Of a DNA stretch of 64,000 nt, positions 1-64,000 are shown piece by piece. Location of the stretch: assembly GCF_014697475.1 (NCBI RefSeq), contig NZ_JACJRV010000007.1, positions 62,001 through 126,000 of the forward strand, read 5' to 3'. The notes under the pieces are model-generated. The model searched no databases, was not told where the DNA came from, and saw nothing but the letters and a program-made list of their open reading frames with translations. The position numbers were made by a program, and so were the translations under genes. Source of the DNA: Nostoc sp. FACHB-152. GTDB lineage: Bacteria > Cyanobacteriota > Cyanobacteriia > Cyanobacteriales > Nostocaceae. How positions within the stretch are numbered: the stretch's first letter is position 1; the number at the start of each line of letters is the position of its first letter.

Positions 1-583
1 GGTTAGCTAGGCGTGCTGGGGTGAGTTGAGGATGCGATCGCAATGTTACAGCAACCCTCGGTGCAGGTAAGTCTGCTAGTCCCGGTACTGGTTTTCCTTG
101 CAACGCCCAAACCGGATCGGGTGCAATGATATGCGGAATTTGCCAATCAGATAATAAAGCAGCACTGGCGCGATCGCGTACACTAACTTTATTACAGCCG
201 GCAAAGTTTCGCCTCGCTAACCAACGCGTTTGCGGACGCACCAATGGCCCAATACCTTGCGCCCAAGCAATGGTTTTCAAATCCATTGTTTGTGCCAATG
301 TCATCAATCCCCCATAATACAGAGGGCTGATTGTACTAGTAACATCTTGAATCAAGCTACCACCGCCCCAAATAAAAGCATCACAGGAACGCAATGCTTT
401 CAGTACAGGTAGCATAGCCATACGGTTGTAAGTTTCCACATTGTAGCGATCGCGCGTTTCTTCTGGATTGCCAGACAGCACAACAGGTGTAACATGAGAT
501 GGCAGCATTTGTAGAAGTGTTGCTAGTAAAGCTTCATCACCACCGTTACCTTTGCCGTAATAACCAGATAATAACGCCCGCAT
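1..583 (-). CDS. csaB: Polysaccharide pyruvyl transferase CsaB, N-terminal part (runs off the window)
   Basis: Only about the first 194 codons are present; the gene continues beyond the left edge. Translated on the minus strand it opens with MRALLSGYYGKGNGGDEALL, followed by WGGGSLIQD and an IIAPDPVWAL segment, which I recognise as the start of cyanobacterial CsaB-type pyruvyl transferases. This family transfers pyruvate from phosphoenolpyruvate to a cell-wall-associated polysaccharide, a modification that SLH-domain proteins bind in bacteria where it was studied. An SLH porin is encoded at 12.2 kb, but that link is inference. The start ATG (complement of 581-583) lies at the expected family position. 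It is divergent from the ycf49-like gene. Confidence 0.85.
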   Translation of the reverse strand, partial: MRALLSGYYGKGNGGDEALLATLLQMLPSHVTPVVLSGNPEETRDRYNVETYNRMAMLPVLKALRSCDAFIWGGGSLIQDVTSTISPLYYGGLMTLAQTMDLKTIAWAQGIGPLVRPQTRWLARRNFAGCNKVSVRDRASAALLSDWQIPHIIAPDPVWALQGKPVPGLADLPAPRVAVTLRSHPQLTPARLAN

Positions 584-722
584 AGTTCCCATCTTTAGAT
601 TTTGGAATTTAGATTATCAACTTTTTCTCTATAGTTCATCGAATGTCAGCCATCTAGGCAACAAAAGATGAATTTCCTTGTGGGAAGATGAACTGAAGGA
701 AGGATAAGAGGATGATTAACTC

Positions 723-750
723 TTGACTTTTGACTTTTGAATTTTGACTT
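723..750. repeat. Short tandemly repeated repeat (TTGACTT heptamer)
   Basis: Four consecutive 7-mers read TTGACTT, TTGACTT, TTGAATT, TTGACTT. This is a typical Nostocales STRR. It lies directly before the ycf49-like gene and could be mistaken for its first codons through a TTG at 737, which is why the ATG at 755 was preferred as start. Confidence 0.85.
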
Positions 751-754
751 ATTT

Positions 755-1102
755 ATGCACGCCCTATCAATTCCCACTTGGATTATTCATATTTCTAGCG
801 TTATTGAGTGGATTGCCGCGATTTGGTTAATCTGGACTTACGGCGAACTCACTGGTAATCGTAGTTGGTGGGGATTGTCCCTGGCCATGTTACCAGCTTT
901 GGTCAGTGCTATGTGTGCTTGCACCTGGCATTATTTTGACAATGCCGAATCCTTAGAATGGCTTGTAACGCTGCAAGCTACCATGACTTTAGTTGGTAAT
1001 TTTACGCTTTGGGCAGCTGCGGTGTGGATTTGGCGTTCCACTAAGTCTACTAAAAATGCCAATAATACTATTGCAGTCTCATCTATTAAATCAGAGCGAT
1101 GA
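755..1102 (+). CDS. Ycf49-like DUF2499 membrane protein
   Basis: A 115-residue hydrophobic protein with about three membrane segments, beginning MHALSIPTWIIHISSVIEW, a start typical of the DUF2499/Ycf49 family of cyanobacteria and algal plastids. The biochemical role of the family is not known to me. A longer reading from TTG at 737 would add residues encoded by the heptamer repeat, so the ATG was chosen. The stop overlaps the start of the next gene (ATGA), and both proteins are small membrane proteins conserved in phototrophs, so they are probably co-translated and may act together. Confidence 0.85.
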   Translation: MHALSIPTWIIHISSVIEWIAAIWLIWTYGELTGNRSWWGLSLAMLPALVSAMCACTWHYFDNAESLEWLVTLQATMTLVGNFTLWAAAVWIWRSTKSTKNANNTIAVSSIKSER

Positions 1103-1413
1103 TATCAAAAGAAACCCTATTTGCCCTTTCTCTATTTCCCTATTTGGGTTTCTTGTGGTTTATTAGCCGCAGTCCACAAATGCCACGTATAGCACTGTAT
1201 GGATTTTACGGCACACTTGTGTTTGTTGGCATTACTATCCCGGCTGGTATTTACGCCCAAGTACATTATGGCGAGACTTTGGCAAATGTAGATTGGCTAC
1301 ATGGGGGTGCGGAAGTATTTTTAACTCTCGCCAATATTTTGGTAGTGATTGGTTTTCGCCAAGCTGTGAAGGAATTAAAAGACAGAAGGCAGGAGGCAGA
1401 AGGCAGGAGGTAG
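1099..1413 (+). CDS. DUF3593 membrane protein
   Basis: A 104-residue protein with about three predicted membrane helices, recognised as DUF3593, a cyanobacterial/plastid family of unknown function that often follows the Ycf49-like gene. Its ATG overlaps the upstream stop by 4 bp (ATGA), indicating translational coupling. The last ten residues (DRRQEAEGRR) are polar and encoded by the AGGCAGA/G heptamer repeat, so the native C-terminus probably ended near VKEL and was extended when the repeat invaded or expanded. Function is unknown; family assignment is fairly sure. Confidence 0.8.
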   Translation: MISKETLFALSLFPYLGFLWFISRSPQMPRIALYGFYGTLVFVGITIPAGIYAQVHYGETLANVDWLHGGAEVFLTLANILVVIGFRQAVKELKDRRQEAEGRR

Positions 1414-1421
1414 AAGGCAGG
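1380..1421. repeat. STRR heptamer array (AGGCAGA/AGGCAGG)
   Basis: Six adjacent heptamers: AGACAGA, AGGCAGG, AGGCAGA, AGGCAGG, AGGTAGA, AGGCAGG. The array begins inside the DUF3593 coding region and supplies its last codons and stop. Confidence 0.85.
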
Positions 1422-1522
1422 GAAAGAGTAATTTACTTAGCAAGTTTTCAAGTTAGTTTCCTCCCTACACCTTTACCCCCATTCCCGACTCCCCACTCCC
1501 TATTTTTTAAAAGGAAAATGAA

Positions 1523-2296
1523 ATGGACGTTATTCCAGCAATTGATTTACTAGAAGGCCGTTGTGTGCGACTGTATCAAGGAGACTATGAGCGATCGCAA
1601 GTTTTTAGTGAAAATCCTGTTGATGTTGCGAAACAATGGGTAGATCAAGGTGCAACTAGATTGCACTTAGTTGATTTAGATGGCGCAAAAGCAGGTAAAG
1701 TAATAAACTTGAAGGCTATTGAAGCGATCTCTCAAGCAATATCGGTACCGATTGAAGTGGGTGGTGGATTGCGCGATCGTTCTAGTGTGCAACAGGTGTT
1801 TAACTTGGGTGTACAATGGGCGATTCTGGGAACTGTCGCCGTTGAACAACCCCAGCTAGTCCAAGAACTCTGTCAAGAATTCCCCCAACAGATTATTATC
1901 GGCATTGATGCCCGCAATGGGAAGGTAGCCACTCGTGGTTGGTTAGAAACCTCAGAAGTTTTAGCCACTCAACTGGCTGTACAAATGCAAGAATTAGGTG
2001 CAGCCGCCATTATCTACACAGATATTCACCGCGATGGAACTCTCTCCGGCCCTAATATTGATGCGTTGCGCGAACTGGCTAGTGCTATAGATATCCCTGT
2101 AATTGCTTCTGGTGGTGTCAGTTCTGTGACTGATTTGTTGAGTTTGTTAGCTTTAGAACCTCAAGGTGTTACAGGTGCAATTGTGGGACGTGCTTTGTAT
2201 ACTGGTGATATTTTACTGGAAGAAGCACTACGAGCGATCGGGCCAGGACGCATTCAAGACATCCCCCCAAACCTTGGCTTTTCTTCCTTTGCCTAA
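1523..2296 (+). CDS. hisA: ProFAR isomerase HisA (histidine biosynthesis)
   Basis: Cytosolic 257-residue TIM-barrel enzyme for the fourth step of histidine biosynthesis, the Amadori isomerisation of ProFAR to PRFAR. The sequence opens [20 protein letters not shown] with catalytic Asp8; the second catalytic acid is Asp129 in [11 protein letters not shown]. The phosphate-binding loops VGGGLRD (about 79-85) and ASGGVSS in the second half are intact. Length is slightly above the usual 240-250 residues. A ribosome-binding site (AAAAGGAAAA) sits just before the ATG. It stands alone rather than in a his operon, as is usual in cyanobacteria. Confidence 0.95.
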
Positions 2297-2465
2297 AATT
2301 GGGTGTGTTCAAAATCGCGGCTAAATCAACTAATGGGCCTATATTGTAGACATAAAAGGCGGTTTGTCTGAGTTTAGCCGCGTATATTTCCGGAACAGGG
2401 ATTTACACTGCTGTAGGTAAAGTAGTAAATATTTTACAAACATTACAAACAGTGGGTGTATTCTA

Positions 2466-2591
2466 ATGCGTCGTCCACAACCGCAGCCAAAAGGTAAGCC
2501 AATTCAAACAGAACCTGGTGTTGTCCGATCTACTAAAAAAAATGACCAAGCTGATCAAGCACCAATAAAGAAACTAGATGAAATAGAATAG
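2466..2591 (+). CDS. Small basic protein, 41 residues, unknown
   Basis: An ORF too short for most gene finders, starting MRRPQPQPKGKPIQTEPG and ending KKLDEIE. It is rich in Pro, Gln and Lys and has no membrane segment. A terminator-like hairpin with a T-run follows at 2674-2706. The next small ORF (2791-2901) ends in the very similar SKGKPTQTDN, so the two share a KGKPxQT motif, which argues that both are real and related. No family is recognised and no strong ribosome-binding site is seen, so confidence is moderate. Confidence 0.45.
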   Translation: MRRPQPQPKGKPIQTEPGVVRSTKKNDQADQAPIKKLDEIE

Positions 2592-2673
2592 CTAATTTAT
2601 CTAAGTTTAAATACATTAACAATAATATTTACAAATTTTTTCAAAAATTATAATAATGGGTTTCCTCTGGAGT

Positions 2674-2706
2674 AGAGGCGCAAACACAATAGCGTCTCTT
2701 TTTTAT
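2674..2706 (+). terminator. Rho-independent terminator after the first small ORF
   Basis: Inverted arms AGAGGCGC (2674-2681) and GCGTCTCT (2692-2699) pair with one G-U wobble over a 10-nt loop, followed directly by a run of T. It would end transcription of the 2466 ORF and perhaps of hisA. Confidence 0.6.
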
Positions 2707-2790
2707 TTGCTACTGTAATTTTTTTAACTAATTTCTGGATTCAATAATATTCTTATTGTATATAAACTTATAGTTAATTGCCGCAGTCTT

Positions 2791-2901
2791 ATGTCTAGCC
2801 AGCAACCTAAATCTAAGCAACAAATTAAACAATCTAACCAAACTAGTACAAATCGTAAACAACCTCCTAGCAAAGGTAAACCAACTCAAACAGACAATTA
2901 A
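2791..2901 (+). CDS. Small Gln/Lys-rich protein, 36 residues, unknown
   Basis: A short ORF encoding MSSQQPKSKQQIKQSNQTST and then a tail with SKGKPTQTDN. The composition (Gln, Lys, Ser, Asn, no hydrophobic core) suggests an intrinsically disordered peptide. It shares KGKPxQT with the 41-residue ORF 200 bp upstream, with the same orientation but separated by a terminator. No family is recognised. It could instead be noncoding sequence; the shared motif is the main support. Confidence 0.4.
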   Translation: MSSQQPKSKQQIKQSNQTSTNRKQPPSKGKPTQTDN

Positions 2902-3093
2902 TACTAATACTAAGTGGCGTTCAAAAATAGGATTTCTACTCCCCACTCCCTATTCCCAACCCAAATTAAGATCTTTGATTGCAACTTGGTATAAGCAATA
3001 GCATGATATTATGTAGCGGTGTGCTAGATACTCCGATAGTTTGTCAGTGAAATCCCTACCTAACACACCTTACAATGTTTTATTTTCTCCTAA

Positions 3094-4173
3094 TTATTTA
3101 TTTTTCACCTGGCTTTTTGCCTGTTCTAGTGCTATCTCTTTAATTGCTTGGTATGAGTTCACATTGGCATTACCTTCAATCGCTTTAACTGCTAAATCTT
3201 GAACTTGTTGCAATGCCGAATCTAGTTGTTTAGACAGGTTTTGTATCCGAGATTCTTGATTAGTAATAGTCTGTTCTAAAGATTGTAATCTCTGCTCATA
3301 AAAACGCTTTTGTCCTTCTACTTCTTTAGCAATTAAATCTGCTTTGACCTTGGCTTGATAATGGGCAATACCTTTGCCTTCTTCTGTAGCTTTTTTGATA
3401 GCTGCTTCTTTCTCTTTCGGGAAAGCCTCTACTTTAGCTTTAGCTTCTTCAAATTGCTTTTCTCTTTCCGCAATTAGTTTTTCTCGTTCAGCCCACTGCT
3501 TTTCTGTTTCTTCTTGAAATTCTTCTAGTTGTCTATATAATTCTTTCTGTCTTTGCTCATATTCATTAGTTTCTAATTTTCGTTGGAGTTCTAAATCATA
3601 TTTGTACTCTGCTGTATCTCTTTGACGTGATTTATTGAGATTTTCATTTCGCTCTTTATTTGATTGTTTATATTCTTCTTGTTCTTTTTGCCAAGTAATG
3701 CGTTGCTCAAGTATTTCTTGAGATAAAACCTCATAACGTTGGTTATATTCTTCCTGATATGCCTTAGAATTATCTTCATAGGCTGTAATCAGTGTGTCTA
3801 ATGTATCGTCTGCTATTTCTAAGTTATGTAGTTGCTTTAAGTCAGCAATTTCAGTTTCAACATTTTGCCTAATTTCTGCCAGTTTAGAAGCTTGGGTAGT
3901 TAACTGTTCTGATAACTCATTCGCTGCACTACCAAATCCCAATTGAATTTTAGCTAGGCTTTCAATTGTATAATTCATCTTTTGTTGGATAGTAGTTTGC
4001 TTGTTCATAGCTGGAGTTTGTTCTACCTTGGGCTTATCTTTATTTACAGTCTGGCTATCTTTTTGAATTTGATTTAGTTGGGTTTTTAATCCTGTGGTTT
4101 CTTTCGCTAACTCTTCATACGCTTGCAGAATCTCAGCTTTCGTATTCTTATCCGTGAGTTTTTTACTAGCCAC
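3094..4173 (-). CDS. Coiled-coil protein, paralogue 2 of a tandem pair
   Basis: About 359 residues, almost entirely Glu/Lys/Gln-rich heptad-like sequence, so a long coiled coil with no signal peptide or membrane segment. GTG at 4173 is preferred over the TTG at 4179 because GGAGG lies six bases before it. It is a clear paralogue of the next gene upstream. Both have an N-terminal segment with a xxLQLEFGS / IQLGFGSAANELSE motif, a central EYKYDLELQRKLETNEYE-type stretch, an AFPxExExA motif, and a C-terminal LQQVQDLAVKA/LKQSQDLAMRA motif. The genes are 39 bp apart, so probably one operon. Function unknown; filament-forming or scaffold roles are possible for such proteins in filamentous cyanobacteria, but that is inference. 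Confidence 0.75.
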   Translation of the reverse strand: MASKKLTDKNTKAEILQAYEELAKETTGLKTQLNQIQKDSQTVNKDKPKVEQTPAMNKQTTIQQKMNYTIESLAKIQLGFGSAANELSEQLTTQASKLAEIRQNVETEIADLKQLHNLEIADDTLDTLITAYEDNSKAYQEEYNQRYEVLSQEILEQRITWQKEQEEYKQSNKERNENLNKSRQRDTAEYKYDLELQRKLETNEYEQRQKELYRQLEEFQEETEKQWAEREKLIAEREKQFEEAKAKVEAFPKEKEAAIKKATEEGKGIAHYQAKVKADLIAKEVEGQKRFYEQRLQSLEQTITNQESRIQNLSKQLDSALQQVQDLAVKAIEGNANVNSYQAIKEIALEQAKSQVKNK

Positions 4174-4212
4174 ACTCAACCTCCAAATACTCTAAATTTT
4201 TACGTTAAAAGT

Positions 4213-5196
4213 CTATTTAGCAGCAGAATTACCAAAAGCTCTCATTGCCAAATCCTGTGATTGTTTTAAGGTAGTTTGCAATTGTGTTGAGATACTTTCT
4301 ATTTGCTCTGTTTGTTTCTTAATTGTTTCTTCTAGGCTTTGAATCTTTAATTCGTAACTTTGTTTGGTTGCTTCCCATTCTTTCTCAAACAAGTCAGATT
4401 CAACTTTGGCTTTTTGGTTAGTATCTTTAATCGCTTCTTCTCTGGCTTTTTTAACTGCTTCTTCCAACTCAGCAGGAAAAGCTGCAACTTTTTGTTGATA
4501 TTCTGTAAATAAAGATTGATTCTTCGTTAAAACTTTTTCTCGTTCTGTCCAGTCTTTTTCTTTTTGTTGTGTTTTCTCTTGAATTTCTCTTTGAATGTTG
4601 CGTTGCATTTCTTCATAGGCATTTGTATTTAGTTTACGTGTAGTTTCTAGTTTATATTGATATTCTTCTTGTTCTTGTTGCCGTTCTTTAGTTGTTTTAT
4701 CGTTATAAGATTGTACTGATTCTTCATATTCTGATTGTTCTTTTTGCCATTCTTTGCGTTTTAAAGCAATTTCTTTTTCAATTGCTTCTTTCTTACTAGC
4801 TGTATCTTGTTCTATAGTTTTTAATTTTTCTTGATGTTCTTGAGTAAGAATATCTAATGTGTCTGCAACAATTCTGATTCTTTGTAGTTCTTGCAGATGT
4901 TGAGTCTCTATTTCTATAGCTCGGTTTAATTCATCTAGCTTCGAGTTTTCTTTAGCTAATTTCTCTGATAGAGAATTAACAATACTCCCAAATTCTAGCT
5001 GTAAATCGGCTAAACCTTTAACAATGCTATCAACAGTGTATGTAGAAGCCGCAGTTAAAATTTCTTGGTTCTTTGCTTTTTCTGCTTCTTCTTGTTTGGT
5101 CGCAATTTTTGATTCTAATTTTTTGCTTTCAGCTAAAATTTGTTGAAATGCTTGCATTAGTTGCTGTTTACTGTCTTTAACTGCAACTGTGGTCAT
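4213..5196 (-). CDS. Coiled-coil protein, paralogue 1 of a tandem pair
   Basis: A 327-residue coiled-coil protein beginning MTTVAVKDSKQQLMQAFQQI. The ATG at 5196 is chosen because GGGAG lies seven bases upstream; an in-frame TTG two codons earlier is too close to it. The region of about residues 50-90 (TVDSIVKGLADLQLEFGSIV) is less charged than the rest and conserved in the paralogue, as is the last 20 residues (LKQSQDLAMRAFGN), so these ends may be the functional interfaces and the middle (about 90-290) the rod. It is first in the two-gene unit. No catalytic motif is visible. The gene is AT-rich like its intergenic surroundings. Confidence 0.75.
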   Translation of the reverse strand: MTTVAVKDSKQQLMQAFQQILAESKKLESKIATKQEEAEKAKNQEILTAASTYTVDSIVKGLADLQLEFGSIVNSLSEKLAKENSKLDELNRAIEIETQHLQELQRIRIVADTLDILTQEHQEKLKTIEQDTASKKEAIEKEIALKRKEWQKEQSEYEESVQSYNDKTTKERQQEQEEYQYKLETTRKLNTNAYEEMQRNIQREIQEKTQQKEKDWTEREKVLTKNQSLFTEYQQKVAAFPAELEEAVKKAREEAIKDTNQKAKVESDLFEKEWEATKQSYELKIQSLEETIKKQTEQIESISTQLQTTLKQSQDLAMRAFGNSAAK

Positions 5197-5754
5197 ACTC
5201 AAACTCCCTTTATTAGCAATGAATTGATGAGGTAGTAAGCCATACCAATGGCTAGCTTATGCAGACATCAGCGTAACCTTTAAAACAGCAGTTTTTGTTC
5301 AGTACATATACTGGAGTGAGGAAATACTAAAGCCTGGGTACGCTGCAAATTCAACGTAATAGTTTCTTAGGCTTTTTGTAGGTATGGTTTGTCAGTGAAT
5401 TATAGTATTTTTGTACTAATAACTATACCCAAACTGATCTGCCCTTGTCAATAGAGAATTGCTGCTTTCATGAGGATAGCTGTAAGGCGTGATGGTAATC
5501 TGGTTTTTATGAGTTATGGAAATGAAAATCCCCTTATAAGCAGCTATAAACAGCAAATATCTAGCATCCAACAGTAAAAAACTAGATTGATGAAAATATG
5601 CAACCACTTTGATTTATAATGTAGATGTCGCTGTTATATATGTTACTTTTTGCAAACTAATGTGCTACAGCGCAACCATAAATGCACTGAGAAGTTAGAT
5701 AATTTACTCAATTCTCATATTGATACAAGCACAGGGCAGACTTTTGTGATATCA
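5197..5754. other. Intergenic region between divergent coiled-coil and sphR genes
   Basis: About 560 bp without a supported gene. It must hold the promoters of both the coiled-coil unit (leftward) and sphR (rightward); a TATAAT hexamer is present at 5615-5620 on the plus strand. A 13-mer at 5387-5399 (GTTTGTCAGTGAA) is repeated at 3039-3051 on the other side of the coiled-coil pair. No Pho box with 11-bp periodicity was found before sphR. Confidence 0.5.
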
Positions 5755-6507
5755 ATGTACACCAGTGAATCGACCAAGTATTCTGCCAGAGCAGATATCG
5801 GACACACAAGCCAGATTCTAGTGGTAGAAGATGAAGAGTTAATCCAAGAGATGCTAGCTGTAGCATTGGAAGAAGAAGGTTATGGGGTGGTAACAGCACC
5901 GGATGGCCGGGCGGCGGTTGAGTATCTCAAAAGTTTTGAACCCAACTCAGGCGAATTTCCCTTTGATTTGATTATTCTGGATTTGATGTTGCCGCAAATC
6001 AATGGATTAGATATCTGCCGTTTGCTGCGTCATCAAGGCAATCCAGTACCGATTTTGATGCTGAGTGCTAAGGGTAGTGAAACCGATCGCGTTTTAGGTT
6101 TAGAAGTCGGTGCAGATGACTATCTCACCAAACCTTTTAGTATGCGGGAACTTGTGGCACGCTGTCGCGCACTGCTGCGTCGTCAACGTTTAAGCACTTT
6201 ACCGCAGCTACCAGTTCTGAAATATAAAGATGTTACGTTAAATCCTCAAGAGTGTCGCGTGTTAGTGAGGGGTCAAGAAGTTAGCCTTTCCCCGAAAGAA
6301 TTCCGCCTGTTGGAGTTGTTTATGAGTTATACGCGGCGCGTTTGGTCACGGGAGCAATTGTTGGATCAAGTTTGGGGGCCAGATTTTGTAGGTGATAGCA
6401 AAACTGTGGATGTCCACATCCGTTGGTTGCGCGAGAAGTTAGAACTAGACCCCAGCCATCCTGAATATATTGTGACTGTACGAGGATTTGGCTATCGTTT
6501 CGGATAA
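5755..6507 (+). CDS. sphR: Phosphate-starvation response regulator SphR (PhoB-type)
   Basis: OmpR/PhoB-class response regulator of 250 residues. The receiver domain (about 20-135) has acidic pocket Glu25/Asp26, phospho-acceptor Asp76 in DLIILDLMLP, Ser104 and Lys126 in YLTKPF. The C-terminal winged helix (about 150-250) ends VDVHIRWLREKLE…TVRGFGYRFG. When phosphorylated by SphS it binds Pho boxes and activates phosphate-acquisition genes. Followed 59 bp later by the kinase gene and then phoU, the standard cyanobacterial order, which decides SphR over other OmpR paralogues. ATG 5755 is chosen; a TTG at 5650 would add 35 atypical residues. Confidence 0.88.
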   Translation: MYTSESTKYSARADIGHTSQILVVEDEELIQEMLAVALEEEGYGVVTAPDGRAAVEYLKSFEPNSGEFPFDLIILDLMLPQINGLDICRLLRHQGNPVPILMLSAKGSETDRVLGLEVGADDYLTKPFSMRELVARCRALLRRQRLSTLPQLPVLKYKDVTLNPQECRVLVRGQEVSLSPKEFRLLELFMSYTRRVWSREQLLDQVWGPDFVGDSKTVDVHIRWLREKLELDPSHPEYIVTVRGFGYRFG

Positions 6508-6566
6508 TTGGTGAAGATAGTTGTTAGTTTTGATTAAACACGACGCAACTAACAACTCAAACTCAC

Positions 6567-7895
6567 ATGGTCTTATTGGGATTTCTTCTAGGTTTGGCAG
6601 TAGGTATCGGGTTTTGGATTTGGCAACAAGTTCAACTAAACCGCTACCTAAGTCGAGTGTTGCAACCATATTCTGGCTCTAGTAAGGTAGCTTTGCCACT
6701 ATTGCCTCGTTTGCGTCAGGAAATCTCAACATTAAAACAGCAAAGTCAAGATTTACAGCAATCCCTGCAAACTTACCAAGACCTGCTGGATTTTGCACCA
6801 ATAGGGTATTTGCAAGTTGATGAAGAAAATCAATTGTTGTGGTGCAATCAACAAGCGCAGGAAATCTTATATCTGCAAAGATGGCAGCCAGGACAGGTGC
6901 GCTTGTTGCTGGAGTTGGTGCGGTCTTATGAATTAGATCGATTAATTGAGCAAACACGCGATCGCCAAAAACCCCAAACTAAAGAATGGGTATTTCATCG
7001 CTCATGCGATAATGCCGCAGAATTACCCACAATTAAATCTCTGGCTTTACGCGCCTCTGGTTTACCTTTACTCAACGGACAAGTCGGAGTTTTTCTCGAA
7101 AATCGTCAACCACTGCTAGATATGAATCAGGAACGCGATCGCTCGTTTTCTGATTTAGCCCATGAACTCAGAACACCGTTGACTTCGATTCGGTTGGTGG
7201 TAGAAACTCTCCAACATCGCCTAGAACCACCCTTAAGTCGCTGGGTTGACCGCCTGATGCAAGAAGTTGACAGACTAATTAGCTTAGTTCAAGGCTGGTT
7301 AGAACTGACGCAAATCGAAGCCAACCCCAATATGCAGTTGCAGCTTGAACCAGTGGAAGTGCGATCGCTGATTACATCTGTTTGGGAAAGTTTAGAACCA
7401 TTAGCCCAACGGCAACGTTTATCTCTTACCTATTCCGGGCCAGAAGACATTTGGGTGAAAGCAGATAAAGCCAGAATCTATCAAGTTTTTCTCAATTTGC
7501 TAGACAATAGCATTAAGTACAGTTGTCCTAGCACAAAAATTCAAGTGGAAGCAAAAATTAGATTCTTAGAAGATAATCATAAACATAGTTCTACACCTCC
7601 GACTTTAGAAATAAATTTAATTGATTCGGGAACAGGTTTTTCCGAGGCAGATTTACCCCATATTTTTGAGCGATTTTATCGCGGAGATAAAGCACGAACT
7701 CATTCTCCCTTGACAGAGACTAATTCCCTAGGGTCAATTGTAGGTAATGGTTTAGGTTTAGCGATCGTGCGCCAAATCCTACTGGCTCATGGTGGTTCCA
7801 TTAAAGCAATGAACCATCCCCAGACAGGTGGTGCTTGGATGCAACTTATACTTCCAGAAGTTGTGGCAAACTCTCAAAGCCAAGACTATAGTTAA
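6567..7895 (+). CDS. sphS: Phosphate-sensing histidine kinase SphS
   Basis: A 442-residue sensor kinase, membrane-anchored by one N-terminal helix (about residues 2-20), with no large periplasmic domain. A PAS-like region (about 70-185) precedes the dimerisation/phosphoacceptor domain with His199 in DLAHELRTPLTS. The ATPase domain has the N box NLLDNSIKYS (Asn314), DSGTGFS (Asp353), FERFYRG and GNGLGLAI (393-400). It phosphorylates SphR under phosphate limitation; in this PhoR-like family the N-terminal helix and PAS region mediate membrane location and PhoU-dependent inhibition. Located between sphR and phoU. Confidence 0.9.
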   Translation: MVLLGFLLGLAVGIGFWIWQQVQLNRYLSRVLQPYSGSSKVALPLLPRLRQEISTLKQQSQDLQQSLQTYQDLLDFAPIGYLQVDEENQLLWCNQQAQEILYLQRWQPGQVRLLLELVRSYELDRLIEQTRDRQKPQTKEWVFHRSCDNAAELPTIKSLALRASGLPLLNGQVGVFLENRQPLLDMNQERDRSFSDLAHELRTPLTSIRLVVETLQHRLEPPLSRWVDRLMQEVDRLISLVQGWLELTQIEANPNMQLQLEPVEVRSLITSVWESLEPLAQRQRLSLTYSGPEDIWVKADKARIYQVFLNLLDNSIKYSCPSTKIQVEAKIRFLEDNHKHSSTPPTLEINLIDSGTGFSEADLPHIFERFYRGDKARTHSPLTETNSLGSIVGNGLGLAIVRQILLAHGGSIKAMNHPQTGGAWMQLILPEVVANSQSQDYS

Positions 7896-7923
7896 TAGTA
7901 TCTTCACTTTTGAGTATACAAGT

Positions 7924-8589
7924 GTGGAAGCTGTCTTTTATAATTCCAACCCCGACAGTTCTCAGTTAACACGCGCCATCAGGCGTTTAGAACGGGATGT
8001 TTTACGCATGGGTGCTTTGGTAGAACAATCATTTCGCCTCAGCCACCAAGCCTTATTCGCCCGTAATCTAACAGCTGCTGAAGAACTCCCCCGATTAGAT
8101 AAAAAAATTGATCGCTTTTATAGACAAATCGAATCAGACTGTACAAACATCATGACTCAAGCACCAACAGCCCAAGATTTGCGCTGTTTGAGTGCTTTTA
8201 TGCAATTGGTGCGAGATTTAGAACGTATTGGTGATTATGCCAAAGATTTAGGCAAAATTTCCGTGAAACTTTTTCCTTATCCGCCTCATGCATCTTTGCC
8301 AGAAATTGAAGTTATGTCGCACCATGCACAGGCAATGTTAGCGACTAGCTTAGTAGCTTTGGCAGATTTAGATGAAGCAGGCGGGCGCGGAATTAAGCAC
8401 CTAGATGATGCTGTAGATAATGCTTATGATCACCTTTATCAAACCTTAGCCCAGCAACGAGATGTCCCAGGAGTAGTAGAGCCAATCATACTGTTAGCTT
8501 TAGCGATTCGCTGTCTAGAACGTATGGCAGATCATGCTACTAATATTGGTCAGCGAGTGGCATATATTGTCACTGGTCAACGCGCTTAA
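7924..8589 (+). CDS. phoU: Phosphate signalling regulator PhoU
   Basis: A 221-residue all-helical protein with two PhoU repeats. Each carries the metal-binding-type E/D-x-x-R-x-x-D segment: VRDLERIGDYAKDLG in the first half and IRCLERMADHATNIGQRVAYI in the second. PhoU represses the SphS kinase when phosphate is plentiful. GTG at 7924 is taken as start, 28 bp after sphS; a longer frame would begin inside sphS and give residues with no family counterpart. Third gene of the sphR-sphS-phoU unit, closed by a strong hairpin terminator at 8687-8733. Confidence 0.88.
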   Translation: MEAVFYNSNPDSSQLTRAIRRLERDVLRMGALVEQSFRLSHQALFARNLTAAEELPRLDKKIDRFYRQIESDCTNIMTQAPTAQDLRCLSAFMQLVRDLERIGDYAKDLGKISVKLFPYPPHASLPEIEVMSHHAQAMLATSLVALADLDEAGGRGIKHLDDAVDNAYDHLYQTLAQQRDVPGVVEPIILLALAIRCLERMADHATNIGQRVAYIVTGQRA

Positions 8590-8686
8590 AAAAAGAAAAG
8601 CAGAGGCAAATCACATTTTTTGCTCTTTGCAATTCATAAGTTTGACAATGAATTTTAGCAAATTTTTTGTAACTAAATACAACATT

Positions 8687-8733
8687 AAAAAATCGAGAAT
8701 GGATATGTAAAATTTTTCCATTCTCGATTTTTT
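8687..8733 (+). terminator. Strong terminator hairpin after phoU
   Basis: A perfect 17-bp inverted repeat (8687-8703 and 8717-8733; core TCGAGAATGGA) with a 13-nt loop. The 3' arm ends in a T6 run and the 5' arm starts with A6, so it can work in both directions. It separates the sphR-sphS-phoU unit from phoX. Confidence 0.85.
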
Positions 8734-8893
8734 ATTAATTAATATTTAATTTTAAATAATACGTGAAAAAATAGCTCCCCAACTTATTTGAGAAGTCGAG
8801 ACTCTGAATTTGGCAAATTAAATATTATGGCTATATCTATAGTTGATAATCAGTAAAATGTCAAAAAGTTAAAAATTGCTTAACTCAGTTAGA

Positions 8894-8923
8894 TTTTACT
8901 AATATTTTACCTATTCTTAACCT
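8894..8923 (+). promoter_or_regulatory. Pho box upstream of phoX (three 8-mers, 11-bp period)
   Basis: Three direct repeats TTTTACTA (8894-8901), TTTTACCT (8905-8912) and CTTAACCT (8916-8923), each separated by 3 bp. They fit the cyanobacterial SphR site, repeated PyTTAAPyPy(T/A) every 11 bp; the third repeat matches fully, the others deviate at one to three positions. The box ends 72 bp before the phoX start. A further CTTAAC hexamer lies just upstream, out of phase. Together with the neighbouring sphR-sphS this makes phosphate control of phoX likely. Confidence 0.72.
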
Positions 8924-8995
8924 TAAATAACTAAAGTGTCCCAAGACACAATAAAAACTACTGTACTGGTATATCTGATGTAGGCAGCAAAACTA

Positions 8996-11188
8996 ATGAG
9001 TATTAAGCGTCGAGAATTCTTGCTGTTCATGGGAAGTAGCGTTAGTACAATAGCGTTTAGTCATCTCATAGGTTGCGATCAGAATACTACGACGCAAACA
9101 ACCAGCAAATCATCAGTTGTAAAATCCAAGTTTTCATTTACACCAATTAATGGCCCAATTCCCTTAGAAACAGCAGGACTAAACCTAGAACAGCAGCAAG
9201 CTCAATACAATAGCTATGAAGTAGTAGATGACGTAGTATTACCAGAAGGCTTTAAATATCAAGTAATTGCTGCTTGGGGCGATCGCGTCGGTAATTCTCG
9301 GTTTGGTTACAACAACGATTATTTATCTTTTATCCCGACGGCAGAAAACGCTGGTTATCTTTCAGTTAACTTTGAGTACATCAGCGCTATTCCTTGGATG
9401 GAAACCTATGAGCAAGTAATTGGTAAATCACTGCCGTTTGCTGATGTCAAAGCAGCTTTGCAAGGTAAAAATGAAATTAATGCCTATACTTTGCCAGATA
9501 ATGAGCCATTAAAACTGAAAATTAGGGAAATTTGTCAAGAAGCATTGTTAGATCAAGGGCTAGGTGTAGTTTCGATTCGTCAGTCAGCCGATGGTAATTG
9601 GGAAAGAACTAATTCCGTAGCCGATAGACGAATTAGTGGGATATCTGGTTTAGAAGATGGACGTTATTTGCAAGCGACTGGCCCAGCAGTAGCAGTATTT
9701 CGCAAGCAAAAGGGACAGGGTTACATAGATAAATTAGACGATCGCATCATTGGTACTTTCGCTAACTGTGCTGGCGGAACAACACCTTGGGGTACTGTTC
9801 TCAGTGCAGAAGAAAACTTTCAAGCACAAGTACCGGAAACTGTCCACGCCGATGGTACAGCTGTTGACCCAGGAGAATTACCTTTTGCGTTGGGTGATGA
9901 GGAATTGTTCGGTCAAGGAAATGTGTTTGGGTTGGCGGGAAATAAATATGGTTGGATTGTGGAAATTGATCCAGCTAATCCGAAAGATTATGGGACAAAA
10001 CACACTTGGTTAGGACGTTACCGCCATGAAGCTGTAGGTGTGCGGGTAGAAGCAGGTAAACCCCTAGCTTTTTATTCAGGATGCGATCGCAGGGGAGGAC
10101 ACATCTACAAATTTGTCAGTAAGGATAAAGTCACAAATCCCCAAGACAAAGCTAATTCTAAGCTATTACAACAGGGAATGCTTTATGCTGCTAAGTTCAA
10201 TGTTGATGGTACTGGTAGCTGGATACCTTTAAAAGCTGAGACACCTGTCAACCCAGATATTCCCAGTCAGATTGCTGGAAATACCATACTTTTACCATTA
10301 GGCGCGAAGGCGGAAAAAGCAGGTTATTTAACAGCTACTAAAGATGAGGCGATCGCCCAATTTAAGCAAAATTATGCCACATTAGGCGATTTATATATAG
10401 GTAATGCCGAAGAAAAACAAGGTGCAATTTTAATTGATGCACACTACGCCGCCAATGCTGCTGGTGCTACTTGTACAGCACGTCCCGAAGATACAGAAAT
10501 AGCTCCCAACGGTGATTTATTCATCAGTTTTACCTCTGGAAGTCCTGACAAACAAGGCGGTTCTGATTTGCGAATCTTCAAAAGTTCCAAAGGTGAAGCA
10601 CCCTACGAATATGGCTGGGTGATGCGGTTAACTGAAGATCAGAACGACCCCGCAGCCATGACTTTTCGTTGGCAAATGTTAGCTACCGGTGGCGAACCAG
10701 CCGCCGGTGGGATGGGTTTTGCTAACCCGGATAATTTATTACTCGATCCTCAAGGTCACGTCTGGATGGTGACAGATATCTCTACATCAAAACTCAATGA
10801 TGCTATCACAAGCCGTAATCCAGAGTCAGGAAAATCTGTAAGTTTATCTGGTTTATTTGGCAACAACTCTATGTGGTTTTTACCGACCAGTGGTGCAGAT
10901 GCAGGTAAAGCCTTTTTATTTGCGATCGCACCGATGGAATGTGAAGCCACTGGCCCTTGTTTCACCAACGATCAAAAAAGTTTGTTCCTATCCATACAAC
11001 ACCCAGGAGAAACAAATGGTACAAGAAAAAATCAAGCTACCGAAACTAAACAATTTGTAGTCACCACTACTACAGGCAAAGAGTTTTTGCAAACTCGCAA
11101 AGTTCCTATTGGTTCTAATTGGCCTGATAAAACTCCTAATTCACCCCCTAAACCAGCCGTTATTGCGATCGTAAAATCCCAGATATAG
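8996..11188 (+). CDS. phoX: PhoX-family alkaline phosphatase, Tat-exported
   Basis: A 730-residue DUF839/PhoX protein, a calcium/iron-dependent phosphomonoesterase that releases phosphate from organic esters outside the cytoplasm. The N-terminus carries a Tat motif (Arg5-Arg6 in KRREFLLFMG), a hydrophobic segment, and LIGC ending at Cys27, a possible lipobox, so it may be lipid-anchored. Family blocks NCAGGTTPWGTVLSAEENFQ, YRHEAVGVRVE, YSGCDRRGGHIYKF and RPEDTEIAPNGDLFISFTSG are present. The position just after sphR-sphS-phoU and behind a Pho box supports the assignment. Length is in the family range and no frame damage is seen. Confidence 0.9.
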   Translation: MSIKRREFLLFMGSSVSTIAFSHLIGCDQNTTTQTTSKSSVVKSKFSFTPINGPIPLETAGLNLEQQQAQYNSYEVVDDVVLPEGFKYQVIAAWGDRVGNSRFGYNNDYLSFIPTAENAGYLSVNFEYISAIPWMETYEQVIGKSLPFADVKAALQGKNEINAYTLPDNEPLKLKIREICQEALLDQGLGVVSIRQSADGNWERTNSVADRRISGISGLEDGRYLQATGPAVAVFRKQKGQGYIDKLDDRIIGTFANCAGGTTPWGTVLSAEENFQAQVPETVHADGTAVDPGELPFALGDEELFGQGNVFGLAGNKYGWIVEIDPANPKDYGTKHTWLGRYRHEAVGVRVEAGKPLAFYSGCDRRGGHIYKFVSKDKVTNPQDKANSKLLQQGMLYAAKFNVDGTGSWIPLKAETPVNPDIPSQIAGNTILLPLGAKAEKAGYLTATKDEAIAQFKQNYATLGDLYIGNAEEKQGAILIDAHYAANAAGATCTARPEDTEIAPNGDLFISFTSGSPDKQGGSDLRIFKSSKGEAPYEYGWVMRLTEDQNDPAAMTFRWQMLATGGEPAAGGMGFANPDNLLLDPQGHVWMVTDISTSKLNDAITSRNPESGKSVSLSGLFGNNSMWFLPTSGADAGKAFLFAIAPMECEATGPCFTNDQKSLFLSIQHPGETNGTRKNQATETKQFVVTTTTGKEFLQTRKVPIGSNWPDKTPNSPPKPAVIAIVKSQI

Positions 11189-11489
11189 CAGGGAACAGGG
11201 AATAGGTGACAGGTAACAGAGCAAGAAATATTGTGCTGTCTCAGTTTTATCATTTACCGATGTCTTAACTGCCTTGGCTATGGCTATAAATATAGATTTA
11301 CTAACAATTAGTCTTCAAAGATTAAATTAACTAGATAACACAAAATCTATTATTCACCTACAAATTATTGTAAATTTAAGCAGCAAATAGCTGTTAAAAA
11401 GTAGTAAAAAATTAGTTTATAGGTCAGCAGAATTTCTGCGATCGCTTACAAAACAATTCAAAATTCCACTACATACCATAGAATTTATA
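11189..11489. repeat. Intergenic stretch with STRR array and a dispersed 21-mer
   Basis: A 301-bp gap without a gene. Heptamers GGGAACA, GGGAATA, GGTGACA, GGTAACA run from 11191 to 11218. The 21-mer at 11243-11263 (containing TTTTATCATTTACCGATG) recurs identically at 58121-58141, also shortly after a GTAACAGA sequence, so this is a dispersed repeat of unknown nature. The rest is AT-rich and presumably holds the promoter of the Crp-family gene. Confidence 0.6.
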
Positions 11490-12089
11490 ATGGCTTCCAG
11501 CAGTTTAGCATCAACATTACCTCCCGCATCTGTTAGTGAACAACTACAACCAAAAATATTTGCTCGTAAGGAAACAATTCCTCCTCGTAACGACATACTA
11601 TGGCGTATAGAGCGGGGTGCAGTTAGGACTATCACTTGGTCTGAAGATGGAACTTATATAACTTTAGGTTATTGGGGGCCGGGAGATGTGGTTGGCTCGG
11701 CTTTATCTAAAGTTCAACCCTACCAAATAGAATGCCTGACAAGTGTAGAGGTTAGTATTGTTCCATCTTATATTTGGCATCAGGATATTGATGCTTTATT
11801 TACTCATATCCAACACACAGAAGAACTTTTAAGCATAGTTCACCTCAAACCAATTTCATTACGTTTATGGAAATTTTTAGTATGGCTTAGTGACAAGTTT
11901 GGTCGTAATATAGAACGAGATAAAGTTATCGACATAAACATTACTCATCAGGAAATAGCAGAAGTTTTAAACACAACTAGAGTTACAATTACAAGACTCT
12001 TACAACAGTTTGAAGAAGAAGGCGTATTATTAAGATACAAGCGGCAAATTATTCTGCGATTACCAAATAAATTTACCAAAAACATATAA
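11490..12089 (+). CDS. Crp/Fnr-family transcriptional regulator
   Basis: A 199-residue protein with a shortened cyclic-nucleotide-binding-like β-roll (about 25-115, LWRIERGAVRTI…GYWGPGDVVG) and a C-terminal Crp-type winged helix (about 145-190) whose recognition helix reads EIAEVLNTTRVTITRLLQQF. The TRVTITRLL core resembles NtcA, but the effector domain is different and shorter, so it is a separate Crp/Fnr paralogue with unknown ligand and targets. It is followed by the SLH porin gene in the same direction, 141 bp away, which could be a target; that is inference. Start ATG is the first possible one in frame. Confidence 0.8.
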   Translation: MASSSLASTLPPASVSEQLQPKIFARKETIPPRNDILWRIERGAVRTITWSEDGTYITLGYWGPGDVVGSALSKVQPYQIECLTSVEVSIVPSYIWHQDIDALFTHIQHTEELLSIVHLKPISLRLWKFLVWLSDKFGRNIERDKVIDINITHQEIAEVLNTTRVTITRLLQQFEEEGVLLRYKRQIILRLPNKFTKNI

Positions 12090-12230
12090 ATAGAAATAGT
12101 GATAATTGTCTTGCGTAAATAACTTTAATTGTGATAGATTAATTACTGCATTTATGAGTATATTCCCTTAAAGAAGATTAAAAGAATATATCCATAAGTA
12201 GTGTTAATTGGTGTGAGTGAAAGTTAAATC

Positions 12231-13853
12231 ATGAATAAATCATTCTGGAATGTTTTAAAAGTCAGCCCAGTAGTTCTGGCTGCGACATTATTGGCTGCTA
12301 ACAGTGCCTTAGCAGGTGAAGCGAACGAACAGATAACAAATGTTGCTCAGTTATCCCAAGAATCTGACAGCATGGCTCAGGTTACATCTGTTTCTCAGTT
12401 TTCAGATGTACAACCTACAGACTGGGCATTCCAAGCTTTACAGTCATTGGTAGAACGTTACGGTTGTATTGCAGGTTATCCCAACGGCACATACCGTGGT
12501 AATCGTGCTTTAACTCGCTATGAGTTTGCTGCTGGTTTGAATGCTTGTTTAGACAGAGTTAACGAACTAATTGCGACAGCTACAGCTGACTTAGTAACCA
12601 AGGAAGATTTAGCTACTTTACAGCGTCTACAAGAAGAATTTTCTGCGGAACTGGCAACCCTACGCGGTCGTGTTGACGCTTTAGAAGCTCGGACTGCTGA
12701 ATTAGAAGCTAATCAATTCTCTACTACCACCAAGTTAGTTGGGGAAGCGATTTTCAACGTTGGTCAAGTTTTTGGTGACACAAGAGTTGGTGGTGCTGAT
12801 TTAGAAAGCAACACTACTTTTGATGATCGGGTACGTTTAAACTTGTTGAGCAGTTTCACAGGCAAAGATCAGTTACAAATCCGGTTACAGGCAGGCAATA
12901 TTATCAATAATAGTACCGTAACTGGCACAAATATGACCCGTCTAGGTTATGACGTAAGCAATACTACAAACTCAGTTGAAATCGATAAAATTAACTACGC
13001 TTTCAATTTCAGCGATGCAATTCGCGTCAAGATTGATGCTAACAACGCTGAGTTATACGAGAACGTCAACGTCTTCAACCCTGATTTCAGAAGTAGTGGT
13101 ACAGGTGCAATCTCACGTTACGGACGTTTCAGCCCCATCTATCGTCAAGGTTCTGGCGGTGCTGGTTTAACAGTTACCTTTAATCCTCAAGGTACTTTTA
13201 GCTTAACTGGAGCTTATTTAGCACCCAAAGCCAGCGCTCCTAATGAAGGTTTTGGCGTTTTCGATGGTGATTATGCAGCCTTTGGACAATTGGAGTTTAA
13301 ACCCAGCAAAGCACTTAACATTGGTCTGACCTACGCCCACAGTTATGACGGTGGTAGGACTTCACCTACTGGCGTTGCAAGTAACGAGATTAATTTCACA
13401 GGTAGTACAGGTAGTGCCTTCGCCATTCGCCCCTTCGGTAACGGGATTGCGACTACCGGTAATCACTACGGTGTCCAAGCTACTTTCCAACCTAGCTCTA
13501 AATTTACTATCGGTGGATGGTTTGGTTACTCCACCGCTATAGCCGAATCTGGCGTTAACAGAGGTAGCAATGCAGATGTCGTATACTGGGCAGCAAGTTT
13601 AGGCATCAAAGACCTTGGCAGAGAAGGTAACGTACTAGGTCTTTTGTTTGGTCAGCAGCCTAGAGTTACAGAAAATGATATTGCAGCTCGTGAAGATGAC
13701 GATACTAGCTATCATCTCGAAGCTCTGTACAAAGTGAAGGTTAGCAGTAACATTCAAGTCACCCCTGGTTTGTTGGTCATCTTCAACCCCGAACACAACG
13801 ACAACAACGATACTATCTACGTTGGTACACTTCGCACTACTTTCACTTTCTAA
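12231..13853 (+). CDS. SLH-domain outer-membrane porin (OprB type, iron-uptake porin family)
   Basis: A 540-residue outer-membrane protein: signal peptide 1-28 (cleavage after SALA), an SLH domain at about 54-112 (FSDVQPTDWAFQAL…YPNGTYRGNRALTRYEFAAGL), a coiled-coil linker at about 110-160, and a β-barrel to the end, closing with TLRTTFTF and a terminal Phe. This is the standard cyanobacterial porin layout, in which the SLH domain anchors the barrel to the cell wall. Members of this family have been linked to uptake of iron and other small ions; the substrate here cannot be read from sequence. A terminator at 13880-13905 follows. Confidence 0.88.
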   Translation: MNKSFWNVLKVSPVVLAATLLAANSALAGEANEQITNVAQLSQESDSMAQVTSVSQFSDVQPTDWAFQALQSLVERYGCIAGYPNGTYRGNRALTRYEFAAGLNACLDRVNELIATATADLVTKEDLATLQRLQEEFSAELATLRGRVDALEARTAELEANQFSTTTKLVGEAIFNVGQVFGDTRVGGADLESNTTFDDRVRLNLLSSFTGKDQLQIRLQAGNIINNSTVTGTNMTRLGYDVSNTTNSVEIDKINYAFNFSDAIRVKIDANNAELYENVNVFNPDFRSSGTGAISRYGRFSPIYRQGSGGAGLTVTFNPQGTFSLTGAYLAPKASAPNEGFGVFDGDYAAFGQLEFKPSKALNIGLTYAHSYDGGRTSPTGVASNEINFTGSTGSAFAIRPFGNGIATTGNHYGVQATFQPSSKFTIGGWFGYSTAIAESGVNRGSNADVVYWAASLGIKDLGREGNVLGLLFGQQPRVTENDIAAREDDDTSYHLEALYKVKVSSNIQVTPGLLVIFNPEHNDNNDTIYVGTLRTTFTF

Positions 13854-13879
13854 AAGCTGTAAGTGAAATGAGATAAATA

Positions 13880-13905
13880 AAACCCACCAAACAAATGGTG
13901 GGTTT
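13880..13905. terminator. Terminator between convergent genes
   Basis: Perfect 10-bp arms AAACCCACCA and TGGTGGGTTT around a 6-nt loop, with T-rich sequence after it on the plus strand. It ends the porin transcript and, with A-rich flanks on the other side, may also serve the convergent gene at 13910. Confidence 0.8.
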
Positions 13906-13909
13906 TTGT

Positions 13910-14170
13910 TTATGCGGGATCATCATCTTTTTGATTTGACAAATCTGATGGAGGCCTGTCGCTACTCCATGCCCACCACGCACAACCACATTGGCAGTTG
14001 TAGAACTCCTGCCATTTACGACGATGTTCTTCGGAGATTACAGGCGATCGCCGATTGATCCAAACCTGTAATGCTTCTAAACTACTAGCACGGCAGCTAG
14101 GACAGCAAAATTTATATGCGTGAATTGCCTTACTTGTCCATTCAGGCGGGATGGGAGCAAAAGCGTCCAT
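13910..14170 (-). CDS. Small Cys-rich conserved protein, possible zinc ribbon
   Basis: An 86-residue protein with Cys22, Cys23 and Cys26 (FCCPSC) and a second group Cys59, Cys61, Cys63 (NCQCGC), flanked by aromatic residues (WEWAWSS-like, WWAW). Such paired Cys clusters usually bind zinc or another metal; this is inference. The N-terminus (PPEWTSKAIHAYKFCCP) and the DRPP tail look conserved and I recall similar proteins in cyanobacteria without a known function. Convergent with the porin gene and divergent from the DUF3318 gene. Confidence 0.65.
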   Translation of the reverse strand: MDAFAPIPPEWTSKAIHAYKFCCPSCRASSLEALQVWINRRSPVISEEHRRKWQEFYNCQCGCAWWAWSSDRPPSDLSNQKDDDPA

Positions 14171-14269
14171 GCGTTAGGAGCCTTCCCGGCGAGAGATAAA
14201 CCCGAATTAATATAGATCTGTTTGGCTAATATTTTTATAAATTCGTCTATTTTTTTACAACTCTTAATT

Positions 14270-14884
14270 ATGGAGCCAAACCTCGAAATTCGGCGGTTAT
14301 TAGATGTTATGCCTGCTTCTGGCAGAATGACCACCAAGATTGTCAGCAAACCAGAGCAAGCTCAGGTAATTGATGCTGCCTTTCCCTTACCTTGGAATCA
14401 AGATAGACCAATATATATTAATTTTGATTTGTGGAGCCGCTTGCCAAAACCACAACGAGATTTACTACTGTTACAGAAAGTTAGCTGGTTAACAGGGGTG
14501 AGGTGGTTTAAACCTAATATTTATCAAGGTGTGGTGCTGCTGGGATTATTGGCGGGATTAGTAGAGTCTTCACAGTCTGATGTAGTTGGTGTGGCTGTGG
14601 CTGGGGGACTAAGTGCGATCGCTTTCTGGCGCATCTGGCGCAACAACAAATCGACAGAATCAGAGTTAAATGCTGATGCAGCAGCGATTAAAATAGCCCA
14701 ACGCCGGGGTTATTCCGAAACGGAAGCAGCCCAACATTTATTAGCTGCAATTGAAGCAGTAGCCAAGATACAAGGGAATCGTGGGTTAGAGTTTACCGAG
14801 TTAATTCGATGTCAAAATTTACGGGCGATCGCAGGTTTGTCTTCTGTGGGTATACCAGAGTTTTTTAACGCGGAGGAACGCTGA
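14270..14884 (+). CDS. DUF3318 membrane protein
   Basis: A 204-residue protein starting MEPNLEIRRLLDVMPASGRM. After a soluble N-terminal part (about 1-85, with RPIYINFDLWSRLPKPQRDLLLLQKV) it has two membrane segments (about 92-125) and a soluble tail containing DADAAAIKIAQRRGYSETEAA. The layout resembles the DUF3318 family of cyanobacteria, function unknown. A longer reading from 14222 has no support, and the ATG at 14270 matches the family start. The last codons (FNAEER) are encoded by a GCGGAGGAACGCTGAG-type dispersed repeat that continues past the stop. Confidence 0.75.
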   Translation: MEPNLEIRRLLDVMPASGRMTTKIVSKPEQAQVIDAAFPLPWNQDRPIYINFDLWSRLPKPQRDLLLLQKVSWLTGVRWFKPNIYQGVVLLGLLAGLVESSQSDVVGVAVAGGLSAIAFWRIWRNNKSTESELNADAAAIKIAQRRGYSETEAAQHLLAAIEAVAKIQGNRGLEFTELIRCQNLRAIAGLSSVGIPEFFNAEER

Positions 14885-14910
14885 GATTAGCGCAGAGGTA
14901 CGCTGAGGAG

Positions 14911-16686
14911 TTATTGACAATGATAAATTTTGTATTCGTAGCCATTAACTGGGGGTAAAGATTGGGTGTCGGTGGTACAGTTTTTAGTTTCTGCTGCTAT
15001 GGGTGCGTGGAAATTCACTAACCACAGGTCAAAGGGTTTTGGTAGTGTCTTGAGAGTATTGTTAAGGGTAGTGGTTGAAGTATTTGGGTCTTTGTCTTGA
15101 TGGGCGAGGAGAAACAGAAGCGATGGTGACGGTGAATCTTGGAGTTTCCATTCTCTGGCTATCCCCATCATTTCGCCAATTTGGACATGAGTAATTTGAG
15201 TAGTTGCAATCATGACGGGAACTTGGGATGTTTGTTTGACTAGTTGTAAAAATAGGTCAGGGCGGTAGTATTTTTGATAACCTAAATTACAAATAACAGT
15301 GATTGCACTACAAAATCCCATTAGCCAAACCAGGGCTACGGCTTTTTTGCCATTATTGTTTTGAGAATGCCAGCTAACTGCTAAACTTGCCGCTAATAAA
15401 ACTATGACCGCCGGAAAATAAACAAAGTTATAACGTGCGCCTCTGGTTAAATCTATTCCCAGAAAATAAGTAAAGACAAAAAATAGAGCGATCGCACCTA
15501 AAACAAATCCACTCAAAACCTGAGTTTCTGGTTGTTGTAGTTGAACTTTTATCCCGCTAATTAATTTAGGTAAAAACCAAATAAAGAAAATTAGCATTAC
15601 CAGCCCAGACAGAATGACGATTGCTATGTGTGGTGATTCTACTGGTAATAAAAAAAGCATTGTTACCCAAGCCGCAAAAGCCTGAAAAAGTGGGCTTATC
15701 CACTCCAAACCCTGACGCGGTTGTTGTATCCAATCGGTTAATTTATCACCATAACTATTCTGTAAAAATGCTGGTAGCCAAACTATACCTGATACGGCAG
15801 TACCAACAACAGCAGCATAGATTCGCCGCCACGGAGGAGATAGAAAAGTACGTTTTTGCCAAGCGAGGAAAATTAAAACTAAGGCTTCGCTGCACAGGGT
15901 AAGCACAAAAAAGTAATGACTGGCAATTCCGAAGGCGTTAATGACAACCCAACCAAGTGCTGTGGGGATGGGTAACTGTGTACGGTTGTGGATGTGGCGT
16001 GTAGCGATGATAAAGCAGGCGAGAGAAGCAATTACCCACAAAATTGCCAAAGTGTAATGACGTGCTTCTTGCGCCAGAAAGATAGCAAAGGGTGATATTG
16101 CCATGATGGCAGCAGCTAAATGTGCAATCAAGCGATCGCGAAAAGTTAGCCAACCCAAACCATAAATTGCGGGAATTGATGCCGCACCAAAAATTGCAGA
16201 GAGCGATCGCGCCCCCCATAATGAAACTAGACCCGCTTGTGTCGGAAATAACTGCATCCACCAATGCGCTAAGAAAAAATAAAGTGGCGGATGATTAGTT
16301 TCATGGCTCAAATGCGCCCAGACATCAGAAATATTAGCAGTTGCTTGTGGTTGTAGCGGTTGTAATAAGATATCAGGTGCGATCGCTTGATCTAAAGGTA
16401 CTGGTAAAAAACTATTCCCCAAACTAAACACTAAAGTTGAAAATTCATCAGTCCAAGGGGGTTTTGCGGTTAAATTAGTTAAACGCAAGCCAAGACCAAT
16501 AATTAACCAAACTAGTAACAGCAAAGGATGAAACCAGGGATGATTAACAACAGTCTGCCAATTCTTAGACTTCTGTTGGCGAGTAGAGATTGCATCTGAT
16601 AAAGGTACGCGGCGGTTCGCCAAAGCAGGCAACAATAGGATCGCATCTTTGCAAAAATTCAATGCACCCCAAAAAAAAACTTTCAT
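14911..16686 (-). CDS. GT39-type membrane glycosyltransferase
   Basis: A roughly 590-residue protein with about 11-12 hydrophobic segments. After the first helix (about 55-75) it carries PPWTDEFSTLVF, the acidic catalytic loop of the GT-C/PMT fold, and NHPPLYFFLAHWW, the family's HPPxY motif. These enzymes use lipid-linked sugars to glycosylate proteins or lipids on the outer face of the membrane. The next gene on the same strand encodes a GT2-GtrA fusion that could supply the lipid-linked sugar, so the two likely form a unit. ATG 16686 is chosen; a GTG five codons upstream is possible. Confidence 0.78.
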   Translation of the reverse strand: MKVFFWGALNFCKDAILLLPALANRRVPLSDAISTRQQKSKNWQTVVNHPWFHPLLLLVWLIIGLGLRLTNLTAKPPWTDEFSTLVFSLGNSFLPVPLDQAIAPDILLQPLQPQATANISDVWAHLSHETNHPPLYFFLAHWWMQLFPTQAGLVSLWGARSLSAIFGAASIPAIYGLGWLTFRDRLIAHLAAAIMAISPFAIFLAQEARHYTLAILWVIASLACFIIATRHIHNRTQLPIPTALGWVVINAFGIASHYFFVLTLCSEALVLIFLAWQKRTFLSPPWRRIYAAVVGTAVSGIVWLPAFLQNSYGDKLTDWIQQPRQGLEWISPLFQAFAAWVTMLFLLPVESPHIAIVILSGLVMLIFFIWFLPKLISGIKVQLQQPETQVLSGFVLGAIALFFVFTYFLGIDLTRGARYNFVYFPAVIVLLAASLAVSWHSQNNNGKKAVALVWLMGFCSAITVICNLGYQKYYRPDLFLQLVKQTSQVPVMIATTQITHVQIGEMMGIAREWKLQDSPSPSLLFLLAHQDKDPNTSTTTLNNTLKTLPKPFDLWLVNFHAPIAAETKNCTTDTQSLPPVNGYEYKIYHCQ

Positions 16687-16773
16687 AGCCGCGTCATTCA
16701 CAAGTCAATTTATAGTTATTTTGACTCCAATTGTAGATATATGTTCGCTGGCGAATCAAATTTTGTATTGTCG

Positions 16774-18009
16774 CTATTTCACATCAGTCACACGCCAACT
16801 CAGTTTTAAGTTCACCCAAAAATTCCAGACAGTAGCAACTGCGATCGCAATTAAGTTAGCAATATAACGGTTGGGAATCAAAAAATTAAACACCAAATTT
16901 AACACCAAGACGTTTATGAGTAATCCCGCCAAGCAAATAATATTGAACTTCACAAACCGCTTCAAGCGATGATGCCATTCTTGCTGCTGCATCGATACAT
17001 CAGCGAATGTCCAAGCATCATTCCACAAAAAATTGTTGAAAATTGCAATTTCACCAGCAATTATCTTACTTCGCGTTAGGGGTAAAGCCAGAGTAGTCGG
17101 ATCACTAAGTAAATAAAGTATTACCATATCCACAAATACACCACTTAGTCCTACAAGGCCAAAGCGGAGGAATCGACCGATGGGGAAATTGATTTGTTTA
17201 TGGACTCGTCCTAAAATTCCCGTGGACAAGCGCAAACGGATTAAATGGTGGATGTATTCTACATATTGTTTCCATGTAACCTTACTTTCACCTTCTTTAC
17301 GCTCGCAAAATACATAACCTACTTCGGTGATTTTCCCTACTTCTCCCCGACCAATTACTTCCAAAAGAATTTTGTATCCCACGGGATTGAGCGTTACATT
17401 GGCGATCGCACTCCGACGCACCATAAAATAACCACTCATAGGGTCGGAAACTCTACCTAACACATTAGGTAAAATAATCAATCCCAACAATTGCGCGCCA
17501 CGGGATAAGAAACGCCTAACAACACTCCAACTGCTAACACCCCCGCCTTCTATATTCCGGCTGGCTACTGCTAAATCGGCTCCCTGTTCAATCCCATTTA
17601 ACAATTGTTGTAAAACTTCTGGTGGATGCTGCAAATCTCCATCAATTACTCCTAAAATACTACCTCTTGCCGCCTGCCATCCACGAATCACCGCCGAAGA
17701 TAAACCACGTTCTTCTTGACGACGCATCACCCGCAACTGTGGATAGTCTTCCGTCAGCGATTGCGCTACTTCCCAAGTGCGGTCTGGACTATCGTCATCT
17801 ACTACAATCAGTTCGTAGTCTTCCGGTATATATTCATCTAATAACTGACTTAATATCCGGACAATACGTTGGATGTTGTCACGCTCTTTATAAGTCGGAA
17901 TCACTAAAGAGAAATAGATTGCTTTACCACTACTGGGCAAAGGTGATTCAGGAATCTGTAATGAACCAGTCGGAACCATTAATAGGGATTGCGTTGAATT
18001 AAAGTTCAT
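16774..18009 (-). CDS. GT2 dolichyl-phosphate-mannose-synthase-like / GtrA fusion
   Basis: A 411-residue fusion. Residues about 30-260 are a GT2 catalytic domain of the polyprenyl-phosphate-sugar synthase type (SLVIPTYKERDNI, VVDDDSPDRTWE, GDLQHPPEVL, DPMSGYFMVRR). Residues about 280-405 are a GtrA-like domain with four membrane helices (GRFLRFGLVGLSGVFVDM…NFLWNDAWTF). The N-terminal part would load a sugar onto a polyprenyl phosphate and the GtrA part would flip or anchor it. It is followed on the same strand by a GT39 enzyme that could use the product; a second GT39 gene lies divergently at 18525. Confidence 0.85.
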   Translation of the reverse strand: MNFNSTQSLLMVPTGSLQIPESPLPSSGKAIYFSLVIPTYKERDNIQRIVRILSQLLDEYIPEDYELIVVDDDSPDRTWEVAQSLTEDYPQLRVMRRQEERGLSSAVIRGWQAARGSILGVIDGDLQHPPEVLQQLLNGIEQGADLAVASRNIEGGGVSSWSVVRRFLSRGAQLLGLIILPNVLGRVSDPMSGYFMVRRSAIANVTLNPVGYKILLEVIGRGEVGKITEVGYVFCERKEGESKVTWKQYVEYIHHLIRLRLSTGILGRVHKQINFPIGRFLRFGLVGLSGVFVDMVILYLLSDPTTLALPLTRSKIIAGEIAIFNNFLWNDAWTFADVSMQQQEWHHRLKRFVKFNIICLAGLLINVLVLNLVFNFLIPNRYIANLIAIAVATVWNFWVNLKLSWRVTDVK

Positions 18010-18524
18010 AGAAGAAATTTAACTTTGCAGTGACAGTCTGTATAAATTGGGTTAAATGTATGTACAATATGACACTATCCCATAAATACAAGCTGTTTTA
18101 CTAAAAACTCAGCAGTCACAAATTTCTTGATTTATGATATCTCATTTGCTGATTCTGGCCTTTAATCAGCGTCAGTATTTTTTTCTTTATGTTTCTTAAC
18201 TGGTTTATATGGAAACACCAAAATCATAATGAGAGATTAATTTATTCCCATTCCTTAGTATATATATTAATAATCAACTCATATACAGCAGATGGTTGCA
18301 GGGGAATGAGGTACAAATTTTCTTCAAAAAGCAATATCTTATTTGTCTATTTATTGAATGCATTTTAGAATATTTTTTTAGTTTAATACATAATTATATA
18401 TAGCAGTCCTAAATAATTTGTGAAATTTAGATCACTCTCTTTCTTATTTATCATCTTGGCGTTCTTGGCGGTTCGTTGCTAAAAACTTAGTAGTTTAGAA
18501 AAAAACAAAGCCTAGTTTTAAATA
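18010..18524. repeat. Intergenic region with dispersed repeat (about 18399-18487)
   Basis: A 515-bp AT-rich gap between divergent glycosyltransferase genes. From about 18399 to 18487 it holds a repeat that starts TATAGCAGTCCTAAAT and ends TTGGCGGTTCGTTGCTAAAA with a pyrimidine-rich middle. An inverted, longer copy with the same two ends lies at 58789-58927. No gene is supported; promoters for both flanking genes must be here. Confidence 0.55.
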
Positions 18525-20111
18525 ATGTTCAATATATTCCAAAGAAAAAATTATTATTGGTTATTATTTTTAGGAGTTATTTTATTATTAGGTATCTTTT
18601 TCCGTTTCTTCAACCTCAATGAAAAAGTCTACTGGCACGATGAGGCTTATACTTCATTACGAATTTCAGGATACACTAAAGCAGAATTTGTTCACCAAGT
18701 ATTTGATGGGCAAGTAATTGGTGTTAATTCTATACAGAAATATCAGCGTCCGAATTCCGAAAAAGGTGTAACTGATACTATCAATTCCTTGGCAGTGGAT
18801 GATAGTCAGCATCCTCCACTATATTACGTGATGCTTAGATTATGGGTGCAAATTTTTGGCAATTCAATAATTGCAATCAGAAGTTTATCAGCCATTATTA
18901 GCTTGCTAGCTTTTCCTTGCATATATTGGCTATGTTTAGAACTATTTGAATCACCAAGAATTGCATTGACAAGCTTAGTAATTTTGGCAGTCTCCCCCTT
19001 GCATATTCTATATGCTCAAGAGGCTCGACAGTTCAGTTTATGGACAGTCACAATCTTGCTAGAGAGTGCTGTAATGTTAAGGGCAATAAGGCTTCGTCAT
19101 CAGCTATGGTGGAGAGTTTATGCAGTTACAGTAGCACTCGGATTATATACATTTTTATTTTCTGGATTAGTGGCGATCGCTCATGGTATTTATATAATTG
19201 TTAGAGAACGTTTTCGATTTACCAAAACAATAAAAGCTTATTTAACAGCCACTAGTATTGGCTTAATAGCTTTTATCCCTTGGATTGTAGTTGTTATTAA
19301 TAACTTAGAGCAAATTGATCAAACCACAGCCAGTGTCCAAACCAGACTATCCATTTCAAGTTTAGTTTCAGCTTGGCTGACTAATATTACTTATTTGTTT
19401 GGGGATTTTTGGCGTTATGAACCATTTTTTCCAGATTTGAATTTTCCTGGTTTGCGGCTGGGTAAGTTTTTAACTCCTTTGATCCTAATTTTAGTAATAT
19501 ATTCATTTTTATTTGTTTATCGTCAGGCATCACCAAGAGTTTGGTTATTTATTTTTATACTGAGTGGAGTAACTGGATTAGCACTCATATTGCCTGATGT
19601 GATTATTGGGGGTAAGCTCAGTTTTAGACCTAGATACTTTATGCCATCATATATAGGTATACAACTAGCTGTTAGTTACTTGTTAGCAACTCAAATTATG
19701 TCTGCTAACTTGATAACCCGGAAATTTTGGCAAATGATTCTAGTTATATTAGTTTGTATAGGAGTTTTATCTTGTAGCGTTAGCTCCCAAGCTGAGACAT
19801 GGTGGAATAAAGGTAGTCATGCTAATCCCCAAATTGCTCGGATAATTAACAAAACTAATAAACCACTTTTGATTAGTAGCAATAATTCACTTAACATTGG
19901 TGATTTAATGTCATTAAGTCATCTGTTAAGTGAAAAAGTGCAAATCCAGTTAGTAATAGAGCCAAAAATGCCTCAAATTCCCAAGGGTTTTAGTCAGATA
20001 TTTTTATATAACCCTTCTAAAGCATTTCAATCTAAACTTGAGGAAAAATATAAACTCAATCTGGCTGACAAACGCGGTAGACTTTGGCAAATAGAAAATA
20101 AAACTGAATGA
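18525..20111 (+). CDS. GT39-type membrane glycosyltransferase
   Basis: A 528-residue polytopic protein with about ten membrane helices. The first periplasmic loop begins VYWHDEAYTSLRISGY, the acidic catalytic motif of GT39/ArnT-like enzymes, and QHPPLYYVMLRLW supplies the second family motif. It is a distant paralogue of the 14911-16686 protein; the loop between the motifs differs and the C-terminal soluble part (about 410-528) is shorter. Codon use is noticeably AT-rich. It most likely adds a sugar from a polyprenyl-phosphate donor; the acceptor is unknown. Start is an ATG with no strong ribosome-binding site. Confidence 0.78.
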   Translation: MFNIFQRKNYYWLLFLGVILLLGIFFRFFNLNEKVYWHDEAYTSLRISGYTKAEFVHQVFDGQVIGVNSIQKYQRPNSEKGVTDTINSLAVDDSQHPPLYYVMLRLWVQIFGNSIIAIRSLSAIISLLAFPCIYWLCLELFESPRIALTSLVILAVSPLHILYAQEARQFSLWTVTILLESAVMLRAIRLRHQLWWRVYAVTVALGLYTFLFSGLVAIAHGIYIIVRERFRFTKTIKAYLTATSIGLIAFIPWIVVVINNLEQIDQTTASVQTRLSISSLVSAWLTNITYLFGDFWRYEPFFPDLNFPGLRLGKFLTPLILILVIYSFLFVYRQASPRVWLFIFILSGVTGLALILPDVIIGGKLSFRPRYFMPSYIGIQLAVSYLLATQIMSANLITRKFWQMILVILVCIGVLSCSVSSQAETWWNKGSHANPQIARIINKTNKPLLISSNNSLNIGDLMSLSHLLSEKVQIQLVIEPKMPQIPKGFSQIFLYNPSKAFQSKLEEKYKLNLADKRGRLWQIENKTE

Positions 20112-20192
20112 GCGTCAACTATAACAATAGTATTCAGCACTACTGAAGTATTCTTGCAAAAATAGAAAGAGTAACGTTGTAATTAATGCCCT

Positions 20193-21326
20193 GTGAAGCT
20201 TAAAACTATTGATACTATTCTCAACCGTGTCCTCAGTGGGGATGATTTATCTCCTCAAGAGGGAGTATTTTTGTTAAAACAAACTGACCCAGAAGCGATC
20301 GCCGCGATTCGTAGCACAGCTGATCAACTCCGCTACACTCAAGCAGGTGATACTGTCACCTATATAATCAACCGCAATATTAACTTTACTAACATCTGCG
20401 AACAGCACTGTAGTTTTTGTGCATTCCGTCGAGATGATGGTGATCAGGATGCTTATTGGTTAAACTGGGGGCAAATTTTAGAAAAGTCCCAAGATGCAGT
20501 TAGGCGAGGGGCGACGGAAATCTGTATGCAAGGTGGATTAAACCCCCAAGCGCAAATTGACGGTAAATCTTTGCCATACTACCTCAAGCTAGTAGAAACC
20601 ATCAAGCAAGAATTTCCGCATCTCCATTTACACGCCTTTTCTCCCCAAGAAGTGCAGTTTATTGCCAGAGTTGACGGACTTGAATATGCTGATGTCATAA
20701 CTGCGTTGCGAGATGCTGGTGTCGGTTCTATGCCCGGTACAGCCGCCGAAGTGTTAGATGATGAAGTTAGAAAAGTTTTGTGTCCAGAAAAGATTGACAC
20801 TGCAACTTGGTTAGAAATCGTCAGTACAACCCATAAATTAGGTTTACCCACCACTAGCACTATGTTGTCAGGACATATTGAAACTCCAGAACAGCAAATT
20901 GGGCATTTGGAAAAATTGCGATCGCTGCAACAAACTGCCATAGATAAAGGCTATCCAGCACGCATCACAGAGTTTATCTTGTTACCCTTTGTGGGTCAAG
21001 AAGCCCCGAAATCCTTACGTCGTCGTGTTGGGCGCGATCAACCAGTCTTAGCTGATGCTTTATTATTAGGGGCTGTAGCCCGAATTTACTTAGGTAATTG
21101 GATTCCTAACCATCAGCCCAGTTGGGTAAAGTTAGGGTTAGCTGGGGCGACAGAAGCCCTAACATGGGGATGCAACGATATCGGTGGCACGTTGATGGAA
21201 GAACACATTACTACAATGGCTGGTGCTGTGGGTGGTACTTGTATGGAAGTCGAAAGTTTGCAAACAGCGATCGCATCCTTAGGAAGACGTTACCAACAAA
21301 GAGATACTCTTTATCAAAAAGTGTGA
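20193..21326 (+). CDS. cofH: F0 synthase subunit 2, CofH (radical SAM)
   Basis: A 377-residue radical-SAM enzyme with the cluster motif CxxxCxxC at Cys69, Cys73 and Cys76 (CEQHCSFC). Family blocks [26 protein letters not shown] and [16 protein letters not shown] identify CofH rather than CofG or MqnC. It builds 5-amino-5-(4-hydroxybenzyl)-6-(D-ribitylimino)-uracil, which CofG turns into the deazaflavin F0; cyanobacteria use F0 as antenna chromophore in DNA photolyase. CofG is not in the window. The start codon is GTG at 20193. No operon partner is evident. Confidence 0.92.
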
Positions 21327-21455
21327 AGAGTTAAGTACAAAATATAAATTTCTGTGCTGATTGTATCCTTTGTCAATCATCCTTCATCCTTCTCATGATC
21401 CCCAAGATACCAATCCAAGATAGGATGGACGTTGATTTACGTGTAGTTTCAGATA

Positions 21456-21857
21456 ATGCATATGAAACGCTATTGGTCGCGTCTGCTTGCTTTGGTTTTG
21501 GTTTTAGCCATTGGCTTAATCGGCTGTTCTAGTCCTGATAGTTTAACAGGAGACTATCGCCAAGACACATTGACTGTAGTCAGTACCCTAAGAAAAGCCC
21601 TAGAAGTAACTGACGATTCACCAGATAAAGCAGCAATTCAATTAGAAGCGCGTCAAAAGATTAATGATTTTTCAGCCCGCTATCAACGGGCTGGCTCTAC
21701 TACTGGTTTAAGTTCCTTTACAACCATGCGTACAGCTCTCAATTCCCTAGCGGGACACTACAGTTCTTACCCAAACCGTCCAGTTCCACAAAAACTCAAG
21801 ACTCGTCTAGAACAGGAGTTTCAGCAGGTAGAGTCAGCACTGAAGCGTGGTGCTTAA
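21456..21857 (+). CDS. psb27: Photosystem II assembly lipoprotein Psb27
   Basis: A 133-residue lumenal lipoprotein. Residues 1-24 form a signal peptide ending in the lipobox LIGC (Cys24), and the mature part is the four-helix Psb27 fold with GDYRQDTLTVVSTLRKAL and FTTMRTALNSLAGHYSSYPN. Psb27 binds CP43 during photosystem II assembly and repair before the manganese cluster is built. Length and motifs are complete. A second ATG two codons downstream could also be the start. It is followed by a 360-bp gap, so it is probably transcribed alone. Confidence 0.93.
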   Translation: MHMKRYWSRLLALVLVLAIGLIGCSSPDSLTGDYRQDTLTVVSTLRKALEVTDDSPDKAAIQLEARQKINDFSARYQRAGSTTGLSSFTTMRTALNSLAGHYSSYPNRPVPQKLKTRLEQEFQQVESALKRGA

Positions 21858-22221
21858 CTATTGCCTATCTCTTGCTTGGCAATTATAGCAATAGCCACTT
21901 TTGTTAGGACACTGGTACATGGATACAATCTGGACAGCAAAAGACTTTTAACTCTGTCACCTGTTACCTGTCCACTGCTATAAGAGTCCAGAGTGACACC
22001 TTTGGACTCTTGATTTAGTAATTTTTAACAAATAAAATCTCAGATTCAGATTTAAAATTTTAAATTTCAAAAAATTAAAAATTTAGCAACAGTAATGGGG
22101 GTTTGGGAGTCTCTAAAAAATAGGCTTTCCAGCCCCTATTTTTGGACTATATCATTTTATACACCCTGTCCCAATTCTGATTAATTGGGTTGACAATCAA
22201 CTTGTACATCTACCTTCTAGC
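21858..22221. other. Intergenic gap with an STRR and a hairpin
   Basis: About 360 bp without a gene. Three heptamers CTGTCAC, CTGTTAC, CTGTCCA (21954-21974) are the reverse complement of the type seen at 11205. A 9-bp hairpin, AAAAATAGG (22116-22124) with CCTATTTTT (22135-22143), could act as a terminator. Confidence 0.5.
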
Positions 22222-23721
22222 ATGGCTCACCGTCCTTTAGAACCTGTAAGACCCAAATTATTTTGGCAACGCCTGTTAACTGTTGTTTTTAGCAGTAGCC
22301 TTTTAATACCCAACTTTATCAGCCAACCAGCACAGGCGCAGCTCAAAGAATATTGCCATTTATCAACAGCAGAAAGCCAAACAAAAGAAAAGTTGCGTTT
22401 GTCGGCACTTAAAGGCAATCAAGAAGCCCAAAAACGCTACCAACAGTTATTAAAACAGCACGCACAAGAATTAAAAGCTTGTCGTAGTCGTAATTGGCCA
22501 AACATCCAAGCGATATGGTTACGCCTGTATCCTTGTGACATTCAACCAGGGACAATTGACCAAATTATGGATCGAATGGTCAACCGTGGCTATAACCAAA
22601 TTTATATAGAAACATTTTACGATGGGCAGGTACTACTACCTGTAAAAGATAACCCCACAGTTTGGCCTTCTGTTGTTCGTACTCCAGGGGCAGAAAACAT
22701 TGATTTACTCTCTCTAGCAATCCAAAAAGGGCGAGAACGTGGGTTAAAGGTTTATGCCTGGATGTTTACCGCAAATTTTGGCTATACTTACGCTCAACGT
22801 CCAGATAGAGAGCCGGCGATCGCTCGCAATGGCAAGGGTCAAACAAGTTTATACGTTGTAGATAACAGTTCTCAAGTATTCATTGACCCCTACAATATGC
22901 AAGCCAAACGCGATTACTTCCAAATGGTACAGCAAGTGCTGCGCCGTCGTCCGGATGGTTTGCTATTTGATTATGTACGCTATCCACGGCAAACAGGTAG
23001 TAATTCCATTGCCACAAAAGTTTCAGATTTATGGTTATTTACGCCAGCCACTCAACAAGCTTTATTTCGCCGGGCTTTAAATTCTAAAGGGCTAGATTTG
23101 ATTCGCCGATTTCTGAGTCAGGGATATATAACCGTAGCAGATATAGATCAAGTTGATAAACTTTATCCTCAAGAAGGGGAACCTATGTGGCAAGGACGCA
23201 TTATACCACCACAACAAAAAGCTCTCCTATCTGCAACTGATAGGCAACCAATTTTGCAGATTGAATTGTGGCAGTTAATGGTTGCCCATGCCATGCAAGG
23301 TATTCTTGATTTTGTAGCTGTAGCTAGTTACCCAGCACAACAGTTAAAAATTACCTCTGGTGCGGTGTTTTTTCCAGACGGAAACCAAATGGTAGGGCAA
23401 GGATATGATTCCCGCTTGCAACCTTGGGATAGATTTCCCAGTACGATGGAGTGGCATCCGATGGCCTATGCAACTTGCAGTAACACTAACTGTATTGCCG
23501 AGCAAGTGCAACGAGTTATCAGTATGGCACAACCAGGCACAAAGATTATTCCAGCTTTAGCAGGCACATGGGGACAATCAGTTAGCAACCGTCCATCACT
23601 AGAAGCACAAATGCAGGCATTACGCCCATTTGCTTCTCAATTGAAAGGAGTTAGTCATTTTGCTTATTCTTGGCAATACCCTGAGCATGATGGCGATCGC
23701 AAATTCTGTAGAGTTCGTTAA
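22222..23721 (+). CDS. Secreted GHL10-type glycoside hydrolase-like protein
   Basis: A 499-residue protein with an N-terminal signal peptide (about 1-38, ending QPAQAQ). The rest resembles the GHL10/DUF187 TIM-barrel family: NIQAIWLRLYPCDI, YNQIYIETFYDGQVLLP, GLKVYAWMFTANFGY, PDGLLFDYVRYPR and a late HPMAYATCSNTNC. Family members are thought to hydrolyse glycosidic bonds, possibly in cell-wall or exopolysaccharide, but the substrate is unknown. The acidic residue in FDYVRYP is a likely catalytic-site element by analogy. It stands alone; the next gene is on the opposite strand. Confidence 0.8.
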   Translation: MAHRPLEPVRPKLFWQRLLTVVFSSSLLIPNFISQPAQAQLKEYCHLSTAESQTKEKLRLSALKGNQEAQKRYQQLLKQHAQELKACRSRNWPNIQAIWLRLYPCDIQPGTIDQIMDRMVNRGYNQIYIETFYDGQVLLPVKDNPTVWPSVVRTPGAENIDLLSLAIQKGRERGLKVYAWMFTANFGYTYAQRPDREPAIARNGKGQTSLYVVDNSSQVFIDPYNMQAKRDYFQMVQQVLRRRPDGLLFDYVRYPRQTGSNSIATKVSDLWLFTPATQQALFRRALNSKGLDLIRRFLSQGYITVADIDQVDKLYPQEGEPMWQGRIIPPQQKALLSATDRQPILQIELWQLMVAHAMQGILDFVAVASYPAQQLKITSGAVFFPDGNQMVGQGYDSRLQPWDRFPSTMEWHPMAYATCSNTNCIAEQVQRVISMAQPGTKIIPALAGTWGQSVSNRPSLEAQMQALRPFASQLKGVSHFAYSWQYPEHDGDRKFCRVR

Positions 23722-23765
23722 AAAAGTCAGGCAGGGAAATTTTGCCTCATAGATTTATTTCTGTA

Positions 23766-23810
23766 GGACTTACGCATAAATTGAGCTTTTGGCAATTTAT
23801 GCGTAAGTCC
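23766..23810. repeat. Perfect 18-bp palindromic repeat
   Basis: Arms GGACTTACGCATAAATTG (23766-23783) and its exact reverse complement (23793-23810) around a 9-nt loop. GGACTTACGCA-type palindromes are familiar in Nostoc-type genomes as dispersed repeats and resemble remnants of inverted-repeat elements. It can also act as a terminator for the GHL10 gene. Confidence 0.75.
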
Positions 23811-23901
23811 GGTTCTGTTTAAATTTTGTTGGCTGAACAAATGTTTGCTCACTCTACAAATTGGCTAAATGATTCCATTTGTAACTAGAAGTGTGCGTTA
23901 T

Positions 23902-24114
23902 TTAAGCTTGCTTTCGTAGCCTCTCTAAATTCTGTTGATGTAATTGGGGAAAGTTTTCTAAGTCCTCTATCGATTGCGGTGCTGGGAAGATAACAGCGTC
24001 TTCCGAGGTAAATCTATCTAGATAAGTTTGAAAAGCTTCATCATCTTCTCTATGGTCGAGAATATACTGCCGTAATTCTGCACGGGACATTGTTGTAAAA
24101 TCTGGTTTACTCAT
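23902..24114 (-). CDS. DUF6887-type small protein
   Basis: A 70-residue acidic protein beginning MSKPDFTTMSRAELRQYILD and continuing HREDDEAFQTYLDRF. This N-terminal pattern is one I associate with the DUF6887 family of cyanobacteria. The ATG at 24114 overlaps the stop of the upstream gene (ATGA), so the two are translationally coupled. A 4-residue longer reading is possible but would ignore the overlap. Small overlapping gene pairs like this often turn out to be toxin-antitoxin systems, but there is no direct sequence evidence for that here. Confidence 0.65.
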   Translation of the reverse strand: MSKPDFTTMSRAELRQYILDHREDDEAFQTYLDRFTSEDAVIFPAPQSIEDLENFPQLHQQNLERLRKQA

Positions 24115-24284
24115 AAATATCTCCACTTCCCGTTTGGATAAATTATCATCTCGTGTTCTTCACCAGCGATAATCACAATATTTTTTGTTCGTTCATCTAT
24201 TCTCACCAAAAATACTGGCAGATACATTTTGGTAGCCCAAAAACTTAAGATAAATAGTGTTTTTAATTGTTCTACGGTAGGCAT
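24111..24284 (-). CDS. DUF6888-type small protein
   Basis: A 57-residue ORF, short enough to be missed by ORF finders, starting MPTVEQLKTLFILSFWATKM and ending YPNGKWRYL. It contains a conserved-looking RIDERTKNIVIIAGEEHEM stretch. I associate it with DUF6888, the usual partner of DUF6887, which follows with a 4-bp overlap. It lies just upstream of the small pair's second gene and just downstream of polA on the same strand (25 bp after the polA stop), so it could be read through from polA. Function unknown. Confidence 0.65.
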   Translation of the reverse strand: MPTVEQLKTLFILSFWATKMYLPVFLVRIDERTKNIVIIAGEEHEMIIYPNGKWRYL

Positions 24285-24308
24285 AGCTAAATTATTAGAA
24301 CTGGTTAG

Positions 24309-27239
24309 TTACTTCGTCTCCATCCAGTTTTCCCCCGCACGTACATCTACCAGTAACGGCACACTCAAAGAAACTGCCTCTTCCATCACAGATTTAATTT
24401 GTGGCTGCAATTCTTCCCATTCTTGGGGAGCCACTTCAAACACCAATTCATCGTGAACTTGCAATAACAAACGTGATTGATATTGTTTTAATACCTCATG
24501 CAATCTCACCATTGCGATTTTGATAATATCCGCGCTCGAACCTTGAATTGGCGCATTAGCTGCTGCTCTCAATAACCCTGCATCGTAAGCACCTAAACCT
24601 TTCAATTTACTTAAGTCAATGTCTTGAGGTTTGTTACCTTTGAACTTACGTAAACTATTGCTTGTAAAGTCAAAATAACGGCGACGACCGAGAATAGTTT
24701 CTACATATCCTTGGGCGATCGCTTGTTTTTTTACTCCCTCTAAATAGGCAAAGACTTTAGAATATCGTTCATTAAATCGCTTAATAAACTCGTTAGCAAT
24801 ATTCTTATCTATCCCGGTTGAGCGCGAAAATCTTACCGACCCCATACCATAAATTACGCCAAAATTAATTGTCTTAGCAATTCTTCTTTCATCGGCTGTA
24901 ATATCCTCTTTTTCAAATACCAACCGAGCCGTAACTGTATGAATATCTTCATTTTGTTGATACGCTTGCACCAATACAGGTTCTTGGCTCAAATGTGCCA
25001 AAATTCTTAACTCAATTTGTGAGTAATCAGCAGCTACCATTAACCAGCCTGTTTCTGGTAAAAATGCCTTGCGAATTTGCCGACTAAAAGCAGTTCTAAT
25101 GGGTATATTTTGTAAATTAGGATTGGAAGAAGATAATCGACCAGTTGATGTTGCCGTTTGGTTAAAGTCGGTATGCACTCGCTGAGTATCTTGACGTACT
25201 AGTGCTGGCAAGGCATCTACATAAGTGGACTTTAATTTTGATAAAGTGCGGTACTCAATTATTGCGTCAATAAACTCATTACCCTCATAAACCTGCTGGA
25301 GCTTTTCTAAAGTTGCTGCATCTGTAGAATAACCAGTTTGAATCTTGCGTGAATATTTGGTGTCTAGTCCCAACTTTTCAAACAATATTTGACTTAATTT
25401 TTTAGGAGAACCTAAGTTAAATTTTTCTCCTGCTATTTCAGTGGCTTTCTCTTCTAATCGTTTTAAATCTATTTCTAACTGTTGCGAGAGTTCTTTTAGA
25501 TAATCTGAATTAATCCGAACACCTGTGTATTCCATCTCCGCCAGAACTGCTTCTAACGGTTGTTCCACCGTTGTTAATAACGTAGTTAATTCTGAGTATT
25601 TATCCAGTTCTTCGCGCAACTTCGGCACTAATTGCCATGTAGCATTAACTTGTAAACAGCAATAATTTGCTACAGTCGCAATATCTATATCAGCAATAGT
25701 TTTGCCTTTAGGAACTAAATCTATATAATTTTGAATCGTTAACCCCAAGTAACGCAACGCCAAATCACTTAAGTTATGACTTGTATCAGGATTTAAAACA
25801 TAACTGGCCAGCATAGGGTCAAACACAATACCCGCTAAATTAAGTCCTTGACAGCGAAAAACTAAGCGGTCAAATTTGCCATTCTGAAATGACTTAGGAT
25901 AATCAGCACTTTCTAAAATTGGACGTAGTGCTGCAAGTGCTAATTCTTTATCTAAATTTTCGCCATTCTTATGCGCCAAAGGAATATAAGCTGATTCATC
26001 AGGCTGCGTTCCCCAACAACAACCAATCCCTACTAAATCTGCGTCTCGTGGTTCTAAGTCGCTGGTTTCAGTATCCCAAGCCACAGGTGTTGCTGGGTCA
26101 GTAAATTTTTTCAACAAACTCACCAACTGGGTAAGTTTGTCTTCGGTATCAATTATTTGTGGTTGAATTTCTAAAACAGGTTGCTGTTGAAATGTGTCTG
26201 TTTCATCAGCAGTGAAAAACGATAAATCATTGTCTTCTTGGTCAATGTTAAATGTCTCTGTACTCTCTTCTGTTACAGATGTTTCTTCTACTGTGCCACC
26301 AAATTTCTGTTGCAGTTCGTTGATTTTTTTTAAAAAAGTAGTAAATTCTAGTTTCTCTAAAATTGGAGTGAGGATACTTGTATCAAATCCTGTTAATTTA
26401 CAATTTTCTAAATCAACCTCTAGCGGTACATCTACAACTATTCTTGCCAAATATTGAGATTTTTTAGCATCCTCTTCACCTTCGGCTAATTTTTTTTGAG
26501 TTGCACCTTTGATTTTATCTAGTGCAGTATAAATATTTTCTAAAGAACCATAGGTACTCAACAGTTGCACTGCTGTTTTGTCCCCTATGCCTCTAACGCC
26601 AGGAATGTTATCTGATTTATCGCCACAAAGAGCCTTATAATCAACAATTTGGGTTGGTAATACGCCTAATTTTTCTTTGACTTGTTCTGTACTAAATTCT
26701 GAGATGCTATTTGTAGCACGTTTAAGTGCATCTGGACTAAAGTTTAAAACTGTAATTTCTTTATCTGGGTCAATCAGTTGAAATAAATCGCGATCGCCTG
26801 TGAGAATCTTCACTTTATATCCCGCAGCCGTGGCTTTTTGTGCTAAAGTCCCTAACACATCATCGGCTTCGTAACCAGGCGCAGTAAAAATTTTTAAGTT
26901 TAAACCTTCAAGTAACTCGTGCAAATTTTTTAAATCAGGGACAAAATCTTCTGGTGTCCCTGGACGGTCAGCCTTATAGGTATCGTCAGCTTCATGGCGA
27001 AAAGTTGGTAAACCCAAATCAAACGCGATCGCCATTGCTTGTGGCTGCTGTGTAGCCATGACTTCTAATAAAGACTTCAAGAAGCCAAAACATACACTCG
27101 TAGGTATTCCCGCCTGAGTTCGTAATCCCCCGTCTCGTCCTTTGGCGAAAGCAAAGTAAGAACGATAAGCTAAGGAGTGTCCATCTACTAAGATGAACGT
27201 GGGACGTGTTGTGGTTATAGAAGCAGAAGTTTCAGACAT
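24309..27239 (-). CDS. polA: DNA polymerase I
   Basis: A 976-residue enzyme for Okazaki-fragment processing and repair. Domains: 5'-3' exonuclease/flap nuclease (about 1-290; FILVDGHSLAYRSYFAFAKG, YEADDVLGTLA, GDKSDNIPGVRGIGDKTA), 3'-5' exonuclease-like domain (about 380-580; WDTETSDLEP is motif I, FQNGKFDRLVF motif II), and the family A polymerase (DYSQIELRILAH, RRIAKTINFGVIYGMG, QVHDELVFE). In exonuclease motif III the usual YxxxD reads YCCLQ, with Gln530 where Asp is expected, so proofreading may be weak. ATG at 27239 is chosen; ATG 27245 is also possible. Confidence 0.95.
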   Translation of the reverse strand: MSETSASITTTRPTFILVDGHSLAYRSYFAFAKGRDGGLRTQAGIPTSVCFGFLKSLLEVMATQQPQAMAIAFDLGLPTFRHEADDTYKADRPGTPEDFVPDLKNLHELLEGLNLKIFTAPGYEADDVLGTLAQKATAAGYKVKILTGDRDLFQLIDPDKEITVLNFSPDALKRATNSISEFSTEQVKEKLGVLPTQIVDYKALCGDKSDNIPGVRGIGDKTAVQLLSTYGSLENIYTALDKIKGATQKKLAEGEEDAKKSQYLARIVVDVPLEVDLENCKLTGFDTSILTPILEKLEFTTFLKKINELQQKFGGTVEETSVTEESTETFNIDQEDNDLSFFTADETDTFQQQPVLEIQPQIIDTEDKLTQLVSLLKKFTDPATPVAWDTETSDLEPRDADLVGIGCCWGTQPDESAYIPLAHKNGENLDKELALAALRPILESADYPKSFQNGKFDRLVFRCQGLNLAGIVFDPMLASYVLNPDTSHNLSDLALRYLGLTIQNYIDLVPKGKTIADIDIATVANYCCLQVNATWQLVPKLREELDKYSELTTLLTTVEQPLEAVLAEMEYTGVRINSDYLKELSQQLEIDLKRLEEKATEIAGEKFNLGSPKKLSQILFEKLGLDTKYSRKIQTGYSTDAATLEKLQQVYEGNEFIDAIIEYRTLSKLKSTYVDALPALVRQDTQRVHTDFNQTATSTGRLSSSNPNLQNIPIRTAFSRQIRKAFLPETGWLMVAADYSQIELRILAHLSQEPVLVQAYQQNEDIHTVTARLVFEKEDITADERRIAKTINFGVIYGMGSVRFSRSTGIDKNIANEFIKRFNERYSKVFAYLEGVKKQAIAQGYVETILGRRRYFDFTSNSLRKFKGNKPQDIDLSKLKGLGAYDAGLLRAAANAPIQGSSADIIKIAMVRLHEVLKQYQSRLLLQVHDELVFEVAPQEWEELQPQIKSVMEEAVSLSVPLLVDVRAGENWMETK

Positions 27240-27630
27240 AGCCATATTGTAGCCAGAAGCTCTCGCCACCGAACGGATGTAATTTCAAATGCTTGTTCAG
27301 CATACCAACTATAATTACAACCCACATCAAGCTTATATTGTATAAACAGTCAACAGTATATCAGTATATTTGTATAACCCAGTGCAGATAGATGCTAAAT
27401 ATAAAAAATTAAGTAATTTTTATTTAGACTGCTCTCTAGTGTTATCTAAACTGAACAGCTTAACCTTGATCAAAGTTTATATACACTTTTTAAAATCTGA
27501 TTTTTTCAGATGTTTTCGTTATCAAAGCTTTAAATAAAATTAAGTAGTTCTATCAAGCCTATCATTGGAATTTCAGAGTTAAAAATAGGTTAGCAATCTT
27601 GTGATCATCCAGTTCGATAATTCAATTCCC
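27240..27630. promoter_or_regulatory. Divergent promoter region, polA / PEP-CTERM gene
   Basis: About 390 bp of AT-rich DNA between the two divergent starts. One CTTAACCT octamer is present near 27460 but has no partners at 11-bp spacing, so it is not called a Pho box. No other structure stands out. Confidence 0.35.
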
Positions 27631-28329
27631 ATGACAACAAAACTACTTCAAACTCTAGCTGCTGCTACAACCTTAGCAGGTATTGTTGCTACCACTGGCG
27701 CAGCAAATGCAGCCTCTATTTCATACACTGGTTCTACAAACTATATTCAAACAGACTTTGATGGCGAACTACTCAGCCTCACAAAATTTAACTCGGCTCT
27801 TGGCACACTGAAAGGTGTCACATTAGGATTCACTGGTGACATTACTGGAGATGGAAGTTTAAAAAATAAAAACACCAATCCTAATAATACTGCTAATTTA
27901 ACAGTGCATCTTACTAGTGACCTCGACTTAAAACTTAAGGAAACTGATCAATCTCTCTTAGCACTTAATGTCAGTACCAATACTGGTAGTTACTCCCTCA
28001 AAGGGCAACAAACAACAAATATTCAAACTTTAACTGGTACTCAGTCTGCTACACAAAACTACACTCTTGGTAGTAATTTATTCAGCTCTTTCATTGGCAG
28101 TGGCGACTTGGATCTTTTATTCTCTGCTACAGCTAAGTCAGTACTGACAGGCTCAGGTAATATCTTGGCAGATATCAATACCTTTGCTAGAGCAAACGTC
28201 ACAGTCACCTATGACTACGACCCAGCTAAGTCAGTACCCGAACCTTCTACTGTAATTGGTATGGGTTTATTCGCAGGAATTGGCTTATTATCACAACGCA
28301 AAAAAAGCTTGTTCAAGGCTTCTAACTAA
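27631..28329 (+). CDS. Secreted PEP-CTERM protein
   Basis: A 232-residue exported protein. It has a signal peptide (about 1-28, ending GAANAAS), a Thr/Ser/Asn/Gly-rich, probably β-stranded body with no Cys, and a C-terminal sorting signal made of VPEPST, a hydrophobic segment (VIGMGLFAGIGLL) and a basic tail (SQRKKS). PEP-CTERM proteins are thought to be processed by an exosortase and to end up on the surface or in the extracellular matrix. The body matches no family I know. The ATG at 27631 is chosen because the ten codons upstream do not fit a signal peptide. A terminator follows at 28431. Confidence 0.8.
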   Translation: MTTKLLQTLAAATTLAGIVATTGAANAASISYTGSTNYIQTDFDGELLSLTKFNSALGTLKGVTLGFTGDITGDGSLKNKNTNPNNTANLTVHLTSDLDLKLKETDQSLLALNVSTNTGSYSLKGQQTTNIQTLTGTQSATQNYTLGSNLFSSFIGSGDLDLLFSATAKSVLTGSGNILADINTFARANVTVTYDYDPAKSVPEPSTVIGMGLFAGIGLLSQRKKSLFKASN

Positions 28330-28430
28330 CACGCTTAATACACACTTAGGTAATTTATACAAGGTAATTGCCTAAAAAACTTTTCATAATTTCAACTTAC
28401 CAAAAGAATAGCTTTTTATTTTTTATGGAG

Positions 28431-28458
28431 AACTCAGACTGTTAATCTGGGTTTTTTT
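28431..28458 (+). terminator. Terminator after the PEP-CTERM gene
   Basis: Arms AACTCAGA (28431-28438) and TCTGGGTT (28446-28453) pair with one G-U wobble over a 7-nt loop, followed by a T run. Confidence 0.7.
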
Positions 28459-28595
28459 ATTTTGTGTACAAAATTTAGTAATTCTCTCTGCTGTTTAGTA
28501 GTATTAAAAACAAAAAGATATGGTATTAAATGTATCCACTGTTTCCTTCAGCCTGTTAACCTCTTATTTACTAGGAGTTGAAACCTTGGGGATTT

Positions 28596-29474
28596 ATGTA
28601 TCAAGCATCTGCCGCTAACTTAGCATCTACTGAGAATCAAGCTATAGCCACACAAGACATTAAGTTATTGGTTTTAGATATAGATGGCACAATTGCTGGA
28701 GAGTCTAATACTTTAAGCACAGCTGTTAAACAAGCGATCGCAGCAGTGCAAGCTAAGGGAATTCAAGTAGCGATCGCTACTGGACGGATGTATCGTTCCG
28801 CCTTACGCTTTCACGAGGAAATTGCTTCTAACTTACCTTTAGCAGCTTATCAAGGAGCCTGGATTCAAGACCCAGCCAACCAGACAATACACTGTCATTT
28901 GCCTGTTGGTAAAGAAATAGCACACCAATTACTAGACTATTTTGAACAACCACAATGGCGATCGCTTCTCTCTATCCACTTCTACATCAACGATGAGCTT
29001 TATGTGCGCGAGTTAACGAGAGAAACCACAATATATGCACAACGTTCAGGAATTACGCCCATTCCTGTAGGAGATTTGCGCCAAGTCTTAACCGACAATG
29101 AACCAACAAAGGTTTTAGCTTTGTGCGATGACACAGATGCGATCAACAAACTACTTGGTAATTTACGCCGCCAGTACACACCCGCAGAACTTTATTTAAC
29201 AACCTCTGTGGCTACATTCTTTGAAGCTACAAATCCCTCTGTCAATAAAGGAGTTGCTGCACGTTATTTTGCTGAAGAACTCCTGGGTTTACAAAGAAAT
29301 AACGTTATGGCTATTGGTGATAATTTCAATGATTTAGAAATGCTGGAATACGCTGGCATTGGTGTAGCTATGGGGAATGCACCAACAGATGTAAAAGCGA
29401 TCGCCCAGTGGGTAGCCCCTAGCGTAGAGAAAGATGGAGCCGCAGTAGCGATCAAAAAATTCTTACTATCTTAA
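28596..29474 (+). CDS. HAD-superfamily phosphatase (Cof type)
   Basis: A 292-residue HAD hydrolase of the Cof/IIB subclass. Motif I is DIDGT with nucleophile Asp28 and Asp30 (LLVLDIDGTIAGES), motif II ATGR, and motif III/IV the GDNFNDLEMLEYAG segment near residue 240, followed by GVAMGNAP. A cap domain lies between. Cof-type enzymes dephosphorylate sugar phosphates or cofactors such as pyridoxal phosphate and FMN; the substrate here is not determined. ATG 28596 has GGGGA four bases upstream and is preferred over TTG 28578. Monocistronic by context. Confidence 0.85.
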   Translation: MYQASAANLASTENQAIATQDIKLLVLDIDGTIAGESNTLSTAVKQAIAAVQAKGIQVAIATGRMYRSALRFHEEIASNLPLAAYQGAWIQDPANQTIHCHLPVGKEIAHQLLDYFEQPQWRSLLSIHFYINDELYVRELTRETTIYAQRSGITPIPVGDLRQVLTDNEPTKVLALCDDTDAINKLLGNLRRQYTPAELYLTTSVATFFEATNPSVNKGVAARYFAEELLGLQRNNVMAIGDNFNDLEMLEYAGIGVAMGNAPTDVKAIAQWVAPSVEKDGAAVAIKKFLLS

Positions 29475-29799
29475 AAAGATTCTGTTCAATTTCGTCTGAG
29501 CTATGAAATCAGAAAGAGCACCGACGACTGGCCGTGTTTCGTCTCGGTGCTCTTGCTGGTTCGCTCCTCACACAACTGAAAGTATAGTTGAAGCACTTCT
29601 ATACGTCAATAGTTGTAATAAAAATTGTTATATCTTCCCTCAGAAACACTACTGATGAATAATCTGCAAATAAATTAAAGAGGCTAGGGTCTAAGTGTTA
29701 GAGGCTAGAAAGTATTATTTTTTACTAAATATTCAAATAACTAGTAACAAATCTTTTCTAGCCTCTAGTCTCTACCCTAGCCCCTATTTTCAAGCCAAT
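29475..29799. other. Intergenic region with hairpin and an imperfect inverted repeat
   Basis: A 325-bp gap between convergent genes. An 11-bp hairpin, AAGAGCACCGA (29515-29525) with TCGGTGCTCTT (29545-29555), has no T-run. Downstream, CTCCTCACAC (29565-29574) resembles the core of the small RNA Yfr1, and GTATAG/CTATAC can pair just after it. From about 29680 to 29783 an imperfect inverted repeat is built on GAGGCTAG units (left arm GGCTAGGGT…AGAGGCTAGAAA, right arm its near complement); related sequence recurs near 58240. Confidence 0.5.
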
Positions 29800-30684
29800 T
29801 CATAACTCTAAAGGAGCAAAACTCCCTAGTTTTTCTAATAGTAAAACCTGAAGTAACCGCCCAGTAGCCATTACTAAACCTAGTCTTGCTTGAGCTAATT
29901 CTGGCGATGTAGTTTTGATCTCATCCCAAATGCGACATTGAGACCAAAAATTTTCAAAAGCCCGACTCAACCCCAGCGCAGCTTTTTGCCAGTTAATTGT
30001 CTCACTTACATCAGAACACACCAAATCATCAACTATTTGCACTAACTGAGCAATTAAATACCCTTCGGTTGGGTGATAGAGACGGAGTTGGTTGTCATTG
30101 TTTAGCCAAGGTATTGGCTGGGGAAATTCTAACTGCCAAACTTCTAGGCCATTAATTGGCACTTCCTTAAGTTTGATCAATCCTTCCTGGTGAGCCAGTC
30201 GCAGTAATGAAAAGCAGCGCGCATGGGCGTATTGAACAGCAAACAGGTTTAAAAGATTTTGATTTTTAGAGTTTGGTTTCTGGTTGGTATTTTCACTTAT
30301 CTCCATTTTTTCATCTTGTATTGCACAGGCGATCGCCAAATTTTGTAGCCAAGTTGCCAAGCAAGGATGGGTTAATTCTAAATAAATCAAGCCAGGCGGC
30401 ACAATTTTGACATTCACAACTTCGCCACTGGTCGCTGATAATTGAGTGCCGATACCATTGGCTATCTCCATAGTCATGGAATTATGAGATTTTGATAAAT
30501 GTTGGGCCACCCCTGAGATATAGAAAATTTTGCGATTATCTCTACCTTTGTAGAGAAGATTTTTTTTAACTTCTATGCTTTGTTGTTTTGGCTTTTGAGT
30601 ATAAGTACTTACAGCGTTAAGTAAAATGCTGTATAATAAGCGTTTGATTGATGTGTATTTGCTTACTAGTAGCCAACTATGCAC
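29800..30684 (-). CDS. DALR anticodon-binding-domain protein (ArgRS-like, no catalytic domain)
   Basis: A 294-residue protein. The C-terminal half (about 150-294) is a DALR domain of the kind that ends arginyl-tRNA synthetase (VQYAHARCFSLLRLA, TEGYLIAQLVQIVDDLV, RLGLVMATGRLLQVLLLEKLG). The N-terminal half resembles the additional N-terminal domain of ArgRS (AQHLSKSHNSMTMEIANGIG, VPPGLIYLELTHP). The catalytic Rossmann domain with HIGH and KMSKS motifs is absent, so it cannot charge tRNA by itself. It may bind tRNA or act as a regulator; I know of no function. The full-length start was kept because the N-terminal homology requires it. Divergent from devH. Confidence 0.72.
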   Translation of the reverse strand: MHSWLLVSKYTSIKRLLYSILLNAVSTYTQKPKQQSIEVKKNLLYKGRDNRKIFYISGVAQHLSKSHNSMTMEIANGIGTQLSATSGEVVNVKIVPPGLIYLELTHPCLATWLQNLAIACAIQDEKMEISENTNQKPNSKNQNLLNLFAVQYAHARCFSLLRLAHQEGLIKLKEVPINGLEVWQLEFPQPIPWLNNDNQLRLYHPTEGYLIAQLVQIVDDLVCSDVSETINWQKAALGLSRAFENFWSQCRIWDEIKTTSPELAQARLGLVMATGRLLQVLLLEKLGSFAPLEL

Positions 30685-30815
30685 TTAGTCTGATATAAAT
30701 AGTTTTTTATTACCAAATAAGAAATTATGTGTCATCTTCCTTAAGGAAGAAGTTTAATTTATATAAAGAAAAATGAGAAGAGGATAAAATTTAATGAATA
30801 TTCAATGAATAGTAA

Positions 30816-30829
30816 GTAAACTTTACTAC
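30816..30829 (+). promoter_or_regulatory. NtcA-type site upstream of devH
   Basis: The sequence GTAAACTTTACTAC fits the NtcA consensus GTA-N8-TAC exactly. A -10-like TATAAC lies 20 bp downstream (30850-30855), near the usual 22-bp spacing of NtcA-activated promoters, although its last base is C rather than T. The site is about 170 bp before the devH start. Chance occurrence in a 312-bp gap is not negligible, but the biology fits because devH is induced on nitrogen step-down in Nostoc. Confidence 0.5.
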
Positions 30830-30996
30830 CATCATTGTACAGTAAGAAGTATAACAAAAGAGTAGGGGCAAAATTGCTTTACTACTCTTTGGATGGCTGG
30901 CGCTGTTAGGCGTTAAGCCTACCCGTCAACACAAAGACACTCCTTGCACCTTGTTTTATAACGTCTTTGTCTTCAGCCGAACGCTCTTTGTTACCT

Positions 30997-31716
30997 ATGC
31001 AATCTCCATCCTCCTTTTCTGAGGCATCACGCCCTTTTCTGACTTGGCAACGGATTCTTGATTGGGCTCAAGAACACTACCGCTGCCGCACCTTTAGCAA
31101 AGATGAACGCATTCCCGCTAGACCAGGATTGCTTTATTTAGTGCAGAGAGGTGCAATCCGTATGGTAGGCACTGCTCAAGTGAGTGCTACTGCCAGTCAG
31201 CTAACATCTCGACGCATTAATAGAACTCCAGAAGAAGCATTCTTGGGTTTTGTTGGCGCGGGACAACCGTTTGAAATTGTTGCTCAGTCACCGTTTACGC
31301 TTCAGTCATACGCTCACGTTGATCAAACTGCGGTACTGTGGATGTACTGGCATGATTTAGATAATTGGCCTCACTTCCGCCGTGAAGTTATGGATGCCTT
31401 TAGGTACCAGCATCAACGTAAATTACTTTGGCTAAGTGCTTTGGGTCAACGACGCACAATTGACCGTCTTTTAGGATTCCTTACATTGTTGATTGAGGAA
31501 TATGGCGAACCAGCAATGAGTGAAACTGACCCAGATGTAATTCGTGGCTATTGTCTACCTTTCCCTCTCACTCATGCCCAAATTGGTAGCGCGATCGGTT
31601 CAACTCGTGTTACTGTTACTCGCTTAATGGGTAAGTTACGGCAACGTGGCTTAATCTTGACTCAAGGTGATAATCTCATTTGCTTGCCAGCAGAATCGAT
31701 TAATAGAGCCAGCTAA
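30997..31716 (+). CDS. devH: Crp/Fnr-family regulator DevH
   Basis: A 239-residue protein starting MQSPSSFSEASRPFLTWQRI. A divergent sensor domain (about 10-165, RPGLLYLVQRGAIRMVG…FVGAGQPFEIV) precedes a Crp-type winged helix with AQIGSAIGSTRVTVTRLMGKL, whose recognition helix is nearly identical to that of NtcA. In Nostoc sp. PCC 7120 DevH is needed for the heterocyst glycolipid layer and aerobic nitrogen fixation. The assignment rests on my memory of the protein and on its position near rbcR, ndhF1 and ndhD1. ATG 30997 is preferred to TTG 30967. A GTAN8TAC site lies upstream. Confidence 0.8.
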   Translation: MQSPSSFSEASRPFLTWQRILDWAQEHYRCRTFSKDERIPARPGLLYLVQRGAIRMVGTAQVSATASQLTSRRINRTPEEAFLGFVGAGQPFEIVAQSPFTLQSYAHVDQTAVLWMYWHDLDNWPHFRREVMDAFRYQHQRKLLWLSALGQRRTIDRLLGFLTLLIEEYGEPAMSETDPDVIRGYCLPFPLTHAQIGSAIGSTRVTVTRLMGKLRQRGLILTQGDNLICLPAESINRAS

Positions 31717-32335
31717 GGCGCGTTTAGACTGCCTGTAATGGCATCTGTCAGCTCTTGACCCCGATTTATCATCAGTAAGTTGGCGCAGCAACACCTTCTT
31801 GCTGTTGGGTTTAACCAATCTGTTTGACCACCACAAACAGATTGTGTGTCATCGGGTATTTTACTTAACGAAAAAGTCTCTGCGTGAAGTTTGTTTTTTT
31901 GACAACATATTCACAAAGTAAGGCAAATAGTTCCTGGTTAAGGACTTTTTTGATTGTTCTTGCTTCTCAACAGCAAAAACTAATTTGAAAATTGTAGAGG
32001 GGTAATTTTGAGGCAAAAGCGTGGGTAGATGCCACGGTAAAGTTTGGTTAGTTTAGGATACAAACTCAAAATCAGAGTCAAACAATTTGAGATGTTGAAT
32101 TTTGGATTGGATAATTACTCAATCTAAAATTTAGGATTCAGTGAACCATAAACCAAAAAAACCTAAAGTCAGCAATCTCAAACCTAAAATTGGCACGGTT
32201 AAAAGTATTGGTTGCCTAAGCTCGAAATCGTCTGTTTTGTGGTTGTCAGGGGTGTACTAAAATATACATTATGAAATTGGAGCCAACCATCAGGCTCCAA
32301 TTGTCAATTTTGCCAGTCTAAAAGCTTGAATTTAG
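31717..32335. other. Long intergenic gap downstream of devH
   Basis: About 620 bp with no supported gene between convergent devH and the PstS-like gene. It is AT-rich and contains several partial direct repeats of the type AAAATTTAGGATT / AAATTTTGGATTGGAT (32090-32140). The only clear structure is a 10-bp hairpin, AATTGGAGCC (32275-32284) with GGCTCCAATT (32293-32302), placed to terminate the minus-strand PstS-like gene. Confidence 0.5.
32275..32302 (-). terminator. Terminator hairpin after the PstS-like gene
   Basis: Perfect 10-bp stem (AATTGGAGCC / GGCTCCAATT) with an 8-nt loop, 34 bp past the stop of the minus-strand gene. The following T-run is short, so it may be a weak terminator or an RNA stabiliser. 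Confidence 0.6.
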
Positions 32336-33370
32336 TTAACGAAGTCTGACAAATCCAGCTTTTGCAATTAATTCCTGACCTTGATCTGTGAGTAAGAGGT
32401 TAGCATAGGCTTCTCCCGCTTGCTGGTCACTTTCTCGATTTTGCTTAACAATCACAAATAAGCGTCGGGTGATAGGATATTCACCGCTTTGGAACACATC
32501 TGTATTAATTTGGTTACGTTGTTGCGGACATTTTTCTAAGGGAACATAAGGTTCTTTGTAAGGCACTACCTGGTTTTGAGTTTTCCGCCCCAGACCTAAA
32601 GGTTTTACACTACACTGTCCAATAATTTCTGGGGCTGAGGCGTAGTAAATGCCACCGGGATTTTTTGCTAATTCTTTTAAGGCTTGTGTGGTTGTTGGGA
32701 TAAATTGCACATTAGTACCAAATTTTTCTCCCGTTAACACGTTATCTTCAAAAAACTCGATTGTGCCGCTATCTTCTAAGCGACGAGAGTACGGTGTTAT
32801 AGGTAATTTTGGGCCGCCTAACTGTTCCCAGTTAGTTATTTTGCCTGTATAAATGTCTTTAAGCTGGGTAACAGTTAATCCCGAAATTTTCAGACTGGGG
32901 TTAACTGCGATCGCAATTCCATCAATTGCCACTGGAATTGCTTTCAGTGTAAATCCCAATTGTTTTGCTTGTTCGTTTTCTTCTGGTTTAATAGCTCTAG
33001 AAGACTGAGAAAAAGCTAGCTGATTATCTAGCAGCATCTTAATTCCAGTACTAGAACCAGGCGTGTCCTTAATAGGATTAGTGTAACGTAGTTGAAATCT
33101 AGGCCAAACAATTTGTATTGCTGAATCAACTTCATTCCGGATGGGAGCCCAAGTGGTACTACCGCCATAACTAAATAATCCTGAAGGGATGTTTGCCACT
33201 TGCGAAAAGTTATCAGTATTTGGTCTTTCTACACGCTCCCTCGTCAAAGGATCACCTTTGAGGCGATACTTGTTAAAAAACCACCACAACAAACCACCGG
33301 CTAGCCCTATGGTAATGAAGAGCGTTAGAACCAAGACCTTAGTTTCATTAGTTCTATTTTGTTCTGACAT
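32336..33370 (-). CDS. PstS-like phosphate-binding protein, membrane-anchored
   Basis: A 344-residue periplasmic binding protein of the PstS/PBP-like type. One N-terminal membrane helix (about 12-31) is followed by a short linker, so it is probably an anchored protein, not a free one. The binding fold starts at about 60 with FSYGGSTTWAPI, a variant of the PstS phosphate loop, followed by PGSSTGIKMLL, AFSQSSRAIK, IAIAVNP, LKDIYTGKITNWEQLGG and DSGTIEFF. No pstC, pstA or pstB gene is nearby, so it either serves a transporter encoded elsewhere or acts in sensing. A Pho box lies 157 bp upstream, which supports a phosphate role. Confidence 0.8.
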   Translation of the reverse strand: MSEQNRTNETKVLVLTLFITIGLAGGLLWWFFNKYRLKGDPLTRERVERPNTDNFSQVANIPSGLFSYGGSTTWAPIRNEVDSAIQIVWPRFQLRYTNPIKDTPGSSTGIKMLLDNQLAFSQSSRAIKPEENEQAKQLGFTLKAIPVAIDGIAIAVNPSLKISGLTVTQLKDIYTGKITNWEQLGGPKLPITPYSRRLEDSGTIEFFEDNVLTGEKFGTNVQFIPTTTQALKELAKNPGGIYYASAPEIIGQCSVKPLGLGRKTQNQVVPYKEPYVPLEKCPQQRNQINTDVFQSGEYPITRRLFVIVKQNRESDQQAGEAYANLLLTDQGQELIAKAGFVRLR

Positions 33371-33526
33371 AACTAGTTCGGTGTAAATATTTGTATTTGG
33401 GTTAAGGAGGCAGGAGAGAATAGAAATTGAGGCTAGTTCATCTTGATTTAGCTAGTTTGGTCTGATTGTGCCGACTTTCCTCAGTATTTATCTATGGTTT
33501 GCTATTAAAAGCAATTTCTCATTTTG

Positions 33527-33556
33527 TGGCTAACTAAAGGTTAAATATTGGTTAAG
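33527..33556 (-). promoter_or_regulatory. Pho box upstream of the PstS-like gene
   Basis: On the minus strand the order is CTTAACCA (33556-33549), ATA, TTTAACCT (33545-33538), TTA, GTTAGCCA (33534-33527). The 8-mers repeat exactly every 11 bp. The first two fit PyTTAAPyPy(T/A) completely and the third differs at two positions. The geometry is identical to the box upstream of phoX at 8894-8923. It points to control by SphR and gives the gene its own promoter, separate from the kinase gene upstream. Confidence 0.78.
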
Positions 33557-33628
33557 CTTTCATTTACCAGTATCCTTTGCAGGATTAAATCAAAAACATA
33601 ACGAGTATGAAAAATAATTTAGCTTTAG

Positions 33629-34993
33629 TTAGAATACTAAGGATAAAAATTTATATATCAGACGAAATAGTGCTGTAAACGCAATAGCTATTAAGCTGGC
33701 TGTAACAGCTAAAAACACCAGTTGTAAAATACCTAGACCTGCCTGTAGAAACGGGAATAAAACAACTAACACTAATGTAATACTTGCAATCAATAATAAT
33801 ACTTTCTTGTCAATCCAGCGTTTAGTTTGGGCAAAAATCATGAAGCCTAAAATCCCCAATGTGATGATGAATGTGAGCGTTGGTGATGTAACTAAGCTCA
33901 AACTTGCGATCGCAATCAATGCACCTTCAAACCCGCTAAATGCTGCCCCTAGCAGTAAATCCCAGATAGAAAAATTAGAATATGCCTGTCTTAGCTGTGA
34001 GGGGGGTTGCGTGTATGGTGATGCTGTTGGAGGTATTAAGTTGCGAAAAAGTTCTAAAAGTACCTGATCGGCAGATTGAAAGCGTTGATTGACAGCAGGT
34101 AGAAGCATTCTTTCTAAAATGTCAGCTAAAGAAGGGTTAATATTCACCTGCGATCGCCATATCCACTGGTTGCTGAGAGGATCGATTAACTGGGTTGCTG
34201 GTTTACCTGTAAGCAAGGTAAGAACAGTTACAGCTAAAGCGTATAAATCTGTACAGGGAAATACGCGATTTCCATTTACTTGTTCGGGTGGGGCAAATCC
34301 CATTGAATAAATTCCCGTAGAGGAGTTAGTTCCACCTGATGCTGCATTTGTTACCTGTTTAACTGCACCAAAATCTAAGAGAAAGAGGTTACCATCCCGA
34401 CGGCGCATGATATTAGATGGTTTAATGTCTCTATGAATAATGCCTTTGTCATGGACAAACTTGAGGATCTTGAGGATTTCTTGCAATACATATAAAGCTT
34501 CTAGTTCTGAAAACTTACCTTTTTGAGATAATTCTTCCTCAAGGTTCTGTCCATCAATATGTTCTTGTACCAAGTAAAAAAACTGGTCTTCGTGATTTAA
34601 ATGGTTAAAGCTGGGAACTGTAACCGGGAAAAAAGCGTATAAGTCTGGTATTTGATCGTGTTGGCTGCCGATTTGTGCTAAAACTTCTGCTTCTCTCTCA
34701 AACAACTGTTGTGCTATCTGCAATTGATTATGACTGAGATTTCCGGCTGGTTGAAACTGCTTCACCACACATGAACGCATTCCCGGAATGCGGCGATCGC
34801 GTGCGAGAAAGGCGGCGGCGAATCCGCCTCGACCCAACAATTTGACGGGCAGATATCGTCCATCAAGTATTAAGGGCATTCCACAGGTAGCACAATATTT
34901 CTGCTGCGTTGTTGAGAGTGCTGTAACATCATCCAAGTCCGCAAAATAGTTTTTTGGACGCGGACAACGTGGACGAGTGCAATAAACTTCCAT
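33629..34993 (-). CDS. Ser/Thr protein kinase with N-terminal four-Cys motif and membrane tail
   Basis: A 454-residue Hanks-type kinase. Cys5, Cys10, Cys34 and Cys37 form an N-terminal zinc-ribbon-like pair. The kinase domain (about 45-320) has GRGGFAAAF, Lys78 in VVKQF, HRDIKPSN with Asp189, DFG at 207-209 and an APPEQ segment, so it should be active. A linker and about four membrane helices (about 345-450) complete it, with no extracellular sensor. Four-Cys kinases of this kind are common in filamentous cyanobacteria; targets are unknown. Same strand as the PstS-like gene, 258 bp apart, but that gap contains the PstS-like gene's own Pho box. Confidence 0.85.
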   Translation of the reverse strand: MEVYCTRPRCPRPKNYFADLDDVTALSTTQQKYCATCGMPLILDGRYLPVKLLGRGGFAAAFLARDRRIPGMRSCVVKQFQPAGNLSHNQLQIAQQLFEREAEVLAQIGSQHDQIPDLYAFFPVTVPSFNHLNHEDQFFYLVQEHIDGQNLEEELSQKGKFSELEALYVLQEILKILKFVHDKGIIHRDIKPSNIMRRRDGNLFLLDFGAVKQVTNAASGGTNSSTGIYSMGFAPPEQVNGNRVFPCTDLYALAVTVLTLLTGKPATQLIDPLSNQWIWRSQVNINPSLADILERMLLPAVNQRFQSADQVLLELFRNLIPPTASPYTQPPSQLRQAYSNFSIWDLLLGAAFSGFEGALIAIASLSLVTSPTLTFIITLGILGFMIFAQTKRWIDKKVLLLIASITLVLVVLFPFLQAGLGILQLVFLAVTASLIAIAFTALFRLIYKFLSLVF

Positions 34994-35002
34994 TTTAATT
35001 TT

Positions 35003-35062
35003 TAGTCATTAGTCATTAGTCATTAGTCATTAGTAAAACACCAAGGACAAAGGACAAAGGAC
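35003..35062. repeat. STRR arrays (TAGTCAT and GGACAAA heptamers)
   Basis: Four full TAGTCAT heptamers (35003-35030) followed after 10 bp by GGACAAA, GGACAAA, GGAC (35045-35062). The segment lies between the kinase and rbcR genes and covers most of that short gap, including the end of the rbcR-like gene's 3' flank. Confidence 0.85.
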
Positions 35063-35076
35063 TAATGACTATAGTA

Positions 35077-36090
35077 TTAGCCTTCGTCAGAGGAGTTGGT
35101 TGCTGCTACATCTAATGTATTTATTACTAGCTTTTTTTGCGACAATTTTAACAGGTCTTGATTCCATCCTGGAGTAGCAAACTGCGGTAAAATTTCTTGA
35201 CTAAATGCTTCTGCGGCTTTGGAACGATAACGATTAGGATTAAAAATCAGCCACAGCGTTCGTTTGACAATCACACCTTCAATGGGAGAGCAGTGTAGTA
35301 CACCCATTTGTAATTCTTTGGCGATCGCCGATGTTGAGACAAAGGCAGCACCTAAACCTGATTGCACAGCATTTTTGATTGCTTCTATGGAATTTAATTC
35401 CATTTCAATTTTGAAGCGTCTGGTATCAATCTCGCAGCGTGCTAGCACTTGATCGATGACCTTGCGAATCGTTGACTGCGAATCTAACGCGATAAATTGT
35501 AATTTATATAGGTCTTCTTTTTGAATTGTTTCTAGTTTGGCAAAGGGATGAAAAACCGGGAGAATTAGTGCCAGTTCATCTTCAGCGTAAGGAATAATTT
35601 CCAAAGATTCTGCTAGTTCTCCGGGAATTTCCCCTCCAATAATTGCCAAATCTACTTGCCCATTAGCAACACTCCAAGCAGTCCGGCGAGTCGAGTGAAC
35701 GTGCAGTTGCACTGCGACATCGGGATATTTTTGGCGAAACATCCCAATCATTCTGGGCAACAGATAAGTTCCGGTGGTTTGCGAAGCACCAACAATCAAT
35801 GTCCCGCCTTGAAGATTTTGCAAGTCTTCTATGGCGCGACAGGTTTCTTGACACAAACTCAGGATTTTTTCACCGTAACTGAGAAGTAGATGCCCTGCTT
35901 CGGTTAGTTGTGCGCGACGGCCACCACGGTCGAACAGGGGAACATCCAGCTGCCGTTCCAGGTTCTGCACTTGCAAACTGACGGCAGGTTGGGAGACGTA
36001 TAGACTATCAGCAGCGCGCTTGAAGCTCCCTTCTACAGCGATCGCTTTCAGGATACGTAACTGATCTAAAGTGAAAGGAAGGTCAGACAT
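35077..36090 (-). CDS. rbcR: LysR-type regulator, RbcR type
   Basis: A 337-residue LysR regulator. The N-terminal winged helix (about 5-65) reads [20 protein letters not shown]…[14 protein letters not shown], and the effector domain covers about 95-300. It resembles the cyanobacterial RbcR/CmpR/NdhR group that controls Rubisco and carbon-uptake genes. Position between devH and ndhF1, as I recall for rbcR in Nostoc sp. PCC 7120, favours RbcR over CmpR or NdhR, but the three are similar. ATG 36090 is preferred over TTG 36099. The effector is probably a photosynthetic metabolite; this is family knowledge. Confidence 0.75.
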
Positions 36091-36295
36091 AAGGCTCAAC
36101 CCACAAACAAGAAAGGAGCGGCTTTAGCAATAAATCTGGTTTCACCACTAGGACGTGAGAAATGATTTATTGCATCTTAAACTTGGAGACTGTCATCGAA
36201 AAAGTCAGTAAGACAACATCGTTAATCAAGTCCCCTGTTGAATACTTTGTGTTATTGGTTGTACTGGATTAATTTTTCTTTAAATAACTTCACCC

Positions 36296-37018
36296 ATGTA
36301 TACGATGCCGAATCCTTGGTTTACTTCCAGTCATTTTGTCATGTTGGGGTTACAATTTGTGTTTGCGATCGCCCACAGTGGTGGGGCTGCGTTACGTCCG
36401 TGGGCTGAGAAGCGCATCGGAGCAAGGCTTTATCGCATTTTGTTTGCATTAGTTAGTTTACCTTTAGCTGTAATCCTAATTGCTTACTTTTTTAATCACC
36501 GCTATGATGGCTGGCAAATTTGGCAAGTACAAGGGTTGCCTGGGGTGAAAGCGATAGTTTGGGTGTTGTCAGCTATTTCATTTTTGTTTTTGTATCCAGC
36601 CACCTTCAATCTACTAGAAATTGCTGCTATTCAAAAGCCCCAAGTACATTTGTACGAAACGGGAATTATACGGATTACTCGTCATCCCCAAATGGTAGGT
36701 CAAATTATGTGGTGTATAGCGCATACTCTTTGGTTAGGCACTAGCTTTACTTTAGTGACTTCCATTGGATTAGTTTTACATCACTTATTTGGAGTTTGGC
36801 ATGGCGATCGCCGATTGTCTCAACGCTATGGAGAAGCTTTTGCAGAAGTTAAACAAAGAACTTCCATCATTCCCTTTAAAGCAATTATTGATGGTCGTCA
36901 ATCTATCAAATGGCAGGAATTTATGCGTCCGGCTTATTTAGGAGTAGCAATTTTTGTGGCTCTGCTTTGGTGGTCTCATCCCCTGTTAATTATGGGAACT
37001 AGTAAGCTAGGATTGTAA
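36296..37018 (+). CDS. NnrU-domain membrane protein, candidate ζ-carotene isomerase Z-ISO
   Basis: A 240-residue polytopic protein with about six membrane helices and the NnrU domain. Conserved His residues include His26/27-type AIAHSGGAALRP, TRHPQMVGQIMWCIAHTLW and HHLFGVWHGDRRL. Plant and some cyanobacterial Z-ISO enzymes, which isomerise 15-cis ζ-carotene using a heme ligated by such His residues, belong to the same family, so this is a reasonable candidate. NnrU proteins of other bacteria were first noted near denitrification genes, so the role is not proven. A terminator follows at 37250-37284. Confidence 0.7.
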   Translation: MYTMPNPWFTSSHFVMLGLQFVFAIAHSGGAALRPWAEKRIGARLYRILFALVSLPLAVILIAYFFNHRYDGWQIWQVQGLPGVKAIVWVLSAISFLFLYPATFNLLEIAAIQKPQVHLYETGIIRITRHPQMVGQIMWCIAHTLWLGTSFTLVTSIGLVLHHLFGVWHGDRRLSQRYGEAFAEVKQRTSIIPFKAIIDGRQSIKWQEFMRPAYLGVAIFVALLWWSHPLLIMGTSKLGL

Positions 37019-37249
37019 TTTTTATCGATCCCCACTATCAACAAAAAATCTAAGTAGTTGGAAATTTAAGCTTATCAATTGCTGCCGAATCAATGTAGGA
37101 TCAAATCAATTAGTTTGTCAGCAGGAGTACACTCAGCCAGTTAAATATTTTTATAGTTGTAAATCGCTGGTCAAATGCCTTGGTTGGGGAGTTAATGGCA
37201 CAGCATTTTCAACGCTTTCTATAGCAGCGACAATCAGGATTAAAAAAAT

Positions 37250-37284
37250 AAAAAAGCCACCGTGATAGTCGCGCAGGCTTTTTT
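37250..37284 (+). terminator. Terminator between the NnrU and thioredoxin-like genes
   Basis: Arms AAAAAAGCC (37250-37258) and GGCTTTTTT (37276-37284) with a 17-nt loop and a terminal T run. The 398-bp gap around it otherwise shows no gene. Confidence 0.7.
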
Positions 37285-37416
37285 GTCAGAGTTAAAATCA
37301 AAACCCAATCGTGTAATAATCTTAATCCTGAACGCTTCTATAGGCACTCGCTGGGTTGCCAATTCTCCTTGCTGATAGCTAGTTTGATATTAAAACCCTA
37401 TAATTTTCGAGGCATC

Positions 37417-37797
37417 ATGGTGTTGTCGGTTAGTGAGCGGACATTTACTCAAGAAGTTTTAGAATCTCCAATACCTGTTTTAGTTAATTTTGAAGCGCCT
37501 TGGTGTGGCTTGTGCCGCATTATTCACCCTTTATTACTGCAATTTAAATCTCAGTGTGGGGATCAAATTAAATTAGTTGGAGTTAATGCTGACGAAAATT
37601 TTAAACTTTCTAATACTTATCGGCTAAAGTCACTACCCACGTTACTTTTAGTAGAAAACGGCATAGTCCGCCATCGCCTGGAAGGTTTTCGTGGTAGAGA
37701 CGATTTACGAATGGCTTTAGAAGAAATCAAACTTACCTATACCAATCATTCAAAAATATACAGTCAAACGGCAGATTTAGAATGTCGTACTGCATAA
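37417..37797 (+). CDS. Thioredoxin-like protein (WCGLC active site)
   Basis: A 126-residue thioredoxin-fold protein. The redox motif is WCGLC (Cys30, Cys33) instead of the canonical WCGPC, and the cis-Pro loop is SLPTLLL. Residues 100-126 form a hydrophilic tail beyond the usual thioredoxin length. It should be a thiol-disulfide oxidoreductase, but replacing Pro by Leu usually shifts the redox potential, so it may not be a general reductant. It lies before the ndhF1 gene, 260 bp apart with repeats and leader hairpins between. The start is ATG 37417; an earlier in-frame start lacks family support. Confidence 0.8.
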   Translation: MVLSVSERTFTQEVLESPIPVLVNFEAPWCGLCRIIHPLLLQFKSQCGDQIKLVGVNADENFKLSNTYRLKSLPTLLLVENGIVRHRLEGFRGRDDLRMALEEIKLTYTNHSKIYSQTADLECRTA

Positions 37798-38056
37798 AAT
37801 AAGTCAATAGTCAAGGGTAAATAGTCCAAAGTAATTACACTTGACCATCGACTTTTGACTATGGACTTGCCGAAATAATTAACAAATCTAAAACCATGCT
37901 TAATTACCCTGCCCAATTACCCTTGGGTGGGGTATTTTATCCTCAAGGGTGTGTGTCACAATTATTAACAGTTCCGAACTGGACAGTTGCCTGCGGAGGA
38001 CAGCCGCCGCAAAACTGTCCTAAGCTAGTCAAGAATTCTAAAAGTACGCGTCAGTG
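37798..38056 (+). promoter_or_regulatory. Structured leader region of ndhF1
   Basis: About 260 bp with an imperfect STRR-like stretch (AATAGTC/TTGACCA units, about 37802-37868) and then two hairpins. Hairpin A pairs CCCTTG (37920-37925) with CAAGGG (37944-37949). Hairpin B pairs GGACAGTT (37981-37988) with AACTGTCC (38013-38020) and has a second inner stem TGCGG/CCGCA (37992-37996 with 38007-38011). B ends 36 bp before the ndhF1 start. If transcribed, this forms a structured 5' leader with a possible regulatory role. Confidence 0.5.
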
Positions 38057-40147
<2,091 letters not shown>

Positions 40148-40160
40148 TTCTTATAGGGGT

Positions 40161-40221
40161 GGGCGACTGTCCGCCCTTAATTTTTTTAGTTTTGAGAGTC
40201 TAATTTAGACTCTTTTTTTTG
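40161..40221 (+). terminator. Two tandem terminator hairpins after ndhF1
   Basis: The first pairs GGGCG (40161-40165) with CGCCC (40172-40176), followed by T7. The second pairs AGAGTCTA (40195-40202) with TAGACTCT (40206-40213), followed by T7. Together they should stop ndhF1 transcription before ndhD1. Confidence 0.75.
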
Positions 40222-40378
40222 ACTAATCCCAGACATAGAGAAATTCAAGAGCAACTTGCAAAACATATTATTAAAATGCTTAATGATGAAGCAGGCTAAC
40301 ACTGCATTAGTGTTAACTGTTTAGGTTGTATGATGTTTACTTCTAGTAAAATAAGAACTACTTTATTAGAGAATAACT

Positions 40379-40615
40379 ATGACTCTTTAACAGCTTGAAG
40401 CCGAAGTTCTGGCACTTCCAAAAGATGCTCAAGTTATTTTATTGGCACGATTACTTGAAAGATTGGGTCAAGAAAGTGAAATAGATCAAGACATCGCAGC
40501 TAGTTGGGCTGAAGAGGCTCAGAAGCGTGATGAAGCTATGAACACCAATCAAATTACTGGTATTCCTGCTGAAGAAGTGTTTCGACGAGTTCGCGCATCT
40601 TTACGCTGTTGCTAA
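40379..40615 (+). pseudogene. Addiction-module antitoxin-like gene with a nonsense codon at position 4
   Basis: The frame starts ATG ACT CTT TAA: the fourth codon, where CAA (Gln) would be expected, is a stop. Reading on in the same frame gives QLEAEVLALPKDAQVILLARL, then LLERLGQESEIDQDIAASWAEEAQKR and a TGIPAEEVFRRVRA tail, 79 codons in all. This is the pattern of cyanobacterial addiction-module antitoxins that pair with RelE/ParE toxins. No alternative start lies before residue 40, and no toxin gene follows. So a decayed, orphan antitoxin in the ndhF1-ndhD1 interval. Confidence 0.65.
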
Positions 40616-40701
40616 AGTTCTATAGGGACGAGTACATCTGTTGTTTCACTGCCTAGATTAGTAACATAACGAATCTGACTGTCAATTTGTTCTATGGTCA
40701 T
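40612..40701 (-). pseudogene. 29-residue N-terminal fragment of an antitoxin-like protein
   Basis: On the minus strand ATG at 40701 opens MTIEQIDSQIRYVTNLGSET, then TDVLVPIEL and a stop. The IRYVTN…TDVLVPIEL pattern is the usual start of small cyanobacterial antitoxin-like proteins that normally continue for 40-60 more residues. AGGAG lies ten bases upstream of the ATG, so it retains a ribosome-binding site. Its stop overlaps the end of the convergent antitoxin remnant by four bases. It is most likely a truncated gene rather than a functional one. Confidence 0.45.
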
Positions 40702-41002
40702 GGACTTATATCTCCTGTCACGAAACAGCATTGTGTATTGTTTGCGACTTGAGTTAGGCTAGGCGATCGCACCTCTATAATTCTAGTTCAGTGGCTATTT
40801 TAGGGTAAATTTTTGGCTTAACGAGGGGTATTGTAACCGTTACTCAGTAGCCCTGAAAATCAAAATATACTGCCCAGTGAAAAAATAGAGATAGGCAATT
40901 TAATTAAATCAACCTAACAAGGAATGCCAAATCCTCAAAAAGCTGCTAATTAATAGCTAGGGCTTCCTTGATAAACATGGTTTTGATTTCAGATAAATTG
41001 TG
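40702..41002 (+). promoter_or_regulatory. Leader region of ndhD1
   Basis: About 300 bp before ndhD1. Near the gene CAAGGAA (40918-40924) can pair with TTCCTTG (40964-40970), enclosing a smaller AGCT/AGCT pairing, so the end of the leader can form a hairpin 32 bp before the start codon. No other feature is seen. Confidence 0.35.
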
Positions 41003-42580
41003 ATGAATACAGCTAATTTTCCGTGGCTGACAACGATTATCCTCTTGCCGATTGCGGCAGCACTTCTGATTCCGATCATCCCGGATAAAGACGGTAAAAC
41101 AGTGCGCTGGTATTCCCTGATTGTGGGGTTGATAGACTTTGCACTGATTGTCTATGCCTTTTATACCGGGTATGACTTCTCCAATCCAGATTTGCAGCTG
41201 TTTGAAAGTTATGCTTGGGTTCCACAACTAGATTTGAAGTGGTCAGTAGGGGCGGATGGTTTATCTATGCCCCTAATTATTTTGACTGGGTTTATTACCA
41301 CCCTGGCGACTTTGGCAGCGTGGCCTGTAACCCTCAAACCCAGGCTATTTTACTTTTTGCTGCTGGCGATGTATGGCGGTCAGATTGCCGTCTTCGCTGT
41401 GCAGGATATGCTGCTGTTTTTCTTAGTGTGGGAACTGGAATTGATTCCGGTTTACCTACTGCTGGCGATTTGGGGCGGTAAAAAGCGGCAATACGCAGCG
41501 ACAAAGTTTATTTTGTACACCGCAGGCGGTTCGCTGTTTATTTTGGTTGGCGCGTTGACGATGGCCTTTTATGGCGATACAGTCACCTTTGATATGCACT
41601 CGCTTGCTCTCAAAGATTACGCCCTCAATTTCCAACTGTTACTCTATGGCGGCTTTTTGATTGCCTACGCCGTCAAATTACCCATCATTCCCTTACATAC
41701 CTGGCTACCTGATGCCCACGGTGAAGCGACAGCACCCGTGCATATGTTACTGGCAGGTATTCTCTTGAAAATGGGCGGTTATGCCTTGATTCGGATGAAT
41801 GCCCAAATGTTGCCAGATGCCCATGCTTATTTTGCACCTGTGCTGGTAATTTTAGGGGTAGTTAACATCATCTACGCCGCCTTGACATCCTTTGCCCAGC
41901 GCAACCTCAAGCGAAAAATTGCCTACTCCTCAATTTCGCACATGGGCTTTGTGACCATCGGTATCGCCTCCTTCACTGATTTGGGCTTGAGTGGCGCAGT
42001 TTTACAAATGGTGTCGCACGGCTTAATTGGGGCGAGTTTGTTCTTCCTTGTCGGTGCAACTTACGATCGCACACACACCCTGATGTTGGATGAAATGGGT
42101 GGTGTTGGTAAGCGAATGCAGAAAATTTTCGCTATGTTTACAACTTGTTCAATGGCTTCTTTAGCATTGCCAGGAATGAGTGGTTTCGTAGCAGAATTGA
42201 TGATATTTGTTGGCTTTGCCACTAGCGATGCTTATAGCTCTACCTTTAAAGTCATCGTAGTATTTTTGATGGCAGTTGGTGTAATTTTAACGCCAATTTA
42301 TTTGCTATCAATGTTGCGGGAAATCTTCTACGGTAAAGAAAATGAAGAGTTAGTTTCTCACCAGAAACTGATCGATGCTGAACCCCGCGAAGTCTTTATC
42401 ATTGCTTGTTTGCTAGTGCCAATTATTGGTATTGGTTTCTATCCCAAATTGCTGACTCAAATTTACGACGCTACAACCGTACAGATGACAGCAAGATTGC
42501 GCGATTCTGTACCAACCCTGGCACAGAAAAAAGAAGAAGCACCACAGCTTTCATTGAATGCGCCAACAATTGGTAATTAG
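41003..42580 (+). CDS. ndhD1: NAD(P)H-quinone oxidoreductase subunit 4 (NdhD1)
   Basis: A 525-residue, 14-helix proton-pumping subunit of NDH-1. Recognised by [20 protein letters not shown] at the start, [21 protein letters not shown] with the key Glu, [18 protein letters not shown] with Lys/His, and [17 protein letters not shown]. NdhD1 is the isoform of the NDH-1L complex, as opposed to NdhD3/D4 of the CO2-uptake forms; being next to ndhF1 supports D1. ATG 41003 follows a GTG. A terminator follows at 42616-42640. Confidence 0.92.
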
Positions 42581-42924
42581 TCAGCAATTGATAAATACAA
42601 TTCAGATTTTTGCAGGGCGGGTTTTATACTCGCCTTTTTTGTTGGAATTTGAAGCGATCGCCCAACCTAATTCCCACATTAAATTGTCATAATACTCTTA
42701 TCTTGTCCTACAGCTAAAAAATTCTTGATCTTGATAAACAATTTATATACTAAATTGACTATATGACAATTGACAAAATTCTCTAAACTAAATTTAATTG
42801 TTATCTAGATTTTATCTAAAATCAGAGTATTAATTTAGATATTAAAACTTAGTAATATCTACACACATCAAAATTACTTTATTTTCTAAGATATTTCTAG
42901 ACTTTGCATCTACCAACACCACTC
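42581..42924. other. Intergenic region before the Uma2 gene
   Basis: About 340 bp. Apart from the ndhD1 terminator the sequence is AT-rich and shows no gene or repeat. Confidence 0.4.
42616..42640 (+). terminator. Terminator after ndhD1
   Basis: GGCGGG (42616-42621) pairs with CTCGCC (42629-42634), one G-U pair, 7-nt loop, then T6. Confidence 0.75.
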
Positions 42925-43647
42925 ATGTTAAACTACAACCCGTTACACTGTTTGCCATCTTCCGAAGAGCTACCAGACTCAGAGGATATACCTGTGGATA
43001 ATGAACTACAAGATTTAATTCCCAGCTTGCTGAAAGCGACACTGGCTTTTACATGGTCAGAGCGTTGGGATTGGTTTTTTGGGGTTAAAATGGGTATCTA
43101 TTACGATCCTAAAAAACCTGCGATCGCTCCTGATGGTTTTCTAAGCGTAGGAGTTAAGCGATTTATTGATGGCGATTTACGCCTCAGTTATGTCATGTGG
43201 GAAGAAAAGCAGCCACCAGTATTAGCACTAGAGGTGGTTTCTCAAATTAGTCATGGGGAGTACAGTACTAAAAAAGAATTTTACGCTAAAGAATTAGGAG
43301 TTTTGTACTACGTTATTTACAAACCTCTGCGAAGAAAAAAGCCACCTCTTGAGGTGTATCAATTAGTAGATGGAGAATATTCCTTGATGTCAGGTAATCC
43401 TATTTGGTTACCAGAAATTGGTTTAGGAATTGGACGAGAACGGGGAATTTATCAAGGTATTGCGAGAGAATGGTTGTACTGGTATAACGAGCCAGGACAA
43501 AGGTTGCTTACGCCAGAAGAACGTGTTCAGGAAATGCAAGAACATTTAAATTTTGAGCGACAGCTACGTATACAAACAGAACAAAAAATGCAACTACTTG
43601 CAGAACAGTTAAAAGCTTTAGGTGTAGAACCTGAAAGTTTAATTTGA
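42925..43647 (+). CDS. Uma2-family (DUF820) putative endonuclease
   Basis: A 240-residue protein of the Uma2/DUF820 group, which has the PD-(D/E)XK restriction-endonuclease fold and is strongly expanded in cyanobacteria. Visible core: AIAPDGFLSVGVKR (Asp), PPVLALEVVSQIS (Glu) and STKKEFYAKELGVLYYVIY (Lys), in the order PD…E-x-V…K. A C-terminal coiled coil (about 205-240, ERVQEMQEHLNFERQ) is typical. Whether the proteins cut DNA in vivo is not known. ATG 42925 is chosen over TTG 42904. Confidence 0.82.
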   Translation: MLNYNPLHCLPSSEELPDSEDIPVDNELQDLIPSLLKATLAFTWSERWDWFFGVKMGIYYDPKKPAIAPDGFLSVGVKRFIDGDLRLSYVMWEEKQPPVLALEVVSQISHGEYSTKKEFYAKELGVLYYVIYKPLRRKKPPLEVYQLVDGEYSLMSGNPIWLPEIGLGIGRERGIYQGIAREWLYWYNEPGQRLLTPEERVQEMQEHLNFERQLRIQTEQKMQLLAEQLKALGVEPESLI

Positions 43648-44001
43648 AGTGGCTCATTTACAGCGTTTTTCGGTTAAGTACAAGTAGATAGGGGCTAGAG
43701 GAATGTGCCTCATTGGCATGAAAACTGCTGTACTATACTTAAAAAAAAGCTAGTTTGCATACTCCTTTCCGGAAATAAGCTAGATTATCTTTTCATTGGG
43801 CTGTGATTAAATCTCACGTAAACTACAAGCGACTCTCCCAAGCAGAGTTGTTGAGGAGAGCCGCTTGCAATATTTTTATGTAAAGTTGTTAATTAACTTA
43901 CCTGCTAGGGAATTATATATGTAAATACACTAGTTGTCGGCGACTCAATCTGTAATTATTGTTGCCACATCAATTTATTTACATAAATATTCTCACACAA
44001 T
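43648..44001. other. Intergenic region with a strong hairpin
   Basis: A 354-bp gap. The hairpin at 43826-43867 (CAAGCG-A-CTCTCC with GGAGAG-C-CGCTTG, 12 pairs and one mismatch, 16-nt loop) is followed by CAATATTTTTATG. It is 180 bp past the Uma2 stop and 135 bp before the next start, so it could terminate a small RNA or the Uma2 mRNA. Confidence 0.5.
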
Positions 44002-44706
44002 ATGGATGTTAAATTAGGGTTCGGCTCTATTCCAAAGCCTCAGTATATCTTTGTTAGTAAAGAGAATGATCACTGTTGGTATATGCTCTCAGATGATGGA
44101 AAACAAATACCAATTTATGACAGAGCATTCACTGGAATTATTACAGACATAGAAGTTAATAAAATAGTGGAAACTTCCCAAGGGGAAGCTAAAAAAACAG
44201 ATTTACATATTTTGGCAGATAAGCCATATATTATTCGCTCAGGTAGTGACTCTTACTTCTCAAAAAGTTTGTTACTTTCGCTTGATACCTTGAGTTATGT
44301 ACAATTGCTTGAGCCTCTAACTATCGCTGTTAGTCCGGGAGAGAAAAAAATTGTATTTTGTACTATTTATCATCCCGTAACTTACCGTTCTGTTGGTGTT
44401 AGCTGGGATGGGCATAAGGAAATAGACTGGCAAGCATTAGGACAAAAAGTGAGCTTGAAAATTAATGGTACTAAAACTGTAAATTCACAGCCAGTAGAAA
44501 TGCAAACTAATACAATTGCATCAGAAATTCGTGCTGCTTTTATTGCTCAAAGTGACACATATTTAGCACAATTAAAGTGGACTCCACAGCAGGGAAGAGA
44601 ATATTTAAGGCAGAAATATGGCAAGCGATCGCGTCACCATCTTTCTGAAAAAGAACTTCTAGATTTTATTGATTATCTCAAGTTACAACTTAGCCAAAAC
44701 TATTAA
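44002..44706 (+). CDS. Conserved-looking hypothetical protein
   Basis: A 234-residue soluble protein I cannot assign. It starts MDVKLGFGSIPKPQYIFVSK and has a β-rich N-terminal part (about 1-180; GIITDIEVNKIV, DLHILADKPYIIRSG) that could be an OB-like fold. The C-terminal part (about 190-234) is helical: LKWTPQQGREYLRQKYGKRS, then RHHLSEKELLDFIDYLKLQL. I have seen similar YGKRSR…L-x-EELL-F-YL tails on other cyanobacterial proteins of unknown role. It lies alone between a hairpin and a MITE-like element in an accessory stretch, so it may be a recent acquisition. Confidence 0.6.
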   Translation: MDVKLGFGSIPKPQYIFVSKENDHCWYMLSDDGKQIPIYDRAFTGIITDIEVNKIVETSQGEAKKTDLHILADKPYIIRSGSDSYFSKSLLLSLDTLSYVQLLEPLTIAVSPGEKKIVFCTIYHPVTYRSVGVSWDGHKEIDWQALGQKVSLKINGTKTVNSQPVEMQTNTIASEIRAAFIAQSDTYLAQLKWTPQQGREYLRQKYGKRSRHHLSEKELLDFIDYLKLQLSQNY

Positions 44707-44736
44707 AATTAACAAAGCAAATTTTTACTTATCTGC

Positions 44737-44913
44737 TACAGCACTTCCCGGTGTTATGAGGTACAATAACAGCAATTAGTAAACCAGTTTTTTAAATGTT
44801 GAGGATTCATTAAGTTGAGTGCAACTGAGATGACTTTATCAACCATTGCTTTCATAAAAAGATAATATTTTTATTCTTACTAACTGTACCCCATAACAGC
44901 AGGAAGTGCTGTA
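44737..44913. mobile_element. MITE-like element, 177 bp, about 34-bp terminal inverted repeats
   Basis: The left end TACAGCACTTCCCGGTGTTA (from 44737) and the right end, read in reverse complement, TACAGCACTTCCTGCTGTTA (from 44913), match closely and continue with TGAGGTACA versus TGGGGTACA. The outermost bases are TA on both sides, as expected for insertion into a TA dinucleotide by an IS630/Tc1-type transposase. The interior (44771-44880) has no ORF, so the element is non-autonomous. Confidence 0.65.
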
Positions 44914-45147
44914 TCATCAGCAAATTTTCATCCAAAACCAACTCTGAGAGCGATCGCATATCTATTAGGATGAAATGTTATGGCTCAAATTACTTTTCAT
45001 TAAAGCAAATTATCCATAAGTTCAAAGGCTGATTTATATCGCTCAAACGCCTATTCAATACGGTGTTGTTCTTGCGTTATTTCGTGCAATTAGAATTCGT
45101 CTAAGCGAAATCTTATCAATTTAGGTTGCAAATGTGAGCGATTTCGG
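44914..45147. other. Intergenic region between MITE-like element and secreted protein gene
   Basis: Short gap with a single HIP1-like GCGATCGC and no gene or strong hairpin visible. Confidence 0.35.
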
Positions 45148-45579
45148 CTATTGAGGACTGAGAGTTATAGTAATAGATTTAGTGGTATAGGTTCCTGAGG
45201 CTGGAGTTTTTTCTACTAATTTCTCTAACTCTAAGCTGTTGCTTCCTGGATGTAAAGTTGTACTGGTATCGCTAGTATGACTATCAACAACAAGATTAGA
45301 TTCTTCTATTAGCTGAGATTGGGTAATATTTATGTTTGTATTGGTACTACTTTCAATTACGATTTGAGCAGGAATTACTGTATTTAAATTGCTCTTACTA
45401 TTGTTGAAGCTACTAGATATTTGTGCAGTAGAGCTTTCAAATATGGCAGTGCTAATAGAGGCATGATCTGGCACAACTGCACTAAACGAAACATCAACAC
45501 TTTCAGCTATTGCTGCTTGAGAAAAAGTAATTGCGTTTGCTAGTATCAAGCTTGAAGTTAATGCCAGACGATAAATCAT
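45148..45579 (-). CDS. Small secreted protein, unknown
   Basis: A 143-residue exported protein. Signal peptide about 1-26 (MIYRLALTSSLILANAITFS, cleavage near AIAES). The mature part is rich in Ser, Thr, Asn, Ile and Val with alternating polar/hydrophobic residues and no Cys, which suggests a β-sandwich such as a matrix or pilus-type protein, but no family is recognised. It ends TYTTKSITITLSPQ. AT-rich, in an accessory region, with no neighbours pointing to a role. Confidence 0.55.
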   Translation of the reverse strand: MIYRLALTSSLILANAITFSQAAIAESVDVSFSAVVPDHASISTAIFESSTAQISSSFNNSKSNLNTVIPAQIVIESSTNTNINITQSQLIEESNLVVDSHTSDTSTTLHPGSNSLELEKLVEKTPASGTYTTKSITITLSPQ

Positions 45580-45896
45580 GAGTAGTTAATAATTATATGT
45601 TTTGTGCAGAAATCTAAAAAAACAAGAGGTAAGCACACTCTTTGTTGTTTCGAGGAAGTTTCTATTACTTGGAGAATAGCATACCCTCAGCCATGTTCTT
45701 GATAGAACTGACTATCTCAACACAAAATTAATTAACTTTTATGTAAAAACAACTTTTTATAAAGTGATAATTTATTAGTTACAAAAACTTTAGTAAAGCT
45801 TCAAGTCTATAAAGTTAAAGTAAATAATCTTTTCTATACTTGTTAGTAAAGCACCAGTTTTGAAGCAAAGATGAATGCGAAGAGAACTTTTATAAA

Positions 45897-46031
45897 TTAT
45901 TTGCTATTGCAGATGAAGCGTAGAAGCACATAAGCAGAACTCTCCAGCCTGTTGCTGTGTGATATTATAAGCTTAATACTAGTGACACCTGAAAAATCAA
46001 CTGTAACTATATCATCAGGATTAAATGTCAC
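45897..46031 (-). pseudogene. Truncated MazF/PemK-like toxin remnant
   Basis: On the minus strand GTG at 46031 overlaps the antitoxin stop by one base (TAGTG), typical of toxin-antitoxin operons. The first 20 residues, VTFNPDDIVTVDFSGVTSIK, match the usual start of MazF/PemK toxins, in which GDIVTVDFPGVTGIKRRPAVV is common. After SIK the frame continues LIISHSNRLESSAYVLL and stops after 44 residues, where a toxin would have about 110. The RRPA segment and the whole catalytic remainder are missing. It is therefore a broken toxin behind an intact antitoxin. Confidence 0.6.
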
Positions 46032-46252
46032 TAAACTATCTCCTCACTATCATCAAAGAAAGAAGCGGTATTTTGTAAGGAGAAGGCTACTAAATCTAGC
46101 TTATCTTCTTCATTCCAAGTATCACTTTCATCAATAATCGATATATTTTGCTGAATTAGCTCATTTAAAATTAGGTTGGTTAAACGTAGCCTTTCAGTTG
46201 GCGGCAAGTTAAGAACAACTTGACTGTAGATTTCTTGGGCAGTATTAGACAT
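46031..46252 (-). CDS. Antitoxin-like small protein (partner of the MazF remnant)
   Basis: A 73-residue protein starting MSNTAQEIYSQVVLNLPPTE, then RLRLTNLILNELIQQNISII and an acidic tail ending DDSEEIV. N-terminal helices of this type (LPPTERLRLTNLIL) are found in small cyanobacterial antitoxins that precede MazF-like toxins. GGAG is seven bases before the ATG. The stop overlaps the toxin remnant start. Because the toxin is broken, the antitoxin may be retained by chance or may protect against another toxin. It is divergent from, and partly antisense to, the RHH fragment at 46286. Confidence 0.6.
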   Translation of the reverse strand: MSNTAQEIYSQVVLNLPPTERLRLTNLILNELIQQNISIIDESDTWNEEDKLDLVAFSLQNTASFFDDSEEIV

Positions 46253-46285
46253 AATCAAATCTCCTGCACCTATTTTAAACACAAT

Positions 46286-46489
46286 TTAGATGAGCGACTT
46301 GATGCAATTGCCGCCGGGATAAATCGCGATCGCAATTACATAACAAATGCAGCAATAGATGCTTATCTAGAGACATATCAGTGGCAAATCGAAGAAACTC
46401 AATCAGGAATTGCTGAAGCTGACGCAGAAGATTTTGCTAATGATGAGGAAGTAAAAGCGATTTTTGTAAAGCACATCAAAGCCAACTAA
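46286..46489 (+). pseudogene. Ribbon-helix-helix (ParD/CopG-type) antitoxin, 5'-truncated
   Basis: From 46286 the frame reads LDERLDAIAAGINRDRNYIT, then NAAIDAYLETYQWQIEETQS and a DAEDFANDEEVKAIF tail, which is a ribbon-helix-helix antitoxin of the ParD/CopG class. The usual first ten or so residues (a start Met and the DNA-binding β-strand) are absent: upstream codons are the antisense of the neighbouring antitoxin gene, and only a TTG at 46220 could open the frame. No ParE toxin gene follows. It is probably a remnant whose start was replaced by an insertion or deletion. Confidence 0.55.
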
Positions 46490-46512
46490 TTTATCTGCGG
46501 TTAATTTATCCC

Positions 46513-46788
46513 TCAAAAATCCTCATCATCAACGAAAAACTCGGCATCATCTTCAAACCGATTATTTTTCCCAGAATCAGCCAATCCCCAAAGAGGTTGC
46601 AGCACAGCTATACCAATTACTCCAATCGCTGCACTAAAAGCTAGCACTAAACCTACTGGTATTTGAATTGATTGAAAACTCAAAAATCTTAACGATACTG
46701 GTGTGGCATTTTGGACTGAGATAATTGCGATCGCTACTATCCAAACAGCCACAATCACAGATATTAACAAATTACCAATAGTCTTCAT
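46513..46788 (-). CDS. LapA-domain (DUF1049) membrane protein
   Basis: A 91-residue inner-membrane protein with two hydrophobic helices (about 5-28 and 42-66) and the LapA/DUF1049 pattern: VQNATPVSLRFLSFQSIQIP between them and an acidic cytoplasmic tail (RFEDDAEFFVDDEDF). Related proteins in other bacteria (LapA/YciS) take part in controlling lipopolysaccharide synthesis; for cyanobacteria the role is unproven. It lies downstream of the phosphohexomutase gene on the same strand, 72 bp away across a hairpin. Confidence 0.75.
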   Translation of the reverse strand: MKTIGNLLISVIVAVWIVAIAIISVQNATPVSLRFLSFQSIQIPVGLVLAFSAAIGVIGIAVLQPLWGLADSGKNNRFEDDAEFFVDDEDF

Positions 46789-46812
46789 CAGAAAACGCTA
46801 CCACTGATTAAT

Positions 46813-46848
46813 GCAGATGAACGCGCATATTGATTTACGTTCATCTGC
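46813..46848. repeat. Palindromic repeat GCAGATGAACG / CGTTCATCTGC
   Basis: Perfect 11-bp arms (46813-46823 and 46838-46848), 14-nt loop, in the gap between the phosphohexomutase and LapA genes. GCAGATGAACGC sequences are a known dispersed repeat type in Nostoc genomes. It may also serve as a transcription or RNA-processing signal. Confidence 0.65.
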
Positions 46849-46859
46849 GGTTTAAACTC

Positions 46860-48287
46860 TTATCCTAACTTAGCAATTTCGCTCTCCATTTCTTGAGCGA
46901 TTTGGGAGAGTTTTTCGGGGGTGTTGGTTTCCATATAAACGCGTACCAGTGGTTCTGTACCAGAAGGACGCAACAGTACCCAGCTACCTTCTTCTAAGTA
47001 AAGCTTAATACCATCTTTCCGTCCGGCTTCTTTAACCTTTATACCAGCCACTTCTGAGGGTGGGTTTTTAGTATAGGAGTCGATGACAGCGTTTTTGTGA
47101 GCGTCAGTTAAGTGTAAATCAAGACGTTTGTTATACAAGGGGCCATCAGCTTCGGCGATCGCTTCTTTGACAAGTTGACTTAGGGGTTTGCCTTCGTAAG
47201 CGATCGCTTCTGCTACTAACATATCGGCTAAAATGCCATCTTTTTCGGGAATATGTCCAATTACACTTAAACCGCCTGATTCTTCACCGCCAATCAGGAC
47301 GGTAGTTTCCCGCATTTTTTCACCGATGTATTTAAAACCTACTGCTGTTTCATAAATTGTTAGACCATATTTAGCTGCCAGATTATCCAGTAGGTGAGTT
47401 GTGGCTACAGTGCGGACGATTGCACCGCTTTTGCCTTTATTTTTGATTAAATGCCTTGCTAAGACTAAAAGCACTGTGTTAGGCGTGAGGACGTTGCCTT
47501 GCTCATCTACGATACCAAAGCGATCGCTATCACCATCTGTCGCCAAACCTAAATCAGCTTGGTCGCGACGCACAGCTTCAACTAACTCTTCTAGTTGTTC
47601 GCCTTTGGGTTCTGGCATTCCCCCACCAAATAGCACATCCCGCCAAGTGTGGAAGCTTTCTAATTGAGTACCACTGTGTTGCAAAACTTCATCTAAATAA
47701 CCGCGAGATGTGGAATATAACGCATCATATTTAACTTTTAAATGGGCGCTTTTAATGCGTTCTACATCGAGCAATGTGTAGATAAATTGCAAATAAGCGG
47801 GTTTAGGATCAAAAATAGAAATTGACCCGCTAGGGTTGTTACTAGGCAGATCATCCGAGGCAGTTTCAATATTTGCCACAATAGTATCAGTGATTTCTGG
47901 AGTGGCAGGCCCGGCATAATCAGGGATATATTTAATTCCACAATATGGTGCAGGGTTATGGCTAGCTGTAAACATCAACGCCCCCGCCGAATTTAAGTGA
48001 CGGGCGTTGTAGGCAATTACTGGTGTGGGGCAATCCCGATCGGTAATTTTGACCGTCCAACCCAAGTCTGCTAAGACTTGAGCAGCTGTACGGGCAAACT
48101 CATCAGCTAAAAACCGCGTATCGTAAGCAATTAGAACTGGTCTGTCTTTAGAGTAGGCTGTTTCGAGGTAACTTGCGATCGCTCTAGTTACTTTCCGCAC
48201 ATTGGGGAAAGTAAAGTCATCGGCTATAATTCCTCGCCAACCATCAGTCCCAAATTTTATTTTGCTGGAATTGCTACTCGCGCTCAT
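46860..48287 (-). CDS. Phosphoglucomutase/phosphomannomutase family protein
   Basis: A 475-residue α-D-phosphohexomutase with all four family elements: the N-terminal KFGTDGWRG sugar loop, active-site phospho-Ser109 in FTASHNP, the Mg-binding DGDSDRFG loop (near 250), the GGEESGGLS sugar-specificity loop and the C-terminal RPSGTEPLVRVY phosphate clamp. It interconverts hexose 1- and 6-phosphates; whether glucose, mannose or glucosamine is preferred cannot be told from sequence, but GGEESGG is typical of phosphoglucomutase/phosphomannomutase types. The start could be GTG 48296 instead. Divergent from the nuclease gene. Confidence 0.9.
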   Translation of the reverse strand: MSASSNSSKIKFGTDGWRGIIADDFTFPNVRKVTRAIASYLETAYSKDRPVLIAYDTRFLADEFARTAAQVLADLGWTVKITDRDCPTPVIAYNARHLNSAGALMFTASHNPAPYCGIKYIPDYAGPATPEITDTIVANIETASDDLPSNNPSGSISIFDPKPAYLQFIYTLLDVERIKSAHLKVKYDALYSTSRGYLDEVLQHSGTQLESFHTWRDVLFGGGMPEPKGEQLEELVEAVRRDQADLGLATDGDSDRFGIVDEQGNVLTPNTVLLVLARHLIKNKGKSGAIVRTVATTHLLDNLAAKYGLTIYETAVGFKYIGEKMRETTVLIGGEESGGLSVIGHIPEKDGILADMLVAEAIAYEGKPLSQLVKEAIAEADGPLYNKRLDLHLTDAHKNAVIDSYTKNPPSEVAGIKVKEAGRKDGIKLYLEEGSWVLLRPSGTEPLVRVYMETNTPEKLSQIAQEMESEIAKLG

Positions 48288-48437
48288 TGTTGCCACGTTC
48301 TCCCGTCCATCTTCAGTACTCTATTAGGAAGCTTGCCGCAAAGCGTGCGTAGCTGCAACTATCAAAAGAAATTATGAGCAGTAAAAATTAATGCTCAACT
48401 TTCTCTCCACTGTATTTTTTCTCACTGCTTGTTAGCG

Positions 48438-49277
48438 ATGTCAACCCCCGACAGCCCATTTGTCAGTTACCACCTTTGGTCTTTAATTGCCCCAGCGACA
48501 GGGCAAGAACGCTGGCATTGTCAGATGCGTCGTGGGTTTATCAAAGCGCGTCAACATGAGCCAAAAGTAAAAGAGCTATTAAACCAAGCTACGCCACCCC
48601 AACGGATTGGTATACTCGCCCAAAAAGGCGTTTATGAGTTTCATCATAATAGACATTTGTTAAACAAATCTGATGGGGTAGAAAAAGTTGCACAGTTATT
48701 AAAACTAAGTAATACCAGCTATCAAGTGCAACAGCGTGTTATTCAAATTTTGAAAAGATATCAAAATGCACCTTTATTAAGGGGAAAAAACATTCTGCAA
48801 TTAACCCCTGGTGATGAAGGCTTTCCTAAACCGATTTTAATTGGTCAAGGCGATGCTGTTTTTCGCTTATATGCGGCTATGGACTGCATTTTTATTGATG
48901 GCGATCGCACTTTACATATTTTAGATTTCAAAACTGGGAAATCTGCATTTGACCAGAGGCAAGCTTTAGTTTATTTGCTGGCTGCTCGTTATCTTTATCC
49001 TGGCCGACAAGCAGTAGCATCATTTTATAATTTAGAACTAGGTAAAAAATCTGATTTAATTAAAATTACGAATCACGAATTTGAAAATTTAAAATATGAG
49101 TTAGCCAATATTGCTCACAAACATCAAGATGATTTGCAAAAATATCATCAACGGAATAGTGATTTTAGTAAAATTTTTCCACCAAACCCTGGCTATCACT
49201 GTCGATTTTGTCCATTTAATTCTATTTGTGAATTTGCTAACTTGACTACTTCTCCTCACCCAGTATTACCAGTGTAA
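48438..49277 (+). CDS. RecB/Cas4-like PD-(D/E)XK nuclease with Fe-S cluster motif
   Basis: A 279-residue protein with the RecB-type nuclease core: Asp139 in GQGDAVF, then Asp163-Phe-Lys165 in ILDFKTGKSA, and DQRQALVYLLAARYL as QxxxY-like motif. Cys255, Cys258 and Cys264 (CRFCPFNSIC) with a possible fourth ligand at Cys28 form the CX2CX5C arrangement of the iron-sulfur cluster in Cas4 and AddB-type nucleases. No cas genes or CRISPR array are in the window, so it is a stand-alone nuclease, probably in DNA repair. ATG 48438 is chosen over TTG 48429. Confidence 0.78.
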   Translation: MSTPDSPFVSYHLWSLIAPATGQERWHCQMRRGFIKARQHEPKVKELLNQATPPQRIGILAQKGVYEFHHNRHLLNKSDGVEKVAQLLKLSNTSYQVQQRVIQILKRYQNAPLLRGKNILQLTPGDEGFPKPILIGQGDAVFRLYAAMDCIFIDGDRTLHILDFKTGKSAFDQRQALVYLLAARYLYPGRQAVASFYNLELGKKSDLIKITNHEFENLKYELANIAHKHQDDLQKYHQRNSDFSKIFPPNPGYHCRFCPFNSICEFANLTTSPHPVLPV

Positions 49278-49330
49278 AGGCAGCAGTAAATTTATTTTTT
49301 ATGTAAGCACATATTAATCCAAAATTAGTA

Positions 49331-50713
49331 TTAGCAAATCTCTTTAAAATAAGAGATATCAATATTGCCAAAATAAATAGTTATAGCAATGTTAACCTGT
49401 TCTAAAACCTGAACTAGCCAATTATTACTGTTGGTAGGAGCCGATTCATAGTGATAAAATAAAGTTGCTAAACGCTTTTCGAGAGATGGTTTAACTTTAG
49501 GACAAATTAGTAATATTTTTAGTAATAATCCTGTGGTAATTGTAGTGCCTTGGTTACTAATCAGGTCTATTAAATTAAAATGCTGAATCGAGCAGTGACT
49601 TTCAACTATTAAAAAATTTAATAACTGACTACAAGTTCTCAGGATTAAAAATTCATCTAGTTTTTGCTCATCAGCTTGTGGGAGTATATTTTGTAATTGT
49701 GTATGTAATTTTTGTTGAAATTGACGTTTTCCTGAACCTCCAGCGACAGCAGACATGAGATATTTAGATAAATCTTGTTTAAAATCACGAAAACAAGCAG
49801 CCTGCTGACTAGAATTTAAAAATTTTTGTGCTAACTCTTGGTATGTGCAGTTACCTTCGAGTTTACCCATAAAATGTTTGAGGGTGTCATGGAGTTGGCG
49901 ATCGCTTAATAATGTAGGATTATTCACAGGCCGCAAAATTCGGTCTGCTTCATCTACCGATACTTTTTTTAATATTTGAGAGCGGCGTACTTGATAAGTT
50001 ACATATTTAGATAAATCAACTTCAAATTGTCTTTGCACCTGTGCTTGCATTTGCTTAACACGCCACTGGTGTTCAAATGTGGAATCATCACTAGTTAAAC
50101 AATTTTCGTATAAATAAGGATAACGCCGAATTAGTATGATTAAAGACTGATTGTCATAGCTACTATTTACCTCTGAATTTTTTGTCAACACCTGCCCAAA
50201 TCGGCGTAACATCAAGTATTGTTCACTGGTGATAAATATCTGTACTAATTCACGTAAAAATCTAATATTACGATAACGAAAACTCGTAGCTCTTGACCTC
50301 GTAGGTGATGATTCAAATAATTGGATTAATGTTGGAATCGCATGATGCAGTTGTGGTTGCATATGCCAACGATTAATTAAAATATGACAGCAGCGATTAA
50401 GAAAAAACATAAACTCATGTTTAGCATTTTTAGCTGCTGTGATTTTATCTAAAATTAATAATATTTCTGGTTCAGGATAATCTGCACCTTCAATAAATAA
50501 AGCTCGACATCGCTCAATCATCTCATGAGTAGATTTAATTTGCACTAAATGGAGCAAGTGTTTATATATTTGTTCTTCTTCAGCAGTAGCTTGTTGAGAA
50601 GTTTTTCTTAAGTATGAAGGCTCGTAAGTTGTTTTGCTAGTAACTAGTGTATTAGTAGCAGTTATTAGCTGTTTAGGACTTTTTTGAGATTTAGATTTCA
50701 TCCAATTAGTCAC
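49331..50713 (-). CDS. Conserved cyanobacterial hypothetical protein, 460 residues
   Basis: A large, mostly α-helical, soluble protein of unknown family. No signal peptide, membrane helix or catalytic motif is visible. Residues about 55-330 look like repeated helices (HLLHLVQIKSTHEMIERCRA, QPQLHHAIPTLIQLFESSPT), which suggests an α-solenoid; the centre has a conserved-looking stretch VDLSKYVTYQVRRSQIL. The start is GTG with GGGG about ten bases upstream; ATG four codons later is possible. It follows the nuclease gene tail-to-tail. I have a weak recollection of similar proteins in other Nostocales but no function. Confidence 0.65.
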   Translation of the reverse strand: MTNWMKSKSQKSPKQLITATNTLVTSKTTYEPSYLRKTSQQATAEEEQIYKHLLHLVQIKSTHEMIERCRALFIEGADYPEPEILLILDKITAAKNAKHEFMFFLNRCCHILINRWHMQPQLHHAIPTLIQLFESSPTRSRATSFRYRNIRFLRELVQIFITSEQYLMLRRFGQVLTKNSEVNSSYDNQSLIILIRRYPYLYENCLTSDDSTFEHQWRVKQMQAQVQRQFEVDLSKYVTYQVRRSQILKKVSVDEADRILRPVNNPTLLSDRQLHDTLKHFMGKLEGNCTYQELAQKFLNSSQQAACFRDFKQDLSKYLMSAVAGGSGKRQFQQKLHTQLQNILPQADEQKLDEFLILRTCSQLLNFLIVESHCSIQHFNLIDLISNQGTTITTGLLLKILLICPKVKPSLEKRLATLFYHYESAPTNSNNWLVQVLEQVNIAITIYFGNIDISYFKEIC

Positions 50714-51256
50714 TTTATAATTACCCCTTTAAAATTGGGTTGCTGAATTTTAAGAAATTAAGATTGCGGTCTTTAAAACTTTAGGAATCTAATCTCTCTA
50801 TTTACTGATGTGCCTAGTAAGTTTCAGGAAAATGTATATAAATACTTATGATGGCTTGAGAAAACGCTGCGCTAACTATATACAGGAAGATTATCTTAAT
50901 TAGACGAAGCTGTCTTGAGGGTGTCTACGGGTTTTTCTGTGTAGTCACCTTAGAGTCAAGGTATCCATATTAATACGAATGAAAGTGATAAATTTCCTGT
51001 AAGGCAGCAAAATAAACAGTAGTTTTCAGTAACAGCCTCAGTGATGCGTCAAGTTTACTCTAAGTTTATTTATACCCAATAGCCTGATTCAAGATAATAT
51101 TTAAAAAATTAGTATGTTAATACCATTTCACGAAATAATTGCTCCTCTGCTCTCCTGCGATCTAAACTGCAAATTAGGTGTTTAATAGCTTATTAGTGGG
51201 TCATTTTCCTCTGTGAGCAAAATTTAGAGTAGATGACCCAACTAACGAGGTGAAAA
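50714..51256. other. Intergenic region, nothing recognised
   Basis: A 543-bp gap between two minus-strand genes. It is AT-rich, with no STRR, palindrome or conserved ORF that I can support. Confidence 0.45.
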
Positions 51257-52888
51257 TTAAAAAGGCGGTAATTCTTTAAGAATCGTAAACCGAATATGGT
51301 TAATTGCTAAATCACCTATGGCAATATCTTCTTTTGTCAGTCTATTACCTTGACTAGTTAAAGTCTCAAAAGAGATGCCTTTACCAATTTCAATGTGATA
51401 CCAACACAAGCCCATAAAAAAGCGCGTGGGATAAGGGCCATAATTTCCAATATCATCAGGGTTCGATTCCATTGGCAACCAACCGAAATTTGGGATGTAA
51501 AATTCTAACCAAACGTGATTAAAATCTGGCTGTAATGGCACTCCTTGGTGTTCGCTATAGGGTGGACATTTATATCTGCCGACTGTGCGACAGGGGATGC
51601 CATTCAAACGGCATAAAGCCAGTAAAACGCCCACATATTCACCACAGGAACCAACTCCGCGTTCTAAAACGATATCTGGGGTGTCAATGTAGGGTTTAAT
51701 GCCATAGGATAGTTCATCGTAGACGTAGTTACGGATACTATACATTTTCCGTAGTAAGTTGCTTTCGGAACCGATCGCATCATCGGCAGCACGACGGACA
51801 ATGGGAGTATCCATTGCTAAATCATCGTCATCTACCAAGTAGCGACTTTGAAACTCTGCTGGTAGTTGGGGCAGATTTTCTACATCTTTTGGTGTCAGAC
51901 GATATTTAATCCCTCGGACTTCTAACAATGCTTTCCAGCCAAATATCTGGCGTTCACCAGGAGTTAGGGTATCAAATTTAAACACTGCCACGCGTTGCCC
52001 ATCAATGACTTCTTCAGTAAAGGGGACACCAATAGGTTCTACGTGTTTGAGTTTTTGGCGTTCTGTTTCTGAGGGTAGGGCAATGCGCCATTCTACATCT
52101 TGTAAATACACCTCTTCTAAAGGCGAAATTTCCTCAGCATAGGACATTTCTATGAGATAGCCATTAGAAAGGGCGCAGCGTTTCTCAGGGTTGTAATGAT
52201 AATACAATGGGTGAATAAAAGTGCGATCGCGGTAAGTTAACTCATGATTCGGGTCAGCATTCGGATTATCTCGAATGTAAGGTTCTTCCGAAGCATAGGC
52301 AACATATAAAGTTTCTTTGCCATCAGCATCTTTATGTACTGCAATACCTGTCGGCGAATCAAACGGTGTCAGGACACTGAAATTCAATTCCCCTGTTGCC
52401 CGATCCATCGAGTAAACTGTTTGTTCAGTGCGATCGCAAATCCACAAAGTTTCTTGTGTCACCGTCAAATTTTCTACACCGACCCCAGGCGCATAAAATT
52501 TGGTAATCTCTTTACGCGTATTGCGGTCAAAAATCAAAATGTAACCTAGCTTTTGACAGCTAACATAAACAGTTGATTCCCAAACAGCCACACCATTAGC
52601 GGTATAGGGCAAGGTAGCAAAATGTTCTAGTCCTAACGAACCAATCTTAGATACATAAACACTATTGCCACGAGTCACCCAGAGGGTATCTTCCCAAACT
52701 GCTAAACCAGTGACATCAGTAAATTCTTTAATCTGATGCGGATTGATAATTTTGCTGTTGTCAGATTCAGGATCAATCTCTAGTAGATGCCCTTTGATAC
52801 TGTCAATTGCAATGAGTGTATCGTCAATGAAAGCAATGCCACATAGAGTGGCAGCCGTAAGCGGTCGAATTGTCCTTTGCCCAAACAT
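51257..52888 (-). CDS. β-propeller plus transglutaminase-like protein
   Basis: A 543-residue two-part protein. The N-terminal part (about 1-210) is a series of short repeats such as VTGLAVWEDTLWVTRGNSVY, NGVAVWESTVYVSC and LTVTQETLWICDRTEQTVYS, which suggests a β-propeller. The C-terminal part (about 365-500) is a transglutaminase-like core with Cys415 in GVGSCGEYVG, His458 in NHVWLEFY and Asp478/479 in MESNPDD, the Cys-His-Asp triad. Such domains are usually cysteine peptidases or transferases on proteins or cell-wall peptides. No signal peptide is seen. Substrate and location are unknown; the domain combination is uncommon to me. Confidence 0.78.
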   Translation of the reverse strand: MFGQRTIRPLTAATLCGIAFIDDTLIAIDSIKGHLLEIDPESDNSKIINPHQIKEFTDVTGLAVWEDTLWVTRGNSVYVSKIGSLGLEHFATLPYTANGVAVWESTVYVSCQKLGYILIFDRNTRKEITKFYAPGVGVENLTVTQETLWICDRTEQTVYSMDRATGELNFSVLTPFDSPTGIAVHKDADGKETLYVAYASEEPYIRDNPNADPNHELTYRDRTFIHPLYYHYNPEKRCALSNGYLIEMSYAEEISPLEEVYLQDVEWRIALPSETERQKLKHVEPIGVPFTEEVIDGQRVAVFKFDTLTPGERQIFGWKALLEVRGIKYRLTPKDVENLPQLPAEFQSRYLVDDDDLAMDTPIVRRAADDAIGSESNLLRKMYSIRNYVYDELSYGIKPYIDTPDIVLERGVGSCGEYVGVLLALCRLNGIPCRTVGRYKCPPYSEHQGVPLQPDFNHVWLEFYIPNFGWLPMESNPDDIGNYGPYPTRFFMGLCWYHIEIGKGISFETLTSQGNRLTKEDIAIGDLAINHIRFTILKELPPF

Positions 52889-53211
52889 CTGGCTAGCAGT
52901 CTAACTAGGGAGTGCAAAACTTATATTCATACATATTCAACGGTTTAGCACGCATTGCATTAATTTTGCTATGACCTCTAGACGTAACTGCGAATTCTCC
53001 TAGCTCGAAATTTTTCAAATTTGTTATTAGAAATACTATGATTTACATAAAAATACAGAGAATGCCAACTAAATAAAAATTAGCAAATAATTAAAAACAC
53101 ATTTAAACTTGTACAAGTTGGCAATAGCCCTAATATAACTTTAGTTGATGGTTTTCCTGCCATCACTAAGATTATGATCGAATTTTGTAACCTTTTTCTG
53201 TAACCTATACA
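52889..53211. promoter_or_regulatory. Divergent promoter region, transglutaminase-like / PacL genes
   Basis: A 323-bp AT-rich gap between divergent start codons. No clear operator or repeat is visible. Confidence 0.35.
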
Positions 53212-56073
53212 ATGTCTGCTAATTCTCTGCCTGACAGTGCCGCAAATTGGCACACTTTGGAAGTTGATAAAGCTCTAGGCCTGCTTGATAGTAAGGCAGA
53301 CAGTGGCTTAACACCCCAAGAAGTTGAACAACGGTTGCAAAAATACGGCACCAATGAATTAGAAGAACACGGTGGCCGTAGTGCTTGGGAGATACTGCTA
53401 GATCAGTTCAAAAACATTATGTTGTTGATGCTGATTGCAGTGGCTTTTATTTCCGGTTTTTTGGATTTTACCGCTTGGCAAGCTGGTGAATTAAAGCCAG
53501 GAGAAGTGCCATTTAAAGATACAATTGCGATTTTGGCAATTGTGATTCTCAATGGCATCCTTGGTTATGTGCAAGAAAGCCGGGCGGAAAAAGCTTTAGC
53601 TGCACTCAAACAGATGGCTTCTCCCTTAGTGCGAGTCATCCGCGATCGCAAACTGTTGGATGTAACAGCTAAAGAAATCGTTCCAGGAGATATCATGCTC
53701 CTGGAAGCAGGGGTGCAGATAGCCGCAGATGGACGCTTAATCGAACAGTCCAATTTACAAGTACGAGAGTCAGCACTGACAGGTGAAGCGGAAGCTGTTA
53801 ATAAACAAGCAAATTTACAACTACCAGAAGACACATCTTTAGGCGATCGCCTGAATTTAGTCTATCAAGGTACAGAAGTTGTCCAAGGGCGCGGCAAGGT
53901 TCTGGTGACAAACACTGGCATGACAACAGAACTAGGTAAAATTGCTGAGATGTTGCAGTCGGTGGAGAGTGAACCGACACCGCTACAACAACGAATGACC
54001 CAACTAGGCAATGTCTTGGTAACAGGTTCCTTGGTTTTGGTGGCGATCGTTGTTGTTGGCGGTGTCATCCAAGCCGGAGGTTTTAGCCCCCTCAAGGATT
54101 TATTAGAAGTTTCTTTGAGTATGGCGGTGGCGGTAGTTCCCGAAGGTTTACCCGCCGTTATTACCGTTACCTTGGCATTAGGAACCCAGCGCATGGTACG
54201 TCGCAATGCCTTGATTCGTAAATTGCCAGCAGTAGAAACATTAGGTTCAGTCACTACGATTTGTTCTGATAAAACAGGCACACTGACACAGAACAAAATG
54301 GTGGTGCAATCTATATTTACCAACAACAAAACTTTTAAAATCACAGGAGAAGGTTATGCTCCTGTTGGTGATTTTCAATTAGATAGTCAAAAAATTCCCG
54401 TTGAAGATTATGCTGAAATCCCAGCGTTGTTAGTTGCCTGCGCCGTTTGTAATGACTCAGTATTGCAAAAAGAAAAAGGCGAATGGGCAATTTTAGGCGA
54501 CCCCACCGAAGGTGCATTGGTGACATTAGCCGGAAAAGCTGGCATTGAAAAAGACCAGTGGAACAGTAAGTTACCGCGTGTGAGTGAATTTCCCTTCTCC
54601 TCAGAACGCAAACGCATGAGCGTGATTACTCAGGTAGAAGAAGTAGCCACAGGGGAACCATCATTAACAGGGATTGATCCAGCGATCGCAGGTTTTGTCA
54701 ACTCTGAATCTTACCTGATGTTTACCAAAGGTTCACCAGAGTTAATTTTGGCGCGTTGCACACAAATTCGTTTAGGTACAAACACAGCACCTCTGACTGA
54801 AGAACAACGCAGTCAAATCCTAGCAGCAAACGACCAAATGGCAAGTAAAGGCTTGCGGGTGCTAGGTTTCTCTTACAAAGCCCTGTCAGCAGTACCGCCA
54901 GAAGGCTCAGATGAAGAATCTGAGAAAAATTTGGTTTGGCTGGGATTGGTGGGAATGCTAGATGCACCACGCCCAGAAGTGAGGGACGCAGTGGCAGAAT
55001 GTCGCCAAGCAGGTATTCGCCCAATCATGATTACAGGCGACCACCAGTTAACAGCACGCGCCATTGCTACCGATTTGGGAATTGCTCAAGAAGGCGACAG
55101 AGTCCTGACTGGTCAAGAATTGCAACGCATGAGCGACCAAGAACTAGAGCAACAAGTTGACTTAGTAAGTATCTATGCCAGAGTTTCCCCAGAACACAAA
55201 CTACGGATTGTGCAAGCATTGCAACGCCGGGGTAGATTTGTTGCCATGACAGGCGATGGTGTTAATGATGCCCCAGCCTTAAAACAAGCAGACATCGGTA
55301 TTGCGATGGGCATCACTGGTACTGATGTGAGTAAAGAAGCCAGTGATATGGTGTTGCTAGATGATAACTTTGCGACAATCGTTGCCGCTACTAAAGAAGG
55401 TAGAGTTGTTTACACCAACATCCGCCGTTTTATTAAATACATCTTGGGTAGTAACATCGGTGAAGTTTTAACGATTGCCGCCGCACCTATCTTAGGTTTG
55501 GGTGGCGTTCCTCTCACACCATTACAAATTCTGTGGATGAACTTGGTGACAGATGGTTTACCAGCCTTAGCCTTGGCAGTGGAACCACCAGAACCAGATG
55601 TGATGAAACGTCCACCATTCAGTCCCCGCGAAAGCATTTTTGCTAGGGGTTTGGGTTCTTACATGATTCGGATTGGGATTGTGTTTGCGGTTATTTCGAT
55701 TATTCTTATGGCTTGGGCATATCGCCATTCTCATGCAGTCACAGGGCCAGAACTGAGCCAGGATCGTTGGAAAACAATGGTGTTCACAGCCTTGTGTATT
55801 GCCCAAATGGGTCATGCGATCGCAATTCGTTCCAACAATCAACTCACCATTGAAATGAATCCCTTTTCTAATCCCTATGTACTAGGTGCAGTTGTGGTGA
55901 CGACGATTTTGCAACTGATGCTTGTTTATGTTCCACCCCTGCGCGATTTCTTTGGCACTCACTGGCTACCGCCTACAGAGTTGGCGATTTGTTTTGGTTT
56001 TAGTGCCTTAATGTTTGTCTGGATTGAAGCTGAAAAAATCTTCTTCCGTTTAATGGGTAAGAGGACTGTGTAA
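53212..56073 (+). CDS. pacL: P-type cation ATPase, Ca2+/PacL type
   Basis: A 953-residue P2-type ATPase with an N-terminal cation-ATPase domain (about 10-80), actuator [14 protein letters not shown] (residues 310-314) in the ion-binding helix M4, phosphorylated Asp353 in [11 protein letters not shown], and the hinge [18 protein letters not shown]-terminal M5-M10 contain [15 protein letters not shown] and [20 protein letters not shown]. The M4 PEGLP and the M6 NLVTDGLPA sequences are those of PacL/SERCA-like Ca2+ (or Na+/Mn2+) pumps. It exports the cation from the cytoplasm. No regulatory gene is adjacent. Confidence 0.88.
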
Positions 56074-56078
56074 AACAT

Positions 56079-56214
56079 GGGAATAGGGAATTGGGAGTAG
56101 GGAATAGGAGATAATTTTTTCTCAACTAACCTAGGTTTCGCCAGTTGTTTTAGGTTGGGAAACCTACCCAAAACACTGGCTTACTATTGACTATTGACCC
56201 TTGACCCTTGACCA
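56079..56214. repeat. STRR arrays between pacL and recF
   Basis: Four GGGAATA-type heptamers (56079-56106) and, separated by about 80 bp, TTGACTA, TTGACCC, TTGACCC, TTGACCA (56187-56214). The second array stops five bases before the recF ATG, so the recF ribosome-binding region is repeat-derived. Confidence 0.85.
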
Positions 56215-56219
56215 AATTT

Positions 56220-57386
56220 ATGTATCTCAAAACTTTACACCTGAGACAATTTCGGAATTACCATGAGCAAAAAGTTGAGTTTGATGCTGCCAAAACAATT
56301 TTGGTAGGCAATAACGCTCAGGGTAAGTCGAATTTGTTGGAGGCGGTAGAGTTATTGGCGACATTGCGATCGCATCGGGTGACACGCGATCGAGATTTAG
56401 TTCAAGATGGAGAAACCTTTGCCCAAATTAATGCCACCCTAGAACGAGAAATTGCCCTTACTGATTTAACATTAACCCTCCGCAGTAATGGTCGCCGCAG
56501 CGTTGCAATTAATGGCGAGACAATACGCCGGCAAATGGATTTTTTGGGTGTTCTTAACGCCGTACAATTTTCTAGTTTGGATTTAGAACTCGTGCGCGGT
56601 GGCCCCGAAGGTCGGCGCAATTGGTTAGATACTCTGTTAATTCAACTTGAACCTGTTTATGCCCACATTTTGCAGCAGTATAACCAGGTATTACGCCAGC
56701 GCAACGCCTTTTTAAAAAAACACCAAGACTCAGCACATAGTATTTCAGAAAATCAATCCCCTCAAGCCAGTAAGCCCGTCCAGGCGGCTGGTGCTTCAGA
56801 ACTCGCTTTGTGGAATGCACAGTTAGCCACCACAGGCACTAGAGTAATTAGAAGACGCGATCGGGCTATTCAAAGATTAGCTCCTCTAGCAGCTGCTTGG
56901 CACGCCAGTATTAGTGGCAGCACAGAAATCTTAGAAATTAAATATTCACCAAACGTTCCTTTATTACAAACCCAACCAGAAGAAATCCAGCAAGCTTTCT
57001 TAACTAAAATTCAGCAACGTGCCGTAGCCGAACTGTACCGAGGTACTACCCTTGTCGGCCCTCATCGAGACGAAGTAGAATTGACTATCAATCAAACACC
57101 GGCTCGGCAATATGGTTCTCAAGGTCAGCAACGAACCTTAGTCTTAGCCCTCAAACTCGCAGAATTACAGCTAATTGAAGAAGTCGTTAAAGAGCCTCCA
57201 CTGCTATTGCTTGATGATGTCCTAGCCGAATTAGACCCATCCCGCCAAAATCAATTGCTCGACACTATTCAAGACCGTTTTCAAACCCTAATCACTACTA
57301 CTCACTTGAGTTCTTTTGATTCCCAGTGGTTAAATTCTTCACAAATCCTGTATGTGAAAGCAGGGCAAATAGTCAATGGTCAATAG
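56220..57386 (+). CDS. recF: DNA replication/repair protein RecF
   Basis: A 388-residue SMC-like ATPase that helps load RecA at single-strand gaps. Walker A is GNNAQGKS (30-37), the signature region YGSQGQQRTLVLALKLAEL lies near 300-320 and Walker B is LLLLDDVLAELDPSRQNQ. The start MYLKTLHLRQFRNY is the family N-terminus; the ATG is taken at 56220 because upstream codons are heptamer repeat. The C-terminal residues IVNGQ and stop are encoded by the next STRR (ATAGTCA/ATGGTCA), so the end of the protein has been altered by the repeat. As usual in cyanobacteria it is not next to dnaN. Confidence 0.93.
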   Translation: MYLKTLHLRQFRNYHEQKVEFDAAKTILVGNNAQGKSNLLEAVELLATLRSHRVTRDRDLVQDGETFAQINATLEREIALTDLTLTLRSNGRRSVAINGETIRRQMDFLGVLNAVQFSSLDLELVRGGPEGRRNWLDTLLIQLEPVYAHILQQYNQVLRQRNAFLKKHQDSAHSISENQSPQASKPVQAAGASELALWNAQLATTGTRVIRRRDRAIQRLAPLAAAWHASISGSTEILEIKYSPNVPLLQTQPEEIQQAFLTKIQQRAVAELYRGTTLVGPHRDEVELTINQTPARQYGSQGQQRTLVLALKLAELQLIEEVVKEPPLLLLDDVLAELDPSRQNQLLDTIQDRFQTLITTTHLSSFDSQWLNSSQILYVKAGQIVNGQ

Positions 57387-57396
57387 TCAATGGTCA
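57369..57396. repeat. STRR array ATAGTCA/ATGGTCA overlapping the recF end
   Basis: Four heptamers, ATAGTCA, ATGGTCA, ATAGTCA, ATGGTCA. The first two and part of the third encode the recF C-terminus and stop. The sequence beyond (57400-57600) holds more dispersed-repeat-like DNA and no gene. Confidence 0.85.
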
Positions 57397-57611
57397 TAAA
57401 CAAGGGTGTAGGGTATGGGGACACCCCGTGCCTGAATCTTGTTTCTTTGTTGCTCCGCCACTGGAAACAAATATTTCTGTCTCTCCACGACTAAAGTCGG
57501 GGGCTTCTGATGGGGTGCGTAACTGAGTTTTCCCTACACCCCACACGCCGTTTTCGGTCAAAATAACCGATGATAAATCACAAATGAAGAATGACAAATG
57601 ACAATTCATTT

Positions 57612-58028
57612 ATGCAAAAAACAAATCACATATTAGCTCAACATGAAATTGCATCACTAGGTGCATCATTACGACCAATTGAGCAAAAGCTATTAAAACA
57701 AAGCCGTAAAGAAGGGTATACCAAAATTTGGTTCCAAGGAGAAGAACCTTATTTTGATGTGTTTTTTGAATTTGCTCGTGAAGAAATAGTTTGGTTCCAA
57801 TTTACTTTGCGTGGGAAATCGGTTTCTTGGGATATCCAAAAACCAGAATTGCAAACAGGCAATACTAATGAATTATGTGATGATGTTAGTTTCTATGCAG
57901 CTAGTAAAACTATAGAAAATGATAACCAAATAGATGGAGAATTTATTAATTTGGTAAAATCTATTTTAGAAACTAGAGCAGAAGACAAGGTTTTTGCTAA
58001 AGCATTAGCATTGTTTAAAAGAGACTAG
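57612..58028 (+). CDS. Hypothetical protein, 138 residues
   Basis: A small soluble protein beginning MQKTNHILAQHEIASLGASL. It contains KQSRKEGYTKIWFQGEEPYF followed by DVFFEFAREEIVWFQFTLRG, i.e. a β-rich core with several aromatic residues, and a helical C-terminus. No family is recognised, but the composition is that of a real folded protein. ATG 57612 is chosen because the seven codons from ATG 57591 lie in repeat-like DNA (AATGACAAATGACAATT). No neighbour explains it. Confidence 0.6.
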   Translation: MQKTNHILAQHEIASLGASLRPIEQKLLKQSRKEGYTKIWFQGEEPYFDVFFEFAREEIVWFQFTLRGKSVSWDIQKPELQTGNTNELCDDVSFYAASKTIENDNQIDGEFINLVKSILETRAEDKVFAKALALFKRD

Positions 58029-58242
58029 AGTTTAGAGAAGAAGAGAGTAAAATTTTCGGCTTTTACTAGAGGATAAGTAACAGATGAAAGATGACTCAGT
58101 TAAAAGCTTTTTTGTCTCTAAGTTTTATCATTTACCGATGTTCTCAATACCTGGGGTATTGTTTATTAGTCAGCACTTGTTCAGATCAGCTACTTTGGAG
58201 AAAAACTCACAAATAAATCTGAAAAACTTCCTTTCCTAGCCG

Positions 58243-58809
58243 CTAGCCTCTAACCTCTAGTCTCTTAAAAAGATATAACACTAAAAAAATTAAGATAGCA
58301 GCTATTAATCCTAATTGCCATAAACCACACCCGGCAGTAATTCCTAAAGCAGCTGAAGCCCAAATAGCTGCTGCTGATGTCAGCCCGTGAATTTCAGCAC
58401 GTTGTGATTGTTGGGAAGATTCGCGGACAATTTCTCCAGCACCAAGAAATCCCACGCCTGCTGCAATACCTTGAATTACACGACTGAGAGCATCAGCGTT
58501 GGTTTCTTGCATACCTGCTTGCAAAGGGATGAGTGTAAACAAGGCAGAACCAAAACTTACCAGCATATGAGTTCTTAAACCTGCTGGCTTATGTCTAATT
58601 TGGCGTTCTATACCAACAACCCCTCCTAGCAACAAAGCTAGGCATAGCCTAAAGATGATGTTTAGGAAATCATTTGGCGCAAGGTAGTAAGGATTTAACA
58701 ATGACGTTTTGAGAAAATAGTGATACTCTATTTTAGAAATAAGTTGTACTAGTGCAATCCTATCTGAGTTGTAAAAAATATTCTTTTTAACGAACCGCAA
58801 AGGACGCAT
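58243..58809 (-). CDS. MgtC/SapB-family membrane protein
   Basis: A 188-codon ORF whose core (from about residue 45) is an MgtC/SapB membrane domain with four helices: IIFRLCLALLLGGVVGIERQ, HKPAGLRTHMLVSFGSALFT, GIAAGVGFLGAGEI and TSAAAIWASAALGITAG. Family members are inner-membrane proteins linked to magnesium limitation and to control of ATP synthase or acid resistance, but no enzymatic activity is established. Both ends are odd: the first ten residues (MRPLRFVKKN) are encoded by a dispersed repeat (58789-58927), and LEVRG plus the stop by a CTAGAGGTTAGAGGCTAG repeat. The real start may be a TTG/GTG nearer residue 30-40. Confidence 0.78.
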   Translation of the reverse strand: MRPLRFVKKNIFYNSDRIALVQLISKIEYHYFLKTSLLNPYYLAPNDFLNIIFRLCLALLLGGVVGIERQIRHKPAGLRTHMLVSFGSALFTLIPLQAGMQETNADALSRVIQGIAAGVGFLGAGEIVRESSQQSQRAEIHGLTSAAAIWASAALGITAGCGLWQLGLIAAILIFLVLYLFKRLEVRG

Positions 58810-58927
58810 AGACGCACTTTACTCGGCTTCCCGTTCGCGCAGGGTCTCCGTTAGGAGAAGGATAGGGCAAGAAGAAGGAGAATAAAGAGAAGAAAAATAA
58901 TTTCACGAATGATTTAGGACTGCTATA
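58789..58927. repeat. Dispersed repeat, second copy, inverted relative to 18399-18487
   Basis: Read on the minus strand it begins TATAGCAGTCCTAAATCATT and ends TGCGTCCTTTGCGGTTCGTT, with a pyrimidine-rich middle that includes a small TCTCC/GGAGA hairpin near 58838-58860. The two ends match the copy at 18399. It overlaps the apparent N-terminal codons of the MgtC gene. The gap to the next gene (58928-59373) is AT-rich with no gene. Confidence 0.55.
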
Positions 58928-59373
58928 GTGCAATTTGTTCAGATCTATAGCATTTACGAATCCGCTATTTCTACTAGAATAGCTGGAATTAAACTGAAAT
59001 TTTATGGCAATATTAATAATCTATACTAATGGCACAGAAGTAAAATTTATAGACTAGTTATTTGAATGTTATAAGTGTTTAATAAGTAACATTTTAACTC
59101 AAACTTATAAATTTAGCCATAAACGCAATACTTAAACGCTGTATATATATTTAGGATTTTCTAGGATAATTGCACAAAAAATCTCAATTTATTAAGGGGT
59201 GAAATTACTGTTAAACCTAGTGTAAGTAAGAATTAATGATAACTAGGTGAGCATCAATAATCGTAAATAGAAAGAACTTCGCTCGGCAGATAATCTTAGT
59301 AAATTCCCTCTGAGCATTGAACTAAAAGAATAGCCTGGATTGGCAAATTGACAACTGATAAAAAATAAAGTGA
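58928..59373. promoter_or_regulatory. Upstream region of the PEP-synthase-like gene
   Basis: About 450 bp, AT-rich, no gene. No Pho box or NtcA-type site was noticed. Confidence 0.35.
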
Positions 59374-61707
59374 GTGGAAAAAGTCTACTGGCTCGACCAA
59401 ATTAAACTGCAAGACCGCGCCAAAATAGGTGACAAAGCATTTTACTTAAGCAGAATTGTGCAGCGTGGCTACTCTGTTGTACCAGGTTTTGTAATTTCAG
59501 CAGAAGTTTTGCGACAGTTTCTAGAAACTATTAACAGTTCAGAGTCTTTAGCTGCGGATTTGCCTGATTCTTCGTTGCACCTTGATGTAACTAATTGGCG
59601 ACAACTTCAACTAGTGGCGGGTCGCTTACGTCAAGAAATTATGGCTGCGACTGTACCGCCACATTGGGTGAGTAAAGTTGTCACAGCAGCTAGAGAATGG
59701 CAAAGCAAATATTTAATTTTGCGACCATCTGTTTCAGTATCAAATGCTGGGCAATGGGTACGAAGTACACCTGGGTTAATGGAGTCGATTTTTTGTGGTT
59801 GCGATGAAGATGCGATCGCCTTAGCGTTAAAGCGCACCTGGAGCCAGCTATTTCGCGCTAAAAGTTTACTTTATTGGCAACGATTAGGAATTGACCTACA
59901 ACAAATTAATTTGGCTGTGTTAGTGCAACCAATCCAAAATGCGATCGCCAGTGGTTCACTCAATGTTGATTCCTCTGGGTGGACAATTGAAGCAACTTGG
60001 GGATTAGGAATGGCACTGACCAGAGGTGAAGTTCTGCCAGATATGTACTATATCCAACAAGAAACAGGTATTGTCTTAGAGCGACATTTAGGTAATAAGT
60101 TGCTGGCTTATCGTCTAGATGATGGAACTGAGAAATCAGATCCATCTATACTCCAGTCAGTACTGACATATGAGGACACCACCCTAGTAGCTCACTTAGT
60201 TACAGAAGACCAACAAAAACAATACGCTTTAACAGAGCAAGACCTGCAACGACTGATTGCGTTGGGGAATCAATTGGTAAGTGAACTGGGCAAAACTTTT
60301 ACTGTTAAATGGACGATCTCTGATGCAGAGCCAGTTTCCCATCTTCAAATCACAGAAGTCAGCACTCCGCCATTAGCAATTCCTAATTTACATTTAATCA
60401 AAGGTCTAGGCGCAGCCACAGGACGGGTCACAGCTACGGCTTATGTAATTAATTCTCTAGAAAAACCCGAAAATATTCCTCAAGGAGTTGTGCTTGTCGT
60501 CCCTGCGATCGCACCTGATTGGTTATCTTTGATGCATCAAGTAGTGGCAATTGTGACCGCGCAAGGTGGATTGACGAGCCATGCTGCAATTCTTGCCAGA
60601 GAATTAAGTATTCCTGCTGTCGTCAGTGCAAAAGATGCTACAACTTTAATTCAAACTGGAGAAAAATTGCTTGTGGATGGTGACAGAGGAGAAGTTTATC
60701 GTCTGAGAGAAAGCAAAACCAGCAATGGCGAGAATCAGGTAGTAAATTCCACTATCCCCGCCTTCTCCTCATATCACCCTGTTAATCAGGCTACTCTACC
60801 CATGATTGCTACTCAACTACTGGTTAACCTGAGTCAACCTAGTTTAATAGAGCGATCGCAAAACTTACCTGTTGATGGTGTGGGATTGTTACGCTCAGAA
60901 TTAATGTTGTTAAATATCTTAGAAGGGCGACATCCTAGTACCTGGGTTCTAGAGGGTCGTCGGGCTGATTTGTTGGAGTTATGGTCACAGCAAATTATGC
61001 AATTTGTTCGGGCTTTTACTCCCCGCCTAGTTTTTTACCGTTCCCTAGATTGGAGATTTCACGAGTTTCCCTCGCTGAGTCATACTTCAGCATCTACGAC
61101 ACATTCGATTTTGGGCGATCGCGGCACATTTAGTTATGTCAACAATCCCGCAGTTTTTGAGTTGGAATTGGCAGCTTTAGCAACTGTGCAGAAAGCTGGA
61201 TACAGTAATTTGCGGCTGTTATTACCATTTGTGCGGAATGTCTCTGAGTTTACCTTTTGTAGGCACAAAGTTGAGCAAGCAGGGTTAACTCAGGTTTCAC
61301 AGTTTCAATTGTGGATCATGGCAGAAGTACCGAGTGTATTATTTTTATTACCAGAGTATGTCAAAGCAGGTGTAGCTGGCATTTCGATTGGCACGAATGA
61401 CCTCACACAACTGTTGTTAGGAGTAGATCGAGAACAAGGACAGCTAACAAAAATATTTGATGAACGCCATCCGGCAGTTATGGGTGCGATCGCGCAACTA
61501 ATTCAGATGGCAAACAAAGCTGGCATACCCTGTTCAATCTGCGGTCAAGCACCAGCACTGTATCCTGAAATTATCGATCAACTAGTGGAATGGGGCATTA
61601 CTTCCATTTCTGTAGAACCAGAAGCAGTAGAGCGAACACACCAAGCGATCGCTCGTGCCGAACAGCGTCTACTATTAGCAGCAGCGCGCCGAAAAATTAA
61701 TTCGTAA
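59374..61707 (+). CDS. PEP-synthase-like protein (PEP-utilising enzyme family)
   Basis: A 777-residue member of the pyruvate-phosphate-dikinase/PEP-synthase superfamily. It has an N-terminal ATP-grasp-like domain (about 1-330), a swivelling phosphohistidine domain with His403 in GGLTSHAAILARE, and a C-terminal PEP/pyruvate barrel with ISIGTNDLTQLLLGVDRE and Cys723 in SICGQAP. In the N-terminal domain the usual VRSSATAED segment is replaced by LRPSVSVSNAGQW, so ATP binding may be changed and the reaction may not be pyruvate to PEP. It is a divergent paralogue of unknown substrate. GTG start; the last residues NS and stop lie in a TTCGTAA repeat. Confidence 0.72.
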   Translation: MEKVYWLDQIKLQDRAKIGDKAFYLSRIVQRGYSVVPGFVISAEVLRQFLETINSSESLAADLPDSSLHLDVTNWRQLQLVAGRLRQEIMAATVPPHWVSKVVTAAREWQSKYLILRPSVSVSNAGQWVRSTPGLMESIFCGCDEDAIALALKRTWSQLFRAKSLLYWQRLGIDLQQINLAVLVQPIQNAIASGSLNVDSSGWTIEATWGLGMALTRGEVLPDMYYIQQETGIVLERHLGNKLLAYRLDDGTEKSDPSILQSVLTYEDTTLVAHLVTEDQQKQYALTEQDLQRLIALGNQLVSELGKTFTVKWTISDAEPVSHLQITEVSTPPLAIPNLHLIKGLGAATGRVTATAYVINSLEKPENIPQGVVLVVPAIAPDWLSLMHQVVAIVTAQGGLTSHAAILARELSIPAVVSAKDATTLIQTGEKLLVDGDRGEVYRLRESKTSNGENQVVNSTIPAFSSYHPVNQATLPMIATQLLVNLSQPSLIERSQNLPVDGVGLLRSELMLLNILEGRHPSTWVLEGRRADLLELWSQQIMQFVRAFTPRLVFYRSLDWRFHEFPSLSHTSASTTHSILGDRGTFSYVNNPAVFELELAALATVQKAGYSNLRLLLPFVRNVSEFTFCRHKVEQAGLTQVSQFQLWIMAEVPSVLFLLPEYVKAGVAGISIGTNDLTQLLLGVDREQGQLTKIFDERHPAVMGAIAQLIQMANKAGIPCSICGQAPALYPEIIDQLVEWGITSISVEPEAVERTHQAIARAEQRLLLAAARRKINS

Positions 61708-61865
61708 TTACTAATTCGTAATTCGTAATTATAATTATAAATTAGTAATTATTTAGTTAAGTAGCTCAACCTAAAAAAACAGAAAATTTAGCGCAACGCA
61801 CCATTATGATATCTGGAACTCAACTTTCTTAATTACGAATTACGAATTACGAATTACGAATTACA
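61701..61865. repeat. Inverted STRR arrays (TTCGTAA / AATTACG)
   Basis: TTCGTAA heptamers at 61701-61707, 61715-61721 and 61722-61728, and five AATTACG-type heptamers at 61831-61865 in the opposite sense. The two arrays face each other and can pair, so they may form a long hairpin between the convergent genes. The first array supplies the stop of the PEP-synthase-like gene. Confidence 0.8.
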
Positions 61866-61873
61866 AATTGCTA

Positions 61874-62716
61874 TTACTTGATATAGCCAGTTTCGCGGAG
61901 AAACTTGCGTACATCAGCAAAATATTGGTTGCGTTGGCGCAGCCCGCCGGAGGCATCGCTTTTTGTATAAGCTTGTCTTACTCGTTTCCAACCATCCTCT
62001 CCTTGACCGAGTAAATACTTATCTGCTATGTACGCAGCTAAAAATCCTTTACCATCATCACCTTGCTGGCGAATCTCGGTGTAAGTTTTCCATAAATCTG
62101 CGGCATGGCTATAAATTAACTTGGGATAACGGCGAGTCACATTTACCATCTTGCCTTGGCGATATTGCCAAATTTGCAGAGGATAAGCCGAAGCAGCATA
62201 TGCTGTAAAAGCATAGGCAAAGCGATCGTCTCGACTCTCAAATTCTAGTAATCCGTCTTTGTCTACATCATTGAATCGATAACCACCATTCCCCCACTCA
62301 TGACGAATTTGAGCGTACTTTTGGGATTTTTTGTCATAGCGATAAATCAAAGAATAAGTACAGCAGTGTGCGCCGCCTGTAAAGAAATCGGCAACTATTT
62401 CTGGTTCTTTGTCACCGTCCAAATCTACCACTGGTAACTTATTTTCTTGCTCGTTGAAATCTCCAACAGGCCGATCATATTCACTTTCTTGAGGCAGTTT
62501 TTTATCTAAAATCGTTTTACCGGCTCGGCTAATTTGCAAACGTACATTTTTATATTGATATTCCTCAGGCTTGTCATAAGATATCTCTGCACGAACATTG
62601 CCTGATTGCCCAGCAATAGTCTCTGCACTACTTGGCTGGGCAAGTACAGCCATTTGGCTAAAAACAGCTAAACCGATAAAAGATTGACTCAGCAAAGCAC
62701 GTAGATTATTCAGCAT
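61874..62716 (-). CDS. Secreted protein with FG-GAP/VCBS-like repeats
   Basis: A 280-residue exported protein starting MLNNLRALLSQSFIGLAVFS with a signal peptide to about residue 31. The mature part contains calcium-loop-like VDLDGDKEPEIVADFFTGGA and FNDVDKDGLLEFESRDDRF, the D-x-D-x-D-G repeats of FG-GAP/VCBS proteins, and a Cys pair in AHCCTYSLIYRYD. A C-terminal helical part ends RKFLRETGYIK. Function unknown; Ca2+ binding is plausible. ATG 62716 is chosen over TTG 62740. Convergent with the PEP-synthase-like gene. Confidence 0.65.
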   Translation of the reverse strand: MLNNLRALLSQSFIGLAVFSQMAVLAQPSSAETIAGQSGNVRAEISYDKPEEYQYKNVRLQISRAGKTILDKKLPQESEYDRPVGDFNEQENKLPVVDLDGDKEPEIVADFFTGGAHCCTYSLIYRYDKKSQKYAQIRHEWGNGGYRFNDVDKDGLLEFESRDDRFAYAFTAYAASAYPLQIWQYRQGKMVNVTRRYPKLIYSHAADLWKTYTEIRQQGDDGKGFLAAYIADKYLLGQGEDGWKRVRQAYTKSDASGGLRQRNQYFADVRKFLRETGYIK

Positions 62717-62764
62717 AAGTGTTGTATATAGCTTGTTCAACTGTATACAACACTACAGAAATCA

Positions 62765-63940
62765 TCAATATCGAAAAATTGCGGCCACCTGTGCTTGGTT
62801 TGGTATTTTTTCTGGTTCTACTGCGTAAACCTTACCACCATTGAGAATAGTGTGAATTGCGGCAAAATCTAACATATCTTCATCATCTGGCTCTGGTTCT
62901 ACGTGGATATCTACATTCATCGCCTCTGGGTCAAACTTGCCCCAGATTTGTTGCCCTACAGGTACAAACAAAGTATCAACTCTTTGGTAGTAAGCCGCAG
63001 AAGCAATTTCCTTGAGATCACTAGAAGCTGTCCCAGTACCTTCCCCAGCCAGTTGTTGATAGAGTTCCATTGCTTGCTGTTCTGTCTCATGGAATAGAGG
63101 CTCGACAATTTCCCAAGCGTCCGCGTGTAATTCGTCAGCTTGAAAAAGTTCTGGTCTGCGGGTGATGCCTTGTTCTAATAAATGGCTATAAGTATTGGCT
63201 TCGCGGTAAATGGGATGCAAATAATCTACACCAGCCAAAATTAGTGGTGCTGTTTCTTCACGGAGTTTTTCATGAAGTTCAGAGTTGACTATGTGGAAGA
63301 ATTGCAGAATAGCTTCTTGGTGTTGATCTCGGTCTGGGCTTCCCTGTCCGTGAAATGCACCTGGCTGTGAGCGCGAAAAAGGACTAGTATTGCTGCCTTT
63401 TTGGCTGGCAATGCGAAATTGCCCATCTTTAGCAGTTTCGTCATATAAAAGAGCTTCATCTAGGCTCTTAGGCAGATTTTCTAGCTCTACCTCATTCAGT
63501 CCAGAGCGTGTACCTTCAAAAAATTTCAAATCTTGTTGGCTTAAAGCCAAAACGTAGAATTTGCCATCATTATTCATTAAATGTAGTAATGGCTTAATGT
63601 GGAAGCGATCGCTCATAACTACCAATTCTTGAAACTCCATTGGTAGTTGATAATAATGAAATACTTCAGGAGCAATAAAAATAGCTAAACCGTGGTCTTG
63701 ATGTTCCCAAAACTCAGCTTTATCAAGTTCCATCGCTGGGCCAAGAAACTCACTGGCTTCTGCTTCGCTCATTTCCATCGCTTCTAAGCGTGCTTGAGCT
63801 TCGCGGATTAAATTTTTAAACCGAATGGGATTTTGCCGAATCTCTGGCCCTGCCTTTTGCATCGGCATATACAGAGAAACACAGGGTTTATCAGTATGTT
63901 CAGTTAAATTTCTGAGTTCATCAATAGATAATAGGGTCAT
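62765..63940 (-). CDS. baeRF-family protein (archaeo-eukaryotic release factor homologue)
   Basis: A 391-residue soluble protein I recognise as one of the bacterial archaeo-eukaryotic-release-factor (baeRF) families. It starts MTLLSIDELRNLTEHTDKPC and contains CVSLYMPMQKAG, RFHIKPLLHLMNNDGKFYVL, and a VGQQIWGKFD element late in the protein. Family members resemble eRF1 domains 2 and 3 and are thought to act on ribosomes, but no function is proven in bacteria. The window is 60 bp from its end, so upstream context is not visible. Confidence is moderate on the family name and high on being a real gene. Confidence 0.7.
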   Translation of the reverse strand: MTLLSIDELRNLTEHTDKPCVSLYMPMQKAGPEIRQNPIRFKNLIREAQARLEAMEMSEAEASEFLGPAMELDKAEFWEHQDHGLAIFIAPEVFHYYQLPMEFQELVVMSDRFHIKPLLHLMNNDGKFYVLALSQQDLKFFEGTRSGLNEVELENLPKSLDEALLYDETAKDGQFRIASQKGSNTSPFSRSQPGAFHGQGSPDRDQHQEAILQFFHIVNSELHEKLREETAPLILAGVDYLHPIYREANTYSHLLEQGITRRPELFQADELHADAWEIVEPLFHETEQQAMELYQQLAGEGTGTASSDLKEIASAAYYQRVDTLFVPVGQQIWGKFDPEAMNVDIHVEPEPDDEDMLDFAAIHTILNGGKVYAVEPEKIPNQAQVAAIFRY

Positions 63941-64000
63941 ATTATAAAACTCCTATCTAAAGTCATGCAATTTGCATCATTTAGATTTATTTCAGAACTA
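63941..64000. other. Window edge, upstream of the baeRF gene
   Basis: The last 60 bp contain an AGGAG-like sequence (reverse complement of CTCCT near 63950) before the baeRF start and nothing else. Confidence 0.4.

Follow-up and report, generated by a model that had tools for sequence, protein, structure and literature searches.

The gene at positions 32336 to 33370 (minus strand) of the window, i.e., the whole 64,000-nucleotide stretch analyzed here, which comes from a filamentous cyanobacterium, is best viewed, with modest confidence, as an SphR (Pho) regulon gene whose product is the periplasmic sensing subunit of a split receptor kinase of the Ser/Thr type. As for the parts of this reading, the gene is very probably an SphR target, and its product likely partners the neighboring kinase as its sensor. 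The support is drawn from sequence: a conserved Pho box, a predicted fold and a membrane anchor for the binding protein, the motifs of the kinase, shared gene order and some natural fusions. The initial annotation had described an orphan PstS-like gene preceded by a Pho box; the picture shifts from an orphan binding protein to a probably SphR-controlled sensor partner of the adjacent kinase.

The box lies at positions 33527 to 33556 (minus strand) and reads CTTAACCA-ata-TTTAACCT-tta-GTTAGCCA. These are three 8-mers at an exact 11-bp period, just as originally described, with two mismatches to the strict pattern YTTAACCW x3. Relative to the cyanobacterial SphR box consensus that PMC9846622 quotes from Suzuki et al. 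2004 (YTTAAYYW x3, with 3-bp linkers), the box differs at 2 of 24 positions. Its third repeat, GTTAGCCA, is weak and poorly conserved beyond the genus.

Only one other site of the window was within three mismatches of the strict pattern (0 sites expected from 100 shuffles), and this was the comparison Pho box upstream of phoX, at 8894 to 8923 on the plus strand. The same two sites scored highest in the window with a weight matrix built from 24 of the 30 rows in Table 1 of Su et al. 2007 (omitting three PCC 7942 near-copies of PCC 6301 rows, CCMP1375, NATL2A and the second MED4 row). The scores were 22.46 for the box and 22.48 for the phoX site; when the window was shuffled 100 times with dinucleotides preserved, no site scored above 18.9.

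The alkaline phosphatase gene phoX (8996 to 11188, plus strand) and a gene for PhoU (7828 to 8589, plus strand) were both recognized through Pfam. The sphRS-type genes that the initial annotation had placed about 25 kb from the box are indeed there, encoding a response regulator (5650 to 6507, plus strand) and a histidine kinase (6567 to 7895, plus strand) of the PhoB/SphR and PhoR/SphS type, though the former scored below the NCBIfam PhoB cut-off and the latter below the NCBIfam cut-offs. Upstream of these genes, at 3094 to 5202 on the minus strand, two adjoining ORFs of coiled-coil type look similar to each other by eye.

When the whole genome was scanned with the strict pattern, allowing up to three mismatches, five sites were found, versus two for a reversed control pattern. 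Four of the five precede genes for PstS, PhoX, a phytase-like esterase and the PstS-like protein under study; the fifth is near the gene for an AMP-binding enzyme and is oriented away from it. The looser pattern YTTAAYYW x3, with up to two mismatches, matched 23 sites versus 4 for the control. Most of the looser sites inspected had no evident phosphorus gene downstream, three were inside long ORFs, and one further site was upstream of a DNA/RNA endonuclease-like gene. The sites before the esterase and endonuclease-like genes are at G000:C13:4338-4367 (L021) and G000:C32:2282-2311 (L149), respectively.

In the window, 156 bases separate the box from the start codon (ATG at 33370). A block immediately 3' of the box, CAAAATGAGAAATTGC (33511 to 33526, minus strand), is conserved in the alignment of relatives and is probably part of the core promoter; a -10 element was sought near this block, but more than one spacing could be read and none was clearly assignable. 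Between the promoter and the ATG, the window carries about 110 bases that have no counterpart in the aligned relatives, and a stretch there (33371 to 33461, minus strand) partly matches eight other places in the genome with 69-90% identity.

We assessed the conservation of the box within the family, to which the scan was confined. Besides the window, 92 family genomes gave a match to the binding protein; 60 of them were mapped in detail and, with the window, make up the 61 loci discussed below. Two genomes were omitted from the mapping (G019, due to a contig end, and G086, due to 38% contamination), 21 more of the 92 were also outside the counts, and nine additional loci (L044 to L052) were checked for the box only. 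The two-repeat core at the 11-bp period was present upstream of 18 of 39 first-copy orthologs with at least 60% identity (18/41 under the start-site choice of another script) and before 2 of 62 lower-identity copies. At nine other spacer lengths, no match to the two-repeat core was found in either set of copies, and 200 dinucleotide shuffles gave a mean of 0.05 matches, with a maximum of 1. In 16 of the 18 positives, the core starts 48-81 bases before the start codon, the exceptions being L111 (174) and the window (185). The nine additional loci, counted separately, had the core in seven cases.

The upstream regions of the flanking genes never contained the two-repeat core (0/206: kinase 0/54, Crp 0/50, LysR 0/47, DALR 0/18, NnrU 0/32, thioredoxin 0/5), nor did those of a type I binding protein found in some of the clusters (0/22). 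A role of the box as kinase promoter was ruled out, as the box is located 3' of the kinase stop codon and no kinase upstream region was positive.

In a tree of 91 binding-protein rows (copies shorter than 300 aa were excluded), the 25 rows labeled as having the box required 6 changes, versus 22.1 when the labels were shuffled, and 23 of the 25 were grouped in one tree half of 42 rows. The initial annotation had named disappearance of the 11-bp repeats from close relatives as an argument against the box, and this was largely not observed: all five genus genomes examined (window included) were positive in the box test of the tree, and L013 retained the strict two-repeat core. The box was weakened in L010 and L011, with matrix scores of 17.5 and 18.4 and no strict two-repeat match; in L010, where the protein is 85% identical, it has decayed to five mismatches from the strict pattern. 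We note that L013 and L012 are apparently the same contigs as L095 and L099.

Consensus, matrix, shuffle controls and ortholog conservation thus agree on an SphR-type Pho box, and regulation of the binding-protein gene by the Pho system appears well supported by these sequence criteria. The box is retained across several genera. However, 21 of the 39 first-copy orthologs and 60 of the 62 lower-identity copies have no two-repeat core, meaning that Pho control is not universal, and the box is also absent from nearly all second copies of the binding protein. A passage on the RNA-seq P-stimulon of Nodularia (PMC9846622), where no conserved P-box was found before P-induced genes, likewise counts against generality. 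Given these absences and the clustering of the box in the tree, Pho control was seemingly kept in one lineage, and the best reading is that the PstS-like subunit came under SphR control in one lineage of the Nostocaceae.

The protein encoded downstream (344 aa) matches the Pfam family PF12849 (PBP_like_2) with 106.8 bits, against a cut-off of 27, and the best sequence match to solved phosphate-binding proteins had an E value of 6.6e-21. An AlphaFold2 model of the domain only, computed with 10 sequences, had a pLDDT of 90.4; a full-length model computed with 8 sequences (pLDDT 54.1) was set aside. When the domain model was submitted to Foldseek, phosphate-binding proteins filled the first 41 rows, and VIA-align of the predicted model gave Z scores of 27.8 for 1twy (240 residues) and 27.6 for 4gd5 (242 residues). 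The structural matches include the phosphate-bound 4gd5 and Synechocystis Sll0540 (9l8j). No pstCAB genes adjoin the binding-protein gene, whose neighbors encode a kinase, a LysR-type and a Crp-family regulator. The original description of a PstS-like protein with a membrane anchor and no pstCAB alongside holds.

The canonical PstS loop motif is RxxxSGT, which we take to belong, with other residues, to the phosphate pocket. The window protein has RxxxSGT, and most orthologs have RxxxGGT. Residues S106, R125 and D150 are invariant or nearly so in the stand-alone copies, and the motifs of the pocket region are nearly invariant across the binding-protein family. The NCBIfam PstS models scored under their cut-offs (TIGR02136, 144.2 vs 206.6; TIGR00975, 40.6 vs 205). 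Since the fold resembles that of phosphate-binding proteins but the loop is mostly GGT and these models remain under cut-off, we regard phosphate as a plausible ligand, at roughly even chances.

The mostly GGT loop and the low TIGR02136 score leave room for a ligand other than phosphate. A kinase sensor for another oxyanion or for a small metabolite, with Pho control reflecting cross-talk, would agree with a GGT in place of SGT in most members combined with a nearly invariant pocket motif, with the sub-cut-off NCBIfam scores and with the lack of a Pho box before most copies. We nevertheless consider this unlikely, because the top structural matches are phosphate-binding proteins, one of them phosphate-bound, and because several genera have kept the Pho box.

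Contrary to the description of the gene as an orphan, at most mapped family loci it sits in a cluster with the usual order LysR, kinase, anchored binding protein(s), Crp. In the window, the kinase (33629 to 34993, minus strand), which is the proposed partner, is a Hanks-type Ser/Thr kinase with a four-cysteine prefix and C-terminal hydrophobic (membrane) segments. It matches PF00069 with 115.6 bits (cut-off 31.7), its HRDxKPxN, DFG and four-cysteine motifs are kept in 54/54 mapped kinases, and no extracytoplasmic domain of its own was recognized in its sequence. At 54 of the 61 loci, such a kinase immediately precedes an anchored binding protein among the mapped genes, on the same strand (gaps of 27-1388 bases), and the Crp gene follows on the opposite strand at 52 of the 61; these counts are conditional on the binding protein, the loci having been selected for holding it. 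No ORF of at least 80 aa is present between the kinase and binding-protein genes of the window.

The cluster is flanked upstream by the LysR-type gene (35077 to 36099, minus strand) and downstream by the Crp-family gene (30967 to 31716, plus strand). Judging by context, the two are PacR/RbcR-like and DevH-like, putatively corresponding to PacR and DevH of Anabaena PCC 7120, which passages in the literature identify as all3953 (PMC12052932) and alr3952 (PMC7699953), respectively. As these locus tags are consecutive, PCC 7120 would seem to lack any annotated gene between the two.

In 25 family genomes, no binding protein was found at E ≤ 1e-60, and we examined 20 of these. A kinase match after the LysR gene was kept in 13 (in one case of 36 aa only), so the kinase can occur without the binding protein; one genome had LysR adjoining Crp, and four had neither in the available stretch. 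The remaining two genomes contained remnants of the binding protein between the LysR and Crp genes (L122 and L124), suggesting that the cluster is decaying in some genomes.

The N-terminal membrane anchor of the window protein (VLVLTLFITIGLAGGLLWW; residues 12-30, encoded at 33281 to 33337 on the minus strand) follows a NET motif and, by eye, looks uncleaved. The conserved pattern is 'NET + VLxLxLLITxGLxGGxWW'. A similar anchor occurs in a type I binding protein encoded at related loci (Peripla_BP_6, according to Pfam on two of them), which accounts for 22 genes in the mapped clusters, e.g., L071:1070-2482, L081:4290-5699 and 20 further genes; none was found in the cluster of the window. Over their best 20 residues, type I and type II (PstS-like) anchors are 51-52% identical, compared with 24-27% for control membrane segments. 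An earlier comparison restricted to rows with a NET-like motif had given 51% vs 20-23%, but such preselection inflates identity and the comparison was repeated without it. A docking site shared on the kinase would account for unrelated periplasmic domains carrying one anchor type next to one kinase, and we infer that the anchor may dock on the kinase membrane domain.

At one locus (L137), a kinase, a membrane segment and a PstS-like domain are encoded in a single ORF. The kinase part is 65% identical to the window kinase over 316 residues, the PstS-like part is 61% identical to the window protein over 351 alignment columns, and the anchor is 39-44% identical to the cluster anchors (controls, 30%). 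When the fused protein was searched against 291 genomes of the order, with the best three candidates per genome considered, full-length coverage was found only for G320 itself and for two ORFs of G141, 45-48% identical to the fused protein. The exact fusion of this kinase with this binding protein thus occurs in one genome only, among those candidates. Long kinase frames (818-886 aa) from the order search resembled extra fusions; the one read (L166, in G274) consists of two adjacent ORFs.

The PstS-like domain recurs in other settings. It is fused to other kinases at L139, L145 and L146, whereas at L138 and L140 to L144 it follows an N-terminal CHAT-type (caspase-like) protease region and a membrane segment, an arrangement suggesting ligand-controlled proteases. 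The CHAT assignment was made by Pfam for the three proteins scanned (L138, coordinates 1890-4025, L141 and L143) and by eye for the others. In the genome of the window, a copy of the binding domain is divergent from another kinase (L002).

The same genome contains two ORFs in which a degenerate kinase-like region is fused to a weak PBP_like_2 domain (L004:379-2592 and L005:1453-3612). Only the second gave a Pkinase match, at 27.4 bits and thus under the cut-off, and by eye an FHA-like gene is next to each. In a further ORF (L003:562-2460), PBP_like_2 is preceded by some 330 N-terminal residues without a Pfam match.

These arrangements bear on whether the protein might serve transport instead, as an auxiliary high-affinity phosphate-binding subunit, akin to SphX, for a PstCAB encoded elsewhere; its Pho control would follow from that role and the kinase would be incidental. 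The PstS fold and the Pho box fit such a function, as does the presence in the genome of other PstS-type genes, some of them followed by permease-like ORFs, and SphX itself, in the account of Su et al. 2007 (PMC1906773), is a precedent for an extra binding subunit. A transport subunit, however, would not be expected to adjoin a kinase at 54 of 61 loci, to be fused to kinases and CHAT proteases, or to share a similar anchor with an unrelated binding protein of type I, and we judge this alternative improbable. Given how often the domain is found beside or fused to kinases, sensing is favored, of the two roles proposed in the initial annotation, over service to a distant transporter. Finally, that the box is a functionless, AT-rich direct repeat arising by chance is highly improbable and we discarded it: loose Pho patterns do match many genomic places with no evident phosphorus function, but the shuffle controls, the fixed period and position, the 0/206 flanking regions and the clustering in the tree all speak against it.

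Under the preferred reading, i.e., an SphR-controlled sensor subunit of the adjacent kinase, a fall in phosphate would cause phosphorylated SphR to bind the triple repeat, and this binding would raise the amount of anchored PstS-like protein. The anchor would hold this protein in the membrane and dock there with the membrane part of the upstream-encoded kinase. A ligand in the PstS-like lobe, most likely phosphate, would then alter the activity of the kinase on cytoplasmic targets.

A broader reading, which we offer tentatively, is that of a modular split-receptor family in cyanobacteria, in which one transmembrane Ser/Thr kinase would be served by interchangeable periplasmic domains, either PstS-like (type II) or Leu/Ile/Val-like (type I), carried on a common anchor. 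The same PstS-like domain would also be used on CHAT proteases, and the SphR-controlled PstS-like subunit of one Nostocaceae lineage would constitute a second phosphate-responsive branch fed by the first.

If correct, the preferred reading would add a branch of Ser/Thr phosphorylation to phosphate sensing in the Nostocaceae, besides the usual SphS-SphR route. In Synechocystis, SphS-SphR was described as the exclusive sensor for responses to phosphate limitation (Suzuki et al. 2004, by its title as cited in PMC9846622). A passage in PMC6069109 calls the stimuli that activate bacterial Ser/Thr kinases an outstanding question; our reading would supply a concrete ligand hypothesis for a kinase for which no stimulus was found in the literature searched. 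The similar anchors and the natural fusion lead to direct, testable predictions.

Comparison with known systems starts from the SphR regulon. As in the sites presented by Su et al. (2007; tables and text of PMC1906773), the box consists of three 8-mers with 3-bp linkers, fits the same consensus and is located in the promoter of a periplasmic-type gene. Here, however, the third repeat is weak and the target is a kinase-linked binding protein rather than a transporter or phosphatase. In Table 2 of that study, predicted SphR sites are also given for certain kinase genes of Anabaena variabilis and PCC 7120; in its Results text, we recognized no counterpart of the PstS-like gene.

Among additional phosphate-binding proteins preceded by Pho boxes, SphX (PMC1906773) comes closest. 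The window protein shares the fold and the family PF12849 with PstS/SphX, with Synechocystis Sll0540 (PDB 9l8j) and with 4gd5 of Clostridium perfringens. It differs from this group in its apparently uncleaved N-terminal anchor, the lack of pstCAB, the adjoining kinase, the mostly GGT pocket of its family and the sub-cut-off NCBIfam scores. In Nodularia, an Sll0540-like protein is listed separately from the pst operons in a portion of PMC3610870.

Cyanobacterial Ser/Thr kinases with CHASE-type sensors (Zhang et al. 2007, main text of PMC2176072) also combine a kinase with an extracytoplasmic sensor, but here the sensor is PstS-like and usually a separate protein. No mention of a PstS- or PBP-type sensor was found in the main text of that kinase survey or in the corresponding text of a second one (PMC2877116), and a limited search of open-access papers returned no description of a kinase-PstS fusion or pair.

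In its working, the nearest system is GlnH-GlnX-PknG of Actinobacteria (Bhattacharyya et al. 2018), in which, as outlined in parts of PMC6069109, a solute-binding protein has been proposed to pass a signal through the membrane to a Ser/Thr kinase. Both systems have a binding protein encoded with a Ser/Thr kinase. According to the same parts of that paper, the actinobacterial binding protein is a lipoprotein for Asp/Glu/Asn that acts with a separate membrane protein, whereas the window locus has no separate membrane transducer of the GlnX type between the two genes; here, the PstS-like binding protein is itself anchored, the kinase contributes membrane segments of its own, and the binding-protein gene is preceded by a Pho box. 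By analogy, the pair formed by the kinase and the PstS-like protein may work like GlnH-GlnX-PknG, without being assigned to that system as a member.
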